This document shows positions 1 through 64,000 of a stretch of DNA of 64,000 bases, piece by piece. Within the stretch, counting starts at the first letter, position 1. Each line of letters opens with the position of its first letter. The position numbers were made by a program, and so were the translations under genes. The stretch is from Schizochytrium sp. TIO01. Lineage: Eukaryota; Sar; Bigyra; Thraustochytrida; Thraustochytriidae. Location: the NCBI GenBank assembly GCA_004764695.1, contig SMSO01000006.1, positions 139,859 to 203,858 on the forward strand, given 5' to 3'. Below the pieces are notes generated by a model. It ran no database searches. It was not told the DNA's origin and worked only from the letters and a program-made list of their open reading frames with translations.

Positions 1-1981
1 ACTCTATATCAGAAGAGTCATCAGGATGGGCAAGAGTAACGCCTATATAGTGTTTACTTTAGAATCACTCATTATCAATATCTACTACCTCGTGTTACAA
101 AAAACATCGAAAAAAAGGCGAAAAGCAAAAGAATGGGCTTGACTTCTCGCCTCCCTCAGGAGATGGGCAATTTTGGTTGGTTCATCTTTTATAAAGAATA
201 GGACTATGACAAAATCAAAGCTTGTCGCGGACTGTGCAAAATGATGAGTGGTACCAAGGGTACAGTTTGTTTCATTCCAATCCAACTTGCTACTTAGGTA
301 TCTTTTTGTTGCTTTTTTCATGTTTTTATTTTATTTTATTTTTTGATTAATAAAAAAAATTAAGTTAAATTAAAATTAAGTATATTTATTTGTTTGTTTT
401 AAATAAGAACTAAAAACTTGGCAAGCGAAACTCTATCGTTCGTCTATTTACGCAGATAGAATTCTACATGTAAGGGAGGTAGCTAGGCTCTTATGTTGTT
501 TTCCCATGATGAAGATCCTTTCATTGTTATTCTTATGATTATACTCTTGTAACTATTTCCAATTATTTCTTTATCTTATGATGGTATTTCAGTATTCACA
601 ATAAATTTAAAAGGCTACGTATATACTGATACTTAGGCAGGTACTATGACTAAAATGATAAAACCACCTGAAATACCATTATCATCATGATAAGTTGCTT
701 TGCCAGCGCTTTGATTTTTAGAAGAAAGTTTTTTTCTTCAAAGGCACTATCTCCCTATTAGGCCCCTATCTAGGTCCCTCCCTACCTATAGCATGACATC
801 ATCTATAAATGCCCTACTGAACAAGACTAAGGAGGGGAAAATAATTGGAAAGTAGATACATGAGAGAGATAAGACCATAGCAAAGTTCTGCTTTCTACTA
901 GCTAGCTAGGTAGTCTTCCAGGCAGCCCAAGCACTGATCAAATACGAATTCTATCGCCATTATTGGCGGAGGCTGCTTGTCAAGATATTTTGAAAGACAG
1001 TACCCAGTAGGCACCTAATACTAGTTACGGGTTATCTCTGGTCATTCCTTTTGTCTGCAGTGAAAAACGCTCTGCCTCCAGCTAGTAGAGTGAGCTGGGC
1101 TATCTCTAGAGGTCGTTGGTGCCTAGTAGTACTTTTGATGCTTAAGAATAGCACTGTTTTGGCTTGAGTTTGACAACCTAGCTCAAGGATTTCAACCAAT
1201 TACCTTGAACTAGGTACCTAGGTAGGTAGCTAGTGAGAGTGAACATTACCCTGACCCGATTGAAGGGGGGAGTTCAGGTACTAGGTAGGCTGCATACCGA
1301 GGACCGTGCTAGGTAGAATGTACCTACCTACATAGTATGTAGTTAATATGAGTACCCTCGCACTCCTTAAAATCTTTGGCCTTGGTATCTTTCAACTTCA
1401 ATCTCAATCTCAAGCCAAAACAAACACGCATCATTGTACAACTTGAAAGAGAGAAACACTAAATAGTCAAAGGGAAATAATAATCCTCAACTTAACTCCC
1501 CTTCTTAACAAAGACCTAGATAAGTATATGATATATATATCATTTATATGGAATAGACACTACCATTCCGAGGTTCTGTAAGTTCTAACTTTTCCATAGG
1601 TGCCACTGCATTGCTCTGGGCTTTTAAAATCAAGTAAGATCATCTTGAAGCGGCAATCTGAGTGTCGTGGTGTTGATCCAAATTGCAATAAAAAGCAATG
1701 TGTGATTTATTTTGCTTGAGTATGAGTATTGACAACCAAGCTGCAAGACTTTTGATTAAAAAGGAGTTGAGAGTGAATTAGAAACGGTGCTTGGCCGATT
1801 CGACCTGCTGCTTTTCACGTCGAGAGCGTCGAGAGCATAAACTTATGATCCAAGACAGTGCTAGAAAGTACAGATATTTACGAATCCTGGCGCAAAATAA
1901 TTGGCATTTCATTGTTCCAACGACTCAAAATAGGCAAGTGGAGGTAGATGTTAAATTTTATTTTATTTTTTCAATATAAAA
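1..1981. other. AT-rich gene-poor stretch with dispersed repeat copies
   Basis: I find no convincing gene here. A 78-codon ATG frame on the minus strand (321 to 85) has no recognisable motif and is probably chance. The stretch from about 900 to 1350 is dense in CTAGGTA/TACCTA words. Three partial copies of a short interspersed repeat are present: 1151-1177 and 1697-1737 on the minus strand and 1401-1440 on the plus strand. All share a core close to CTCAAGCCAAAACA. Confidence 0.6.
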
Positions 1982-3672
1982 TTATGCCACTGTTGCTGGC
2001 AGAGTAATTCCTTCGGAGGTGCAGCATGCATCCTCTTCTTTTCCCAAAACAATCCACGGCACGCCAGCAGTCGTGGCACACATATTTTGGTCAGTGAAAA
2101 GGTGAGGAAGAACCTGCTCAAGAATCTTCTTCTTCTTCATCTGAGCAGCACTCGCTGGCTCGCCTGGGGCAGCTCGACTAAGAAGACCAATACGTGCACC
2201 GACTTCAGCGTCCTGAGAAACCTCCACGAACTTGAGAGCATCCACATCCTTGGATTTGGAGCACATTACCATACCTGCAGAGGGAATACCGCCGAGCTTG
2301 GCGGGCTTTAGATTGCACACAACAACCACTTTACGGCCAACAATTTCCTCAGGAGAGTAATACTTGGCAATGCCACTGAGGATTTGGCGAGGTTCCGCAT
2401 TATCTCCTGCATCACCGACATCAATCTTCTCAATCAGAAGTTTATCAGACTCGGGATGCCGCGCAGCGTCAACAATATGACCCACACGCAAGTCAAGCAG
2501 GGCGAATGCAGTTTCGATCTCCTCAGAGAGGCTTGCTAATCCGCTTGAGGTAGTAGCACCAGAAGAATCTTCACTGTTTGCGGTAATGTCTGAGTCCTCG
2601 GTCAGCGTGGCTAAATCTTCCGAACTACGAGGAACAGAGCATTTGACTACAAGAGCACCCGTAGCTTCAATAAATTGCTTAGTGTTAACCTGCAATTTCA
2701 GGTCCACCTCGCCTCCGCCAAGGAAGATCACGGGGACCTCAGTAACTGCACGGGCTACCACAATAGTTGCTTTGGAAATCTGCTTAAGTCCAACTGGCGC
2801 GATCGCATTGTGTTCAAACCCACAAATCTCGTTGGCTTCTTCTGGAGTAGCATGGCGGAAGCTGTACTTGTTCTTGGGTGGCCGGCTATCCTCTGGAATC
2901 AAACTGCGGATGGCGCGCCAAAGACCATCGTCGTCAAGTTTCGCAATGTACTGAACAATCACGAGGAAGTACTCTGCATTTTCCGGGCCTTGGTACGCGC
3001 TCTCGTCCCATGCGACGTTCTGTATAGTGCGTCCACCATCACCATTTCGATCGATCGACAAATTCATAGAGTAGAGAAGGTGAGTTAACTGATCAACCAA
3101 TACATACCTGGATATTGAAGCCTTTCTCTAAGTGTAAAAAACGAGCCAGTCAAGCGTAGTAGTCTGTGCAAGTGGCTTAAACAACGCATGCAGGTAACAT
3201 AGTAGCTAGATAGATGCTCAATTGTCTTTGTCATTGCGAGCAACAGAAAAACAACACACCGATAAACTCGATGAAACACGGTGTTGAAGCTACTTCTACC
3301 AAGGTCATGAAGATTGCATTGATAAGAAGCTAACCAGGTTGAATTATGAGACATCTGGGTTCCTTAACTTACTTTAAGAAGGACACTCTTGCAGAGTTGA
3401 GCCCGCCCTTGTGATGCGTGCAAGAGAGAAGCTCGCTCATCGAGACCTCGGGCATAGTAATCGTCGGGTACTCTATAGAATCTGTGCACTACACCAAGCC
3501 TCTGGCACTCCTGAGCAACGCGAGCGTGCGACTCGCTGCGCACCTCTTCCTCCACTTCAAGCCCAGCCTCCAAAGCTTTACATGCAGAAGGATCACCAAC
3601 CTTTGCTGCCTCAGCGGCTCCAACCAGCTCGAGCCTTCCCAGGCGAGTCGATGCGTCTTCACCCATTGTCAT
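1982..3672 (-). CDS. YbaK-like aminoacyl-tRNA editing domain fused to EMAPII tRNA-binding domain
   Basis: Two exons encode about 468 residues: exon 1 is 3672-3373, exon 2 is 3088-1982. The donor is AAA|GTAAGT and the acceptor CAG ends at 3089; this join keeps phase 0, whereas the other nearby CAG runs into a stop. Residues about 15-250 resemble the YbaK/ProX deacylase family: an LCKSVLLK segment ends exon 1 and a GFEHNAIAPVG segment follows in exon 2. YbaK proteins hydrolyse mischarged tRNA. Residues about 283-465 are an EMAPII/Arc1p/AIMP1-type domain (DLRVG, HPESDKLLIEKIDVG, VVVVCNLKPAKLGG, SAGMVMC) with the EMAPII C-terminal extension. Acidic Ser/Thr-rich sequence links the two. The likely role is tRNA-delivering quality control, perhaps in a multisynthetase complex; that is inference. 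The domains are clear, the exact splice join less so. Confidence 0.8.
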
Positions 3673-4879
3673 ACAGTCACGGGTCTCTCGCTACCAAACG
3701 AGGATTCTCTTCTCCTTGTTTTGGGATCTGGATGACGGAAGACGATGAAATGAGATGGAACGCGAGATGGCAAACGATCGCAAACGATCGCAAAAGATGG
3801 CAAAAGATGGCAAAGATGAAGACGATAAGAGATGATGGCTAAAGAAAGAGATACCACTAGGTACCTACTACACCTATACCCTCTTAGTAGCAGATACTAA
3901 CAGCTACAAATCCTAGTATGGAGAAATTACATAACTGCACTAAGAGTATGATATAGGAGTGTTATTTTAGGAAATAAAAGGGTTGATTGATGAGAGTGCT
4001 TAAAAATCTCTGGTGACCTTCATTTGCTCTAGATACGCACACCAGTCAGAGGCTACTCTTACTCCTCCTTTTTTTTATTTCAAGTTGAATAAGAACTCAG
4101 GTCAAATTAATCATCCATGCGATAACCTCACTCTCGCTATCAACAAGTCCTATCAAAGTTTCCACTTGGGTAGAAATTCAAGCCAAAACAATCACTCGAT
4201 GACTACTTTGTGTGGTTGGTCCTGTTAGTTGCCTCTGACTTGTGAAAGAACAAGGTAGTAGTAGAAAAACTAGAATTAGGAGTAGGAGTGTAACAGTTTT
4301 AGTTTTATTTGTATTATTTGTTTTATTTGTGGACTTAAATTCAAGTGCACTGACTTACTTAGGTGGCGAGCACTTGCTAGGTATTATAATCTGGTCAACC
4401 TACTCCTTTCATTTCTCCTCGTCATGATCTTGAGCATGTCCCTGTAATACCCACTTCACTCGTCACAGCGTATGCGCAGTGACTTCGCTTCACACCCCCG
4501 GAATCAAGATCCATCGAAATAGCATTAGCACTTACCTATTATTTACTACCACTAACAGTTAGCTAGGTGAGAGGCAACATTAACTAGGTATTAGGAGTCG
4601 ACTAATCTTGAGAAGTGCTAGTAGGCACTGCCTAGGTAATGTCTATACTAACGTGTCTCTCAAAACACATGCAAAGGCAGAGACAATAATAAAAAGGCGG
4701 AAAAGGTAGAGAATAAAAGAGGTGCTGAGCATGGATGAGATTGTGGCATAAAGGCAATCACCCACCCACGCGCTCATGGGTATTTCTCTTCAACTAAACA
4801 AGAAATACTTCACCAACACCAACAATTAAACTACCTCGTCCATCACTTGTACAGCGCTCCTCGGCTAAAATATTGTGCA
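3673..4879. other. Divergent intergenic region with repeat element
   Basis: This gap separates the minus-strand YbaK-EMAPII gene from the plus-strand CLC gene, so it should hold both promoters; I recognise no specific site. Just upstream of the YbaK-EMAPII start, GATCGCAAA and GATGGCAAA words are tandemly repeated (about 3770-3820). A repeat element lies at 4044-4240. CTAGGTA-type words occur near 3857, 4563 and 4631. Confidence 0.5.
4044..4240. repeat. Short repeat element with 10-bp terminal inverted repeats
   Basis: The 10-mer AGTCAGAGGC at 4044-4053 recurs as its exact reverse complement at 4231-4240, bounding 197 bp. Inside, at about 4164-4202, lies a copy of a dispersed motif (ACTTGGGTAGAAATTCAAGCC followed by AAAACAATCACTCGATG). 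The end motif is shared with copies near 37534 and 63497, and the internal motif with copies near 53417 and 59188. There is no coding capacity. A small non-autonomous element is possible, but I see no clear target-site duplication. Confidence 0.45.
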
Positions 4880-7780
4880 ATGCTTTCTGGAGGTGGGGGC
4901 CGCGAACCGGGTTCGAGTCGATCCCGCAACAACAACAACAACAACAACTTCAACAACACCAACAGCAACGATACCAATAACAATGACAACAATAACAACG
5001 ATATCATCAATACCAGCAGCAGTGGCAATTACAATGCTAACGGTAGCAACAACAGCAAGACTAGGCCTCGGAATGATCCTTCTCTATCTACACGAGCGAG
5101 GAGTCGCTCAAGCTCTTTTGCGAGAACAGGCGATAGGTCTTTGTGGCACGAGAGAGCGACCTCAGAGCATTCTGGGGCAACCTATACTGCTGGGGGCATG
5201 ACTGGAGGATTTGATTCAGGAGGACATGCAAGCAGCAGCAGTTATATGGCTGGCAATGGCGGCAACAACAATGGTAACAATAACAGACAACAACAACAGC
5301 AAACTACTTCAATTACGGCTGATATCTGCGAAGAGAATGGTGAGAGAGCGCCTGGAATCTTTTTGGACCAACGCATTGGGAATTCTGAAACAGGACCAAC
5401 AAAGACTTCAGATGATATTGCAGGCCGTATTTCCTCGTCCTCTTCACGACTGTCATCAGGAGGTATCTCTGCACTGAGCCTCAGCACCAAAGGTGATAAG
5501 GACCACATCAAATCCCCTTCGTCAGATAGCATTAGTCTAAGGAGTTCAGGTTCAGGCCATGCTGTAAGAGTGAAACCCAAAACCATTAATGCACGTGGCG
5601 AAAAGCTTGAATATAATTTTGAAAGCAATTCATATCACATTTCGAGCGCAGGGCAAACCTTAGATTTCGTAGACCCAGACGATATCATTTTAGATGACGA
5701 CCCAGAGCTTGGCTCGACCTCATCGTCCAGAACGACTCGAGCAGGTCCTAGTGTAGGATCACCCATTCGTGATGATGTGGACATGGACTACGAAGGACTA
5801 TGCTGTGAACGCTTTTGCAGATTACCAGATTTCAGCCATGCTCCTCTGGCCCATGATGATGAGGACTTAGAAATTTCAAATGGCATTGGAAATGTTGCGG
5901 TCAAATACGATAACTCTGGGAACAGATGGGCGCGAATTCGTGCGCGCATCAAGGTGCTGTGGATTCATGTTATATATGAGAGCTCGTGGCTCTTCCTATG
6001 CATTCTTGGTATTCTTAGCTCTCTTTTAGCATGGTGCATCGATGAAGCAGTAGCATTACTAGCACAGGGCCGCACTGAGCTTGCTAACTCCGCCCAAAGC
6101 TCTGTTGGTGCCTATATTCTATGGACGTTATTTACAACGATGCTGGCTGTATTTGCCGTCTTTACTACTGCACGAATTAGCCCCTTAGCTGCCGGTTCAG
6201 GTATCCCCCAAATGCGCAGCATGCTTGGTGGGTTCTCAATTCCGGGTTACCTCAGCCTACCGACGTTGGTGAGCAAAGTGTTAGGCCTTCTCTTAGCCCT
6301 TGGTGGAGGTATGGTTATTGGAAAAGAAGGTCCATTTGTTCACATAAGCTGTATCATTGCAAACCAGATGCTACGAATCCCTATTTTTGAGGAGATTAGG
6401 TCAAGTCCGGCTTTGAAAAAACAAATTCTTGCTGCTGCTTGTGCAGTCGGGGTTTCGTCTACTTTCGGAGCTCCAATCGGTGGTGTCTTATTCTCTATCG
6501 AAGTCACTTCATCTCTCTACCAGACAAGTGAGTACTGGAAAGGTTTTTTCTGTGTAGTTTGTGGGGCTTTTGTGTTTACTGAGCTCTCGAATTTCGGCCA
6601 ATCAAGAAATAGCGTAGCATCATTGTTCACTACAGACTTTGATCCCTTACCGTATGCGTTTCTTGAACTTCCCCTTTTTGTTGCCCTGTCAGTAATTTGT
6701 GGATACCTTGGTTCACTCTTTGTTATATTCCAAAAAAGCATTGCTGACATACGAAATGATCCTCGTAGCCCGCGTGCTATCCGTAACCCTTATTCAGCAG
6801 CTATTATCGTTGCCGTGTTATCTTGCACTTTGAATTTCCCTCTCGGCGACTTTATGCAATACAGTCTACACAATGCAATCGATGATTTGTTGTTAAATGA
6901 CAGTATGGAAAATGCTCATCATTCTCCTCATTGGAATGAACCAACTGTCTTTATCAATCTCATACTCTTTGCAACTATCAAATTTGTTTTGTCAGCATTG
7001 ACCATTAATCTTCCCATTCCCTGCGGTGTGTTCACCCCACTATTTGCGGTAGGTGCCGCTGTCGGGCGTTTTTTTGGAGAGTTCATTGTAGCCCTTGGAG
7101 CAACAAGTGTCACGGCAGCAGGATACACTCTCATTGGCAGCAGTTCGTTTGTTGCAGCTGCTACAGGTTCTGTGAGTACGGCTGTAATTGTTTTTGAGCT
7201 AACGAATCAGCTTTCATATATGTTGCCTGTTTTGCTAGCCGTACTGATTGGGCATGCCACTGGCCGCACTATCAGTGTCTCGATTTATGAGTCACTAGCG
7301 AAATCGAAGAACCTTCCTAGCTTTCCCCACATTCGTCGCCAGAAGTCTTACTCTATGCCTATCCTTCGTGTCATGTCTCCAAATGTAGCGCTCATTCCCC
7401 GCTATGTGAACAAGGCTGAAGTGGAAGCTGCGCTACTACGAGCTTATAACCCAACGCTTGATCCGCTTTACACAATTGCTGTTGTAGATGAACTTGAATC
7501 TAAGTACTACATTGCTTCCGTAACCTGGCGCCAACTTCACTTTGTCTTACAAAGGCAGTGGATTGGTAGTGGTGTAAATATGGAAAAGGTTGATCTTCTT
7601 CGGGTCTGCAACGTAGACAAATCTACGATCAGTTTGCCGGCTGTCACACCATTAAATGATGCCATCAATCTTTTTGACGTGCACAAGAAAAAGTCTTTTT
7701 TTGTCACCCGGCGTGGTCAGGTTATTGGAAAATTATATATTCGGGAAATTGCCAAGCTGTGTGACGATGGCAAACTTTAG
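4880..7780 (+). CDS. CLC-family voltage-gated chloride channel with two CBS domains
   Basis: 966 residues from the ATG at 4880. The in-frame stretch continues upstream to a TTG at 4847, but no earlier ATG exists. Residues 1 to about 330 are low-complexity, rich in Asn and Ser, and probably cytosolic. The CLC membrane domain spans about 360-800 and carries the signatures GSGIP (439-443), GKEGPFVH (gating glutamate E483) and GAPIGGVLFSIEV (541-542). The C-terminal 150 residues form two CBS domains (starting near VMSPNVALIPR and VCNVDKSTISLPAV), which in this family bind nucleotides and regulate gating. At the internal 'proton glutamate' position this protein has Val (V542), as in animal channel-type CLC-0/1/2, whereas H+/Cl- exchangers have Glu. 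A chloride channel is therefore more likely than an exchanger. No intron is needed. Confidence 0.95.
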   Translation: MLSGGGGREPGSSRSRNNNNNNNFNNTNSNDTNNNDNNNNDIINTSSSGNYNANGSNNSKTRPRNDPSLSTRARSRSSSFARTGDRSLWHERATSEHSGATYTAGGMTGGFDSGGHASSSSYMAGNGGNNNGNNNRQQQQQTTSITADICEENGERAPGIFLDQRIGNSETGPTKTSDDIAGRISSSSSRLSSGGISALSLSTKGDKDHIKSPSSDSISLRSSGSGHAVRVKPKTINARGEKLEYNFESNSYHISSAGQTLDFVDPDDIILDDDPELGSTSSSRTTRAGPSVGSPIRDDVDMDYEGLCCERFCRLPDFSHAPLAHDDEDLEISNGIGNVAVKYDNSGNRWARIRARIKVLWIHVIYESSWLFLCILGILSSLLAWCIDEAVALLAQGRTELANSAQSSVGAYILWTLFTTMLAVFAVFTTARISPLAAGSGIPQMRSMLGGFSIPGYLSLPTLVSKVLGLLLALGGGMVIGKEGPFVHISCIIANQMLRIPIFEEIRSSPALKKQILAAACAVGVSSTFGAPIGGVLFSIEVTSSLYQTSEYWKGFFCVVCGAFVFTELSNFGQSRNSVASLFTTDFDPLPYAFLELPLFVALSVICGYLGSLFVIFQKSIADIRNDPRSPRAIRNPYSAAIIVAVLSCTLNFPLGDFMQYSLHNAIDDLLLNDSMENAHHSPHWNEPTVFINLILFATIKFVLSALTINLPIPCGVFTPLFAVGAAVGRFFGEFIVALGATSVTAAGYTLIGSSSFVAAATGSVSTAVIVFELTNQLSYMLPVLLAVLIGHATGRTISVSIYESLAKSKNLPSFPHIRRQKSYSMPILRVMSPNVALIPRYVNKAEVEAALLRAYNPTLDPLYTIAVVDELESKYYIASVTWRQLHFVLQRQWIGSGVNMEKVDLLRVCNVDKSTISLPAVTPLNDAINLFDVHKKKSFFVTRRGQVIGKLYIREIAKLCDDGKL
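4919..5060 (+). repeat. AAC/AAT-rich trinucleotide tract encoding poly-Asn
   Basis: This imperfect AAC/AAT trinucleotide tract encodes an Asn-rich N-terminal segment of the CLC protein. It is interrupted by Thr, Asp and Ser codons, so it is a degenerate coding microsatellite that may vary in length between strains. Confidence 0.7.
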
Positions 7781-7834
7781 ATCCACTCTCTCGCCTGACA
7801 TTGGGAAATGTCTCTCTATTCTACCCACATGCTT

Positions 7835-8143
7835 TCATTTTTTTCCATATTTTCTTTTAGTCATCTCCATAGCCATCTGTGTAATTAGCAGAAGGTGGCG
7901 AGTCTGCTCAGCAGCAACTCGAGCTCGAAAAGAAGGACCAATTTCCTTTGAATAAAACTTCATCAGGAGTTTTGAGGCGCTTTGTTCACCTAAGCCAAGT
8001 GTGAAAGTAGCGTTGCCATAAAACTGATGCTTATCAAGATTAAAACATTGCAAGGAATAAACAATTGTTTTAAAGGAGCCGATTGACAATATTGTGTCGA
8101 GAGGACATCCTTCTTTCATTGGTTTGACTACGGAAGAGCACAA
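7835..8143 (-). CDS. Unassigned coding exon, possibly the 3' end of a small spliced gene
   Basis: An open frame of about 100 codons reads toward the CLC stop codon. Its composition looks coding (charged helical segments, NLDKHQFYGNATFTLGLG, ending TKRKYGKK), but I do not recognise it securely. The first in-frame ATG is eight codons in, and a TTTCCTTAG acceptor-like site lies exactly at the 5' boundary. A possible upstream exon ends at a CCCCAA|GTGGGT donor near 8230; joining the two keeps phase 0 and would add residues ending GVLIPPQ. The segment around HQFYG faintly recalls the GINS subunit Psf3, but this is too weak to name. The alternative is a chance open frame. Confidence 0.35.
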   Translation of the reverse strand: MCSSVVKPMKEGCPLDTILSIGSFKTIVYSLQCFNLDKHQFYGNATFTLGLGEQSASKLLMKFYSKEIGPSFRARVAAEQTRHLLLITQMAMEMTKRKYGKK

Positions 8144-8457
8144 CTAAGGAAATTTGACAACGGCCGAAAGTGGACCGCAGAGGTAAAATATGCACTCTAA
8201 CAGATTTTAAAAAGAAGCACTACCCACTTGGGGAGGTATTAAAACTCCTTTTTCTCTAATTCTAATTCTAATGTCTTCCTTCTCGTTTTTTCACGGGAAA
8301 TACCAATTAAAGAAGATCCGGCCTATTTTGTAGGTATACGTATAAATATGAAACGACTTTCATAGTTTCATGAACAGGATTGCATTACAGAAGTTGTGTG
8401 ATTAGCCTCAAATGTGAACCTTTCCAATTCGGTATCCTGTAACACTTAGATCTAAAG

Positions 8458-10982
8458 TTATCTCCTATTATTATATCGTTCATTGGAGGGTAAAATAGAT
8501 TCTATAGCTGGAAGGGTATCGCCTCGGGCAGCTATTTCGACCTCGGGGTATTTTTGAACTCCACCACTTCTTAACTTTGACTTCGATGGACCCTCACTTT
8601 TGGTGACAAAGGTTGTAGTTCGTGCAGCCAACCCAAATTGTTTGGAGTCTTCTTCATCGTCAGAAGTTAAGTCATTGTTACTTCGCTTTGCATCACGAGC
8701 CTCGGATATACCTTCGAGGTCTTTGCTTGCATCTGCAAGATTATCATCATCGTCTTGCTCCCGGCTGCTATCACTATCCTCGTCGTTGTCATCATCGTCC
8801 TCGTCTTCATCGGTAAGACCTTTTAACTTAGCTCCAATACCAGTGCTACTATTTCCATTAAGCATGTTAAAATTCAGCGTTGACCCATCCAAAGAACTCA
8901 TTTGAGAGAATGCTAATGCAAAACTTGCACGTAGTTTGTTTGCCTCTTGTTGTATCTTTTTGGTTTCGCGGCTCGAGGTGGTTCTAGTCCAGTCTAGCTT
9001 GGTTCGTAATTGAACATATTTTTCGTCCATTAACCGAAGCTGGTCCTCCAAAATTCGTGTGCCTTCTTTGAGCTCCTGCATAACACGGTCACGAGCCTTG
9101 CCTTTCTTCTGCAGAGCTGCATTTCTCTGGCGTAACACAGTTGCCTCCTTTTTATAATTTTTAACTTCTGTCAATGCAATGTTCTTTGCCGCAGCTTCAT
9201 GCTTTAAGTGAATCATTACCTTTTCAATGTGTTTTGTTAAGGTTTGAACCCGTTCATTGGCCTGATCTAGGTCGGTACTAGTGCGCTTTCGAAGATCTTT
9301 TTCGAGACGTAACCTTCTGACAAGATCATCTGTTCGCTTTTTCAAAATTTCCATACTCTGAATTGCTGACTGACCAGTTCTTTCCACCGCCTCAATAGAT
9401 TCAATCTTACTCTGCAAGCGTTTATTGTTCTGTCTCATTACCTGCAGTTCAATATTAAGGCGAGAAATAGTATCAGAAGCCACTGCTGCAGCACGATTGG
9501 CCTTTGCTTCCTTTGTCATTATAACACCTTCATCTAAGTCTTCTTCAGATTGTTTGAACGGTATATCTTCATCCCCCAAATTCCCCCCTAAAGGATTCAG
9601 GAAGCTTGTTTGCATCTGGTTTTGATTTTCAGTACGCGATAGGCGTACTAGATCCTGAATGCTTATATTTGCAAATCTTGTCACATCTACCCCATCTCCC
9701 GCAATATCCTGCAGCAAGGAGATTCTTACTGACGCAAGCTCTTCCTGAGCTTTGCTTCCCTGGGATTGGAGTTTTTCCAGCTTGTCGTAAAGCTGATAAC
9801 TTTTTTCTCCTTGGGTGAGGAGCTCTTGCATCTTTTCATCAAGCTTGTTTTGTGTAACATTTAATTGTTTCTCACAAGTCTCCAGCTTCGTCCGTAGAAC
9901 AGCTACCTCAGTCCGCAAACCCCGCGCTTCGTCACTTGTGTCAACCTTCAAGGGAGACCTCTTTGGCGAAAAAACTTCTTCCAGGCTGGGGAATGTATTG
10001 CTTTCACAAACCGGGGAGATTTTCGGGGTTTGGATCACTTTTGCTGGCTGTGGGGAGACTGTTGAGAGCAGATAATCCGGCGGAGGCGACTTCGGAGGGG
10101 TGGGAGAAGGAGCAGTGGGTCGCTTTGCAATAGCTCTCTCTTGTTCTTTTTTTCGTCCTGACCTGAAGCTTGTTGCATATTTGCGACAGCACTCTGTGGG
10201 CTTGATGGTCTACGTGGCCCTGTAGATTTACGTCTTTCAGCTTCGGCAGATTTAGGCGACCGTATCGATCTGCGAGACTTACGAGATTTTCGTGGAGGAG
10301 AATTGGGCGCCGATGGTGGCTCCTCCCTTTTAATCACAAGGTTTGATACAGACACTACTGCTGGGACTTCGGAAAGCCCTAAGGGAGATGTTGCAACATC
10401 AACAGGGACCTTTGCCGCGCCAGTACTTTTGCGGCTCTTTCGCAAAGCCTTTTCACGAGCAGCTGTCTGAGCAGCTGCTTCTAAAGCTTCGACTTTTGCC
10501 TCTGCGATCTTGGCCGCACTTTTGAGGCTTTTCTCTCGTGCTTCAGCTGCGTTAAGCTCATTCTGTAAGGCTGTGTTCTGAGCCTCAAGCGCGTTACGCT
10601 CATCGTTTGCATTTTCCATCTCCTGAAGTTGAGCTTTAAGAATGCTGAGCTCTTTGGCCATTTCGTCATTTGTCGTTTTGTCTTCTGTGTCTTCGGCCTG
10701 CATTTGAGTAAACTTCTCATTCCAGGCATCCATGTCTTTCTGGTATTGACTCTCCAGCACTTTGTATGACGACTCCCACTTATGATGGTCATTCTTCACA
10801 TGCTGTAATTCACGTTGCAACTGAAGCAGCTCAAGGCTCTTATTTTGCAATGATTCTTCATTCGTGCGTAACCTTTCTGTCATTAGCCTTGCATTTTTCT
10901 CGGTCTCTTCGATTTTTCGTTGTGCATTCTGCAATTCGGCCTCTAAAGCAAGAACTCTCTGCTTATTTGCTTTGCCAAACAT
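8458..10982 (-). CDS. Long coiled-coil protein with an apparent one-base frameshift
   Basis: Two overlapping frames read as one protein. The upstream part runs from ATG 10982 (or from spliced 5' exons) and is heptad coiled coil (LEAELQNAQRKIEETEK and onward), then a Ser/Pro/Arg-rich basic linker (SPPRKSRKSRRS, RRPSSPQS). At the A7 run on the coding strand (T7 at 10147-10153) the sensible frame changes: the linker continues in the next frame as EQERAIAKRPTAPSPTPPKS, then a second coiled coil of about 350 residues, an Asp/Glu-rich tract and a basic tail ending at 8458. One extra A would restore a single frame of about 840 codons. I do not recognise a family; a cytoskeletal or centrosomal scaffold is plausible. 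The break could be an assembly error, a true lesion or programmed slippage. Confidence 0.7.
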
Positions 10983-11030
10983 GGTACAGAGATCCACGTG
11001 GCAAATTTCATGCAAAAGCCTAGACTACAC

Positions 11031-11409
11031 GGATTGTGTTGAGGACAATTGGCGCTCTAGGGCCAGGGTGTCTTGATTTTCTGAAATGTACTTATCCAGA
11101 GGTGACGTTATCGATGTCGATGTTGATTTGGCCTGTGAAAGGGCTTTCTCTGCACAGACCTGGTTGTTCAAGATGCACTTTCTCACGCTCAACACAGGGA
11201 ATATTACCAACGTAGGTCTCTGTTACTTCTAAATTGCACTATCTTGTTGTAAATAATACCTGTAAGTGTCTCGCCTTCGCTGCATTAATGCGTGCCCACA
11301 ATATCGTGTGCCTGTCGCTGAGTTGAAGCAAACTGGCACAAACAGTAGTCCTGCTTGCTGACTAAGCTTAGACAACAATATGTTTGTTCAATCTGAATAA
11401 CAAGAGACC
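11031..11409 (-). CDS. Candidate 5' exons of the coiled-coil gene
   Basis: Minus-strand segments upstream of the coiled-coil gene join in frame through small GT-AG introns. One exon ends at 11409 (GATAAG|GTCTC). The next is 11361-11260 (102 nt; includes LLQLSDRHTILWARINAAK). A third is 11219-11031 (189 nt; includes LDKYISENQDTLALERQL). Introns are 47 nt (11408-11362), 40 nt (11259-11220) and 72 nt (11030-10959). Every junction is phase 0, and the last join gives ERQLSSTQS followed by RVLALEAEL, a smooth coiled-coil continuation into the main gene from 10958. The start codon was not found; the first exon extends beyond 11409. One donor (GTGTAG) is weak. If this is wrong, the gene starts at ATG 10982. 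Confidence 0.45.
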
Positions 11410-11461
11410 TTATCAAGAACGTGAAGACACACATTAGCAGATATTAGGGTGCTAGTTGTGA

Positions 11462-12835
11462 TTACTATTACAGTTTAAATATGACATTTGCTATATGTAA
11501 AGTTGTAAACTCTTTATGCACGTTTTCCCCTTTCGAACCGAGCAGAGTGTGTACGCAGTTGCTTCTATATGTATTCCTTCGTTCTTTCCGAGGGTGGCAA
11601 TTTGCAAAGTTACACATATTAAATGTGCGGGGATGATTCGTTGAGTGATCTGATTCTTCAATTCATAAAGAAATACAAAATCCTCTGAAGTTTCAGTAAA
11701 ATACAATAAAAAATTACTGACCTATGTCAAGAAGATGAATCTATATTACGAAGTTTGTATGAAAGTTTACCCCCCGATAGCAGAAACTATATACCTCAAC
11801 AGAGCTATCAACGAATTCGATTATTTTGATGTTAAGATAAACTACGACACCGCACGCGCGCATTTAAAAAAGAAAAGAAAGAACAAACGGATATATATTC
11901 TAAGTATCTATAAAAACTTCCCATGAAGTGACAACTTAGTACACCTGGTTTTTATTAAATAAACATGGAGATTGAGCGTTTAAAAGTTTTGTTTTCAATA
12001 TTTAAAACAAGGTGTATGATAAAATTTAGTCTCTAGATATAATGAACCTAACGGCTATATAGCCGTTGGAATTAGTCTTTAATTCATCAAGACAGTGAAG
12101 TTACATCAAACTTTCTTATTTGCCTTTAACCATGGGGTTTTTTGAAGAGTACACACATTATGGCATAATTTTAGTATAATATCGGGCAGGAAGCTTGCGA
12201 GCGCTGACTCTTATCTATGTTAGTATATATGTGTATATATAATATTTATTCCAAACTCCATGCATATATACATCTACGGACAATACGGAGCTCTTGTTCC
12301 CGAAAGTGGAAAAGAAAAAAGTTCAGGATAAATAGGGGCTGTTGGGGGGGCTGTCGGCTTTCAATTGATCCACTTCGTTGATCAGCTCATCTTGCTTTTT
12401 CTAAGGATTTTTGTTAGCATACTTCGATGCGGCACCATAAGCCATTGCATTACATACCTATGGTGTTTGTATTTATTTTTTAGAATAAAGAAAAAAGGAA
12501 TCTGTCGTCCAGCCCGGCATCCAAACGTCCACATTTATACTGCTTCTTATTTCAGATACGAAATAGTCATTTGAAGTAAAGGAGTGTAAGAGCCTGTCTG
12601 CACAAGCAAACACGCTTGCACGGCGAAGCAGAGAAAAGTAAACGCTCAAGAGCGCAGTCGCGCTCGACATTTTTGTCGTCTAAAGGGACGGAGCATATAT
12701 ACTTTATATATTTGCTCACGGTCATTGCTTTCAAAGGAGTGACGTAGAGGTTTCTAATTTTAGTCTTCAAGAGCTCGAAGGGGGTTTAGGACTTGCAAGA
12801 TAACATTGAATCCGCATCACCAATTTATCCATAAA
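11462..12835. other. AT-rich divergent intergenic region
   Basis: This lies between the minus-strand coiled-coil gene and the plus-strand tubby gene. A minus-strand open stretch (11706-11491, 71 codons) could be another upstream exon of the coiled-coil gene, but I could not place its splice sites. A perfect 18-bp palindrome centred on TATATA lies at 12050-12067. A CT-rich, gene-like segment of higher GC just before 12836 probably includes the tubby promoter and 5' UTR. Confidence 0.4.
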
Positions 12836-14875
12836 ATGTACTTGAGCCCTCACGTTGAGTCCAAGGACGACGAGTTTGATGATTTGTCACCCGGTAGCCT
12901 TGGAAGCGCTGGTGGCCTAAACTCATCTTCCAATCGACAGCGAGCACTCGAGGAACAGAAAAAGCGCCTGATGCGAAAGCAGCAGATTCGCCGTGGCTCT
13001 GCAGGAACTGTGCAAGCTAACCGTGCCTTCACTGGTGCGGCTAAAAAGATTTCTGTGAATAAGGCTGGGTCCTCGTTTCGAAACTTCTCAACTCCTAAAG
13101 CTATCGACCCGCTTGAGGGAGAGGAAGAAGATGACGATGCAGGTCTTCGCAAGACAGGCTACGCGGACAGCTTTCGCGGATCAAGTCGCAATGCCAGTGG
13201 ATCCTATGGAGGCGTTTATGAAGCACTTCACCAGCCCCAACACCGCTCGTCTTCTCTGTCTGCGAATGAATCGTTCACAGATGCACGTGTCGCAAATGTA
13301 AAAACTGTGAACCGACCCATTGAAGAATTTGATTCTGAGCGACGAGGAGAAGTAGAGAGCAAGTATGCCTCCTCCAATAACTCTATTCCCATCGTTGAAA
13401 CCAAACGGAGCGAAATTCCTCAAATTGTGAACGCATATGATCGCAGCCCGGCTGCTGATATTGAGGACGAATTCGACAGTGCTGGAGGTACAGATGAAAT
13501 CCCTCGCAAATCATCTGTTTCAAGCAGCAAGGCTCGCTCTCAAAAAAAGAAGGATTCTTCGTCAAACAGCTCGACCTCTAGTTCGAGCAAGTCGAAATCA
13601 CGCTCCGGATCCATGGCTAGCAAGTCAAGTTCGAAGTCTTCGAGCCGACGTCGCAACTACAATTCGGATGAAATCGCAGAAGAGGATAGTGGAGAAGTCT
13701 CTCAGGAAGCTGACCTTGACCAGCAGCCAGTTGTACGTCGCAAAGAGTCTAGTGCTACTGCTAGCCGTCGTCAGCACCGGTCGAGCGAACAACGGGTATC
13801 TTCTAAGCGCCCGGACGCAGCTCGCCGGGACGACAATTCTGCTTCTGAAGATGAGGATGCGGGTGAAATGATTGTTCCGCGTCCGGCCAAGAAGTCAACG
13901 AGAGTTAAAAAGGTCTCAGAGAAGACGGCAAAGTCGCGGAAGAATATTGAGGGAAAGACAATGGAACCTGGGGTTATTCCCAGCAAGCCAGATGAACGTT
14001 CCGAAGAAGAATTCGAGGATGAACACAAAGCGTTCGAGGATGACTATATCTCCCCTCAAGCGAACATGAGTAGTCCAAAGGAACAACCTGAGCTTGACCT
14101 ATCGGATATGCGGGCATTCCTTATGAAGCCTCTACCCAAAGAGTATGGTGTCGTTCAGTGCTATATTGAGCGCAACAAAAGTGGAGCTCACAAGCTTTAC
14201 CCCGAGTTCCAGGTTTTCCTAAAGGACGGTGACCGTTTCCTCATGAGTGGAAAGAAACGTGCCAAGAACCGCACAACAAACTATGTCGTGACAATGGACC
14301 CGAAGGACTATGCCCGCGAGTCACCAAACTGCTTAGGCAAACTTCGCTCTAACTTCATTGGCACAGAATTTCAGATCTTTGACAAGGGCGTTAACCCAAA
14401 AAATGCCGATCCAGATTCGCTCCACGTAGGTACTACGCCAATTCGAGAGGAGCTTGGAGCAATCCTATACAACTCAAATGTTCTCGGATCCCGAGGACCG
14501 CGTAAGATGCGAGTCGCGATTCCTGCAATCGACGACGCTGGGAAACGCAAGAGTGTGCGGCCATCTCGAAAGAATGAGGAACTACTTACACGCTTCAAAG
14601 ACCGCGACTTGTGTGATGTTGTTGAACTCATTAACAAACCTCCTCGTTGGAATGACCATGTTGGAGCCTATGTTCTCAACTTCAATGGTCGTGTCACAAT
14701 GGCTTCTGTGAAGAATTTTCAGCTAATCACTGCAGAGAATGAAGATGACGTTATTCTTACCTTTGGGCGCTGTGGAACCAATTTGTTTTCAATGGATGTG
14801 GCTTATCCCCTCAGTATTTTCCAGGCCTTTTGTATTGCGATGTCTTCGGCAAGCAGTAAGCTTGCCTGCGAGTAG
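12836..14875 (+). CDS. Tubby-like protein
   Basis: 679 residues from the ATG at 12836. Residues 1 to about 420 are disordered, rich in Ser/Arg/Lys and acidic clusters (poly-Ser with KSKSRS motifs). The C-terminal 260 residues are a full tubby domain: MRAFLMKPLP, SGKKRAKNRTTNYVVTMDP, GKLRSNFIGTEFQIFDKGVNP, then VLNFNGRVTMASVKNFQLI, and the family's typical end YPLSIFQAFCIAMSSASSKLACE split over the last residues. The basic KKRAK segment matches the region where mouse tubby binds PI(4,5)P2. Tubby/TULP proteins tether to membrane phosphoinositides and, in ciliated cells, deliver membrane proteins to cilia with IFT-A. The long N-terminus has no F-box, unlike plant TLPs. Identification is secure; a ciliary role is inferred. 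Confidence 0.95.
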   Translation: MYLSPHVESKDDEFDDLSPGSLGSAGGLNSSSNRQRALEEQKKRLMRKQQIRRGSAGTVQANRAFTGAAKKISVNKAGSSFRNFSTPKAIDPLEGEEEDDDAGLRKTGYADSFRGSSRNASGSYGGVYEALHQPQHRSSSLSANESFTDARVANVKTVNRPIEEFDSERRGEVESKYASSNNSIPIVETKRSEIPQIVNAYDRSPAADIEDEFDSAGGTDEIPRKSSVSSSKARSQKKKDSSSNSSTSSSSKSKSRSGSMASKSSSKSSSRRRNYNSDEIAEEDSGEVSQEADLDQQPVVRRKESSATASRRQHRSSEQRVSSKRPDAARRDDNSASEDEDAGEMIVPRPAKKSTRVKKVSEKTAKSRKNIEGKTMEPGVIPSKPDERSEEEFEDEHKAFEDDYISPQANMSSPKEQPELDLSDMRAFLMKPLPKEYGVVQCYIERNKSGAHKLYPEFQVFLKDGDRFLMSGKKRAKNRTTNYVVTMDPKDYARESPNCLGKLRSNFIGTEFQIFDKGVNPKNADPDSLHVGTTPIREELGAILYNSNVLGSRGPRKMRVAIPAIDDAGKRKSVRPSRKNEELLTRFKDRDLCDVVELINKPPRWNDHVGAYVLNFNGRVTMASVKNFQLITAENEDDVILTFGRCGTNLFSMDVAYPLSIFQAFCIAMSSASSKLACE

Positions 14876-15691
14876 TGAAGTATGCTCATCTCACCTTATC
14901 AATTCCGTAGTACCTTCCCTACTTTATACTTTCTTTCCCATTTGTTGTTTATCAGTGATTTCAACAGATTTGTTCCTGAAAGACTCGTTGAGCACTTACA
15001 TCAACACAGCCTCCTTGCTTGTGCCCACGTAACTACATCATATGTTTCATGTTCAACTACCATCGTTTTCATGAACTGACTGCAACTCCATTGTGCATCC
15101 AATCCCATTTTTATAAAAAAGTGATTAAATGTTTACCATCTCTGTTACGAGTTATATTAATTTACACTTCTTTGTTCTAATTTTAAATGACAAACAAACT
15201 TGCAAGAATCATTTTCCTTCTTGCCATAAATTTGAAGCAATCCTTGCTCGACTTTGGTACCTCGTACATTCTATGGTATCCACTTAGTACAGATCTTCTC
15301 TACCATTGCTTACCTACTACCCCTCTACCTAATACTAATTTCTTGGAGCATATACCTATCTGGACCTACGGCGCTTTCATACATAGATGACTCGCCATAT
15401 TCAAACACCTACTAGGGGAGACATGCCTACTTTATCCGAATGTAAAGATGATGAGCAAATAGGTACATTTTCTGTTTATATGTATATGCCTGCAAAAAGA
15501 TTTATTAAAAAAATATTTTTTGCCAGCGTACCATGCATGGCACAAGAAAGGTATACCTAGATCATTTTTAGATCTCGTTCGCATCAATAATGAAAACTAC
15601 GAAGACCCCCATATCATCTGGCAAACTACACGTTTAGTTGATGCTCCTTTGGTTGCTAGTCTTGGCTTTACCGGACGCATAATCTTGAAGA
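14876..15691. other. Intergenic region between two plus-strand genes
   Basis: No gene is supported here. The sequence is AT-rich with T-rich tracts and a few TACCTA words near 15310-15420. It probably contains the tubby 3' UTR and the promoter of the next gene. Confidence 0.5.
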
Positions 15692-17872
15692 ATGGCAAAA
15701 GCAGATTCACCTCCCCGCAAAGATGGTGAAACAGACTGGGTCAACAGCAAGGCCAGCAGATGCGGCGATAGCAGCTGGCACGGCGACAACAGCAGACATG
15801 ACAGCATTTTGGAGGCGGGCTTTAGCTCTGTTGTAAATGATAGCTTAACAGAACATCTAGTTTCCGCACAGCAAAGAGATGCTAGCGATTCAAATGGCGA
15901 CGTAACACAAAACTCAGAGGTCCATAAATCTGCCGTTGTGAATCTTGCGCACGAGGATCCGAAGCTCCAGTCAACCCTTTCAGACTTTTGCGGAGACACT
16001 TTTAGGCCAATGAACATATACTTCCGGCTTGGATGCGGTAAAGCTGTAGCTATTCGGGTGAATTGCGCATCAAGGGATCAAGCTTTACAAGGCCTTCGTG
16101 CATGTATAGAAGATTCCAATCTTTCACCAAAATTGAGTCAGGCATTAGAACAAGTATTACTACAGAGGCTGGCTTCTTCAGATGATGGCATGAGGCAACA
16201 TAATCAAATTGTAGAATCAAGAAAGAAGTCATGGAAATCTCATTTGTTAAGACATGAGGACGAGAGAATTTTTCAACGCAGACAACGGTTGTATGGAAGG
16301 TTCCCCTGGATTCAGATTAATTGCCCCGAAAATGTCTCTGTGGTCCGGCGAGCTATAAAGGCCCTCGTTCATCATGACCAGCTACTTCACCAGGTTTCAG
16401 CATTTGAAGCAAAGTGCAGTAATGCAATGCAGGAGCTTATTAAAAAGTTTTCTGTGACGGAATCTAAACTTAAGGCAGTACAGCAGCATGAGCTCCAATT
16501 TATGCAGAACTCAGGGTCAGAAGAAAATGGTTTTTCTAAGGGGGACCTTGACCAGCTACTACATGCGCATCATCTATCATTAGAAAGACTTTTGCAGGAG
16601 CAGCAACAACAGCTTCAAACTGTTCAGAACCAATGGTCCCAAGATTACAAAATGCTTGTTCTATCTTTGGTAGGAGGTTTGCGTAATGATGATATGCATG
16701 AAGTAATTCTGGATTCGATTGATCAGACCCAAAGTTCAAAGTGTCCTCGTACATATGATCTTTTAAACGTTAATGATGATGATGTTACAATGCTCTTACA
16801 TCGCCGTGGTCTTTGTTCATTGCGTCCTACAACAGAGCGTAGTAGAATTCATGAAGGAAACAAAACATCTGCTTCTGTTTCTGCTTCAGCTTCTGGTTCA
16901 GTTTTAATTTCAACCTCAGGAGAATTGTCTCATAATTTAGCTGTGGTGCAGCCTGGTTTTGCAAATTGGCTTGGACAACTTGTTCAACGTGATGTTGTGC
17001 AAAACAACCTAAGCAAAAGATCTTTAGACTCGAAGTGCTTGCTTGATCCTCTTCATTCTACTTTTGCTCAAACCACGTCTGTATTCCTAGGCGCGCAATC
17101 TAAAACACAGCTGCAAATTCGAGTTGAGGCCATTGTAGGTGGACTTTTTTCGGCAATGCAGAAATCTGTGCCATCATGTAGGGATATACAAGCTTTTTCC
17201 AAGTGGCGTCAAGAGAGCTTGGCTAAAGTCTTTCCAATGACCATGCCCGAGCAAACATCAATGTTTATGGCTTTGGCAATTCCTCAAGAGCGAGAGAAAG
17301 TATTTCTTGCAGCTACACGTGGTGTAGTTGATTTACTTCAGCCCTATGTGAATGGAAATAGTGTTGTTCAAGTCAGTAAGGATGTACAGGCAACGTACCA
17401 TACTAATCTTGGTTTAGGTATTCTCTGTGTGCTTCATGGACCTAGGAAAAGCAAGCCTGGGACACTAGGGGAAGTCGTGCTTCAAGCCGCGACTTTGGGT
17501 GTATCACACCTAGTCATTCCCTTGCGAGACTGGATCCTTGACGAGCATGCATTAATGGCAGAAGAGTTAAGTACATCCGAGGGGAAGATCATTCGATCTC
17601 CCTTAGATCGCAAAGCTGTGGACGCCTTTGTTCGTAGCCTTAGAGCAGTCTTGGCTGATTTAGCACATCGCCGTGCTAGCAATCACCTACGCGAAGTGAT
17701 TTTAGTACTGAAATCCAGCTGCTCGAAATTCTTTGATCAGGCTAGAAATCATGATGGGCGTAATGCCGGCTCGCCTGGGATATTGCCTGATGTAAAAGTG
17801 ACGGACAGTCGGATTGTGTCAAAATTAAGTGCACTTATAGCTTCGGCATTCGACACACCTTCCTCCATGTAG
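15692..17872 (+). CDS. FERRY complex subunit 3-like (C12orf4 family) protein
   Basis: 726 residues from ATG 15692. After a polar N-terminus, residues about 105-165 start NIYFRLGCGKAVAIRV. Residues about 240-320 form a Gln-rich coiled coil with NQWSQDYKM. A conserved-looking block follows: SVFLGAQSKTQLQIRVEA, then HTNLGLGILCVLHGP and LGVSHLVIPL. The GAQ-with-following-basic pattern, the WxxDYKM segment and the HxNL block resemble human C12orf4, from my knowledge of that family. C12orf4 is subunit Fy-3 of FERRY, a five-subunit Rab5 effector that links mRNAs and ribosomes to early endosomes. The protein is longer than the human one (about 552), mostly at the N-terminus and by a Ser-rich insert (SASVSASASGS). 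Codons look typical of the neighbours and no intron is needed. Confidence 0.65.
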   Translation: MAKADSPPRKDGETDWVNSKASRCGDSSWHGDNSRHDSILEAGFSSVVNDSLTEHLVSAQQRDASDSNGDVTQNSEVHKSAVVNLAHEDPKLQSTLSDFCGDTFRPMNIYFRLGCGKAVAIRVNCASRDQALQGLRACIEDSNLSPKLSQALEQVLLQRLASSDDGMRQHNQIVESRKKSWKSHLLRHEDERIFQRRQRLYGRFPWIQINCPENVSVVRRAIKALVHHDQLLHQVSAFEAKCSNAMQELIKKFSVTESKLKAVQQHELQFMQNSGSEENGFSKGDLDQLLHAHHLSLERLLQEQQQQLQTVQNQWSQDYKMLVLSLVGGLRNDDMHEVILDSIDQTQSSKCPRTYDLLNVNDDDVTMLLHRRGLCSLRPTTERSRIHEGNKTSASVSASASGSVLISTSGELSHNLAVVQPGFANWLGQLVQRDVVQNNLSKRSLDSKCLLDPLHSTFAQTTSVFLGAQSKTQLQIRVEAIVGGLFSAMQKSVPSCRDIQAFSKWRQESLAKVFPMTMPEQTSMFMALAIPQEREKVFLAATRGVVDLLQPYVNGNSVVQVSKDVQATYHTNLGLGILCVLHGPRKSKPGTLGEVVLQAATLGVSHLVIPLRDWILDEHALMAEELSTSEGKIIRSPLDRKAVDAFVRSLRAVLADLAHRRASNHLREVILVLKSSCSKFFDQARNHDGRNAGSPGILPDVKVTDSRIVSKLSALIASAFDTPSSM

Positions 17873-18263
17873 CATTCAAGCTAATATTTGGGCGATGTAT
17901 TTTGCGCACATGTAGAAAATCGCTTCACAAATACAAACATTAAAGTTTACTTGTCGCGAGGTTTTGCCAAATGACTTTACTACATGCTCTGTGAATGGTT
18001 CTTTACAAGAATTATATTGTGTTTCATCGTATTATAAAACAAGATCAAAAATTTTTTTTGTTGGATTCCCCAGAAAATCAAAATAATGCTCTCTGGAGTG
18101 GTCTAGTCATAGAGTACAGTTAATCCTTTGGATATCTACACAATACTTCTGGATTTCAGCATATCAAATTGCAAATATCAATGATTAATTGTTCTGAAGG
18201 AGCAAGTTGTTTGTTGGGAGACCAATTCCAGCTTACACTTGCAACAAAACAATAACCTCCAAG
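17873..18263. other. Convergent intergenic region
   Basis: This 391-bp gap lies between the stop codons of two convergent genes. It is AT-rich with an A/T homopolymer stretch near 18045-18060. It should hold both 3' ends. I see no gene. Confidence 0.5.
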
Positions 18264-20573
18264 CTAGAACTGGAAATTTTGAATGCGGACTTGTTCAATA
18301 ACATCCCCTTGTGAAGTACCATCGGCTTGAACCTTTGATTCTGTGGCTATTGGTGATGTTTTTGATTCTCCATCACCAAATTTTTCGTTGGTTACAGATG
18401 GTATAATAGTCGACTTTTGCTTCTCAGGCCACAGAGGAGCGATCGCGTCACCTTGTGTCTTGCTTGGGGCTGTCTGGGGTGGAACCATTGGTTGGCCCTG
18501 TGCACGTGTAAATGGATTTCCTACAGATGCTACAGTCTTAGGTCTGTCTACAAGAGCTGGCAAAGTTGACGAAATTCGTTGAACTTCTGCTTGGTTGTGA
18601 GTTATTGTAGGACTCTTAAGCGCCTCCCAATCTTGTGCGTCGATATCATTAGTAAAGGGGGCTACGTGCTCGCCATTTCTATTCGTTCGCAACTGAACCC
18701 CACGCTGTAGTTGTTGTTGCCGTCTTTTCCCCTTCGAAAGAATTGGAGAGCTTAATCCATTCTGTGGTTGACGGTTCATAAGTGTGTTGTGTATCGCTGG
18801 AGCCCGCCGAAGAAGATCCATTTGACCTGGAGTAATCTTGCGATTACATGCCAAACATGTCAAAGGATCCTGGTGAGAATGAGGACCATTCGGCCCTGGA
18901 CTCAATGGGCGGCCTATGACCCAGGGTTTAACACCCTGGTGTTCGTCAATTGCAAGTCCAATTTCAGCTTTAAGGCGTCGGTGCAGCATAGCTAACTTTA
19001 CACCTAGCTCATCTTTTGCGACCTTTGCAGACATTAAATCATCTGCTTCAGTGCGACTTAACTTTTCCTCCATGTACTTTTGAAGCAATTCGACCTTATC
19101 ACGCATCCGGGCGTCAAGTTCCAACCGCTTGCGGATGTCCAAAACCTCTGATTGATCAGCCTTACTTTGGGACAAAGTGGAGCACATATCTTGCAACTCC
19201 TGCGCAGCTCGTTTAAATTCCTCTTCATCTGCTCCAGCGCTGGCAATTGCTTTGTCAAGCTCTTCGATAACCTCGTCAAACTTAACCTCAATCTTACTGT
19301 CAACGCCATCCGCGTCAAGCTTGGTGTCGATATCCGCTTGCATTCGGGCCAAACGTGTTGTGGTAGCATTCAGTACCTCACTGAGAACATTGACCTCGGC
19401 TTCGAAACGCTGTGGAAGATCCCGCATGCCTCGATTAATGCGGTAAGCCCCAGAAGGTGCTGACTGATATGAACTTCGAATTTCTTGTAACTTATTGTCG
19501 TGATCTGAAACTTCTTTGGAGGATCCAATCTTAGCACTGGTCTTACTCGTTGGGGAGGCAGGTGCACGTGGCTGGACGACTGCATCACATATACTACCAC
19601 TCGGTGGGGCCTCCAGAAACAACCCTGCTTCATAAAACCCGCGCAACAGACCATCAAGATTTTGACAGGTGAAGTTAAATTGTTTACCAAGATGAGCAAG
19701 GTCTTCATCAAAAGCACGCTTGCCAAGTTCGGCTTGGACATCTAGCATTGCATCTGCTGTCTGGTCCTTGCTCTTCTCAAGCATCGCAAGTTTACTTGCA
19801 ACAGCCTCCATTAAGCGAGCCAAAGGTATGAGGTCCTCTCCGACCTGCCCAGTAGAAAGATTAATGTTTTGACAAAATACTTGTTCTGAAGATACTCGCA
19901 GACCATCTGTGCCCATCACCGCTACCCCAGCTGATGCATTCATTGGGGCTGATTTTGCTCCTGCACTTCTATTATTGGTAGAACCAGATTTCTTTTCGCT
20001 CTCACCAGAGTTTCCTCCTGTGGAGGGTGTTCCACTATTGCCTGAAGCTCCGCTTACACCGGCACCTCCGCCCTCTTGAGCTAACGCTAACGCTTGGCGA
20101 GATACGTCAGATGCAGTTGCAACATCTAGTTTAAGAACTTGTAGAACTGACTGCTGTCGATCAGTCGCACGATGTAATCTTTGAATTTCAACCTCATGCT
20201 CGTTGACTTCCTCACGCATTTGATTACGAGTTGCATCTAACTCGGCGATTAAATCAGCATTCTTTCTAGTTTCTCTCAGCAAATCTTGCTTTTGCTCGAG
20301 CATTTTCTTGTTTGCTTGCTTAAGGCCTTGCTCGGCCTCCAATAGACGTAAACTGAGCACGCGTTGAGATTCTTCAAGATCTGTTCTTAATTTTTTTTCT
20401 TCCTCGAGCTGTTTCTTTTGTTCATCAGACTTTGTGAAGAGGGTAGAAACTGCTTCGCTCATTTTACGCAGAGCATCAGCAAGATTTTCCTTGCTTACTT
20501 TTCGATGCGAATACTCATGCTTTGTCGAGCCTGCGAGCAGAACTGCTACTGCGGAGGCATCAAAGCTCTTCAT
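18264..20573 (-). CDS. Coiled-coil protein with QRICH2/DUF4795-like C-terminal region
   Basis: 769 residues from ATG 20573. Residues 30-180 are strongly coiled coil, followed by a Gly/Ser-rich linker (GGGAGVSGASGNSG). Residues about 230-320 form a helical block (LIPLARLMEAVASKLAMLEKS). Residues about 380-560 are helical and contain repeated acidic-basic heptads (KLDADGVDSKIEVKFDEVIEELDKA, in part), ending with DPLTCLACNRKI. That CxxC pair after a series of K-D/E-x-L helices is the layout of DUF4795, known from QRICH2, a sperm flagellum protein, and from C16orf96. The last 170 residues are disordered and Pro/Thr-rich. By analogy it may be an axonemal or flagellar structural protein. The DUF4795 match is by eye; a generic coiled-coil scaffold is the alternative. 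Confidence 0.6.
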   Translation of the reverse strand: MKSFDASAVAVLLAGSTKHEYSHRKVSKENLADALRKMSEAVSTLFTKSDEQKKQLEEEKKLRTDLEESQRVLSLRLLEAEQGLKQANKKMLEQKQDLLRETRKNADLIAELDATRNQMREEVNEHEVEIQRLHRATDRQQSVLQVLKLDVATASDVSRQALALAQEGGGAGVSGASGNSGTPSTGGNSGESEKKSGSTNNRSAGAKSAPMNASAGVAVMGTDGLRVSSEQVFCQNINLSTGQVGEDLIPLARLMEAVASKLAMLEKSKDQTADAMLDVQAELGKRAFDEDLAHLGKQFNFTCQNLDGLLRGFYEAGLFLEAPPSGSICDAVVQPRAPASPTSKTSAKIGSSKEVSDHDNKLQEIRSSYQSAPSGAYRINRGMRDLPQRFEAEVNVLSEVLNATTTRLARMQADIDTKLDADGVDSKIEVKFDEVIEELDKAIASAGADEEEFKRAAQELQDMCSTLSQSKADQSEVLDIRKRLELDARMRDKVELLQKYMEEKLSRTEADDLMSAKVAKDELGVKLAMLHRRLKAEIGLAIDEHQGVKPWVIGRPLSPGPNGPHSHQDPLTCLACNRKITPGQMDLLRRAPAIHNTLMNRQPQNGLSSPILSKGKRRQQQLQRGVQLRTNRNGEHVAPFTNDIDAQDWEALKSPTITHNQAEVQRISSTLPALVDRPKTVASVGNPFTRAQGQPMVPPQTAPSKTQGDAIAPLWPEKQKSTIIPSVTNEKFGDGESKTSPIATESKVQADGTSQGDVIEQVRIQNFQF

Positions 20574-23364
20574 GGTTGTTGTTGTAGCTCTCAGACGTCA
20601 GAATCTCTACTTTCATGAGAAACTGAATGCCTTCGCTAACAGCCTTGGACGTCAGACGACGAGCTTTAGCCTTTGCTATTTCTTGCTTGCCTATGCCTCA
20701 ATTGTATTCTTCATAACATACTATACAAGGTATCTATACTATGATTTTCATGGGTTAAGGTATGCATTTGAGATGTCAAAGCAGATTTAGCCGCACACTA
20801 TTCGGAAAACATCAATTGAAAGCACTTGCTCTTAACGCAATAGTGACCTCGTGGTGGTTTATATGTTCTTTCTCCGCGTTTCCGGTGTGTACTTGAATGT
20901 TCTCATTAAAAAAAATACTAGATTATTATTTTAATAAAGAATTTCAATTGAATTGTAACATACAATTAAGTCTATTCGCAAAACTATAGTAGAAGTTGAT
21001 GTTTAGTAACATTCTTTCAAAGCAGGGTCACCCCGTGTAAATCGACATCGAATTGAAGACAAGAACTTAGAACCTAGTGTGTTTTCAGGAACTTCAAAAA
21101 TGTAGTACCTCTGACTGATATCATTTGCTTTCAGCATGCATAATTAACCTATTTAATTTCCTTGCACAAACTCATTTGATCCGTTAACCTTCAGTACGGC
21201 AGTTATAGTGCTGAGTTTGGCTTTCTTTAGAATCGTAGGTAGCAAACAAAATTTTAAAAAAAGCCCAATTAAGTTTATAGGATAATCGTACCCATGGTAT
21301 AGCTACTTTGGTGTCTGTGTATCCTACCAGCTTATCGCCAAATGAGCGTAGATACCTATACACCTACCTACCTACCCAGCAGAATTGAAGCAAGGGGCAT
21401 TATTTATTAAAAATAATAAATAAATTAGTCATGAAGAGGACAAGGTGCCTTACCTACTAATAGTCATTCCTGTCAGTGGTTCTTCTTGCTTTTAATTAAA
21501 TATATATATATATTAAAAATTAATAGTACCAACTTTTAAAGTCCTTACGCCCTGTAGAACATTTCCTGTTACTGTACAGTCAACTCTCTGTAACTTTTCT
21601 TTTTGTTCTTGATCATTCTTTGGCCTTTCAAGGAAGTGAATATCTAGGTAAATTCTTCTAATAAAACAATGAGATCATATGCATTTACTCGAACATTTCC
21701 AGTTTGCTCAAGTTCTTTTTTCTTTTTTTTTTTCTCCAGTGGCCCACGCCTCGCACACAACGCACTCCTTGAAATCAGTACCTAAAGTCAAATTTATTGG
21801 ATTTATTTTTTTTATTTTTTTGCAGGAATCCAAGTCCATAGCCAGAAGCAAGATACAAAATCATACTACGAAATCGTTAGGGTCCCCTTGAAAGTTCTAT
21901 TCAGATCAGCGTTTCTACTGGGAAAAGAGGTTCCACTTCGTCACCAGCCACTGGCAGCAGCTTCATGCACGTTGTTGATGGGCTCAGAGGTTCAACTGAA
22001 GAAGTTCTTTCTTTCTAAATGAGTATGCTTCCAACAGTTGGTCCATGGTGCGCTATCCTAGATTAATATCTCTACCTGATTCACCTACCGTTTCAATGAA
22101 CCAGGCTATTAGTAGCCAGTCATGAAGTTCATGGCGATCTGCCAACATTTTGAAAGGTGAAGTTAAGCAACGTTGCAATGCTATAGTACTCTTGGGCGCG
22201 CTGCTACTAACTCTATTCCCTCCCCAAAACAAGTGTACCTCATTACTTTTACTTAACCTAAAGGCTTGAATTCTGCATTGCACAAGAAAGAAAGTATGAG
22301 TTCAAAGCCCAGCAAGATAATATTAGTATAAAACCCTTGGTAACTCTTTGCAAAACAATTTAATGATCCGTATTGCCTGTCCTCTAAATCCAGGACCCAA
22401 AGAAGGTTGGATCACTCCTATTTGAAAGAAGGGCTCTCTTTGACTAGTAAATAGCAAATAATCTAGTGCTTTGCTGGACCAGGAAGCTGCGCGGGACGCA
22501 AAGGCGGTCAATTAAGATGATAATCTACGAGTCTAGAGGGTAATTGAGAACACAAAGCTACTGGCAATGCGAGGAGAGACCATAGCAATTTGAACTTGGG
22601 CGTTGATTGCACACTCGTGATCATCTCGCAAACCTAAAACTATATATTTGTCACCTATATGTAGCATTTTCGAGTTCATTTGCTGCATGAACAATGAACA
22701 ATCTTCTTCATCACCGCCATTTCTCCTTCTATTTTTTATTATTTTCTTTAAGTAAAATATTAATGGAGTGCCATAGTATTCTCATTAGTCACAGGCTACT
22801 ATACCAATTCTTTACTTGACAAGTCAAATCATGATGCCCCAGAAGACGACCATGTAGGTAGAACTTGATACCTGCTGTCCCTACAATGGTATTATTCATT
22901 TTATATATTTTTAAGAAAAAGAAAAAGATGAAAATTTATTATTATTAAATGCTATAATTAAATTAATTTAAAACAATCCAAAAACAAAGTAATAGAAGAA
23001 ACCACTCACTCTCTCGGATTGCCGGCATTTTGTTTGTTTTAAAACGCGGGATATGATCGGCTGGTTGTGCTATACAATGACTTACATCACCCAGTATTAC
23101 TCATATTTCAGTTGGTAATCTTGTTTGCCCGACAGGCGTTCGCAAATGCATACCTACGCGCATACTATTTAACTAATGTAATAGAGTAGGTAAGGCCACC
23201 TAGATAGGAGGTTATAGCACGAATTAGGGCAGTCAATTTTTAAAAGTCTTCGGCGTCTTGGTAAGCAAATCTGTATCATGGGTGATTCAAGATGACCTAC
23301 AGAAGCAGAGTGGAGTTGGACTTTCAGCAGACACTGTTCTCAAAGTTTCGAATTGAATATCTGA
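20574..23364. other. 2.8-kb AT-rich gap with simple repeats and possible remnant exons
   Basis: No secure gene. It holds a TA-dinucleotide tract near 21501-21515, TACCTA words near 21353-21377 and 23150-23210, T-rich runs (21718-21735), and a partial dispersed-repeat word (AGTCACAGGCTACT, 22787-22800). Within it, 22053-22511 is less AT-rich and is listed separately as a possible spliced gene. Confidence 0.5.
22053..22511 (-). CDS. Possible two-exon gene of unknown function
   Basis: Two minus-strand open stretches follow each other: 22511-22326 (62 codons; includes FGxG-like LGPGFRGQAIRIIKLFCKEL) and 22283-22053 (includes FKMLADRHELHDWLLIAWF, ending GRDINLG). A pyrimidine-rich tract ending TTGTGCAATGCAG at about 22278 is a good acceptor for the second. 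I could not find a matching donor with the right phase or a start ATG, so this may be a decayed gene or chance. No family recognised. Confidence 0.22.
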
Positions 23365-24252
23365 ATGGAATTACATCCAGATAAATTGTCTTTGCGTAAT
23401 ACGCAAACCTCGTGGCTTGACATGCTTGCTCAGTGCTGTGGCGGAAGGCGAAAGTCTCTGACAGGCCCAAACCCTAAGGTCTTTACTCTATCAGAAAATC
23501 ATAATGCGAATCCCTCTTCTAAGATTGGGTTTTGCACATCGCATTCAGATCATTCGGTGGAGAAAATTCGAAATAGAGACGCAGTTCAATGTGGTATAAA
23601 TTCAACTCATCTATTCAATAAACTGCACAGCTATTGCGAGTCCAAATACACGCTGGATCTCCTTGGCGACATTCATCACGCACAACAAAGTAATTGCAAG
23701 CTGGAGACTCTTCTAGAAGGGCTTAGAAAGTCGTCCGCGGCCATGTCTATTCAACAATCTAAGCAGGAAAACGACAACCAGTCAAAACCAACAAACTCTA
23801 AAACACCACCTGATGCAACACAAGCAACATTAGCAAATACATCATTCTCTTCTAGCACCCCTCTGAATGCAACTAACGATGAAAAGCGTCAATTTTCGCC
23901 GGTAACAGTAAGAAGCTCATTTATTGTCCCTGCATCAAAAACAGTCCATGTTGAGAAGAAAAGCTCGTTTTTGCCAGAACTTTGCCCTACGGAAGAAGCT
24001 TCGCAAGCAGTCAAAGATCTCCCTCGTCTATATAACGCTCTTGAAACTGCGCGCAGATATCGTGACACAAATCTGGAGCAGGAACTCCTCGTTCAAGGAA
24101 TAGAACTATGCTATATGAGCTCCAAGTTCGATGAGGCTCTTGGTTTTGCTATGCGCGTTTTATTTTTAAGCGCTGACTCTACTTCAAAAGAATCAGTCGC
24201 TGCTGAGCGGTGGATCTCACAGATTAGTGCAGCCATGAATCAACGTGTATGA
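23365..24252 (+). CDS. Hypothetical protein with C-terminal helical repeat-like region
   Basis: 295 residues from ATG 23365. There is no signal peptide or membrane segment. Residues 1-120 contain a CCGG cluster and basic patches. Residues 125-200 are Ser/Thr/Asn/Gln-rich and probably disordered. The last 80 residues (LPRLYNALETARRYRDTN, LEQELLVQGIELCYMSSKF, DEALGFAMRVLFLSAD) read like two or three TPR-type antiparallel helices. I do not recognise the family. The gene stands alone between a gene-poor gap and a convergent WD40 gene. Confidence 0.7.
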   Translation: MELHPDKLSLRNTQTSWLDMLAQCCGGRRKSLTGPNPKVFTLSENHNANPSSKIGFCTSHSDHSVEKIRNRDAVQCGINSTHLFNKLHSYCESKYTLDLLGDIHHAQQSNCKLETLLEGLRKSSAAMSIQQSKQENDNQSKPTNSKTPPDATQATLANTSFSSSTPLNATNDEKRQFSPVTVRSSFIVPASKTVHVEKKSSFLPELCPTEEASQAVKDLPRLYNALETARRYRDTNLEQELLVQGIELCYMSSKFDEALGFAMRVLFLSADSTSKESVAAERWISQISAAMNQRV

Positions 24253-24816
24253 CGGTTTGCCTTAAACATAGCTTATAAATTCTAAAGTTGCAAAGAAGCT
24301 GTCATTTAGCAAGAGAACTACCCTATCTGAAAAAATATATAGCACGGTTTAAAGCAAGCAGGTGATTTACAAGTTGGAATATCTTGGACATTCAAAAACC
24401 ATGATTTAACAGTCTTCTATCTCATCATGGTAAACATCTGCACAATTGTGTATGAGTTGTGAAATATTTGAAATTGCGTGTTATAACTGACCATCAGAAA
24501 GCTGTTTTTCGTTTTTATTTTGTTTATTAATTAATACCTTAAAATTCAAGTTGTTTTTTAAAGTTTTTTTAAAGTTAAAAACAAACAAACAAAAAACGTG
24601 TTCTGGAAACAAATAAATGTATAAATTACACTTTCCTTCAAATCAAATTCCACGCACGTATGATATATACAGCAGAGGATGCATCCATTTCTCAGGCGTG
24701 AATAAGAGAATAGAGGTAATGCATGAATGGGACGCAAACTAGGTACACAGCTAGCACAGAGAAAGGTCTCTTGATCATTTTTATGAAGACATCTATTCTC
24801 AGCCTGATGCTATAAT
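24253..24816. other. Convergent intergenic region
   Basis: This gap separates the stop codons of two converging genes. It has long T/A-rich runs around 24520-24600 and nothing gene-like. Confidence 0.5.
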
Positions 24817-26688
24817 TCACCTGAAAATCTGAATAGAATTATTTGTCTCATTTGCGACAGCAATTGTATTTGACTTCGGGCTAGCTGAAATCGACACTGG
24901 CGCATAATCTAAAGCTAGATTGAAGCTTTGAACTCTGTTGGAGATTTGATTCCATGAAGGAGTTTTGGTGGGGCTACCGGGCTGACCAAAATCAAAAATT
25001 TGCACAGAATGTATACCTGGAAAGGCAGCACATACGATTCGGGAATCTTTGGAGTTAAGAGAAGCAAGACAACCACCACGTGCTGACTGGCCGCTTAGAA
25101 CAGTGCTTGTTGCATCTTCTACAACATAGTCCTCGAAACGAGTTTGCCAGGCTGTGCGCTCACTACTATGGTGAGGACGCCGACATTGCACAGCTTCTAC
25201 AATGGATCCACTGATGGGGTTTACGACACAAATGGCGCCAGACTGTTGTTGAAGAATAACCTCGAATCGATCAGAATCTGGTGAGGCATGCATTGAAACT
25301 ATGCCGTTTAAAACTTTTTGGCCACGGGTCTGAGGTGTAAGCTGAGTATATGCCAGCTCTCCTTTGTATGGAAACGCCCATTGGTGCTGTAAGCTAGGCT
25401 GTTTTCGAGATGAAAACGTCGGCGTATGCATCTTTCTCAAATCATAGACAAGCATGTACCCATTCATGGTTGACGCGGCGATGTGGTATCCATCAGGTGC
25501 GCAACAGACGCCAGTCACCGTTGAGGATCCCAAAGCGGAAGATTGGGTAGATTTTCCAAGTAGCTGCGCATTCCATTGGTCAACGTTTCTCCCGCGTGGG
25601 TCCCATGCCACAATTCTACCATCGTATGAACCTGCAAGAAGCAACTTTCCTTCAGCATTGAACTTCAGAGTAGAAATCGACTTACACGCGGTAGATGCAA
25701 ATTGCCGTGATTTTCCATCGGCACGCGATACATCAAAGTAACTCACCCGAGGAGATCCGCGGCCTCCAACAGCTACTTTGGAGGTCTTTGCGGGATCCCA
25801 GGCGATAGCATGCAACACAGAATTGCCTTCAATTCGCTTCCATACAGTTTGGGTTTTTGAGCGAACTTTGTTTAAATCATAAAAGAAGTCTTCTGGAGTT
25901 TCGCCTGCATCAATTTTTTTCTGTCGAAGCCGGCTAACCATAGCTCGGACTTGATTTCCGCGTTGCGCGGAGCCGCTCAGAACACGGCGCATCGAGAAGA
26001 CAGAAACACTACCATCTGAAGCCGCTGTCGCCAGGAGGTCCCCAAGCGAGTGAAATTCCATAGCATTTACTCGACCCGTTACTCGAGGCACACAATGCAT
26101 TTCACCATTAACAATGATTCTTTTCTGTTGCAAAAGGGTGATAGGGAGCGGCCTGATTCTTGAAATCGCAAATCTGCGCATTTGAGTTCCATAGACCGCT
26201 GGGATTCGGAGATGCCCGCCACTAATTTCCCGCTGTAGAACACATTGAGCAACATTGGCAGAGAGGTGGTCGCAAACTAGCCCATCAAATCTACTACTCT
26301 TTCGTCGAGCGAGCCGTGCCTCACGTTTGTGCTGCTCTCCTACAAAATGTCTTACTAGGTCCGCGCCTTGGTTCTTAGTAGGGGGCAATAACTTCTGAAA
26401 CAGAGCCTTCTTGGTTGATATCACTTTTGTAGATGAATCAGATGGCTCCATGCGTGCCATCACTCGCTTGTTACCTGATAATGCAACGCCATGTTCGCCC
26501 TCAACCTCTGCGCTGTTGCTCCATTTCGTTACAAAGCTCTCATCGATGCGTGTCTGCCTCTCATAAGTGAGTCTTCCGCCGTCGTTAGGTTGCCGATGCT
26601 CCTGTTGTACCCGCTGCTTGAACTCGGAGATATTCCCAGCATCATACTCAAGTTTCCTACGTTTCTTCAAGATAGAGAGGGAGCTCAT
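24817..26688 (-). CDS. WD40-repeat protein
   Basis: 623 residues from ATG 26688. The first 190 residues are basic and polar, beginning MSSLSILKKRRKLEYD, and could hold a nuclear-localisation-like KKRRK. From about residue 200, six or seven WD40-like blades follow: LATAASDGSVSVFSM, VAVGGRGSPRVSYFD, LLLAGSYDGRIVAWDPRG, IAASTMNGYMLVYDLRK, and weaker ones to the C-terminus (IAVANETNNSIQIF). One propeller is expected, probably a scaffold. The R following the WDP in one blade (WDPRGRN) and the YDLRK recall the 'WDxR' box of DCAF-type CUL4 adaptors, but this is only suggestive. The orthologue is not identified. Confidence 0.8.
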   Translation of the reverse strand: MSSLSILKKRRKLEYDAGNISEFKQRVQQEHRQPNDGGRLTYERQTRIDESFVTKWSNSAEVEGEHGVALSGNKRVMARMEPSDSSTKVISTKKALFQKLLPPTKNQGADLVRHFVGEQHKREARLARRKSSRFDGLVCDHLSANVAQCVLQREISGGHLRIPAVYGTQMRRFAISRIRPLPITLLQQKRIIVNGEMHCVPRVTGRVNAMEFHSLGDLLATAASDGSVSVFSMRRVLSGSAQRGNQVRAMVSRLRQKKIDAGETPEDFFYDLNKVRSKTQTVWKRIEGNSVLHAIAWDPAKTSKVAVGGRGSPRVSYFDVSRADGKSRQFASTACKSISTLKFNAEGKLLLAGSYDGRIVAWDPRGRNVDQWNAQLLGKSTQSSALGSSTVTGVCCAPDGYHIAASTMNGYMLVYDLRKMHTPTFSSRKQPSLQHQWAFPYKGELAYTQLTPQTRGQKVLNGIVSMHASPDSDRFEVILQQQSGAICVVNPISGSIVEAVQCRRPHHSSERTAWQTRFEDYVVEDATSTVLSGQSARGGCLASLNSKDSRIVCAAFPGIHSVQIFDFGQPGSPTKTPSWNQISNRVQSFNLALDYAPVSISASPKSNTIAVANETNNSIQIFR

Positions 26689-27459
26689 CTTGAAGTCTTC
26701 GCGGCTGTCTGTGTGGAACAGGTGGAGGACCTTGCGATAAGGTATTTAGTGTTTGTTGAGACTGACATTTGTGCTTATTATTATTGTTACTATTCTATTT
26801 TTCTCTGTCATTTTTGTTAACTCAAGTTTTTTCCCATCATCATACTTGAAAGCTCTAGTAGTACCTAAAACCTATTTAGTAGATCTAGCATCGCTTTGTA
26901 ATTCTAGATGGTAATAGTGCTACTTCGTATATGTAGAGCTAGGGGTGCTTCAAGCATAACCTTCAGAGACGTAAAATCTTCAAACCTATGAAAAATGTCT
27001 ATATTTAATTCATAAATAATTTATGTTTTGTTTAGAGCTGAATTTGGAACGCATATTTTCTTCAAAATAATTCTAAATCCTTACTCTTACAACCTTTTTT
27101 TTTATTCTTTTGATTTTGATTTATTTTAAATGTAGAGTAGGCATTTTCGACGAAAGAAGAGGCCTTCCAGGTCTGAAAAGTATAGAAATCTCTCAAGTCA
27201 ATCGCTTGTATTAACTGGGGATTGCAATCAAAGTATGAAGCTACCAAGATTATACCAAACACTTTATTATTTGCAGACTTTGACGAACACGAGTGAGACC
27301 AGGAAGCTCCTCAAGTAGTAGTCGTAGGACGTGGTGGGATAGTATGGCTTTTCGTTCAAGAAGACAAGTACCGGAATTTAATACCCTGTTCCATTCCTTC
27401 CTTTCTAGAACAGAATCAATTGCAACTGTATAACTATGAGTTTTTAGAACATAGAAACC
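26689..27459. other. Intergenic region between two minus-strand genes
   Basis: This 771-bp AT-rich gap has no supported gene. It should contain the promoter of the WD40 gene and the 3' end of the receptor-like gene. Confidence 0.45.
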
Positions 27460-30400
27460 TCACTCGTCCGGAGATACCTTTTTGTTGCCTCTCTTGCGCT
27501 TCCGGGCTTCGATCTTCTTGCGTTGGCGTTCCTTTTGGGCATCTAGTTCTTGTTTGAGTTGTTCCTGGGCAGACTGGTGTTCTTCTTTCAAACGCGTAAC
27601 CTTATGCTCTACAGAAGAAATCTTTTTGAAAACATTGGTGACCTTACTCGCGATTTCTTGTTGACGAGCTTCTGCTGCTGCTCGTTCTCGATTGGCCTTT
27701 TCCTCGGTTTGATGAAGGCGATCGCGAATTTTCGCGCGCCGCTGATCGAGATTTTTGAGAGCTGCATCTCGATTCTCCTGCTTCTTTGCCTCCAAGCGAG
27801 CCAGGGCTGTTTCATATTCTTCCTGAGAGGGTGCCTCTGCTCGCATTTTTTCTCTTTCTTCCTCAAAATCACACTCGAGCTTAGTTAGAGCCTCTTCAAC
27901 CAGTGGCGAGGTAGTACCAACTGCACTTTCCTGCTTTGCATCATCAATGACCATGGCAATTCGTTGTTTACGGCGTTCTGCAAATTTATTACGATGCTCC
28001 TCGCGCCTGTCGACAAGATTAGAGTGCATGCTGGCCAGAGCTGCATGGTATTCTCCTTTAATTTCTTCCCGAGGATCATCCAAAGTCTCACGCAATGCTC
28101 CTTTTTTCTGTAGCTGAGTTATCATGTGTGAAAACTCCTCACGGTCAGCTACATTTGAAAACCTTTTTTCAAATGATTTGAGCAATGCAATGTCACTACT
28201 TCCAACAATTTCTCCGGAGCGAACTCGTATGCGTTGCAAGAGTGCCACTGTTTTCGCAATTGTTTTGAGTTGCTCAAGATTGCGACAAAGATCTTCTTCA
28301 GGTAACTTGCCAGTGTATTGTTCTCGCAACCTCTCTAAGTCAGACTTTACATTTTTGATAAGCTCTTCTTCTAGAAGAACCTCCTCCGACTCAAGTGCAC
28401 TTGCTGCCTCTGGATCAAGCTCACGCAATTCTTCTTTTTCAACCTCGTCAATTTGTTGTCTAGCTTCTTCAGCTTCTTCCTCAAGTGCTTCTTTTTCTCT
28501 GCCAAGTCGTTCCTTTTCAGAGAGTAGTTCTTTCTCTTGATCTTCAATGTGCTTCACTTTCTCAGCAAGTTCGATTTCACGAGCTTCTAAGGAAGCTGCT
28601 TTTCTGTCTACGTCAGCTTGCTGCCTATGTAGGTACTTTTCTTGTGCATGCAAACGCTTTATTTTTATTCGAATTGCAATGCCTACCGCAATACAGACAA
28701 CTACAAGCGAGCACGAAAGGCCGATTATGAGATTCAAATTTGAGCTTGTTGTCAGACCCCGCAAAGTTGTGAACGAAGAAGTGTCAATTTGCACGTACGA
28801 GACAGCGCTGCAGCTATCTGTTGCATTTACAAGCCCCGCTGCAAACATTTGTTGTGCAAGAGGGTAGAGAAACAAAATGTCACTAAGACGGCTAGCAACA
28901 AGCGGCTGCAATGCGCTGGTCATACGAACTTCAAAGTCAATTTCCACCCCCCAGGCTCCGTTGTCTGCTGATGTAGCGTCCACCTCGAGCACCTGGACGT
29001 TGGCAATCGTGAACTCGGTTTGCAAATCACTATTCAAAGCTTGCATCACGGCTACTCTGAACAAATATACATCAAAAGTCTCTTCAGTTGCACCCAATAG
29101 AATGATACGTGTGCGTAGATATACAAGATTTGAGTCTGTTGGCGGAAGAACCTCCTCCTTCACGACGCCGAAGTCTAAGACAAGCTCTGGACTTGGCCCT
29201 TTACCTTGGCCAATGGCACGGAGACGCAAGATGTGTCTCCCTGGTCGTGTTATGCTAAGCCACTTTCCACTAGGTACTAGTTTCACGAGGCCTTGATCAT
29301 AGTTTGCAAGACTTGGAGCCGCAGCGCATGTTGTTGTGCATGAGCTGGATACATCCGCTTTATGTGAAAGAAGGATCGTGGCTCCTGATCCCGCTTCAAG
29401 TTTGATGTCCAAAGGAAGGGCCCACTGTCCACTCGTAATTTCCTCAGTAGCATCACCAAACGTAGCAGTAGGTGTTGGCCAGTGAGTTGTCTCAGCGCTG
29501 GAGTATGAACTTTCGATCATAGGCAAGAAACATTCAAAGGTAATCTGGCCATCACTGTTCTGGTCAACAGCATCCCAGGTTCCTCCATTTCGCTCACATG
29601 ATTGGCGTGACGTAAAAACACAAGTTGGGTCGCTGTCATTGCTAGATCCAGATCCTTGCGAAGCATATGTACCGCCCTTAGCCTCACAAAGCTTCTGAAA
29701 ATCTTCATCATCCAAGTATTCGTCTTCCCAGAAGAATTCATACGAATCAGACGAATAATCATCACTTTCATCGCGAGAACCCCAGCATGGATACGAGAAT
29801 TTGGTGTTTGTATCAGGGTCCTTAACTTGCAAAGGGTTTTCTCCCGGTTCGAAGCTTACAAAAACAGGTTCTCCTTCCCATTGCTTCAAATAATTACGGC
29901 TGAAGTACTGGTATGAAGTCTCCTCAGCTCCAATTATGGCATCACAATCAACAGGTTGGCTAGTATTGTCCCCTGAATTTTTCAGTTGTTTGAACACACG
30001 TGAGCAAGTACTCCAGATTTCTTCACACTCAGAAGTGCAGAGCCTTTGCGGAGCTTCTTGACCAGCTTCGTTGTCAATATAGCATGGAGGTAGAGCTGTC
30101 TCGCATAGTCTCTGCTTCCATCGTCTACGACATGCGTTGTCAGGCTCATTTTCTGTGGCATTGCGAACTATATTGAGGCCAGGTCTTATGGCTTGTACCT
30201 GTTCCGCTTGTGTGAGTGACCCATACACCCAAACGAAGTCTACGTCCATGACATCATCACACGCTGTGCCTTCCACACGCCTTTCACAACGACCCCAATC
30301 ATGTGATGTTTGTGTAGGTGCTGCATTTGCCACTATGTAAAATCGTTCATCATCCAGGTGCAACAGGAGCATGAGAAATACAAACGCTATAAAGCGTGCA

Positions 30401-30462
30401 TGTACTCTGTACGAAGGTTTGTTCGTTTGGTGAGACTGGGACAAGTTGCTGTTTGTCATCAT
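27460..30462 (-). CDS. Type I membrane protein with Frizzled-like Cys-rich ectodomain and cytoplasmic coiled coil
   Basis: 1000 residues from ATG 30462. A hydrophobic segment (FIAFVFLMLLLHL, residues 24-36) with a later ANAAPT serves as signal peptide or anchor. Residues about 55-175 are Cys-rich with a pattern like the Frizzled CRD (CRRRWKQRLCETALPPC, then CTSECEEIWSTC). Two short repeats of the form C-x3-GGT[YW] follow near 260-310; the second contains DQNSDGQIT, a calcium-loop-like sequence. A Ser/Thr-rich ectodomain leads to one membrane helix at about 577-598 (LIIGLSCSLVVVCIAVGIAI). The remaining 400 residues are charged coiled coil (EKERLGREKEALEEEAEEAR and onward), ending basic. A cell-surface receptor or adhesion protein tied to an internal scaffold is inferred; no orthologue recognised. 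Confidence 0.8.
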   Translation of the reverse strand: MMTNSNLSQSHQTNKPSYRVHARFIAFVFLMLLLHLDDERFYIVANAAPTQTSHDWGRCERRVEGTACDDVMDVDFVWVYGSLTQAEQVQAIRPGLNIVRNATENEPDNACRRRWKQRLCETALPPCYIDNEAGQEAPQRLCTSECEEIWSTCSRVFKQLKNSGDNTSQPVDCDAIIGAEETSYQYFSRNYLKQWEGEPVFVSFEPGENPLQVKDPDTNTKFSYPCWGSRDESDDYSSDSYEFFWEDEYLDDEDFQKLCEAKGGTYASQGSGSSNDSDPTCVFTSRQSCERNGGTWDAVDQNSDGQITFECFLPMIESSYSSAETTHWPTPTATFGDATEEITSGQWALPLDIKLEAGSGATILLSHKADVSSSCTTTCAAAPSLANYDQGLVKLVPSGKWLSITRPGRHILRLRAIGQGKGPSPELVLDFGVVKEEVLPPTDSNLVYLRTRIILLGATEETFDVYLFRVAVMQALNSDLQTEFTIANVQVLEVDATSADNGAWGVEIDFEVRMTSALQPLVASRLSDILFLYPLAQQMFAAGLVNATDSCSAVSYVQIDTSSFTTLRGLTTSSNLNLIIGLSCSLVVVCIAVGIAIRIKIKRLHAQEKYLHRQQADVDRKAASLEAREIELAEKVKHIEDQEKELLSEKERLGREKEALEEEAEEARQQIDEVEKEELRELDPEAASALESEEVLLEEELIKNVKSDLERLREQYTGKLPEEDLCRNLEQLKTIAKTVALLQRIRVRSGEIVGSSDIALLKSFEKRFSNVADREEFSHMITQLQKKGALRETLDDPREEIKGEYHAALASMHSNLVDRREEHRNKFAERRKQRIAMVIDDAKQESAVGTTSPLVEEALTKLECDFEEEREKMRAEAPSQEEYETALARLEAKKQENRDAALKNLDQRRAKIRDRLHQTEEKANRERAAAEARQQEIASKVTNVFKKISSVEHKVTRLKEEHQSAQEQLKQELDAQKERQRKKIEARKRKRGNKKVSPDE

Positions 30463-31517
30463 AGCTTACTTCCGACGAGACTTTGCAGTAATCTTGAACG
30501 CTCTCACTATTGTGGACTGCCTCTCAGCTATGAGGAGTCGAAAACTGAATGTGCGGCTTGTCCTACAGTTGCGCATACCGGATCAGAGTCTCGACTTTGG
30601 ATTTGCTTCGGAAAGTTGGCTTTTCACGAACGTAATTAGGAGCATTGGAGCTCACTCAACGCGCAAAAACCTTCCAATAAAAAACGAAACAGAAACAAGC
30701 CTACATGATAGACCTAGTACCACCGTAGTACTCCTGCCCGTTCCGATAGTGAAAAGATTATACCAGTGGGGGGGGGGGGGCTAATAACAATAGTATCGAA
30801 ATGCTCGAACGAGCGGAATTCAAGTTGTTTTTTAATTAAAGAGAGAAAAAAGTTTAGTTTTCAGTTTTATATTACTATAACATTTTTAAAATTAAACAAT
30901 CAATTTTAAAATTACATTTAAAAAAATAAAAAACATCGATTGGTGATGTAATCATTCTGCAAGGTAGACGTACGTGAGTGTTTCTAGGTTTGGGGATGCA
31001 AGTCCTGTTTAGAAACTATGAATGCGGGAGAACTGAAAATGTGGAACAGGGTATAGTTCATCTCTCTTTTCGAAGATGTCGTGACGGTAGACTTCATTTT
31101 CTACTTTCTACTCCTCTGTAGACTTGGAGGACTGTGCCTATGGACCATATAGATGATATATTATCATTGTTTAGGTCTTTGTTAAGAGGTGAAGGTAAGA
31201 TAAGAAAATGGAATGGACAAGGAACCACCAAGCTCCAAACACTACAAGTGAAGCAAATCTTCAATACAAGCCAACAAAGGACTTCAACGAGAAGTTTTGC
31301 GTCTCAGCAAGTGCCCTTCGAGCGCTTCCCAGGAGGCAATCACGGATACGCAAGTGGGGATGTTGAGGCATCTATGGCTGTGATACCGGCTGCCGCGAGC
31401 AACGCAGCACTAGAAGAGAGGAAATACAATAGCATGCTATAATACCCAGAAAACAAATCAAGATATTTATTTTGTGCTTCCTTTTTTGTTTAATTTCAGA
31501 TGTTGACTTTTTTTCAA
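30463..31517. other. Intergenic region with G13 tract and a possible small gene
   Basis: It contains a homopolymer of 13 G at 30768-30780, an A/T-rich block at 30830-30940, and the possible small gene at 31140-31442. It otherwise carries the promoter side of the receptor gene and the 3' side of the STAND ATPase gene. Confidence 0.5.
31140..31442 (+). CDS. Possible small protein, unknown
   Basis: An ATG frame of 100 codons (MDHIDDILSLFRSLLRGEG, ending LEERKYNSML) stands alone in an AT-rich gap, tail to tail with the STAND ATPase gene. Its composition is balanced and it includes QVPFERFPGGNHGYASGDVE, unlike chance frames here. A donor-like GAAG|GTAAGA occurs inside at about 31196, so part of it could instead be an intron. 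No family recognised. Confidence 0.3.
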   Translation: MDHIDDILSLFRSLLRGEGKIRKWNGQGTTKLQTLQVKQIFNTSQQRTSTRSFASQQVPFERFPGGNHGYASGDVEASMAVIPAAASNAALEERKYNSML

Positions 31518-34500
31518 TCAAGGGAGGTTGACTTTGAAACATCCTACACCAGAGTTGTGAAATGCAACCACAAAATCTACTTGTCTTCTACGTTGTGATC
31601 TCTGTTTCTGGCAGCTCTTCCGCCCAAATTCTTCAATAATAAGTGCACAATTTGCTTGCCCCAAGTATGGAGATGCGTCGATGTGTCCAAGAGAGGCTAG
31701 GGATGTCGCAAGCATCACAGGCTCATTATCTACAGCGCATGACCATACTTCGAACGAACCATCGAACAAAGTGGTAACAAAGACTGACTGGTCAAATTTT
31801 ACCGCAATAGATGTATAGCCTGCATGTGCAATACGGAGTGTCCTTGGTTCACAGGGGGCATCATTCAGCAACCACCAGAAAAGTTCACCATTCATTGCAC
31901 CGCTTACAGCATTTCCATCGGGGAGGAAGCCTATAGACAAAACCCAATCATTATGGCCCTTAAGCACTTGAACCTTTTCCAATTTCTCAAGATCCCATAG
32001 AATGACTTGCCGATCTTGTGAAGAGCTCAAGAGCCACTGTGCATCGCTGGAGACAACTAAGCTTCGCACAGCGCCAAGATGACCTTTAAGCTCTGCAACC
32101 AATTGTTGATCAAGTAACGAAGTAATTCGGATGGACCAATCCTCACCAGCAGTTACGGCGAAATGATCCTTGAACACAACTACATCGTTAATCCAGTCAT
32201 CGTGCACCTTAATGGTGTAAGAAGGATTGTTTCGCAATTTACCTCCCTTAACTTCACAAACTTCCTGAACAACCAAATAGCCATCTTGTGCTGCCACTAC
32301 AACGCCAGAATTGCTAAAACAAGGCGCGATGCCTGTAATGGAAGCACGTCTTTTGACAATAGGACTACAGTCAGTGCCAATGCTTTCGCTCGCAATACTT
32401 ACTGTACCATCTGTCCATCCTAACAGCAACATGTTAGCAGCTTGGGTCATACAGGTGGCTCGATATTCGGCAACACCCTCCGCACGAAAAGCAAGGCTAA
32501 CTGCCCATTTACTCATGAGAGAATGTCCTAACTGAGGTGCCCTATGGCTCACCTCGGAGTTCCGTGACTGAGTATATCCCAAATCTCCATCTGTCAAAAC
32601 CTCAGGTGAATTCCATGTCGCAGGACTTAGGTCCCAAACACACACAGTGTTATCGAATGAGCAAGTTACCATACTTTGTAACGAGCAAGAGAGAGCCATT
32701 GTTCGACATGTTCGTGCATGCGCATCGAATATGCGCAATGTTGAGCCAGAGTCAAGGTCCCAGGCGCGGCAGGTGTTGTCATCACTTGATGAGAACAAAA
32801 TCAAACGTTCGCTGTCTTCAGTCGGTAGTCCATTCGTGTGAACCTCATAACTGCCAATCAAATCGCTAAGTGTGTGAATTGTTAAGCCTCGCAAGTCTCC
32901 TGAATGACCTGCAAAGACCCGCACATGGCTTCCATCCCCAAGATCCCAAAGGTGAACACACATATCTTCGCAAGCAGCCGCAATAAGACGCTGCGATTGT
33001 CCCAAAGGTCGGAAAATATGAAGTCCATTGTAAGGTTTGGAGCCCATACCTAAAACATGTAAAAGTTCAAAACTTTTGGGCTCCCATACATTTGACGTTT
33101 CCCAAACACGAACATCGTTGTTGGAGCCTGCAGCTACAATCAAGGGCGCCTTGGTAAATGATGGCTCGCATTCCTCATCAACATATGAAGCATCAACTGA
33201 GTTTACACCACTGATGCAATCTGTAAGGGTATGGAGAAGTTCATGCTGTTCACACGGCAAAGTTGCATCTCCTTGAAAATGCCCTGATATACTTGGAATA
33301 TGCCAAACCTTGACATCGGTAGCTTTTGAGCCGCTAACAATCAAGGGCAACGGGTGCCTTGTATTCTCATCATCATTAATGCCAAGGCGAATAGGACATA
33401 CTTGGTAAACCCAGTGTTTGTGTGCGTTCTGAATGTCTTCAATCATCACACCAGAATGTGCGTTCCAGACACGAATCATGCCACCGTAAAATCCAGAAAC
33501 GATAAAGTTCGACGCCGAGCCCACAGGACGGTGAACAGCTAGGCGCGTGACACCGCCAATATCAGGACCGGAATTTTTATTCAAGGTTTGAACAAGGCGA
33601 CCGGTTCTAAATTCCCAAATACGCAGCTCCCCATCGGCGGCTCCAGTCACAAAGTGCTCAGCGTCAACTGTGCGCACAAAATAAGGATTTTTATGGTGAA
33701 CAGTAAAGGAAAGCATGAGGTCTCCATCGCCTGGCGTGAGATATGGCTGGTAGCTCATAATCGAGCCTAACGCTTCCTCTCGCAATGATGCAACCGTCTT
33801 AAGAAGTCTCTGGAGGTAAGCAGCCTCCTTTGAAGAGTCCGCCAATCGATTCCATAACTGCTCGACAAGACATCCCGCATACCTGATAACCGATGGAAGT
33901 GAGAGAAGTAGACACCGACAAAGAACATGAAGCTGCTGACGTATATCGGCACCAAAAATAGGGTCATCTTTAGCCAGAACTAATTGGTCAATCACATCTG
34001 CTAACATGCTGCCATGAGCTGCTGCACTTAAAAATGAGAAGTCAAAAACTAATTCAGGTAAGTTCTGACGAACTTGTGGAGGCGAGTGTCTTGTTTGATA
34101 GATGAGTTCTCTCAGCACACGAATATTCGGGCGTCCATCTCCGATCCAGGGGGGTTGTGAGAGTGTCATACGGTCTGCTGAAAGCAAAATAGTTTGTTGT
34201 CCTACAGGGTGACTGAGCGTGTATTCACTGGCTATGCTTTGGTTGCCAAAATATTCCGCAAGCTCTGCGTGACGAGGTGCGTATCGATGCAAGGCCTGTT
34301 CGTAAAATTGACGATGAAACCACGCCTTTGTGTTACCTGCCTTGCGCACAAGAAATGGTTCGAGGTCCGCTAGCAAGCGCGTTACAACGAGAGGTGGGAT
34401 CCGAGGTACAGGGGGTACCCACCATTGAAACGTCACGTCAAGAACACGGTCATCCAAAGATAGAAGATCTTCGAGTTCTGGTTGGGAAAGTCCATCTCGT

Positions 34501-36698
34501 GCACTCGTCAATAGCCCGAGGGCGACTTCAGTAAAAAGAGCACCATGCTTATGCTCAAGGTCCTGAAAGAATGTCTCAAGTAGACTCACTACGTCATTAA
34601 CATGGGCCCAGGTGGAGGGTGGGGATGTATATGACGCCCATTGGGTCATTTGATTGAACACTGTTCGCAGCATAAGGTAGGTAGGTTCCTCGGCCCGACT
34701 AAGTATGTCTTTACAGAAGAGTCTTTGTTCCTCCGTGTCGCGACGGTGCTCTTGACTAAGCCAAGCATCTAGAACGTCATCAATATCTGTAAGGTGGATG
34801 ACTGGTACAGAAATATCTTTGCATTGGAGAATTGCTCGTGCTCTCTCTAGAGGCTTACCTTTTCCTTCAACAAGGGCCGTAACAAGAATATGGCAGTGTT
34901 CAGGAACCTCAGTTGCTTGAGGTAGCCAGATCAAGGATGATCCCACAGGAAGCTGATCGAGGGAGTCAAAGACTATGCACAACGGGCTTTGCTTAGTGCC
35001 TCGAGCCATGAAATCAGTTTTGAAGGCGTCGCATATCTCGTCAAAGCTAGCGGCAGGATCGGGTGGACTGCCTCCATAGATACTGCTTATTTGCTCGCAA
35101 ACAGAGTAGAGAAGCCGCTCCAGAGAGCTGCTTTCTGAAGTTGTACCAATAAATCGAACAACAAAATTAAATTGGCAAGGTAGCAATTTGAGAACCTGTG
35201 CAGCCAAAGCAGTCTTGCCTGACCCAGAGATTCCGCTCACGATACATGCAGATTGAGTAATGACAGAATTCACAACCTCCATGACAAGACCATGGCGGCC
35301 TACAAAGTCCTTTTGCTTACGAGATGCAAACCGAGCATGGGCTCGTGCCTCATCAAAGATCGACCCTTCGACCTCCTGTGCTGGTAAGTGAGTAATTTGT
35401 TGTGCATACGATGCGCAAAGCTTTTGCAAAATATTTTTTATGTAGCTTGCATGAGACTTAGATGTCACAGGATCAATTCCGTTCTCTTTCCAAGGAACTC
35501 GTGCTTCTATTACCTCGGATGCATGATCACTGGCCCAGAGCCGCAAATGTTGGAGGCAATCTTGAGCGTTGTCCACCGTATCACGATACCCAGGGTGTAA
35601 TATTTCTCCTTCTAAATGCCTCGAGATTAAGAGAGACACTGACCCTGGGTGAGAAAAGCCAAGTCTCATTTCAAGCTCAGTCACCGATGCTTCAAATGGT
35701 CTTCTTGCCTCTATGTTGTTTCCATGTAAGTTTTCTGCGCATCTGCGTAAAGCATGTTGCATTGGCTCAAAACACTTTGACCACCACTCCTGGCTTGCAG
35801 CGTCTTGGACCTCTGGAGAATACCCACGGATTACTTCATAGACAGGGCGCAAACGATACACAGCAGGGACTTTGTTCGTGTCGAGTCGAAACCATTCTAC
35901 TAACTGGTCATGGTCAGTATCAGCATCACAATGGTCAAGGAGTAATTCAAATTCGCTCTGTTCGATTTCTGCTGGAAATGGACGGAAGCCATATTTATCA
36001 CCAAGGATGCCGACAAAGTGCATAGCCGCGCTCGTCGTTAGACATCTCTGAAGTTCACGCAAGCAGATTTCAGAGGTCTGATGCTGTGCACTGATCTCAG
36101 AGTTAATACCCCATCGCATCTCGCTAAGCTCGAATTCATATCCAAAATCTCGACAAAATGAACGCAATAATGGTACACAAAACGCAACGAAACAATCTCT
36201 CTCGGATCGAGTATCTGTAAATGTAGATGACATAAATGAGCGCACGATTTCCGGTGGGATTTTGAGATCTTCTTCGATAGAGTGCCCGCTAAGAACGCGT
36301 TCACGAACATCTTCGCTAACCGGAGATTTTGCGCTTGCTTCATCTCTAATGTTTCTTTGTGTCAGAGTTGTTCCTAACGTCTGCGCTGCACCTGAAGCCC
36401 CGAAAACAGCCTTTTCGAGTTTCGCCAACTCCATTCTCTGGTCCCATACATCGTAATCAGCATCGCTGCGGCTCTTCCGTGATACCAGTTTTGCGCTCAC
36501 GCTTGTTCTAAGCTTGGAGACTCTGTTTGACGTCTTGTTGAAGTGGGCTTTGGCCTTGTTAGACCCTTTGACGCTTCCTCTTAGCAGCTGTTCCTTCGAC
36601 ACCTCAAGCTCTTCTTTATTTTGAGCAATGATATCCTCTTGTACTCGTGCAAGGGCATTATCGTTCCCGCGTTTTCGTGTTGATGCTTTCTGGCCCAT
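31518..36698 (-). CDS. DUF4062-NACHT-WD40 STAND ATPase (NWD1-like)
   Basis: 1726 residues, one exon, ATG at 36698. It starts MGQKAS, a good N-myristoylation signal (Gly2, Ser6), then a basic coiled segment. Residues about 150-260 match the DUF4062-type N-terminal domain of NWD1/TEP1-like proteins (FMSSTFTDTRSERD, ELSEMRWGI, FVGILGDKYGFRP). The NACHT-type ATPase has Walker A GISGSGKT at about 488-495 and a Walker B-like CIVFDSLDQLP near 576. Helical winged-helix/superhelical sequence runs to about 1000. Roughly twelve WD40 blades fill the C-terminus (for example FSSSDDNTCRAWDLDSG, LLSSSQDRQVILWDLEKLE), enough for two propellers. STAND ATPases oligomerise on ligand binding; the propellers are the likely sensor and DUF4062 the output or adaptor. 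Function in this organism is unknown; innate immunity or cell-death control is one possibility. Confidence 0.92.
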   Translation of the reverse strand: MGQKASTRKRGNDNALARVQEDIIAQNKEELEVSKEQLLRGSVKGSNKAKAHFNKTSNRVSKLRTSVSAKLVSRKSRSDADYDVWDQRMELAKLEKAVFGASGAAQTLGTTLTQRNIRDEASAKSPVSEDVRERVLSGHSIEEDLKIPPEIVRSFMSSTFTDTRSERDCFVAFCVPLLRSFCRDFGYEFELSEMRWGINSEISAQHQTSEICLRELQRCLTTSAAMHFVGILGDKYGFRPFPAEIEQSEFELLLDHCDADTDHDQLVEWFRLDTNKVPAVYRLRPVYEVIRGYSPEVQDAASQEWWSKCFEPMQHALRRCAENLHGNNIEARRPFEASVTELEMRLGFSHPGSVSLLISRHLEGEILHPGYRDTVDNAQDCLQHLRLWASDHASEVIEARVPWKENGIDPVTSKSHASYIKNILQKLCASYAQQITHLPAQEVEGSIFDEARAHARFASRKQKDFVGRHGLVMEVVNSVITQSACIVSGISGSGKTALAAQVLKLLPCQFNFVVRFIGTTSESSSLERLLYSVCEQISSIYGGSPPDPAASFDEICDAFKTDFMARGTKQSPLCIVFDSLDQLPVGSSLIWLPQATEVPEHCHILVTALVEGKGKPLERARAILQCKDISVPVIHLTDIDDVLDAWLSQEHRRDTEEQRLFCKDILSRAEEPTYLMLRTVFNQMTQWASYTSPPSTWAHVNDVVSLLETFFQDLEHKHGALFTEVALGLLTSARDGLSQPELEDLLSLDDRVLDVTFQWWVPPVPRIPPLVVTRLLADLEPFLVRKAGNTKAWFHRQFYEQALHRYAPRHAELAEYFGNQSIASEYTLSHPVGQQTILLSADRMTLSQPPWIGDGRPNIRVLRELIYQTRHSPPQVRQNLPELVFDFSFLSAAAHGSMLADVIDQLVLAKDDPIFGADIRQQLHVLCRCLLLSLPSVIRYAGCLVEQLWNRLADSSKEAAYLQRLLKTVASLREEALGSIMSYQPYLTPGDGDLMLSFTVHHKNPYFVRTVDAEHFVTGAADGELRIWEFRTGRLVQTLNKNSGPDIGGVTRLAVHRPVGSASNFIVSGFYGGMIRVWNAHSGVMIEDIQNAHKHWVYQVCPIRLGINDDENTRHPLPLIVSGSKATDVKVWHIPSISGHFQGDATLPCEQHELLHTLTDCISGVNSVDASYVDEECEPSFTKAPLIVAAGSNNDVRVWETSNVWEPKSFELLHVLGMGSKPYNGLHIFRPLGQSQRLIAAACEDMCVHLWDLGDGSHVRVFAGHSGDLRGLTIHTLSDLIGSYEVHTNGLPTEDSERLILFSSSDDNTCRAWDLDSGSTLRIFDAHARTCRTMALSCSLQSMVTCSFDNTVCVWDLSPATWNSPEVLTDGDLGYTQSRNSEVSHRAPQLGHSLMSKWAVSLAFRAEGVAEYRATCMTQAANMLLLGWTDGTVSIASESIGTDCSPIVKRRASITGIAPCFSNSGVVVAAQDGYLVVQEVCEVKGGKLRNNPSYTIKVHDDWINDVVVFKDHFAVTAGEDWSIRITSLLDQQLVAELKGHLGAVRSLVVSSDAQWLLSSSQDRQVILWDLEKLEKVQVLKGHNDWVLSIGFLPDGNAVSGAMNGELFWWLLNDAPCEPRTLRIAHAGYTSIAVKFDQSVFVTTLFDGSFEVWSCAVDNEPVMLATSLASLGHIDASPYLGQANCALIIEEFGRKSCQKQRSQRRRQVDFVVAFHNSGVGCFKVNLP

Positions 36699-38324
36699 CT
36701 TTAATTAACTACTTTGAGACGATACGAATACAATCAATTCTGATTTAGCTATTTGCTGCAAGTTGAGCATCGATTGTGTATAGAAGTACTTCTCTAGTGC
36801 CACTACTGCCCAGTTAAGAAATACCTCGTAGGAACAGTAATTAGAGGGAGCTCCTACGTCACATCACACCACAACACACTATACTAGCAATATTTTGCAC
36901 CTAGTACACGCCATAGCCCACCAATGTTATTGAAATCGCTCATCACTGCGTCATCATTGTTATTTGACAATGGCACGTGCAGCAACTTCAGTGGTCTTCC
37001 AAAGTACCCAATTCAAAGTACCTAGAGTAAAGGGGTGCATCTGCAGTCGCCTTATGTTAGTTTTCTGGAAATTGACGAAACCGGTGCAGCTTGATAGTGT
37101 CCAAGATAGCCTTCGTTCATGATTGTAACACTACTGGCTAGAGCAGCACGTAGAAAATGGATCGAGGGGCAATTTGGTGTTCCCCTGGCGATATAATTCT
37201 GAATCTGCACCAATGTGCTACTGCGATGTATCACGTGGCCAGTAAGGATTGCTTTGCTTATTTTCTAATTTAGTGTGCTTTGTTAGTAAGATATGGCGCT
37301 CGGGCTCACAGCCCACAAAGACCATGTGTGTAAAGAAAGCTTGAGATAGGAGTTTCGGACGTAAATTATGAGCCAGCCTGGTGATTAGCCCAAGCTGGCT
37401 CGCAGGGGTTTGACGACCGGCTAGGTTGAAAAGCCAAGTCCAGAAGCTGATTATTTGGAAATGTTTCTAGTGGAACCAATTTTAACTAGTAAAGGAAAGT
37501 GTTGACTTTCAAGTATACTCTACTATTCTTAGTAGTCAGAGGCTACTCCATTCAATTCAATTCTTCTAGGCTATAATACATTCAATTCCATTAAAAAACA
37601 AAACAAAACAAAACATTCTTTACTTTAATTTTATTTTTAATTGAAAATAAAAAGGTATAAGAAGCCTCCAGAGGATGAGAGTGGAACGTGGATACGACTT
37701 GGAAGGTTTCAAAGGCCCGCCCGGCCATTGTTCGCTGGCGTGTTTAACTTGCAGTAATCAAGGCAGCACGAGGCTAGAGATAGTAACTAGAAATGTTTAA
37801 AGTGAAAAGTAAAAACGAACAAAAAACGATGATGATGGTTTACTCTCAGTCATGGTCTAGATTTGGGCTCTGCTGTAGCTCATTCAAGGCAATAACCCTT
37901 GGCACAAGGGTACTAGAAAACTTTCATTGATTAAGCCTATTATTTTCCCTATTTTAAAATTAATTTATTTATATAGTAAGTTATTTTATTTTTTCCTTAT
38001 TTCATTTCATTGACTCGAATTTTATTTTTTAGATTGAAAATTAAATCATAATAAGAAAAATTGGCGCGTGAAAGAAGGGGAGAACTTGAAGAAGGGCATC
38101 AGAAGGAGAGGAGAATAGACGAAATCAATACACAGATAAACACAAAGTTGCCGGTTCTGAGACAGTGGCGCTTGTAGACAGCTGGTGTTTCCGTGAGAGG
38201 AACGCCCAGTATCAGAAGAATAAACATCGGGGGAGTGTAGGTGTTGTATCCTCCTACCTTCGCTCGCGCGTTTAACTCAATCTCTGAGTACCTGAAAAAG
38301 CTCCTGCCAAGTTTAGACAGAAGT
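36699..38324. other. 1.6-kb divergent AT-rich intergenic region
   Basis: No gene supported. It separates the divergent STAND ATPase and GNAT genes. It contains a 16-bp copy of the AGTCAGAGGCTACTCC repeat word (37534-37549), A/T tracts around 37590-37650 and 37950-38050, and ordinary AT-rich sequence. In-frame codons without ATG precede the GNAT start from 38241. Confidence 0.5.
37534..37549 (+). repeat. Copy of dispersed repeat word AGTCAGAGGCTACTCC
   Basis: The 13-mer TCAGAGGCTACTC here is identical to ones at 4046-4058 and 63497-63509. All three are intergenic. It is probably a fragment of the dispersed element best seen at 53378 and 59160. Confidence 0.4.
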
Positions 38325-39065
38325 ATGAGCGCCTTCTGGGAAACATTGCACTCTCTCTGGAGGGAGTACATGGCAGGAGTCCAACAGAAGAGTAGTCGTG
38401 AGCAGATATCGGGTCAACCAACTTCGTTTTCTGTAGAATACCTTATCCGTACGGTGCACATACAACGGAATCCTGGCCCCCCTTTGGACATTCGCGTGGA
38501 GACACCTCGTTTAAGGCTTCGCCCTTGTCTAAAAAGTGATGTTCCGTTTTATCAATCTCTCTGGAGCGACCCCACTGTCATGCTTAAATACGCATCTGGT
38601 AAACCACAAACTGACCCTGATTATGCGTTCAAGAGACTCGTAAGTAATGAAAATAGTTGGACACAACGTTGGGAACAAGGCAACCCTTGGAGCGGAATGG
38701 TTGTAGAGCTGCAGGCCAATGCAGAACCCATTGGTGCAGTAGTAGTTGGAGGTGGTGAGCTGGCCTATCTTTTCAAGCCAGAGTTCCACGGTCAGGGTTA
38801 CGGAACTGAGGCAGTAGTGGCACTCGTCAATGTCTTAGTGCCAGTGCTTGCACTCGACGAATCCACGCCGAATATCCCCGATGAAATTGAAGCTACAGTA
38901 CGGGTTGATCATCCCCCATCCAGACGCATCCTAGAGACCTGCGGGTTTACATCAGATTTGAAGGTTAACCAACGCGAGTTTGATGGTAAGCTCTTTGATC
39001 GTTATATCTTCAAGGTTTCCACTGAGGCACTTATCGATCGGTATCAAGCTTCAAAGAGCCTCTAG
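38325..39065 (+). CDS. GNAT-family N-acetyltransferase (RimJ/RimL-like)
   Basis: 246 residues from the first in-frame ATG, at 38325; the frame is open back to a GTG at 38241. The acetyltransferase fold covers about residues 50-235: it opens with TPRLRLRPCLKSDVPFYQSLW, the typical RimJ-type first strand and helix, and has the acetyl-CoA pyrophosphate loop HGQGYGTEAV, a Q-x-x-G-x-G/A type motif, at about 155-163. The later segment VDHPPSRRILETCGF is the usual second CoA-side block (N/H-x-x-S-x-R-x-L-E-x-x-GF). RimJ/L-like enzymes acetylate protein N-termini or small amines; the substrate here is unknown. A roughly 50-residue N-terminal extension is unassigned. Confidence 0.85.
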   Translation: MSAFWETLHSLWREYMAGVQQKSSREQISGQPTSFSVEYLIRTVHIQRNPGPPLDIRVETPRLRLRPCLKSDVPFYQSLWSDPTVMLKYASGKPQTDPDYAFKRLVSNENSWTQRWEQGNPWSGMVVELQANAEPIGAVVVGGGELAYLFKPEFHGQGYGTEAVVALVNVLVPVLALDESTPNIPDEIEATVRVDHPPSRRILETCGFTSDLKVNQREFDGKLFDRYIFKVSTEALIDRYQASKSL

Positions 39066-40000
39066 ATAGACTAGATAAGGTTGATTACTTGCGTTTAACC
39101 ATAGCAGAATACTTTCTGTTTCCTTGACACAATTTCTCTACTAGGCGTATCAAAGTGAAGTATCAAGCTAATTATTGACACTGTTAGGTAAAATTCCACT
39201 TCATTTCATAATTTAACGCCAATAGTAGTCAAATGATCCTAATAATTCAAGTGTACCTCTTTAAAATGTGCGTTACTGTTTCTGTGGTGATACAATTGTT
39301 GGAAAGAAGTAAGAAATAGAATCACTGATTGCCACAATACATTGATAAATGAGTAGAAATAGTAAAACTCTTCTTGGCTTCTGGACTATCACTCTTATTC
39401 CTTTTCTTAAAAGATACCTACTTATGATACAAAGGTTTCCTGAAAGGGAATTGGCAATTTTTGAAGGCGATGACACTACAATACATAAAACTCTGGTAAA
39501 TTACAAGATATGAAATATAGCGTCCATAGCAGCAAACCCATAGAACCTGCAGGTTTGGCAACTTCTCTATATAGAAAAGGGTGTAAACCTATTTTGAGAA
39601 AAGGTTGAAAAGCTGGAGCAGTAGTTTGAAACGAAATTCGGGAGTTTGGTTCATAAGACACGGATACCCGAACTTCGCTTTGAAAGACCTATTCATTTTA
39701 CAATAGTATCGTACCTAGCTACAGTGTTTCCCCCCTAATTATCCTTTCAAATCCTTGATCTTTCACCGTCCTTTCGAAACCCCAGGATTGCTAGACTATT
39801 TCACTGAAAGCAAGTTGTAACTTATGACGTTTGTAGCTACATGCTCAGCATAATCCACTGAAAGGTAAAAAGGCTAGAATCCGAATTAAAAATTTCATTG
39901 AGAAGATATGGGAGAGAACTCTTACGAACTCAAGCCATCATCATCAGTCCGTCAACTTGAAGTCTTCAAGTGCTAGAGGTACCTTCTTGCTCGGGGAACG
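39066..40000. other. Intergenic region between two plus-strand genes
   Basis: AT-rich sequence without a supported gene. Short minus-strand open stretches at 39273-39476 and 39476-39661 have no motif or good start. It should contain the 3' UTR of the GNAT gene and the promoter of the dehydrogenase gene. Confidence 0.5.
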
Positions 40001-40996
40001 ATGCATACGCTTGGTTCTAGAAGCACGTGCGAAGAAGTCGCCGCGGCGTTCCCGGAAGGCGTCCAGGAAGTAGCTTCTATGACGATTGCAGTCACTGGAT
40101 GCAACACCGGGATCGGTCTAGAGACTGCCAAGCACCTGGCCAAGCTTGGTGCTCACGTGGTGATGGCATGCAGATCTGAAGCTAAAGCTCAACAAGCAAA
40201 GGCTGAAATTGAGAAGTTTGCCAAAATTGATCATGGCTGTACGAAGGTTGTCTCAATCATTGTGGTGGACCTCAGTGATTTGCAGAGTGTGGGGAACTTT
40301 GTCAATACGTTTAAGGAACGCAGTGTATCAGAGGGTTGGCCTCCCCTGCGCATGCTTGTCCTCAATGCAGGGCTTATACTTTCCAAAGCGGAACGCTCAG
40401 CACAAGGTTATGAGAAGACTTTTGCAACTAACCATTTGGGACACATGGCTCTTACAGAGGGCTTACTCCCAGAACTTCGCAAAAACCAACCATCTCGCGT
40501 GATTGTCGTGTCCTCAGGATCTCACTATGGTCCTCTAGCTGAGAGGAATGTGGAGTTCAAAGAAAACTTACGCAAGACTTTTGTGAACCCAGTCTTCCCA
40601 GAAGATGAGCCATTTTCGACTATGCAGGCGATGAAGCTTTACGGCTCAAGTAAGCTTTGTAATGTCCTCTTTGCACAAAAAATACACGAAAGAGAGAATT
40701 CTAATGGTGTAGCTGCATGCTCATTGCACCCTGGTACATTTATTCCCACAGACATCACCCGCAGTTCAAATGGATGGATCCAATTTCTGGTTCGAAACAT
40801 CCTTAGCTGGTTCACCAAGAGCGTGAACCAGGGAGCTAGTACGACTATATACTGTGCCCTTTTGCCCCAAGGTAGTCTCCAAGGCCAGTATTTTGATAAC
40901 TGCTCAACTAAAGCCAAGAGTCGACGTGCTACTGACTCTGCAGCTGAGTCGTTGTGGCAAGTTTCTGAAGAACTGATTCTCAAGGCACGCATTTAA
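40001..40996 (+). CDS. Short-chain dehydrogenase/reductase (retinol dehydrogenase/WWOX-like)
   Basis: 331 residues from ATG 40001. The Rossmann motif TGCNTGIG at about 33-40 binds NAD(P); an Arg-Ser after the second strand (MACRSEAKAQ) favours NADPH. Catalytic residues of classical SDRs are present: NAG (LVLNAGL), Ser in VVSSGSHYG, and Tyr214/Lys218 in YGSSK. The HLGHMALTEGLLPEL helix and PGTFIPTDI are typical of the RDH11-14/WWOX group, which reduces retinal, lipid aldehydes or steroids. There is no clear membrane anchor. The first 26 residues precede the Rossmann strand and may be a targeting or unstructured segment; an internal Met27 (MTIAVTG) is an alternative start. Confidence 0.9.
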   Translation: MHTLGSRSTCEEVAAAFPEGVQEVASMTIAVTGCNTGIGLETAKHLAKLGAHVVMACRSEAKAQQAKAEIEKFAKIDHGCTKVVSIIVVDLSDLQSVGNFVNTFKERSVSEGWPPLRMLVLNAGLILSKAERSAQGYEKTFATNHLGHMALTEGLLPELRKNQPSRVIVVSSGSHYGPLAERNVEFKENLRKTFVNPVFPEDEPFSTMQAMKLYGSSKLCNVLFAQKIHERENSNGVAACSLHPGTFIPTDITRSSNGWIQFLVRNILSWFTKSVNQGASTTIYCALLPQGSLQGQYFDNCSTKAKSRRATDSAAESLWQVSEELILKARI

Positions 40997-42139
40997 AACA
41001 TGCTAGTGATACGTTGCATATGGCCGATTCACGTATGCCCTTGAAAGACGACTCTAAAGGTCTATGGTGCAGTTCTGAAAAGCAGGTATTGACTACATTA
41101 ATCAAATCGAGCAAATCAGTCACTTTATTAAAGGCAGACTTTTGCTCAAAACAAATGTTTTAACTACGGATCAGCCTTTCGATTCTCAAAATTTAATAAA
41201 ATGTTCCATTTGTTGTAAGAAGTAACTATGTACTAAGTTCTGTTGATATACTCTCCTTGTGAGGGTAAATTGATTCTTAAGAAGTGTTTGACGGTATCGA
41301 GTCATCACTAAAACGTTTCAACAACTCATTGAAGAGGTGCAAACAAAAAACACATAGGATGGAAGATCTGGAATTGAAACGCCCCAGTTTGATGGCTGCT
41401 CCTTGTTCAAGCTAGTTTCGACTAAGCTAACTGCCGAGCACTAGCTCAATAAGGGAAAGCTACAGGTAAAATTTGCATATTTGGCATGTTGATCCATCGT
41501 TTCTATGCTTTCCCTTGTTTCTTTTACTAAATTTATAGAATGGAAAGTGAAAAAAAGTAAAGGAACGTGCGGAGGTCATATCAGATCGTTCATGAAGAGA
41601 TGCGTGTATGCAGTTAAGAAAGCTACGCCGAGCTGATTCACTTTGAAGGTATTATCAGCTTCTCATTCTTAGCTAGCTTACTTTGTGCGAGGTGAAAAAA
41701 AGTTGAAAAGAAGATTGACTTGATGTTGTAAGGCAACACACCAGGTGCATATATTTATTAGCAAATACATGCTACCTTGTGAAGGCCTCAGTCTGCAAAG
41801 CGACATCGCTCACTGCGCCTACGAATAAAGCAAAACTATCAACCAATAAATGAAGGAGGCTGCCGCAAATTTGATGAGACAGAAGCAGAATATGGCGCTA
41901 AGCTGCTCAAGAAAAATATAATTTACCCAACCGCTTCCCACGAATTCCGTCACAGGGAGCGAAGACTGAATGAAGGTAGACCACACAATATCCCCTGGAT
42001 GTGCTAAAAGGTGATTTGTAAATCCCGCACCGGCTGAAAGAGTGAATCCTGTGCTGTAGCCATTGCAAGCAAGCGGTGAAATAAATCCACTAAGGCAATA
42101 TCATCGTGTGATGGTTGATGCTACCACGAGGGTTTATTT
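40997..42139. other. Convergent intergenic region
   Basis: 1.1 kb between the stop codons of the dehydrogenase and STRAP genes. I find no gene or strong repeat. It is longer than most convergent gaps in the window, so an unrecognised non-coding transcript cannot be excluded. Confidence 0.45.
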
Positions 42140-43183
42140 TCACTCCTCCTTCTCATCCTGCACTGCTGAAGACGCTTCGTCCTCCAGCTTCCACAGGCGG
42201 ATAGTACCATCCTCCGATCCACTTGCGACAACCTCTCCATCTGGGCGGTACCTCAGGCAGAAAATAGGTCCATGGTGGCCCTTGAAGGCCCTGATCTCCT
42301 TTCCAGTCTCCACATCATAATAGTGCACCCACAAATCAGATCCGCCTGCCACAAATTGCTTTCCAGTCACTGGATGCAATGAGGCTCCTTCAACCTCAAT
42401 AGTGAGATCTACAGTCTTGATCAGCTCAAAGGATCCAAGGTCATAAAATGAAACTTTCTTGCCTGCTGCCACGACGATTCTGTTTTGTGTTGCGCAGACC
42501 TCGAGGTCCTTAACCCTGTCTCCGGGTGCCTGCCAGGATCGCTCCGGTTGTTCAGGCGCCTTGCCCGTAGAGACGTTCCAAACCTGTACGGATCCATCGT
42601 CACATCCAATGATGACCTTGTCTCCCTTCGGCAGCCAGCTGGCCTTCCTGATGGGTGCGGGCGTCTCAATTTCGATTTCACAGGGCATGCTGACAGCCCT
42701 GAGGTTAAAAATGCGGAGTCGCTTCTCACTGCCGCCTGTAAGCAGTTTGTCGTCGTCAGGCGAGAACTCCACAGTCTTGACAACGTGCTTGTGGTCAAAC
42801 TGGTGCAGCAGTTCGCCATTTACTGCATCCCAAAGTCGCGCAGAGAAGTCGCCACCGCCAGTTGCTACGCGGCTAGCGTCCGAGTTAAAAGCCGCGCTCC
42901 ATACAGCGCCCTTGTGCCCGTCAAAAGTTCCAATCCAGTCGCCGTTGTCACCCCAGCGTAGCATAGGGTTTTTGTCGTGGCAGCCGCTCACCAAAAAGGT
43001 TCCATCCTCAGTCTCGCGGCTGAAGCGCACGTCCACTACAGGACGCAAGTGTCCAGGGCACACGATGGGGAATTTGCGTTGCTCAGGTTCGCAAGGAGTA
43101 GTCGAAGGAGACGGAGACTCCTCAGAAGCAGTAGAGGCAACGGAGCCGGATGACTTCTCAGCGAGGGGTGCGGAGGAGGACAT
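42140..43183 (-). CDS. STRAP: STRAP (serine-threonine kinase receptor-associated protein; UNRIP) WD40 protein
   Basis: 347 residues from ATG 43183. After a Ser/Pro-rich 35-residue leader the protein aligns well with STRAP: CPGHLRPVVDVRFS, LVSGCHDKNPMLRWGDNGDWIGTF, DGHKGAVWSAAFN, ATGGGDFSARLWDAVNGE, then blades ending RPDGEVVASGSEDGTIRLWK. Seven WD blades form one propeller. STRAP/UNRIP associates with the SMN complex and cap-independent translation factors in animals, and with TGF-beta receptors there; the receptor role is not expected in a protist. The gene is more GC-rich and codon-biased than its neighbours, consistent with high expression. Convergent with the dehydrogenase gene. Confidence 0.95.
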   Translation of the reverse strand: MSSSAPLAEKSSGSVASTASEESPSPSTTPCEPEQRKFPIVCPGHLRPVVDVRFSRETEDGTFLVSGCHDKNPMLRWGDNGDWIGTFDGHKGAVWSAAFNSDASRVATGGGDFSARLWDAVNGELLHQFDHKHVVKTVEFSPDDDKLLTGGSEKRLRIFNLRAVSMPCEIEIETPAPIRKASWLPKGDKVIIGCDDGSVQVWNVSTGKAPEQPERSWQAPGDRVKDLEVCATQNRIVVAAGKKVSFYDLGSFELIKTVDLTIEVEGASLHPVTGKQFVAGGSDLWVHYYDVETGKEIRAFKGHHGPIFCLRYRPDGEVVASGSEDGTIRLWKLEDEASSAVQDEKEE

Positions 43184-43456
43184 GTTTGATTGCTTAGAGC
43201 GGTTCTATTGCAGACCTTGATGTCACCCAAATCTTAACTTAAGCCTTACGTTGTATGAGAATGGGAAGAGAAGAGCCGAGTACGTGGATGACCAATGAGA
43301 AATGAGAAAGAGAAAGCTTTGAGGTGTCAGGAAAAGAGTAGAGAAACTCCGTGGAGAGAAGGAACGAGAAGTTTCGAGTTTCGTAGGAGCACAGAAGAAG
43401 ATGCTAGCTACTGAAGAAAGAAACAATGGCCGTGGAGGCTCGCGAAGGATGGGTCG

Positions 43457-44317
43457 ATGAGAGGGAGCACTCGCGAAGGGCAAACGGCGCGGAGAAGCAA
43501 CGGGAAGAATATCAGCACTGAAGAGGTTGACGAGGCAGAGGGAAGAACAGCAACGGAGTGGGCCGCCGCAGAGGTAAGAATGGGCTTTGTCGTTGACCTG
43601 CTCTTCTACCGCTGCTCCAGAAGCACCCATGTACATTCCTACTGTATCACTCATAGTACTAACCTACTAACAAGTGCTATACCTATTTCCAAAACTATAG
43701 CCAACAAGAGAAGACGATCATCACATTGAATAGTTTATTTCTAATGAACTTTTTATCTTTTTAAAGTTAGCACGACGATTGTGAGAGGAGATCCTCTGGG
43801 TAGTAGACCCTAGGTACTAGGTTAGGATTGATTGGTCTTTCTGCATCATCCCACAAAGATACTCACCTAAAATAGCACCTAGATAGGCCTAGGTAGTTAC
43901 TGTATGCATTCTTTTGTTCATTCATTCGATGATTCATTCATTCATTCATTCATTCATTCGATGATTCCTTCATTCATTCGATGATTCCTTCATTCACTCA
44001 TTCGATCATCCATACAGAGGATGATCTGGTTGATGCTCACACAGCCAAGACACATTTGCTCAATGCCAGAGAGGACCTTTGGAAAACATCGACGGTTACC
44101 TCAGCTTCTTCAAGACGACTGCAGATCATTGAGGGAAGTCCCTGGAAATGACTCTGTAGGCGGAATGCGCGACGCCGACCCAGTCCAGCTGGACTCGAGC
44201 AGCCAACGCGAAATGCGAGAGACGAGGGAAGGCGAAGAAGAGGCTACAAGGCCACGACGAAGAAACAACAGAGTAGAACTGGTCCGAGCAGGGGCGGCAT
44301 TTCAGGGAAATCAGTGA
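43457..44317 (+). CDS. Possible two-exon gene of unknown function (138 aa)
   Basis: Exon 1 (43457-43573, 39 codons from ATG, MRGSTREGQTARR) ends GCAGAG|GTAAGA, a strong donor. Exon 2 (44018-44317, 99 codons and stop) begins after the pyrimidine-rich CATCCATACAG acceptor. Both are phase 0. The product is basic and Arg/Glu-rich with no recognised domain. The 444-nt intron is long for this window and contains the CATT tandem repeat. The gene would be divergent from STRAP with about 270 bp between starts. Alternatively exon 1 is part of the STRAP 5' UTR region on the other strand, where a minus-strand frame of 143 codons is also open. Support is modest. Confidence 0.35.
43917..44008 (+). repeat. 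CATT tetranucleotide tandem repeat with CGATGATTC interruptions
   Basis: CATT units are tandemly repeated and interrupted several times by CGATGATTC. It is a compound microsatellite lying within the proposed intron of the 43457-44317 gene. Confidence 0.85.
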
Positions 44318-44350
44318 TTGTTCAATGTTTTGGCTTGAGATTTCAATGAG
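44308..44350 (-). repeat. Copy of the dispersed AAGCCAAAACA repeat
   Basis: The minus strand reads TCTCAAGCCAAAACATTGAA followed by CAATCACTGATTTCC, close to copies at 4176, 53417 and 59205. It overlaps the end of the possible exon ending at 44317, which weakens that gene call slightly. Confidence 0.4.
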
Positions 44351-44675
44351 GATCGATGTGCGCGAGGAGCTAAAAGGGGGCTCCAGTTATACTACTTTCA
44401 CCAGTAGAGAGATAGATAGATGCCTACCTACCTACTGTATCGCAAATCACTTGCATCAAGCTGTATATGCTGATGAAGAATGAACCTCCATGGTTACTAA
44501 GAGGCAGAGGGAAAGGAGTGGCAGAGGCGAGAGGACGTGAACAGACACGATGTTGATGTGTTTTCTGGCATGAGAGTATGAGGAAATGAGCATCATGACA
44601 TCAGAATGGCAAAACAAACTTTAGGACCCCTTAGTTCTATTCGGTCCTAGATATCTACTATTGGTAGCTAGGTGC

Positions 44676-44996
44676 CTACATACCTAGTAGTAGCTCATTA
44701 TGTAGCGATTCAAGAGCAGCCCAGTCAATCAATCCACAATCAAGACGAGACCAAAGGCAGAACTCGCCTTGGCAAAGCATTGTGCCTCTCCAGGGACGAG
44801 GCGAATTAAACTTGTTGGCTAAGCTTGCCTGGGAAGCGAGAAATTGAATAGCTACCCCTTCACGTGGAAGAGTTTCGGAGTCTTCCGTCAGTAAGGGTGT
44901 ACTGTGTTTTGAGTGAGTGGTCGTGGCGCTGCGCTCTTTGGAAACGTCACAACGAGCAAACCCTTTCGTCCTTTTGGATTGAATCTTTCTGGACAT
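44676..44996 (-). CDS. Possible small protein divergent from PUS10
   Basis: An ATG frame of 106 codons (MSRKIQSKRTKGFARCD, later FNSPRPWRGTMLCQGEFCLW, ending WAALESLHNELLLGM) starts 137 bp from the PUS10 start, in the opposite direction. Composition is better than that of chance frames in this AT-rich region. No family recognised and the first half overlaps the probable PUS10 promoter. It could be a real short gene sharing a bidirectional promoter, or chance. Confidence 0.3.
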   Translation of the reverse strand: MSRKIQSKRTKGFARCDVSKERSATTTHSKHSTPLLTEDSETLPREGVAIQFLASQASLANKFNSPRPWRGTMLCQGEFCLWSRLDCGLIDWAALESLHNELLLGM

Positions 44997-45132
44997 TATA
45001 AGGGCTTGAAGTGGATACAAATTAGTTGCCAGTATTTGCAGACCTCAGAGTTATTTGTTGATCATCGGTCTCGGGTCTGTGCAGATTCAATCAACTTACT
45101 GAGACCGGAATTCATCAGATAAGAACGCAAAA

Positions 45133-46578
45133 ATGGCGACTCAGCTCATTTGCAAGGCATGCCAGCAAAGCCTATGCGCGTCTTCCGAAAAATCCGAAAC
45201 CAGCGAGAATAACAAAACACTTTGCGTGGTCTGCCTTGGGCTCGCTGCTGAAGACTTTGCAGACACAGCGGCAGAGCAGATTGTCGAGACTCTCAAGTCT
45301 GGCGAGTTCAAAGTCGAAGATAGTGTGGGTGTGGAGATCGTTCTACCCCCATCCCTCCTCCTGTGGAGTGAGCTTTTGAAACTTGCATGCACGGCGCCAT
45401 CATCATCGACTTCCCCTGACACAATTAGTATGGAAGGCAGTTCAAACTTAATTCTAGATAGCAAAGCCTGGGCGCTCTTTGATGTTGGGAGCGTCTTCAA
45501 ATCCAAGGTTCGCAACGCATTGAAGTGCAAGCTAAAGGACAGCGTCAAACTTGACGCGCAAGCCCCAATCTCAGCAACGTTGTCTGTCTTACATCCCGCA
45601 AGTGACACTGCGGCGCGCGACCTCATGCTTCAAGAGAAACTCGTCCAATCACGCAAGCGCAAGCGTGGCGAAGCTGATGTACTTTCGCGCGGACGCATTA
45701 CGGAGCTGGTCGGACGCTTTAGAAAGCATACTGCTGAGAACATCCTGAAACTTATTCCCAGAACATTCGGGGAGGTCTGCGCATTCAAAGTCACACTCTC
45801 ACGTGCCCCAATATATATTCAAGGACGTTACAGAAAGCTCTCACGTGGAGTAAGTCAGACCCCCTGGTTATTGAAACAAGAGCCCGGCCCTTCTGTGGAA
45901 ACCTTGATTGCTCCTTATATTAAAACTCTGGTAGATGCTGAGGAACATAAATTTCACTCGGCTGGGCGGGAGGATATTGATGTACGCATGCTCGGTGATG
46001 GAAGACCATTCGTAGTCCAACTGAATAATGCGAAGCGTTTGCCCACTAAGGAAGAGCTCGAGGTAATTCAAAAGGACAAAATTAATAGTGACCCTGAGGG
46101 CCAAGTTGAAGTTCTCGATCTCGAGCTCACTGATGCAAATTGCATGGAGCGCTTGCGCCAGGGCGCCTTGAGTAAGAAGAAACAATATACATGTGTCATA
46201 TGGACATCCAAAAGTCTTCAACCAAAAGATTTGATGGTGTTAAACTCAGTCAAAGATATGACGGTGGTACAACGCACACCGATCCGTGTTTTGCATCGGC
46301 GCTCCGCTCTGGATCGGGATAAAATGGTTCATTCGTGTGAATGTGAGTACATTAACTCACACTTCTTTATCCTTCGACTTGTAGCTTCGGCAGGTACATA
46401 CATTAAGGAGTTCGTTCACGGAGACTTTGGGCGCACCATGCCTAACGTTGGATCTTTGCTGGGTTGCGAGGCTGACATTCTCCAGCTTGATGTTGAAAAG
46501 CTCATCTACGATCAAGAGGCCACCACAGGCGAAATTACCTCTTCTACTACTAAGACTGCAAAGGATGAGCAAGCTTAA
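45133..46578 (+). CDS. PUS10: tRNA pseudouridine synthase PUS10
   Basis: 481 residues from ATG 45133. PUS10 makes pseudouridine 54 (and 55 in some organisms) in the TPsiC arm of tRNAs. The N-terminus has paired cysteines (CKAC, CVVC) as in the PUS10 zinc-binding part. A THUMP-like middle contains RAPIYIQGRYRKLSRGVSQTPW. The catalytic block SAGREDIDVRMLG puts the nucleophilic Asp at about residue 281. The C-terminus carries KQYTCVIWTSKSL, VVQRTPIRVLHRR and SAGTYIKEFVHGDFGRTMPN, all typical of PUS10. Length fits the family (about 400-530). A single exon with a good ATG context (CAAAAATGG). Confidence 0.95.
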   Translation: MATQLICKACQQSLCASSEKSETSENNKTLCVVCLGLAAEDFADTAAEQIVETLKSGEFKVEDSVGVEIVLPPSLLLWSELLKLACTAPSSSTSPDTISMEGSSNLILDSKAWALFDVGSVFKSKVRNALKCKLKDSVKLDAQAPISATLSVLHPASDTAARDLMLQEKLVQSRKRKRGEADVLSRGRITELVGRFRKHTAENILKLIPRTFGEVCAFKVTLSRAPIYIQGRYRKLSRGVSQTPWLLKQEPGPSVETLIAPYIKTLVDAEEHKFHSAGREDIDVRMLGDGRPFVVQLNNAKRLPTKEELEVIQKDKINSDPEGQVEVLDLELTDANCMERLRQGALSKKKQYTCVIWTSKSLQPKDLMVLNSVKDMTVVQRTPIRVLHRRSALDRDKMVHSCECEYINSHFFILRLVASAGTYIKEFVHGDFGRTMPNVGSLLGCEADILQLDVEKLIYDQEATTGEITSSTTKTAKDEQA

Positions 46579-46734
46579 GTGCCTCTAATATTTTGGAAAA
46601 AACAGAAATGAACATTGATTTTTTTAAATTTCAGAAAACACATGGAATTAGTTGAATTAGTTGTAGTGGTGTAAGGGATAGTTATAAAAAATTGCTTGTT
46701 TGTTAATATTTTACGGAAACGAAATCATGAAATT

Positions 46735-47173
46735 TTAAGTACGGTTGCGCAACCCCAAATGCTCAGTCTGTCTACTCACAATCAAGCTACCATGAACACG
46801 ATTGTTTTTCTCAACGGCTGGGGTAATAATAGAATGCAGTACAAGCTTCAAATGTGTATCTAATAGATCATGTACAAAACGAAGAGAAAAAATTATCAAA
46901 TCGCAAATAAGTTTTTTAAAGATTGATACTGGTACCTTTTGATTTCTTTGAATGACCAGCAATTCCATACAAAATTGGGCTAACAAATTAACTAAAGTGT
47001 TAGTAGATTCTCCATTTTACTCGTTTCTATGAAAAGTTAAAAGGGGAAAAAGGGAATTGTTTGGTGTGGTTCATCAGATTGAGCTTATAACCACCCTGGC
47101 TAGCAAAGAAGACGCAGCTTAGATAGATACAGAGTCGAAATTCAGAAGCCTTGTCAGATACGCTATAACACAT
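46735..47173 (-). CDS. Possible small two-exon gene (111 aa)
   Basis: Exon 1 is 47173-47095 (ATG, 26 codons plus one base, ending GCCAGG|GTGGTT). Exon 2 is 46991-46735. The 103-nt intron (47094-46992) ends CTACTAACACTTTAG, so it has a perfect TACTAAC branch site just before the acceptor. The split codon is phase 1 at both ends and reads VFFASQ-V-NLLAQFCMELL across the join. The product is mostly hydrophobic and helical (FKKLICDLIIFSLRFVHDLLDTH) with a polar tail; I do not recognise it. It starts about 100 bp past the PHD gene stop and converges on PUS10. Internal consistency is good, but there is no homology support. Confidence 0.4.
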
Positions 47174-47277
47174 TGAGAAGGTCCTACCTATGTTGTAGTC
47201 TTAATGCATGTTGTCTGGCACATCCTAAATATGCTGCTAATTGAAACGCCTTTGGAACAGAGCAAGGGTTGATTATT

Positions 47278-49368
47278 TTATTCATCGATCTTGGGTGTCT
47301 TAGGAGCTCGCTCTTCTTTAGCAGGTAGGTTAACAGGAGAGGGCTTACGTTTCTCAGATTTGGGCCCCGTCACCTTGTTTCGCGGTTGCATAGTGTTGGC
47401 TGCTCTTTCTGGCGATGGAGGTGCATTCTTACTGCGTGGCACGAGCGTATTGGGCTCGCTAGAGGTCGGACCAGAAGCTGAGCTATTTGTGAGTTTTGGG
47501 GTGGGCTTCGGAGCTGCATCTTTGCTAAGTGAGGATGAGCTGTTACTGTTGCTACTCTTTGTTTTGGGACGAGGTTTAGCCACAAGGGTATTGACAACTG
47601 GAGCCGCTGATGATGTGTTGTTGTCAATGCTGCTGCTGCTGCTGCTATTAGTAGCTGCAGAAGCTTTATTACGGGGCTTTGCAACAAGAGTATTGACAGG
47701 CGCTGCTGCAGAAAGCGTGGACGAGTTAATGACCGAAGAGTTGGGAGACTTAGAGCGAGGTTTTGGGACCAGTGTATTGACCTGCGCCCCGGCTGATAAT
47801 TCTGAAGAAGTTGAAGACGACGCCAGGCCAGTTTTAGCTTTCTGTGGCGACGATGTTGATCCTGTCCTGGGTGCACGGGAGTTCGGCGAGGAAGAACCTC
47901 GTGGGCGCTTGACCTTACGGCCCAGGTGGTTACTACTTTGAGCTTTGGACAAAGCCTTCAACATGGGTAGCTCCGCATCTGAGTCACTATTTTCCATGTC
48001 TTCTTCGATGTCTTCTTCGATGTCTTCTTCCATATCTTCTTCGTCTTCTTCGATGTCTTCTTCGATGTCTTCTTCGTCCTCCTCTTCTTCATCATCTTCG
48101 TCGTCGTCATCTTCGTCATCTTCGTCATCTTCCTCTTCCTCTTCGTCGTCGTCGTCTTCGTCGTCGTCATCTTCGTCATCCTCGTTTTTGCCCTCTTCGC
48201 CATCTTGTCTCTTATCATTGCGACCCTTGAGCTCTGTCTCATACCTATCCACAAATTGCTGTAACAGTTTGCTCTCTGCTTTCTGGATCGAGTCGCTCAC
48301 GAATCCTGAATTGCGTTCAATTTCCCTCGTGATCTTCTCAAACTCTGAGTCTTGTGATTGCACCATGCGTTTGAAGCTCTGGGTGACCACACCCTCCAAT
48401 TCGTCTCCATCTTGGTGCTCCAGGTCTGCGTTGCGTTCTTCCGAAGATTTTTTCGCTGTCCCCACGTCCATAAACACCTTAATATACTCCCTCCAGCTCC
48501 TGTCGTCCAGCTGCGAATCGTCCACAATGTCTTTTGCGTGGTCCATGCACATCGGACAGAACCACTCCTCCTCCTCGGGGACCTCGTCCATTTCCAAACA
48601 GTCCAAATGATATACACGTGGGCACCCGTCACAGCAAAGCAGGACTCTTTCGGCATCCATTTCCCCGCAGATCGCGCAGATATCTTCGCTTTCGCTTGGC
48701 ACATCGGATGTGGCACGTGACTTGGCAGCGGTGTTCCTGTCAACACGAAGCACAACTACTTCCTCTCCATCGATATTCTGTGCGACAATAAGCTCATCAT
48801 CGCTATGAAATGACTCTTTGAGCACAGCGAGCCTCACTGGGAGGGCCTCTAGAGGCCACTGCAGCTCTCGCAGAGTCTCGTCAGACTCTGCAACGGCACC
48901 CCAATCGCCAAGTCCATGCCTCTCTACGCCTCTTATCAGTGCATTGTCCTGAGCTTGTGAGAACCAAAGCGCCTGTTGGACTCGCTGCTTCCCTGCAGCT
49001 AAAGAAGCCGCCGCCGCCCTCTTAGCGCGCTCATTTTCCTCTGCACTTTTCGTTTTCTGCCGGAAGTGTTCTGCGCTGAAGGTCGGGCACGCCTCGAATT
49101 CAAACCCTACAAGGTGCGCCAGCAATGCCTTACGCTGCTGCGAGGCAGAGTGTGAACCTGAGTGAGAAGCTGACTGTTTTGCTGCTGAGGAAGACGCTCC
49201 AGGAGCTGCTGAGGACGGAGAGGTTGCTGAAGCGGCAGCAGCAAAGGAGGAGGATGGCCTTGCAAAGGCACTACGGACGGAAGCAGGGACTTCTCCTGCA
49301 GGGGGGAGGAAGTCGAGAAGGTCTACTTTCACAGAGACAGCTGTGCCGCCTCCCGACGTAGCCATCAT
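47278..49368 (-). CDS. SANT/Myb-like and PHD-finger chromatin protein
   Basis: 696 residues from ATG 49368. Residues 1-90 are Ala/Ser-rich. A SANT/Myb-like helix set lies at about 130-180 (ALWFSQAQDNALIRGVERHGLGDW). A PHD finger at about 230-280 has the C4-H-C3 pattern CAIC-CDGC-YHLDC-CPMC and ends WFCPMCMDH; PHD fingers read histone H3 tails. A helical basic segment follows, then an almost pure Asp/Glu tract of about 75 residues encoded by GAT/GAA triplets. The C-terminal 200 residues are Ser/Pro/Lys-rich and repeat NTLVxKPRxK four or five times. It is likely nuclear, in chromatin regulation. The single PHD shares the LCCDGCPRVYHLDCL core of canonical fingers. Confidence 0.85.
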   Translation of the reverse strand: MMATSGGGTAVSVKVDLLDFLPPAGEVPASVRSAFARPSSSFAAAASATSPSSAAPGASSSAAKQSASHSGSHSASQQRKALLAHLVGFEFEACPTFSAEHFRQKTKSAEENERAKRAAAASLAAGKQRVQQALWFSQAQDNALIRGVERHGLGDWGAVAESDETLRELQWPLEALPVRLAVLKESFHSDDELIVAQNIDGEEVVVLRVDRNTAAKSRATSDVPSESEDICAICGEMDAERVLLCCDGCPRVYHLDCLEMDEVPEEEEWFCPMCMDHAKDIVDDSQLDDRSWREYIKVFMDVGTAKKSSEERNADLEHQDGDELEGVVTQSFKRMVQSQDSEFEKITREIERNSGFVSDSIQKAESKLLQQFVDRYETELKGRNDKRQDGEEGKNEDDEDDDDEDDDDEEEEEDDEDDEDDDDEDDEEEEDEEDIEEDIEEDEEDMEEDIEEDIEEDMENSDSDAELPMLKALSKAQSSNHLGRKVKRPRGSSSPNSRAPRTGSTSSPQKAKTGLASSSTSSELSAGAQVNTLVPKPRSKSPNSSVINSSTLSAAAPVNTLVAKPRNKASAATNSSSSSSIDNNTSSAAPVVNTLVAKPRPKTKSSNSNSSSSLSKDAAPKPTPKLTNSSASGPTSSEPNTLVPRSKNAPPSPERAANTMQPRNKVTGPKSEKRKPSPVNLPAKEERAPKTPKIDE
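47996..48180 (-). repeat. Coding GAA/GAT microsatellite (acidic tract)
   Basis: Tandem GAAGAAGACATC-type 12-mers grade into GAT/GAA triplets inside the PHD gene, encoding EED(I/M)EED repeats and then poly-Asp/Glu. This tract is prone to length change and to assembly errors, though the reading frame is intact here. Confidence 0.85.
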
Positions 49369-50524
49369 CTTGACAACCTGCGTTCAAGAATTGGAGCGTG
49401 CCTGCCTGAGTGCCTACTTAAGAGAGTTGTACAAGTGGCGCTGTTAGTTTGGATAATTATCTGGTTGTTTGGAAACCTGGGCGCTCGACCTAACCGGGGT
49501 CAGGGCCGCCTTCTCGCAGTGACGAGCAGGAGTCCAAGATCGAACTCTGCTTGCTCGTGCCTATCGTTTACGGTGGTGTTTACTATCATCATTTGTCAAG
49601 ACTGCTAAAGTATCAGGTAAGTGTACCTAGACAATGGTTTTATATTAATTATAAAAAGCTCTTTTCTTTCCATTCCATATGTATAGAGTAGAGTAGGTAG
49701 TGCCTTTGTTTTCATCACGAGTGTTGCAACGTCACGCGACAAGTACCTCTTTAGGAGGCCATATACGTGGGTCCCGGTAGGATTGCAGTAAACCAGTTTT
49801 ATAGCGCGATTAGCTTTCCATGGTGGTTGTTTTTATTTATTTATTTATTTATTCATTCATAAATTTGAATTGATGAATTTAGCTATCATTTAAGGTTCTC
49901 AGAGGTTGAAGACAGCAGCTAGCAACCATACTGTACAGCACGGCCGAATATAGAAAGAAACAAGTAGGTCCATAAAAGTTTTGATCAATGGATCTTTTGC
50001 CCAACATTTTCTGTTATTTGACTATAATTTGTCAATGTTTCTTGTGACTTTTTACAAGGAAGCGTAGACCTGAATCAAGAGCATTGCTCAACTTCTCTGA
50101 ACCCTTATCTAGAATAATGTTGAGGATAGAAAGCCTGCCTGTTTTGTAATTAAATAATCGTGACCTGCAATATTCTGCAAGAACCGAAGCCTCGCATGTT
50201 TCTGGGCGCATCACTGATTGATTAGAAGAAGCAAATTGGGGATACAGGATTGCCTCTTGAACACTTCCAACTAAACTCCACTAGCTTTAAACCAGCTATC
50301 CCCTCGTTGGTAAAGCCACCTTTCCCACCTCTCTCTACTTCATGATTGAGAGAGAGAAAGAAAAGAGTGCTCAACTGAATTATGAAAGTTGAATCGATGT
50401 TCTTGTTACACTTATTAAGAATAAAACGCTGACAAATTGTCTCGTAATATATGGGCCAGAGCAGTCAATTACAAACATATAATAGTCTTTTTCTAGTAGC
50501 ATGACTTGGCACCCTTACCGCTTC
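49369..50524. other. Intergenic region between two minus-strand genes
   Basis: 1.2 kb with no supported gene. A TTTA tetranucleotide run lies at about 49833-49855. The first 150 bp upstream of the PHD gene are relatively GC-rich and probably promoter. Confidence 0.5.
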
Positions 50525-51574
50525 TCACGGATGTCCCTTCACTGCAAACGAGTGTTTCAACGCATTCCGATTAAGCATTACGCTTCGCACGGGACGGGTC
50601 TGAGACGCACTTGAGGGACGCCAACTTTCACGCTTTGAAGCTGAGGCCTCGGCCGCACGCCGTCGAGCAGAGCGAGGGCTTGAAGGATATGTTTGGGGCA
50701 TATGTGGGTACGAGCTTCCTACTGCATCATTGCACTTTCCTGGGGGAACGAATGGGTGTGCGCTAGCTGGCCGCTTTACCTTGGGAGGTCGACTGCCATC
50801 GTCAATAGGTCCATGAATGAAAGTCTCATCGTCCCTGCCAAATACGCCAGATATTCCTGGCATTGCTGAACAAAACGGACGCCGGTGATCTTCATGACTA
50901 GGCTTCTTCGAACGGACTGCTGCTGCAGCCGACTTAGGGCGCGAGCGTTCCTCCCGTGGATCACTCGTCAAATAAATTTCAGAAAGCAAGACGCCAGGGG
51001 TTCCATACGACCCTTTCTTCATTGGTTGAGTGACGAAATTACGACGACTTGAGCCTGTCTTAGCACGAATTGCTGCAATTCGGGCTTTATCTGCTTTGAG
51101 CGTCTCCTCTTTTGTTTTACGAATCAACGCTTTGACTTGATCCCGACTCATGCTTGCATCAAGTTCGGAGAATGCAGCAATAAATGAACCCATTTGACTT
51201 GCCGGACCTGCTCCAGCACGGAATGGTGGAATGGGTTTTTCAGAGGAGCTTTGGTTGACCCGCTTCTTTTGAGGTCTGAGTTCGTCTCTTTGATCCCGTG
51301 AACTTTGTCGCGCCTTTGCCTCTGCCTCCGCCTCGGCTTCGCGCATGTGTTCTAAGTAGTCTGTTGGAGGCGGAGCCTTGCCGGCTTTGAAGTTAGGCTT
51401 ATTCTTCGCAAAACTTCTTGAAACCGACACAGGATCGCGGTACGGATCACCAACGCAGATTGGCGTAATTTCGTGAAAAACGCCGTTGCGACCTTTCATT
51501 TGTTCCGATGTAGCCTCTGACTCATCAATAATTTCCTTGCGACGACGCTCCTTGCCAAGCGCGGTCAGATGCAT
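50525..51574 (-). CDS. CFAP96 (C4orf47)-like cilia-associated protein
   Basis: 349 residues from ATG 51574, with no signal peptide or membrane helix. The order of short motifs resembles CFAP96: N-terminal NGVFHEITPICVGDPYRDP (compare GLFSEM and VGDKY in the human protein), a Lys/Gly-rich segment KKGSYGTPGVLLSEI with a following DPREE, a segment FGRDDETFIHGP, and near the C-terminus TRPVRSVMLNRNALKHSF (compare RPVESIM in human). CFAP96 localises to centrosomes and cilia. The rest is low-complexity, with Ala/Glu-rich helix at about 75-95 and Arg/Ser/Pro-rich tail. Similarity is patchy, so family assignment is moderate. Together with tubby and the DUF4795-like protein it fits an organism with flagellated cells. 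Confidence 0.55.
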   Translation of the reverse strand: MHLTALGKERRRKEIIDESEATSEQMKGRNGVFHEITPICVGDPYRDPVSVSRSFAKNKPNFKAGKAPPPTDYLEHMREAEAEAEAKARQSSRDQRDELRPQKKRVNQSSSEKPIPPFRAGAGPASQMGSFIAAFSELDASMSRDQVKALIRKTKEETLKADKARIAAIRAKTGSSRRNFVTQPMKKGSYGTPGVLLSEIYLTSDPREERSRPKSAAAAVRSKKPSHEDHRRPFCSAMPGISGVFGRDDETFIHGPIDDGSRPPKVKRPASAHPFVPPGKCNDAVGSSYPHMPQTYPSSPRSARRRAAEASASKRESWRPSSASQTRPVRSVMLNRNALKHSFAVKGHP

Positions 51575-51889
51575 GTGGTTTGCTAGTAAGGGAAGTCATT
51601 TTATGACTGCCGCAAAAATATAGCCTTTAGAGGGAGGGGAGTTAAAACAATTGAAAAAAGTTAATACACAGCTGCCAAATTAGAGCACCAAGAAAAATGA
51701 GAGCTCTAGCTACGGACCACCGTCCGAGGGGTCTCTTTGCACCGGTTACGAACGCGGGGCGCGCTGAGAGAATTTAACGCTTAGACTAGTCTTGCTGTTC
51801 GTCAGGTTCGCGCACAAACTATCATTCAGCTAGCACACGTTTCACCTTCACAAAATGTGGTAACCTGTTCGCAAAGTGGCTCAAGCAAG
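51575..51889. other. Probable bidirectional promoter region
   Basis: This lies between the start of the CFAP96-like gene (-) and the possible short spliced gene (+). It is higher in GC than the flanking gap (for example GGGGCGCGCTGAG near 51755) and contains several CG dinucleotides. I see no specific element. Confidence 0.35.
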
Positions 51890-52032
51890 ATGTTTGCCTT
51901 GCCGTCCTTTTCGTCTTCCTTGAAAAGCGAATCAGCAACAGAACCAAAGGGTAGGTGGTTTGGTCAGCGTTAGAGAAATTGAAGATGAATCAAACAGGAC
52001 TTTTTAGTGGCCCCAAACCAGTCTTGAAGTAA
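51890..52032 (+). CDS. Possible spliced short peptide gene (31 aa)
   Basis: Exon 1 is 51890-51950, starting ATG after AGCAAG and ending CCAAAGG|GTAGGT. Exon 2 is 51998-52032, after ATCAAACAG. The 47-nt intron fits the size of other introns here. The product would be MFALPSFSSSLKSESATEP plus KGLFSGPKPVLK. It sits in a local GC-rich island of about 430 bp within a 3.6-kb AT-rich gap. After exon 2, another frame is open to 52135 (includes VIVAPDPARPPRGPSTQIE), so an alternative splice could give a longer protein. No homologue is known to me, and a non-coding RNA is possible. Confidence 0.3.
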
Positions 52033-52135
52033 TCGTGGCGCCTGATCCAGCAAGGCCTCCTCGCGGACCGAGCACTCAGATTGAATGCAGCAATGTGAAC
52101 GCTTTGCGTGCTAGAGCTGCAACGACTGCTTTTTA

Positions 52136-55063
52136 ACATCTCTTATATTTTCTGAGTTCTTCCCTTTTTAAAGGGTGTGCAAAGATTCCCAGTAATTAAG
52201 AAGGACATGTGTTTGATGTTCAATATAGGAAAGTTTACCCCTTGGTGAATACACACACTCACTGCCGATTGTTTCTTGTGTTCCCACCTTTCACCTGAAT
52301 CTCGAGGTAGGTACATCTTCTACTGCATATAGAAATGAATCCTTTAGGAATGATCATTAAACTCTCAACCTACTAAGCTTTCGTTAATGAAAATGTCTAA
52401 TAACTTCGATTGACCAAACTGAAGCCATGTATGGAAATAAATGACCCTCAATTTCGAACTCGGTATTTTGCACACCTCAACGGATCCTTTAAAGTCCTTT
52501 TACAAGTGGTACTATTTATTTCTTGAACTGCGTTAATCATGGTGGTTGACCTGAGGCACTCTAACCAAGTGAATCTCCCGCTATCCTATCTTCGATAAGT
52601 ACTGCGGAGGCGGTGCTTCAGGGACTCATGATTATGATTTTATTTTAAAGTTTGTTCGTTGTTTCTCTGCCCGCGTTGCAGGTTCTGAAGTAGCGGTTTC
52701 AAGTAACCATCAAATATAAGTTACTATAAAGGACGTTTCAGATAGCCAGGTGACCAATACTACATACCGTGCCCACTTAAGACTAGGTACTTATCACAAA
52801 GCAACCTCAGGATTTTTGTAGTCTGTTACATATGTGTACTTGAATAACCAGTCCAAAGTATTAGGGCCTAATTTGGAAAATCATAGAGAGTGAAAACGTT
52901 AAGTTAAATGTTACCGCTTCAAAGACACTTACATACATCAACTTCATTGTTGACATGCTTTAACCTGAGTCCTTCCCCAAGTAAAAAGATATCTTTCGCT
53001 CTCATTACTAGTAGTAAATAGACAGAGGTTAATCCTGTCGATTCTTCAACTTGGGTAGAGAGCAATCGCTCCATTAGTTTACAGCATGGTTTGACTTTTA
53101 TCCAAAAAGATTCAACGAATAGTCCTAGATTCTTGGTAATGAGAAATTGAAGTTTTTTGGGTATCTACATATCTATTAAACATCTTTGTATGCAAGCGTA
53201 TTTGCATAGAGAACTAAAACGCTGTTACCATTCCCAAGATATTCCAGGTGTTTATTTTCGAGGATGTTGTCAAACTTTTGATTTTTGCCAGATCCCTTTG
53301 ATGAATCAATACGATTAAGTGCGGCTTGATTAAAATATGAATGGAAAACCTTGACATGTATTACCACCACTCTTGCGAGTCACAGGCATCTCCTTAAAAT
53401 AATCAGCTTGGGTAAGAGCTCAAACCAAAACAATCACTCATTGCGTTTCCACCCACGTATGAGAATGACTCCGTCAATGGGAAACCAGTGACTATTCTGG
53501 CTTGAGGTTCTACCAGGCTAAAATTTGCCAAGGCGTTGCCGTTCCTTTATCAAAACACTTATAAGTACTAAAGCAACTAAAGCAAGAGCCTCAAACCATC
53601 TTTTTGGATGGGTTGAGCAGATGTTTTGCACTAGTTGGTATCGATTAACTTAAAACTTGTGACCATTTCTCCTACTTCGTCCCAAAAGTTTTGAGAATAT
53701 GCTCCAAACTTCTTGCTTTCCTTGATTGGTTAACCATTAATGAGGTAATTAAATCTTTAAACCAATATCTCAAAACCAGATAATACTTCTCTATCCAAAA
53801 TGCCTTTCAGTCACTTGTCTAATATCGCGTCATTTGGATTGTCCAAGCGCAGAAACCTGGGTAGGTTTGCCAAGGTTCGCAAATTGCTGAGGATAGTCTG
53901 GTATTAGTTTCTATGCGACTTAAATATACAAATCCTCATCATTGTTAATGTGCAACGCTCTATTGTATATACCTTGTGAGGAGACCCAGTAGCGTAGATT
54001 TAATTATTTTCAGTGGAAGTCGAGGAGAGTCATCCTTGTTAAAAACAGTAACAAAATTCATAAAGACTTTCAGATTTAAAGCTAAATGTCATCACACGTC
54101 CCACAGTCAAAGCCATTTATCTTATAAAATGCATTTCAAAAAACTCGCTAACACAATGTTTTTGTGAGGAGAAAAATAGTTTTCCCCCATATTTTCGCAG
54201 CTGGCAGATATGCCTTTTGCCTATACCTAGTTATGTATCGAGTTAAAAAATAATTTGCCAGATTTAAAGGGTCTATTTAAAGGCCTAATGGTTGAAAACT
54301 TAGATGCAGAAAACTCACTAATCTCTCATTATGTTTCAGGCTTTTTCTTCTTCTTCTTCTTCTTATATGAATTAATTCACTTTATTTTTAAATCTAAAAA
54401 AGTGTGTTAGAAGGTATTATCTGCCATGATGTTACTAGTAGTTCATATTATACGCAATGCACAGTGTAGAGTTAACTATGTACCCACCTACTGTGCGATC
54501 TTTCAAGAACGAAGGGAACATTAAAGAACGTGGAAGCGCGCTTGGCAACTTCGAGTTGTCAGCCAATGCAAATGCGTGCGTGGTTCAGTATTTGTAGATT
54601 AAAAATTACTTTTGCAAGTAGAAGCCAGGTCGGAAAGTACAGCAGTGGGCAATACGCGACAGACAGTTCTCGCTTGCTTTCAAGCTGCGCACATGCCGCT
54701 AGCTAGATGCAGACTGTGTTGCAGTGGTGGAATGGGTACTGTAGTACTTGTTTCGATGACCAAATTGATACTCATGAGCAGGGCAGTCAGGTTTTATAAA
54801 ATTATTCGAATGCTCATGTTGGGAGTGGTAACTTATTGTCGGCCCTCGCCCGCGTCGTCATCCAGCTTAACTTGAAGACGAACCATCGCCTGTTAGGCAA
54901 ATTGGAGAGTCATGCAGGTGCGGACATAATTCTCTGATACATAGGTTGTATGTATAAGATGTTTGGTTACCCAACTTGAAGGCAAAGGACTGACAAAAGT
55001 GATAGTTATCCCCAACGCGTGCTTAATGTAATACGCAAACAAAGAGCCTTAATTTTTAAAAAA
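52136..55063. other. 3-kb AT-rich gap with a dispersed repeat
   Basis: No gene supported. It has a repeat copy with an inverted partner (53378-53510), a TTC run at 54345-54362, and a block at 54600-54880 of higher GC where a plus-strand frame is open without a good start. That block could be a 5' exon or regulatory region of the downstream sterol-dehydrogenase-like gene. Confidence 0.45.
53378..53510. repeat. Dispersed short repeat with inverted partner
   Basis: The left part (53378-53445) reads AGTCACAGGCATCTCC, 12 bases, then AGCTTGGGTAAGAGCTCAAACC and AAAACAATCACTCATTG. It matches the copy at 59160-59230 in order and spacing. A reversed, diverged copy of the second half lies at about 53475-53510 (minus strand: CCTCAAGCCAGAATAGTCAC), so the unit could fold back on itself. 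Confidence 0.5.
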
Positions 55064-55129
55064 ATGTTAAGAGCACTCCTGATTCAGGCTGCAAATAAGC
55101 AAATAACGAAAGCACCTTCTTCTTCAAAA

Positions 55130-55132
55130 CAA

Positions 55133-55170
<38 letters not shown>

Positions 55171-55171
55171 C
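55130..55171 (+). repeat. CAA/CAG tract just before a start codon
   Basis: A 42-bp run of CAA and CAG triplets ends nine bases before the ATG of the sterol-dehydrogenase-like gene. It lies in the presumed 5' UTR. In another frame it would be poly-Gln of an upstream frame starting at ATG 55064 and overlapping the main start. Confidence 0.85.
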
Positions 55172-55179
55172 TATCAAGC

Positions 55180-56499
55180 ATGTCCTCTCCACTCAGCTCT
55201 CTCGGGCTTGCTGTCACGACTGGCGTTGCCGCCCTTGCCGTGCCTTCGGAAACCCGCTGGTCTCCTCAATATGCGGCCAAGTTGTGTCTAGGCTTTTTAT
55301 CTTTGTACTTCTTGCTCAAGAAGGAGAAGCTCCCGGCAAAAGCCAACGTGGAGCTAGACCCCACTGCTGTAGAGTCCTGGAAAAAGGTTGATGTTGAGGC
55401 TATTTTAAAGGAGAAGACGCCATGCACAGGCAAGCAGTACCTGGTGGTTGGAGCTGGATTTCTCGGTAAAAGAATTATCCATATGCTTCTCTTGCGAGGT
55501 GAAACTCGCGTGCGGGCAATGGATCTTGACCCACGTGCTTGCGAATGCTTTGGGGATAAGGTCGAGTTTATTCAAGGCAATGTGACCAATGTCACGGACC
55601 TTGAGCATGCGTGCAAAGGCATCGATACAGTTTTTTGTACGTTTGCCGTAATCCGCTTTATGGATGGACTGGCAAACGAAGTATCCCTTTCCTATGACAT
55701 CAATGTCAAGGGTACTGCTCTACTTCTCGAGGCAGCCAAGACGGCGGGGGTGAAGGAGTTCATCCAAACCTCTACATCTAATGTGTGCTTACCTAAGACT
55801 GGCACGAACGGCAAAGTTCTTGATGAAACCTCTCCCTATGTTACACGCGAGACGTCTCCTAACCATTATGGCTGGACTAAGGCTCTTGCAGAGCAGAGTG
55901 TCATTGCAGCTAACTCGGCATCGATGCGGACTGTATCCGTGCGTCCCTGCAGTGGAATCTTCGGCGCTCGTGACAACCTTTCGATGCAGCTTCGCCTCGA
56001 GACAAACAAAGCGGAATACCTCTCCCGAGGCTTCGCTGCCTATATCGACTGGGTCTACGTAGAGAACGTTGCGTACGGTCACCTCTTGGCGGAAGCCGGT
56101 CTTCATAAAGATCATCCCGAGTCTGTGGCAGGAGAAATATTTTGCATCTCCAATTTGGAGCCGCTGCGCACCTTTGACCTCGATATCCTCTTAGGCAAGA
56201 TCAACCCTGCTGGCCTCGTACTGAGCACTACGCCAACTCTTGTAATGTATTTGATTGCTTACATCATTGGTATTCGCAATCGCCTGTATGAACCTAGGAG
56301 TCGCACGAAGCTTGGCCCTATCGATATGCTCACACCGGTAACCATGTCATTTATCAACATTAGCTACGTCTTCTCCAGTGCAAAGGCGCAGAAGGTGCTG
56401 GGTTACAAGCCTCTATATACTGTCCAGGAGGCTATATACAAGTCTGTGGAAGAACACAACCACGATGGCGCCTTGCTTCCTGCTTTGTCTACTCAATAA
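55180..56499 (+). CDS. 3-beta-hydroxysteroid dehydrogenase/sterol-4-alpha-carboxylate 3-dehydrogenase-like enzyme
   Basis: 439 residues from ATG 55180. It is an extended SDR: the NAD(P) motif VVGAGFLGKRI (about 88-98) follows a hydrophobic N-terminal segment (AAKLCLGFLSLYFLL), which may anchor it to the ER. An acidic residue after strand 2 (RAMDLDP) favours NAD. TFAVIRFMDG and SYDINVKGTALLLEAAKTAGVKEF are typical of the 3-beta-HSD family. Catalytic Tyr230 and Lys234 lie in HYGWTKALAE. RPCSGIFGARD corresponds to the family's RPxxIFGxGD substrate loop. A hydrophobic segment near the C-terminus (LVMYLIAYIIGI) is a likely membrane-associated part. The expected reaction is oxidation of a 3-beta-hydroxyl on a sterol or carboxysterol (ERG26/NSDHL type), but the exact substrate cannot be read. 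Confidence 0.88.
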   Translation: MSSPLSSLGLAVTTGVAALAVPSETRWSPQYAAKLCLGFLSLYFLLKKEKLPAKANVELDPTAVESWKKVDVEAILKEKTPCTGKQYLVVGAGFLGKRIIHMLLLRGETRVRAMDLDPRACECFGDKVEFIQGNVTNVTDLEHACKGIDTVFCTFAVIRFMDGLANEVSLSYDINVKGTALLLEAAKTAGVKEFIQTSTSNVCLPKTGTNGKVLDETSPYVTRETSPNHYGWTKALAEQSVIAANSASMRTVSVRPCSGIFGARDNLSMQLRLETNKAEYLSRGFAAYIDWVYVENVAYGHLLAEAGLHKDHPESVAGEIFCISNLEPLRTFDLDILLGKINPAGLVLSTTPTLVMYLIAYIIGIRNRLYEPRSRTKLGPIDMLTPVTMSFINISYVFSSAKAQKVLGYKPLYTVQEAIYKSVEEHNHDGALLPALSTQ

Positions 56500-57125
56500 G
56501 AAAATCTTATGTTGCATTTTTTAGATGTTACACTCAGAGGTTTGATGCATTGCCTTGTCCCTAGGAAGCTCATTGAGTGTATAAATAAGCACAAGTCTAA
56601 TGCGAGTTTATCTACTTCCCACAAAGGTTGTGCAAGCCAATTTCTAGATTGGTCAATTAAGGCTGGTTAGAAGTTTGAAGTTTGTCTTTTGATTTTTGAC
56701 TCAGCATCCTGCCTTTTCGCAAATTAAAGAATTGCCAAACTCGACGTCAATGAAGGAAAGATAGTTCATTAAATCTAAAGAGGGGTAGAGTTGGAATGTG
56801 CAAGAAAAATCAGAAATTTGACATTTATGGAAGCTCAGCCAAGTTGGAGACAGCCACAGAGTGAAATTAATTGGATCATACAACACCAGTGAAATAAAAG
56901 CTGTAATATCGTCTCTCACATGTGGTACACTGGCAAAGTAAAAATGCGCGCCCCTCTTTCGAACTGACTTGTCAGAACAGAAGGAATACGTAAAATTGGT
57001 ACAGCTCGCCCACCTCGCTAGAAAGCGACGGCCAACCTTTTCATGTTTTAGGCCTTTTTTTTCAACATCTGGTACAAACGAGCGAAAAATAACAAAACAG
57101 GCAACGAACAAAAAATACACAAAGA
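56500..57125. other. Convergent intergenic region
   Basis: 626 bp between two convergent genes. A minus-strand frame (57156-56701, 151 codons) is open and includes a hydrophobic segment (IFVYFLFVACFVIF), but it starts at TTG inside the neighbouring gene and has no match. I treat it as probable 3' UTR. Confidence 0.45.
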
Positions 57126-58154
57126 TCAGAGGACGACATTGTAGCCATAGTTCCAAGAAACACGCTCAAGGTCACTCGTAGAACTGTCATCGAGAGGGCG
57201 GTTAATTGAAGACTTGATGTTGGACGCACGGCGGGTGCGAGCTGCCACAGCCTGGAATAATGGGCCAGAGCGACACTCGTCGCACTGAAGGCATGGGTTG
57301 AGTCGAAAGGGGCCATTCTCGTACATATAAGCCTTGCAGATGTTTTCGCCGTTGACAGTGTTCTGACAAGTTTCACAAAAGTTCTTGTTAAGAAGATGGC
57401 AGAAAGCGTTGAGTTTGCCACAAGTCACTTTCGTAGCCTCGTTAGGTGCACTATTACGATAGCCAAAACAAGTGGCAGCACAGCCTTGGGCTGTAGATAT
57501 TGTGTTCCAAAACCAAATGTCTCGGCATTTGTACTTCAGACCAGTGCCTCCCATGCATTCCATTCCATTTTGGATTTCAATATCACTGAGGCCAAAAGTG
57601 AGGTAGTCAATGAGTGAAGACATTGCACATGATTTGGTCAAGTCTGTCATTGTCTCACGAGTTCGGATGTATACAGCTAAAGATTGGACTGTGGAGCAGG
57701 CACCACATTGACCTGTGTGAGTCACGAATTTGCTGAGGTACTCTCCATTGCTGTTTTCTCCAGATTCATCTTCAGTGTCAGCCAGATCCGAAGTCAGTCG
57801 GTACACAAGCTGTGGTGAGGACTCATTGCCATAGCTGAGTACTTCCACATAACAGTCTACATTCTCCTGGACCTGAAGAGCATGGTTCTCAATGTTTACC
57901 ATTGCATACGGGTTCACAGAAATAGTGTCATAGAGCCCTTCCTCCTCACAATTTGTGCACTCAGAGTTCTCCAATACGTTGAGGAGAGAGTTAAACCCAT
58001 ACAAAGTGGGCCCAATGCCAGATCTTGTCACAATCTCCTGAATGTACTCTTCCAAAGAAACTTGTACTGTACTAGTCGCTTCTGCGTTGTGCAAAACGCC
58101 AGCTAAGAGCACGACCACCATGGCCATCAAGGTCCATTCTGCTCCATGACTCAT
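57126..58154 (-). CDS. Secreted Cys-rich protein of unknown function
   Basis: 342 residues from ATG 58154; the frame extends to a GTG 22 codons upstream, but this ATG gives a proper signal peptide (MSHGAEWTLMAMVVVLLAGV, cleavage probably after NAEA). No later membrane helix is evident. The mature part has about 20 Cys, including HTGQCGACSTVQSLAVYI, TAQGCAATCFGYRN, CETC and CLQCDECRSG, so it is a disulfide-bonded extracellular protein. The CGACSxxQxLAVY pattern I associate, without certainty, with uncharacterised secreted proteins of algae and stramenopiles. Two putative N-glycosylation sites occur (for example NESS). The C-terminal RTRRAS is a possible processing site. Function unknown. Confidence 0.8.
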   Translation of the reverse strand: MSHGAEWTLMAMVVVLLAGVLHNAEATSTVQVSLEEYIQEIVTRSGIGPTLYGFNSLLNVLENSECTNCEEEGLYDTISVNPYAMVNIENHALQVQENVDCYVEVLSYGNESSPQLVYRLTSDLADTEDESGENSNGEYLSKFVTHTGQCGACSTVQSLAVYIRTRETMTDLTKSCAMSSLIDYLTFGLSDIEIQNGMECMGGTGLKYKCRDIWFWNTISTAQGCAATCFGYRNSAPNEATKVTCGKLNAFCHLLNKNFCETCQNTVNGENICKAYMYENGPFRLNPCLQCDECRSGPLFQAVAARTRRASNIKSSINRPLDDSSTSDLERVSWNYGYNVVL

Positions 58155-59710
58155 TGTCACTCTAACCTTGAGGATAGAAGTGCAACTTCCAACGGCCAAG
58201 CAGAGGATATCTCCAGGCACGGTGACTTTCTTAAGGCTGCTACTTCGCTCGTGGTTGTGTCACGCGTTGGACTCTCACTCGGCTATGAAAGCGGGGGTAA
58301 ATGCTTTCTTTCTGTGCACGTGTATGCTGCAGAGTAGTAATCGCTTTATTGTTGTTAGTACTTAGCTAGACACTACTACCACCAGGTGCAGAATTGCTAC
58401 TCGGCTAGCTGCCTTTTTTTCTCCATGCTCTACAAACGTGGAAGAAGTTTAAGGCTACGTTCCTCTCTTGAGATACAGCTCCAGATATATTTTGTGTGAT
58501 TCTACCGAGATACTGTGCCTTGTTGATACCATATGTGAAGGTACGTCTTGGAGGCTGATGATGATGATGAGACTAAATTGATTTTTTTCTTAATTAAATT
58601 AAAATACCTACCTGTGTAAATGGAATGATACCACTAATCTCCATATTTATATTTATTTCTTTAAAATTAAAAATTAATACAAAAAGTTTCAAGAGTTTTT
58701 TCTGAAAAGTAAGAAAGGTTCCCTGCACAGCCTGACTAGTGGATAGTAGTAATTACTATATAAAAAGTTATTTTTCTCTTTATGATTGCCCAAACCCTCT
58801 TTTAGGAAAGGGGAGAAAAGCTGCTTGATCCCTTTGTTCTTATATATATATATAATTATTATTTTTTCAAATCAATGAAATTAAAATTTAAAAGATGCTG
58901 TCCGTCTACGTACGGCCCGTCTTTCCGCCTGCTTGCCTGATTATATCTATTCAGCATTGATTTCCCTACACTTGGCTTTTCAGTTTCTTTCATCGGTCAG
59001 AGATCCTGACCAAAGTTGCATTTTGAGCAACGATGCATATGCTTAATAACCCCCCCAAATAATAAAAGGGTTGAATTTCTATATTCAAAACCTTCATTCG
59101 ACTACATACAAGTTTTGTTCAGAACTCAAGCTTTTTTGCCAAACAGGGCCATTCTCACTAGTCAGCGGTAGCAAGATAAAGTCTTTTAGCTTGCGTAAAA
59201 AACTCAAGACAAAATAATCACTCAATGTACGAAACCCAGTCCTTTCATGATTGGTACTCATGACAAACGTCAAGGGGAGCAGGTTTGGCCTTCTTGTAAG
59301 TGACCAAAACGACGGAGCATGGCCAGTACTTTGTCCAAGGATATACAAAGCAAGCCGTTTACGACCAACCTTGGTGTGGTGCAAGGAACAATGCGAGCTA
59401 TATTTTAAAGGCAAACAACAAGGAAGGGTATGCCAGTGGTTAATATCAAGATGGTGTTGATGAAAAGAGACTGAGGTACAAAACAAAGAGCTACTACTGC
59501 TGATTTTGCACCACACAACATTTTAAAATTTTAACAGTAACATATATCATTGCCAACAAAAGGTTGGCTACACACTCGTTGGGTCCTCTCCCACCAAAAT
59601 AAAACAAGCGGCAGATCACACAGCCATGTACAAAGCTATTTAAGATCAAACCAGAACGGATATAAATCCAACAAAATCAACACAATTTACGATGCCCTGC
59701 CACAGCAGGA
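58155..59710. other. Intergenic region with repeat copy and ambiguous open frames
   Basis: 1.6 kb upstream of the secreted-protein gene and downstream of the protease gene. It includes a TA tract (58842-58856), a dispersed-repeat copy at 59160-59230 and, around 59250-59515, frames open on both strands: plus ATG at about 59260 with GLLVSDQNDGAWPVLCPRIY, minus without ATG at 59516-59094. Neither is recognised. Confidence 0.4.
59160..59230 (+). repeat. Dispersed short repeat copy
   Basis: It reads AGTCAGCGGTAGC, a short spacer, AGCTTGCGTAAAAAACTCAAG and ACAAAATAATCACTCAATG. Order and spacing match the copy at 53378-53445 with about 75% identity by eye. Both are intergenic and non-coding. Confidence 0.5.
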
Positions 59711-61231
59711 TCACGAGTGTCGTTCCATATAGTCATACAGAGCCGAGTCAAGATTTCCGTCATGGTCTTCGAGGTATTCAAGGAGAACTTCGTCAGACTC
59801 CGCCTTGACATGTTTCCGAAACTGAGGAATCTCTTTTAAGCGATTTCTGAACTCTGGAAGTAGGTTGTCATATTTATCTTTTGGAGCTGTACGACGCTCA
59901 ACAGTTCCACGAAAAGCCTCGAGCTTCATTTCAGCAAGTTTCTCCTCACGATTTTCACGTCGAATCTTGCGCACAAATAATGCAACGCCAAGAGCAAGAA
60001 GTACACCAATTGACACCGCAACGCCAACATAGATTGAGTCTTGTTTAGACAACCCTCCGTCGCTGGAGGACCCGGAGCTTGTTGAGAACGAATAAGTACT
60101 TGCGTAAAAAGACTCACTTTGGCATCCATTTTCTACCGTGCAAAATTCACTGTTTGCGTAGGTTGAGCACGGCGTATTGTAAGCAAGGTCACACTCCACA
60201 GAGTAAGGCTCGAGGTAGTTGGCCTGGGTGAGAAGGTTGCATGCTCCGTATGGTCGTGACGAATTAGCTACATTTCGTGCAAGACGTACATAACCATCTT
60301 CTCCCCACGCAGGACCCCATGAATTCTTGGCAATGTAGTAGTCCTTGCCATCCTCTGTACCATAACCAACTAAAAGAAGGGCGTGGTCAACACTATCCTC
60401 TGTATCGCAGTCCATCGAGTCAAGGATTCCACCCGTATACTCCAGAAAAGGATCATTATAACCTGCTACCGCTACGGACACGGGGCCAACATCCAACGCT
60501 GCAATGAGCGCCGCCTCGGTACGTGGCGAGAGCGAAGCAATCGATGTGCTTTCGTTGAGAGCAAAAACACCCTGACGAGTGTATGTACTTGAGCAGAACG
60601 TGTCATCATCAGCAGCTGTATCGCGTTTGTTTTGTGCGCTTTCAGTGAGAATATACGGGTAAAGTTCTTCCGTGTAGAAGTTGCCCTGCCACCCAACAAT
60701 TGCAGTATACTGATTCCCGCCGGTGCAAGCCTGATTAATATCGTTTCTGGAGCAGTCCATGACTTGCTGTTCTGAAATCGAAATCAACGTTCCGTAGTCA
60801 ATCGCATAACGAGACTCAATCAACCCTGTCGTCACGAAGGCCCAGCACGTGCCACAGGACCCCTGGTATTTTACATCTGATATTACGCCTTGGTCCCGCC
60901 AGTCTACAATGACCTCCGTGGTTGAAGCCCTTACAGAGACCTTCGTAGATTTCACATTTACTATCGTGCTACTATTTTTGCTGTCGTTCGCCACATCGCT
61001 ATCGCCGATGCTGCTGTCTTCTGAGGTTTCCTTGTCGTCATAAGAGGGCTCCGCCTCGGTTGAGTTCAAAACTGTGAAACCGTGACGGTGGGTCTCTGCA
61101 AAGACACGACGGAACTCGGGGTTTAAGAATGGGTTTGTTCCGGCATCCAGCTTGCGCTCGAATTCTGAAAGCCTGAATCGCGCACCAAAGGGATCGCCGC
61201 CGCTGCTGAGTCTGCCTCCATCCCTTGTCAT
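59711..61231 (-). CDS. Papain-family (C1A) cysteine protease with C-terminal membrane helix and cytosolic tail
   Basis: 506 residues from the first in-frame ATG, at 61231. A short propeptide-like N-terminus (ARFRLSEFERKLD) is followed by an acidic Ser-rich stretch. The mature protease starts near VDWRDQGVISDVKYQGSC. The active site is complete: Gln and Cys in YQGSCGTCWAF (Cys about 128), His about 281 in VDHALLLVGYG, Asn about 303 in KNSWGPAWGEDGY. After a Cys-rich segment comes one membrane helix at about 400-422 (IYVGVAVSIGVLLALGVALFV) and a basic stop-transfer KIRRENREEK. The 80-residue tail ends in helices resembling a UBA/CUE fold (SDEVLLEYLEDHDGNLDSALYDYM). No signal peptide is visible, so a 5' exon may be missing. 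It is likely an endolysosomal or vacuolar protease. Confidence 0.88.
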   Translation of the reverse strand: MTRDGGRLSSGGDPFGARFRLSEFERKLDAGTNPFLNPEFRRVFAETHRHGFTVLNSTEAEPSYDDKETSEDSSIGDSDVANDSKNSSTIVNVKSTKVSVRASTTEVIVDWRDQGVISDVKYQGSCGTCWAFVTTGLIESRYAIDYGTLISISEQQVMDCSRNDINQACTGGNQYTAIVGWQGNFYTEELYPYILTESAQNKRDTAADDDTFCSSTYTRQGVFALNESTSIASLSPRTEAALIAALDVGPVSVAVAGYNDPFLEYTGGILDSMDCDTEDSVDHALLLVGYGTEDGKDYYIAKNSWGPAWGEDGYVRLARNVANSSRPYGACNLLTQANYLEPYSVECDLAYNTPCSTYANSEFCTVENGCQSESFYASTYSFSTSSGSSSDGGLSKQDSIYVGVAVSIGVLLALGVALFVRKIRRENREEKLAEMKLEAFRGTVERRTAPKDKYDNLLPEFRNRLKEIPQFRKHVKAESDEVLLEYLEDHDGNLDSALYDYMERHS

Positions 61232-61426
61232 CTTGATCAATATCGAAAGATTTCGACTTAAAGGTTAGCAACTAGCGTCGAAGCCTCCAGCGAACAGCAC
61301 GTAGACCACTTAGATTCCGAAAGGGAATCCTAAGCAATGGTCAGGGTTGCCGCGAGGCCACACGAGGAGCGGTACTGGAGTTTTGTTTGCTTCTCTTCTC
61401 GCTTTGGTTTAGGTTGGTTTGATAGA

Positions 61427-61454
61427 AGGTACCTACCTACCTACCCACCTACGT
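61427..61454 (+). repeat. TACC tandem run
   Basis: GGTACCTACCTACCTACC followed by CACCTACGTA. It is one of many intergenic runs of the TACC/CTAGGTA type in this window and the longest one seen. Confidence 0.6.
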
Positions 61455-63496
61455 ACTATATGTCTATTTAAAAAGAAAAGAGTAAAATTTTACTATTACA
61501 ATTTGAGTCTCTCCTCACATTCCTTTATTTTACAAATCATGTCTCTGCTCTTCGAATTCTTGCTACCACTGTCATAGCATCCTACAAGCTTGGGTCCTTT
61601 TGGCGCTTTTCTGAAGATTGGCAGCATTTTGCAAAGGAACTTCTAGCCTGCTTTATGTGTTGCACAAGTCTAATCATGGATTCGCAGCTTTCATACTAAT
61701 TACTGCTCAAATAATATAAAACTTAAAAGTGTTCCGATTCCTTTCACAATGATCACAAAACTTTCTAACATAGGTAGTAAAATACAGTCTATTCAAACAA
61801 AGTTTTATTTTTTTCGAACTCAAAGAAAGCAAACTGAAGTTAAAAATCTTTGACTGCACCTGAAGCACTAAACTCCTTTTAATAAAAACCATAGGATGCG
61901 AGCTCACCTTCCATTATTACTGCCGAGCGGCGCGGCGATACGCACGTGCAAAGGTGTTATAGTTAAAGTTAGCTGGGTATTATGAGGGGTGGAGTGGCGC
62001 TTGAAAGCTGCGGTCCTTCCCTTTAGAATAAAATACGCGCCGTGACTGGATTTAGGACGTTCTAAGGTTTTCCGACAGACTCTACAAAAGTCAATTTTGC
62101 AGCCAGGGGGCACTCAACTTAGCAATGTTGTTCGCGTGACCGAATACACACTACAGGTAAATAGGAAAATGAGATCACTGGTTGATGATGAATGCTAAGT
62201 CGCGCTTATCTCTTGATCTTGATCGTGCGAGGGCATCATGAGTTGTAATTGTTAATAGCATTTTAGTACCTACGATGTTGATTTTATTGTATTTTTTCAT
62301 TTAATTAACACAAAGTTTTAAAAAAGAAATTTATCTCTATGTACCTGTTAGCAACTTCTATCAATTAAAAAAAAAAATCAACAAGACACCCAGATAGCAG
62401 GTATAGGTACTACTACGACGGAAAATAGTACGTACATATAAATTAGTCTCTTCAAAGTTTGAAGAGAATGCTCAGCAGATACAAAGAGACCACATGCCCT
62501 TTCGTTTGGTTTGGAGGTCCTTCTGACAGGATGCAGGGGCCTAGGTTGCAGAGTCAGACTTCTGCATGTCAGCGGGGCCTTCACCTTCACTGGGATTGGC
62601 CAAGGCCATCAAGATAGGCCATGACATGATTTGTGCAACAATAAGTTGACGAGTCGGTCTAGTGCTGAACTGAAAAGAAAGCACCCCAGGACAGTAAGCT
62701 GCAAGAAAGCCAAACGCAGCTCAACTATTTATCCGCATTGCTTCGCGAACTAAACTGACCCTTCGATGTCTGGGTGGTCAAGTTTATCTTAAGATCCATT
62801 CAAGCGAGGTCTTATTCAAGGCACAGCGCCTCGAATACCTGCTCCCGGGCTCTTGACCGCACGCGCCAGACTACTGCGGTGGTGTTGCACCTGCCCAGTG
62901 TCGCAGTAGTAGTCAGAGCGAATTCTGCTCTCCCCCGTTGATGTGTTCAGAGTTTGCATACCTAACTTGAATGCCATGTCTGCGCTCCTTCTCTGTGAGC
63001 TGCTGCCCGTGGTCGATAATTCGTATTCGTAGCAAAGTTGTTTCGATGCATCAATCTGACGAAGATGATGATGATTATGATGCTGATGATACTGGCAAAT
63101 GGAGACCTGTCGATGCGGCACGGATACGGTATTCCAGTAAACTGAAACGCACTTGGACCAGCGAGTGCAAGTGTGGTAAGCGAAGGGTTGTCTAGTATCT
63201 CGAAGTTGGACTCGAATAAGGTTATCTAGCCAAAAGCAGCAGCTCAACAACCTGAAGAAAAGAAGGTGTGTTAGTTACTACCTTTGGAGTAACTCCAACT
63301 CATCTTCCCATATAACCTCTGTGTGCTTAGACCGCAGAAAACAGAAGAAAAGAGAAAAAAGTTTAAGTTTGCACATACACACGCACACTCACAATTGGTA
63401 GGTTAGTAGGTCTTGTACGAGTAGACAGCCATGAGTACCCGTCTCTCTTCGGGCTGGACTGAAGACTTAGCTGAGTATTGCAATGACTCTGCACTC

Positions 63497-63510
63497 TCAG
63501 AGGCTACTCC
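63497..63510 (+). repeat. Copy of dispersed repeat word TCAGAGGCTACTCC
   Basis: Shares a 13-mer with 4046-4058 and 37536-37548. About 30 bases on it is followed by TTAGCTTGAAAG, similar to the AGCTTG start of the second block in the copies at 53378 and 59160, so it may be a decayed element. Confidence 0.4.
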
Positions 63511-64000
63511 TAAAACTTCTTTCCTTAGCTTGAAAGTTAGCTACAGGTGTATCGTGCATAAATGAAGACTCTAGGTTGTTGATAGCTTTTACTCAGTTAA
63601 CACTGTGAGTTAGAATTTAGTAGTACTTTTTGAACGCTGATTGATCATATAAGTTCTTTCGTTGCTTTTATTATTCGAGTATTCACGAAGGTGCTACTTG
63701 TAATAAATCGTAGCTCATGAAGCGACCGAGGCTGAGATTTTCGATAATATGAGAGAAGGCAACTGAGTAATATTGGTGGCCTTAAGAGAATAGGTCTGCT
63801 TTTGCAGTACAAAGGTAACTTGAGGAACACGGGGAACTTAGTTTAAAGTTGGAGATTAATCATATAGCTTCAAGTAGTTCAAAATGTCTAATTTGTATTA
63901 TTACATAGTACTGGTTTTTAGAACTCAATTAGTAGTATGGCAATTTAAATATAATTGCGCTCGGATTAAACCGTCACGAGGACATGATTAATCTGTTACA

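What the first reader, a model, noticed from the sequence alone, without database searches (positions are those of the whole stretch)
31518..36698. Giant DUF4062-NACHT-WD40 STAND ATPase with a myristoylation signal
Seen: MGQKAS N-terminus, SSTF-type DUF4062 block, GISGSGKT Walker A, DSLDQL Walker B-like, about twelve WD40 blades, all in one uninterrupted 5.2-kb exon. Known: this layout is that of NWD1/TEP1-like STAND proteins, relatives of NLR immune sensors. Inference: a membrane-tethered signal-sensing ATPase in a protist, with the propellers as sensor. Lipid anchoring would be an unusual addition to this family.
Basis: partly seen in the sequence, partly recalled or inferred. Interest (0 to 1): 0.65.

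Follow-up and report, generated by a model that had tools for sequence, protein, structure and literature searches.

The report
Lipid-anchored TIR-like STAND sensor protein
A ciliated protist carries a large Apaf-1-like sensor protein whose front end looks like an NAD-cutting enzyme and starts with a fatty-acid attachment signal; two of its four relatives in the same genome start the same way, so membrane tethering looks like a recurring trait of this protein family there rather than an oddity of one gene.

Summary
The gene is real: one 1726-codon exon (31518-36698, minus strand) encoding DUF4062-NACHT-winged helix-WD40, with an in-frame TAA two codons before the ATG. Profile hits and an AlphaFold model (residues 1-1010, pTM 0.80) confirm the STAND core; the best structural matches are a STAND ATPase and full-length Apaf-1. 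The catalytic Glu (TEP1 E1008) is E343 here and is invariant in 52 of 52 relatives, although three TEP1 active-site arginines are replaced. The MGQKASTRKR start is not isolated: three of five DUF4062 proteins in this genome start MGxxxS, against none of the other 44 gene starts sampled. NMT and UNC119 genes are present. Lipid anchoring is not unprecedented: human nephrocystin-3, a DUF4062-NACHT protein, is myristoylated. Bacteria and Asgard archaea share the layout but mostly lack the roughly 150-residue N-terminal extension. Best reading: a membrane-tethered, Apaf-1-like switch that clusters TIR-like domains to cleave NAD+ or signal. The architecture is shown; lipidation, catalysis and immune role are inferred. 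New variant of a known kind.

The parts
31518..36698 (-). Complete single-exon ORF, 1726 aa plus stop
36669..36698 (-). Residues 1-10 MGQKASTRKR: N-myristoylation-type start (Gly2, Ser6) plus basic cluster (K4, R8, K9, R10), Src-like
   Evidence: fits the PROSITE PS00008 pattern; 3 of 5 DUF4062 proteins vs 0 of 44 other sampled starts
36309..36698 (-). N-terminal helical, basic extension (residues 1-130; helices 4-40, 43-74, 79-99 predicted), absent from most prokaryotic relatives
   Evidence: median first-Met to SSTF-motif distance 11 residues in 77 prokaryotic ORFs, about 155 here
35391..36248 (-). DUF4062 = TIR-like domain, residues 151-436 (bA 151-158, aA 164-184, bB 188-192, aB 208-222, bC 225-232, aC 339-349, bD 354-363, aD 378-392, bE 395-402, aE 414-436)
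   Evidence: (TEP1 TIR-like domain 11gz_A, E 1.6e-9)
35694..35981 (-). Long insert between bC and aC (residues 240-335), diagnostic of the long-insert DUF4062 group
   Evidence: Y236-E343 spacing 82-132 in this group, 30-42 in nearly all others
35670..35672 (-). Codon of Glu343, equivalent of catalytic Glu1008 of human TEP1; invariant in 52 of 52 aligned sequences
34599..35321 (-). NACHT/STAND ATPase core, residues 460-700; Walker A GISGSGKT 489-496, Walker B CIVFDSLDQL 574-583
34263..34589 (-). NWD1-type winged helix, residues 704-812, with near-invariant His795 (WHD/MHD-type histidine position)
33747..34262 (-). Helical arm linking the winged helix to the propellers, residues 813-984
   Evidence: Apaf-1 alignment reaches residue 943
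32619..33746 (-). First WD40 propeller region, residues about 985-1360, seven recognisable blade ends
31521..32501 (-). Second WD40 propeller region, residues about 1400-1726, more degenerate

Best explanation
It is a membrane-tethered STAND switch with a TIR-like effector. The N-terminal glycine is N-myristoylated and, helped by nearby basic residues (Src-like), holds the protein on an inner membrane leaflet, with UNC119 as the likely solubilising carrier. At rest the two WD40 propellers fold back on an ADP-bound NACHT-winged-helix core. A ligand or disturbance sensed by the propellers allows nucleotide exchange and ring assembly, as in Apaf-1; this brings the DUF4062 TIR-like domains together at the membrane, and Glu343 cleaves NAD+ (or the assembled domains signal without catalysis). 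Shown: layout, STAND core, TIR-like domain with the catalytic Glu kept, a myristoylation-type start recurring in paralogues, presence of NMT and UNC119 genes. Inferred: lipidation, oligomerisation, NAD cleavage, and a role in defence or cell death.
For: Domain profiles; relation to the solved TEP1 TIR-like domain, whose fold and NADase activity are reported in PMC13174449; E343 invariant in 52/52 and aligned to TEP1 E1008, with R908/R954/R976 used to fix the numbering; TIR topology and STAND fold in an AlphaFold model, pTM 0.80, Z 19.0 to full-length Apaf-1 over 130-943; Walker A, Walker B and WHD histidine conserved; myristoylation-type start in 3 of 5 DUF4062 proteins against 0 of 44 other sampled starts, composition expectation 0.0036 per protein for MG..S, chance of 3 or more in 5 about 5e-7 if independent; NMT, UNC119-like and PDE6D-like genes, ciliary IFT46; NPHP3 precedent and Src precedent for myristate plus basic patch with UNC119.
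Against: The three TEP1 active-site arginines are replaced by T161, H206 or Q207, and K235; T or S at 161 and K at 235 are common in this group, so the pocket differs from TEP1. Purified human NWD1, NWD2 and NPHP3 did not cleave NAD+ in the same study. The closest paralogue (C30, 35% identity over 130-891) does not start with MG in its open frame. The WD40 repeats show no sign of rapid repeat-based diversification. No expression or proteomic data.
Confidence: 0.55

Rival explanations
1. A myristoylated flagellar/ciliary scaffold working like nephrocystin-3: UNC119-ARL3 delivers it to the cilium, and the TIR-like domain is catalytically silent and serves assembly.
For: NPHP3 is myristoylated, depends on UNC119/ARL3 and needs a neighbouring coiled coil; human NPHP3 was inactive as NADase; the genome has UNC119-like, PDE6D-like and IFT46 genes; the N-terminal 100 residues are predicted helical.
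Against: The NPHP3-like protein of this genome is another gene (C34: DUF4062-NACHT-TPR, TPR_NPHP3 97.6 bits against a cut-off of 100, start MGACASKS). The window protein lies in the other DUF4062 group. Its basic Src-like start points to plasma membrane rather than cilium (inference). E343 is fully conserved.
Confidence: 0.2
2. An NWD1-like cytosolic housekeeping scaffold (for example enzyme assembly, as proposed for Nwd1 and the purinosome); MGQKAS is chance and not lipidated.
For: HTH_NWD1 over cut-off; Nwd1 paper PMC7186558, abstract only; nearest paralogue lacks the signal.
Against: MG..S in three of five family members, with basic residues or a Cys as possible second signal, is far above chance.
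Confidence: 0.2
3. The apparent start is wrong and an unseen 5' exon makes Gly2 internal.
For: AG immediately precedes the ATG, so a splice acceptor there is formally possible.
Against: In-frame TAA 2 codons upstream; no pyrimidine tract, no consensus donors in the 900 nt upstream, no coding-like ORF upstream; ATG context A at -3 and G at +4; the same type of start in two paralogues.
Confidence: 0.05

Closest known systems
NWD1/NWD2 (animal NACHT-WD40 proteins)
   Same: DUF4062-NACHT-NWD1-type winged helix-WD40 order; HTH_NWD1 model above cut-off
   Different: Myristoylation-type start and about 150-residue basic helical N-terminal extension; not tested whether human NWD1 has the long insert or an N-terminal Gly signal
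TEP1 (vault NADase)
   Same: TIR-like DUF4062 with catalytic Glu, NACHT, WD40
   Different: TEP1 has the short spacing (about 31 residues between bC Tyr and catalytic Glu), TROVE/vWA domains in front, and three active-site Arg; C35 of this genome is the TEP1-type relative
Nephrocystin-3 (NPHP3)
   Same: DUF4062-NACHT with N-terminal myristate and helical N-terminal region
   Different: TPR instead of WD40; the closer counterpart in this genome is the C34 gene, which has the short spacing
Bacterial and Asgard DUF4062-NACHT-WD40 proteins (for example L075, L049, L088, L055)
   Same: Same long-insert DUF4062, NACHT, winged helix, WD40 order; 25-31% identity
   Different: Most start directly at DUF4062, with no extension and no lipid signal
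Swarozyc (KpSwz)
   Same: DUF4062 TIR-like NADase with conserved Glu
   Different: No NACHT or WD40; portal-sensing auxiliary domain
Apaf-1/Dark, and plant CNL group B NLRs
   Same: STAND core with two WD40 propellers (Apaf-1); predicted N-terminal acylation of group B plant CNLs (PMC6312357)
   Different: CARD or coiled-coil effector instead of TIR-like DUF4062

Membership tests
DUF4062 / TIR-like NADase family | Sequence relation to DUF4062 and the TEP1 TIR-like domain | tested here: met
   25.8 bits over cut-off; 11gz_A E 1.6e-9
DUF4062 / TIR-like NADase family | Conserved catalytic Glu in aC | tested here: met
   E343 = TEP1 E1008, 52/52
DUF4062 / TIR-like NADase family | TIR-like fold by structure comparison of the domain alone | tested here: inconclusive
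   TIR topology in the model, but the domain was not searched alone and no TIR chain appears in the lists, which the NACHT core fills
DUF4062 / TIR-like NADase family | NAD+ hydrolysis | not testable with these tools
   needs an enzyme assay
STAND (NACHT) ATPase | Walker A, Walker B, winged helix with His | tested here: met
   GISGSGKT, FDSLDQL, H795; Z 22.6 to STAND 6mfv, 19.0 to Apaf-1
STAND (NACHT) ATPase | Pfam NACHT model above cut-off | tested here: inconclusive
   20.8 bits, cut-off 26.7; related model NPHP3_N 26.4 over 24.8
STAND (NACHT) ATPase | Sensor-1 arginine after the Walker B strand (common in NLRs, not required of all STAND) | tested here: inconclusive
   VTAL at 606-609 without Arg; relatives mostly VSTL or similar, so a family trait rather than decay; the alignment there is ungapped but not checked by structure
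NWD1-like | HTH_NWD1 winged helix | tested here: met
   30.4 bits over 27
NWD1-like | Orthology to animal NWD1 | not tested
   no animal proteomes in the collections
NPHP3 | TPR sensor | tested here: not met
   WD40 sensor
TEP1 | Short-spacing DUF4062; placement with TEP1 in the tree | tested here: not met
   separated by a branch with support 100/99; spacing 107 vs about 31
TEP1 | Three active-site Arg (R908, R954, R976) | tested here: not met
   T161, H206/Q207, K235
N-myristoylated proteins | Gly2 with permissive residues 3-7 (PS00008) | tested here: met
   MGQKAST
N-myristoylated proteins | Myristate on Gly2 | not testable with these tools
   needs labelling or mass spectrometry; no trained predictor available

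The most novel reading that the evidence does not exclude
Membrane anchoring is a general, recurring property of DUF4062-STAND proteins: several members in one protist, with different sensors (WD40, TPR), are myristoylated TIR-like NADases that assemble resistosome-like rings on membranes, and mammalian NPHP3 is a catalytically silenced survivor of that class.
Probability: 0.25. Interest if true: 0.75.

Novelty: new variant of a known kind. Interest (0 to 1): 0.5.

Why it matters
DUF4062 was only recently shown to be a TIR-like NADase in bacteria and in the vault protein TEP1, while its relatives NWD1, NWD2 and NPHP3 appeared inactive. This genome offers five DUF4062 proteins of both groups, three with lipid-anchor-type starts and all with a Glu at the catalytic position. 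If real, membrane tethering would link the ciliary protein NPHP3 to NAD-cutting sensors, and G2A and E343A mutants would test directly whether location and catalysis belong together.

Tried and rejected
Viral-contig scan for relatives: 17 pattern hits, none confirmed. PADLOC: no match to the window protein. MVP (vault) search: nothing, but no control rang, so inconclusive. WD40 structure from two sequences was poor (pLDDT 48) and not used. A first MAFFT of four sequences misplaced the catalytic helix and made Glu215 look like the catalytic residue; TEP1 numbering and 52 sequences corrected this to Glu343. Horizontal transfer from bacteria was considered; without animal and other protist sequences, and with long branches, the tree cannot decide. 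Paper searches for lipid-anchored NACHT-WD40 proteins and for NACHT in labyrinthulomycetes gave nothing relevant; the library is incomplete.

Full report
WHAT IS THERE. The open frame 31518-36698 (minus) encodes 1726 residues without an intron. An in-frame TAA stands two codons before the ATG; the ATG has A at -3 and G at +4. The upstream 1.6 kb is poorer in GC (0.40 vs 0.47), carries only short ORFs and shows no consensus splice donor in the last 900 nt, so MGQKAS is the likely true N-terminus, though an AG directly before the ATG leaves a formal splice possibility.

DOMAINS. DUF4062 (25.8 bits), NPHP3_N-type P-loop (26.4) and HTH_NWD1 (30.4) pass their Pfam cut-offs; NACHT and AAA_16 fall short. 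WD40 is strong. AlphaFold on residues 1-1010 with 51 relatives gave pLDDT 80 and pTM 0.80; the core aligns to a STAND ATPase at Z 22.6 (361 residues, 3.9 A) and to full-length Apaf-1 at Z 19.0 (409 residues, 4.2 A; model 130-943). Walker A K495, Walker B D578 and the winged-helix His795 are conserved in nearly all relatives; no sensor-1 arginine is seen. Seven WD blade ends lie between 1027 and 1354 and a weaker second set follows, consistent with two propellers; the propeller model was too poor to use.

DUF4062 IS A TIR-LIKE NADASE FAMILY. A 2026 preprint (PMC13174449) reports that DUF4062 is a TIR-like family, that the bacterial system Swarozyc and human TEP1 cleave NAD+, and that TEP1 needs E1008. 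The window domain matches the solved TEP1 domain 11gz_A at E 1.6e-9. Chain position 115 of 11gz_A is TEP1 E1008; an offset of 893 is supported because positions 15, 61 and 83 are Arg, as expected for R908, R954 and R976. It is the second Glu of the SVTExE motif. In the window protein this is E343, on helix 339-349, and it is invariant in all 52 aligned sequences. The three TEP1 arginines are replaced (T161, H206/Q207, K235); Thr/Ser at 161 and Lys at 235 are common in the window's group. In the preprint, human NWD1, NWD2 and NPHP3 showed no activity, so catalysis here is a prediction, not a result.

TWO GROUPS. The distance from the bC tyrosine to the catalytic Glu is 82-132 residues in the window protein, C30, C33 (89) and about half of the prokaryotic relatives, and 30-42 in nearly all the others, including TEP1, C34 and C35; L068 (78), L061 (82) and L070 (93) are exceptions or border cases. 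A DUF4062 tree separates the TEP1/NPHP3 type with support 100/99; the window protein joins C30 (97/80) and C33 (96/92), but these branches are long and the joins may be attraction. Prokaryotic relatives, including a Lokiarchaeote, have the same DUF4062-NACHT-winged helix-WD40 layout, but the first Met lies a median of 11 residues before the SSTF motif against about 155 here. The N-terminal extension is therefore the distinctive addition.

THE LIPID SIGNAL. MGQKASTRKR fits PS00008 and adds four basic residues. The genome has five DUF4062 proteins: window/C5 MGQKASTRKR; C33 MGTSHSRSRR (ATG in an ACCATGG context); C34 MGACASKSTR (Cys4 as possible palmitoyl site); C35 MVRRWRN, starting at the domain; C30 MLPSRNS, start uncertain. 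Among 47 gene starts sampled from this genome the only PS00008 matches are these three; the composition expectation for MG..S is 0.0036 per protein, and three or more of five has chance about 5e-7. That number treats the starts as independent; common descent would weaken it, but then the signal would have been conserved while the rest of the N-terminal region diverged beyond alignment, which itself argues for function. The genome encodes NMT, UNC119-like and PDE6D-like proteins (told apart by sequence motifs from memory) and IFT46. Myristate plus basic patch with UNC119 cycling is the established Src mode (PMC5524651); myristate plus UNC119/ARL3 is the NPHP3 mode (PMC9266639, PMC6678300, PMC4868535). 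So lipid anchoring of a DUF4062-NACHT protein has a precedent; for a WD40-bearing, long-insert member I found no report in the library, which is a limited search.

HOW IT LIKELY WORKS. Best reading (0.55): a membrane-held Apaf-1-like switch whose propellers sense, whose NACHT core assembles and whose TIR-like domains act, by NAD+ cleavage or signalling. Whether the trigger is microbial is unknown. Against fast-evolving recognition: no repeat array at DNA level in this gene, whereas such an array does exist in a TIR-NACHT-WD40 locus of the same genome. The rivals are a flagellar scaffold (0.2) and an unlipidated NWD1-like scaffold (0.2).

STATUS. Observation confirmed; interpretation partly supported, with the 'unusual' lipid claim corrected and the effector domain identified. 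New variant of a known kind.

Noticed in passing
L128:1690-7644 (G000:C13:7316689-7322643): TIR_2-NPHP3_N frame (797 aa) followed, in another frame overlapping by about 40 nt, by about 25 copies of a 126-bp WD40 repeat at 84% matches: a TIR-NACHT-WD40 locus with homogenised repeats, like fungal HET-E-type NLRs.
   Followed up: partly
G000 genome-wide: 42 TIR_2 matches, many in open frames of about 850-1280 aa: a large TIR repertoire in a protist. Two were looked at: one frame (L130) has a long non-repetitive region before the TIR, one (L131) an acidic low-complexity region.
   Followed up: partly
L041:4046-8699 (G000:C33): DUF4062 frame (MGTSHS start) and NACHT-winged helix-TPR frame overlap by 35 nt in different frames: sequencing error, frameshift or decayed gene.
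   Followed up: partly
L006:2823-7142 (G000:C34): NPHP3-like DUF4062-NACHT-TPR protein with MGACASKS start: a good candidate for a protist nephrocystin-3.
   Followed up: partly
window 27460-30462 minus: Protein with hydrophobic N-terminus, Frizzled-type cysteine-rich domain (33.7 bits, cut-off 32.1), one likely transmembrane stretch and a long charged coiled-coil-like tail.
   Followed up: no
window 12836-14875 plus: Tub (Tubby) family protein, 282 bits.
   Followed up: no
L057:6962-11527 (Neobacillus niacini): Bacterial DUF4062-NACHT-WD40 protein that also matches the APAF-1 helical domain (APAF1_C 34.2 bits, cut-off 22.8).
   Followed up: no
G000:C35 (L005): TEP1-type DUF4062-NACHT-WD40 protein (11gz_A E 8e-35), while a search for the vault protein MVP found nothing (inconclusive).
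   Followed up: partly
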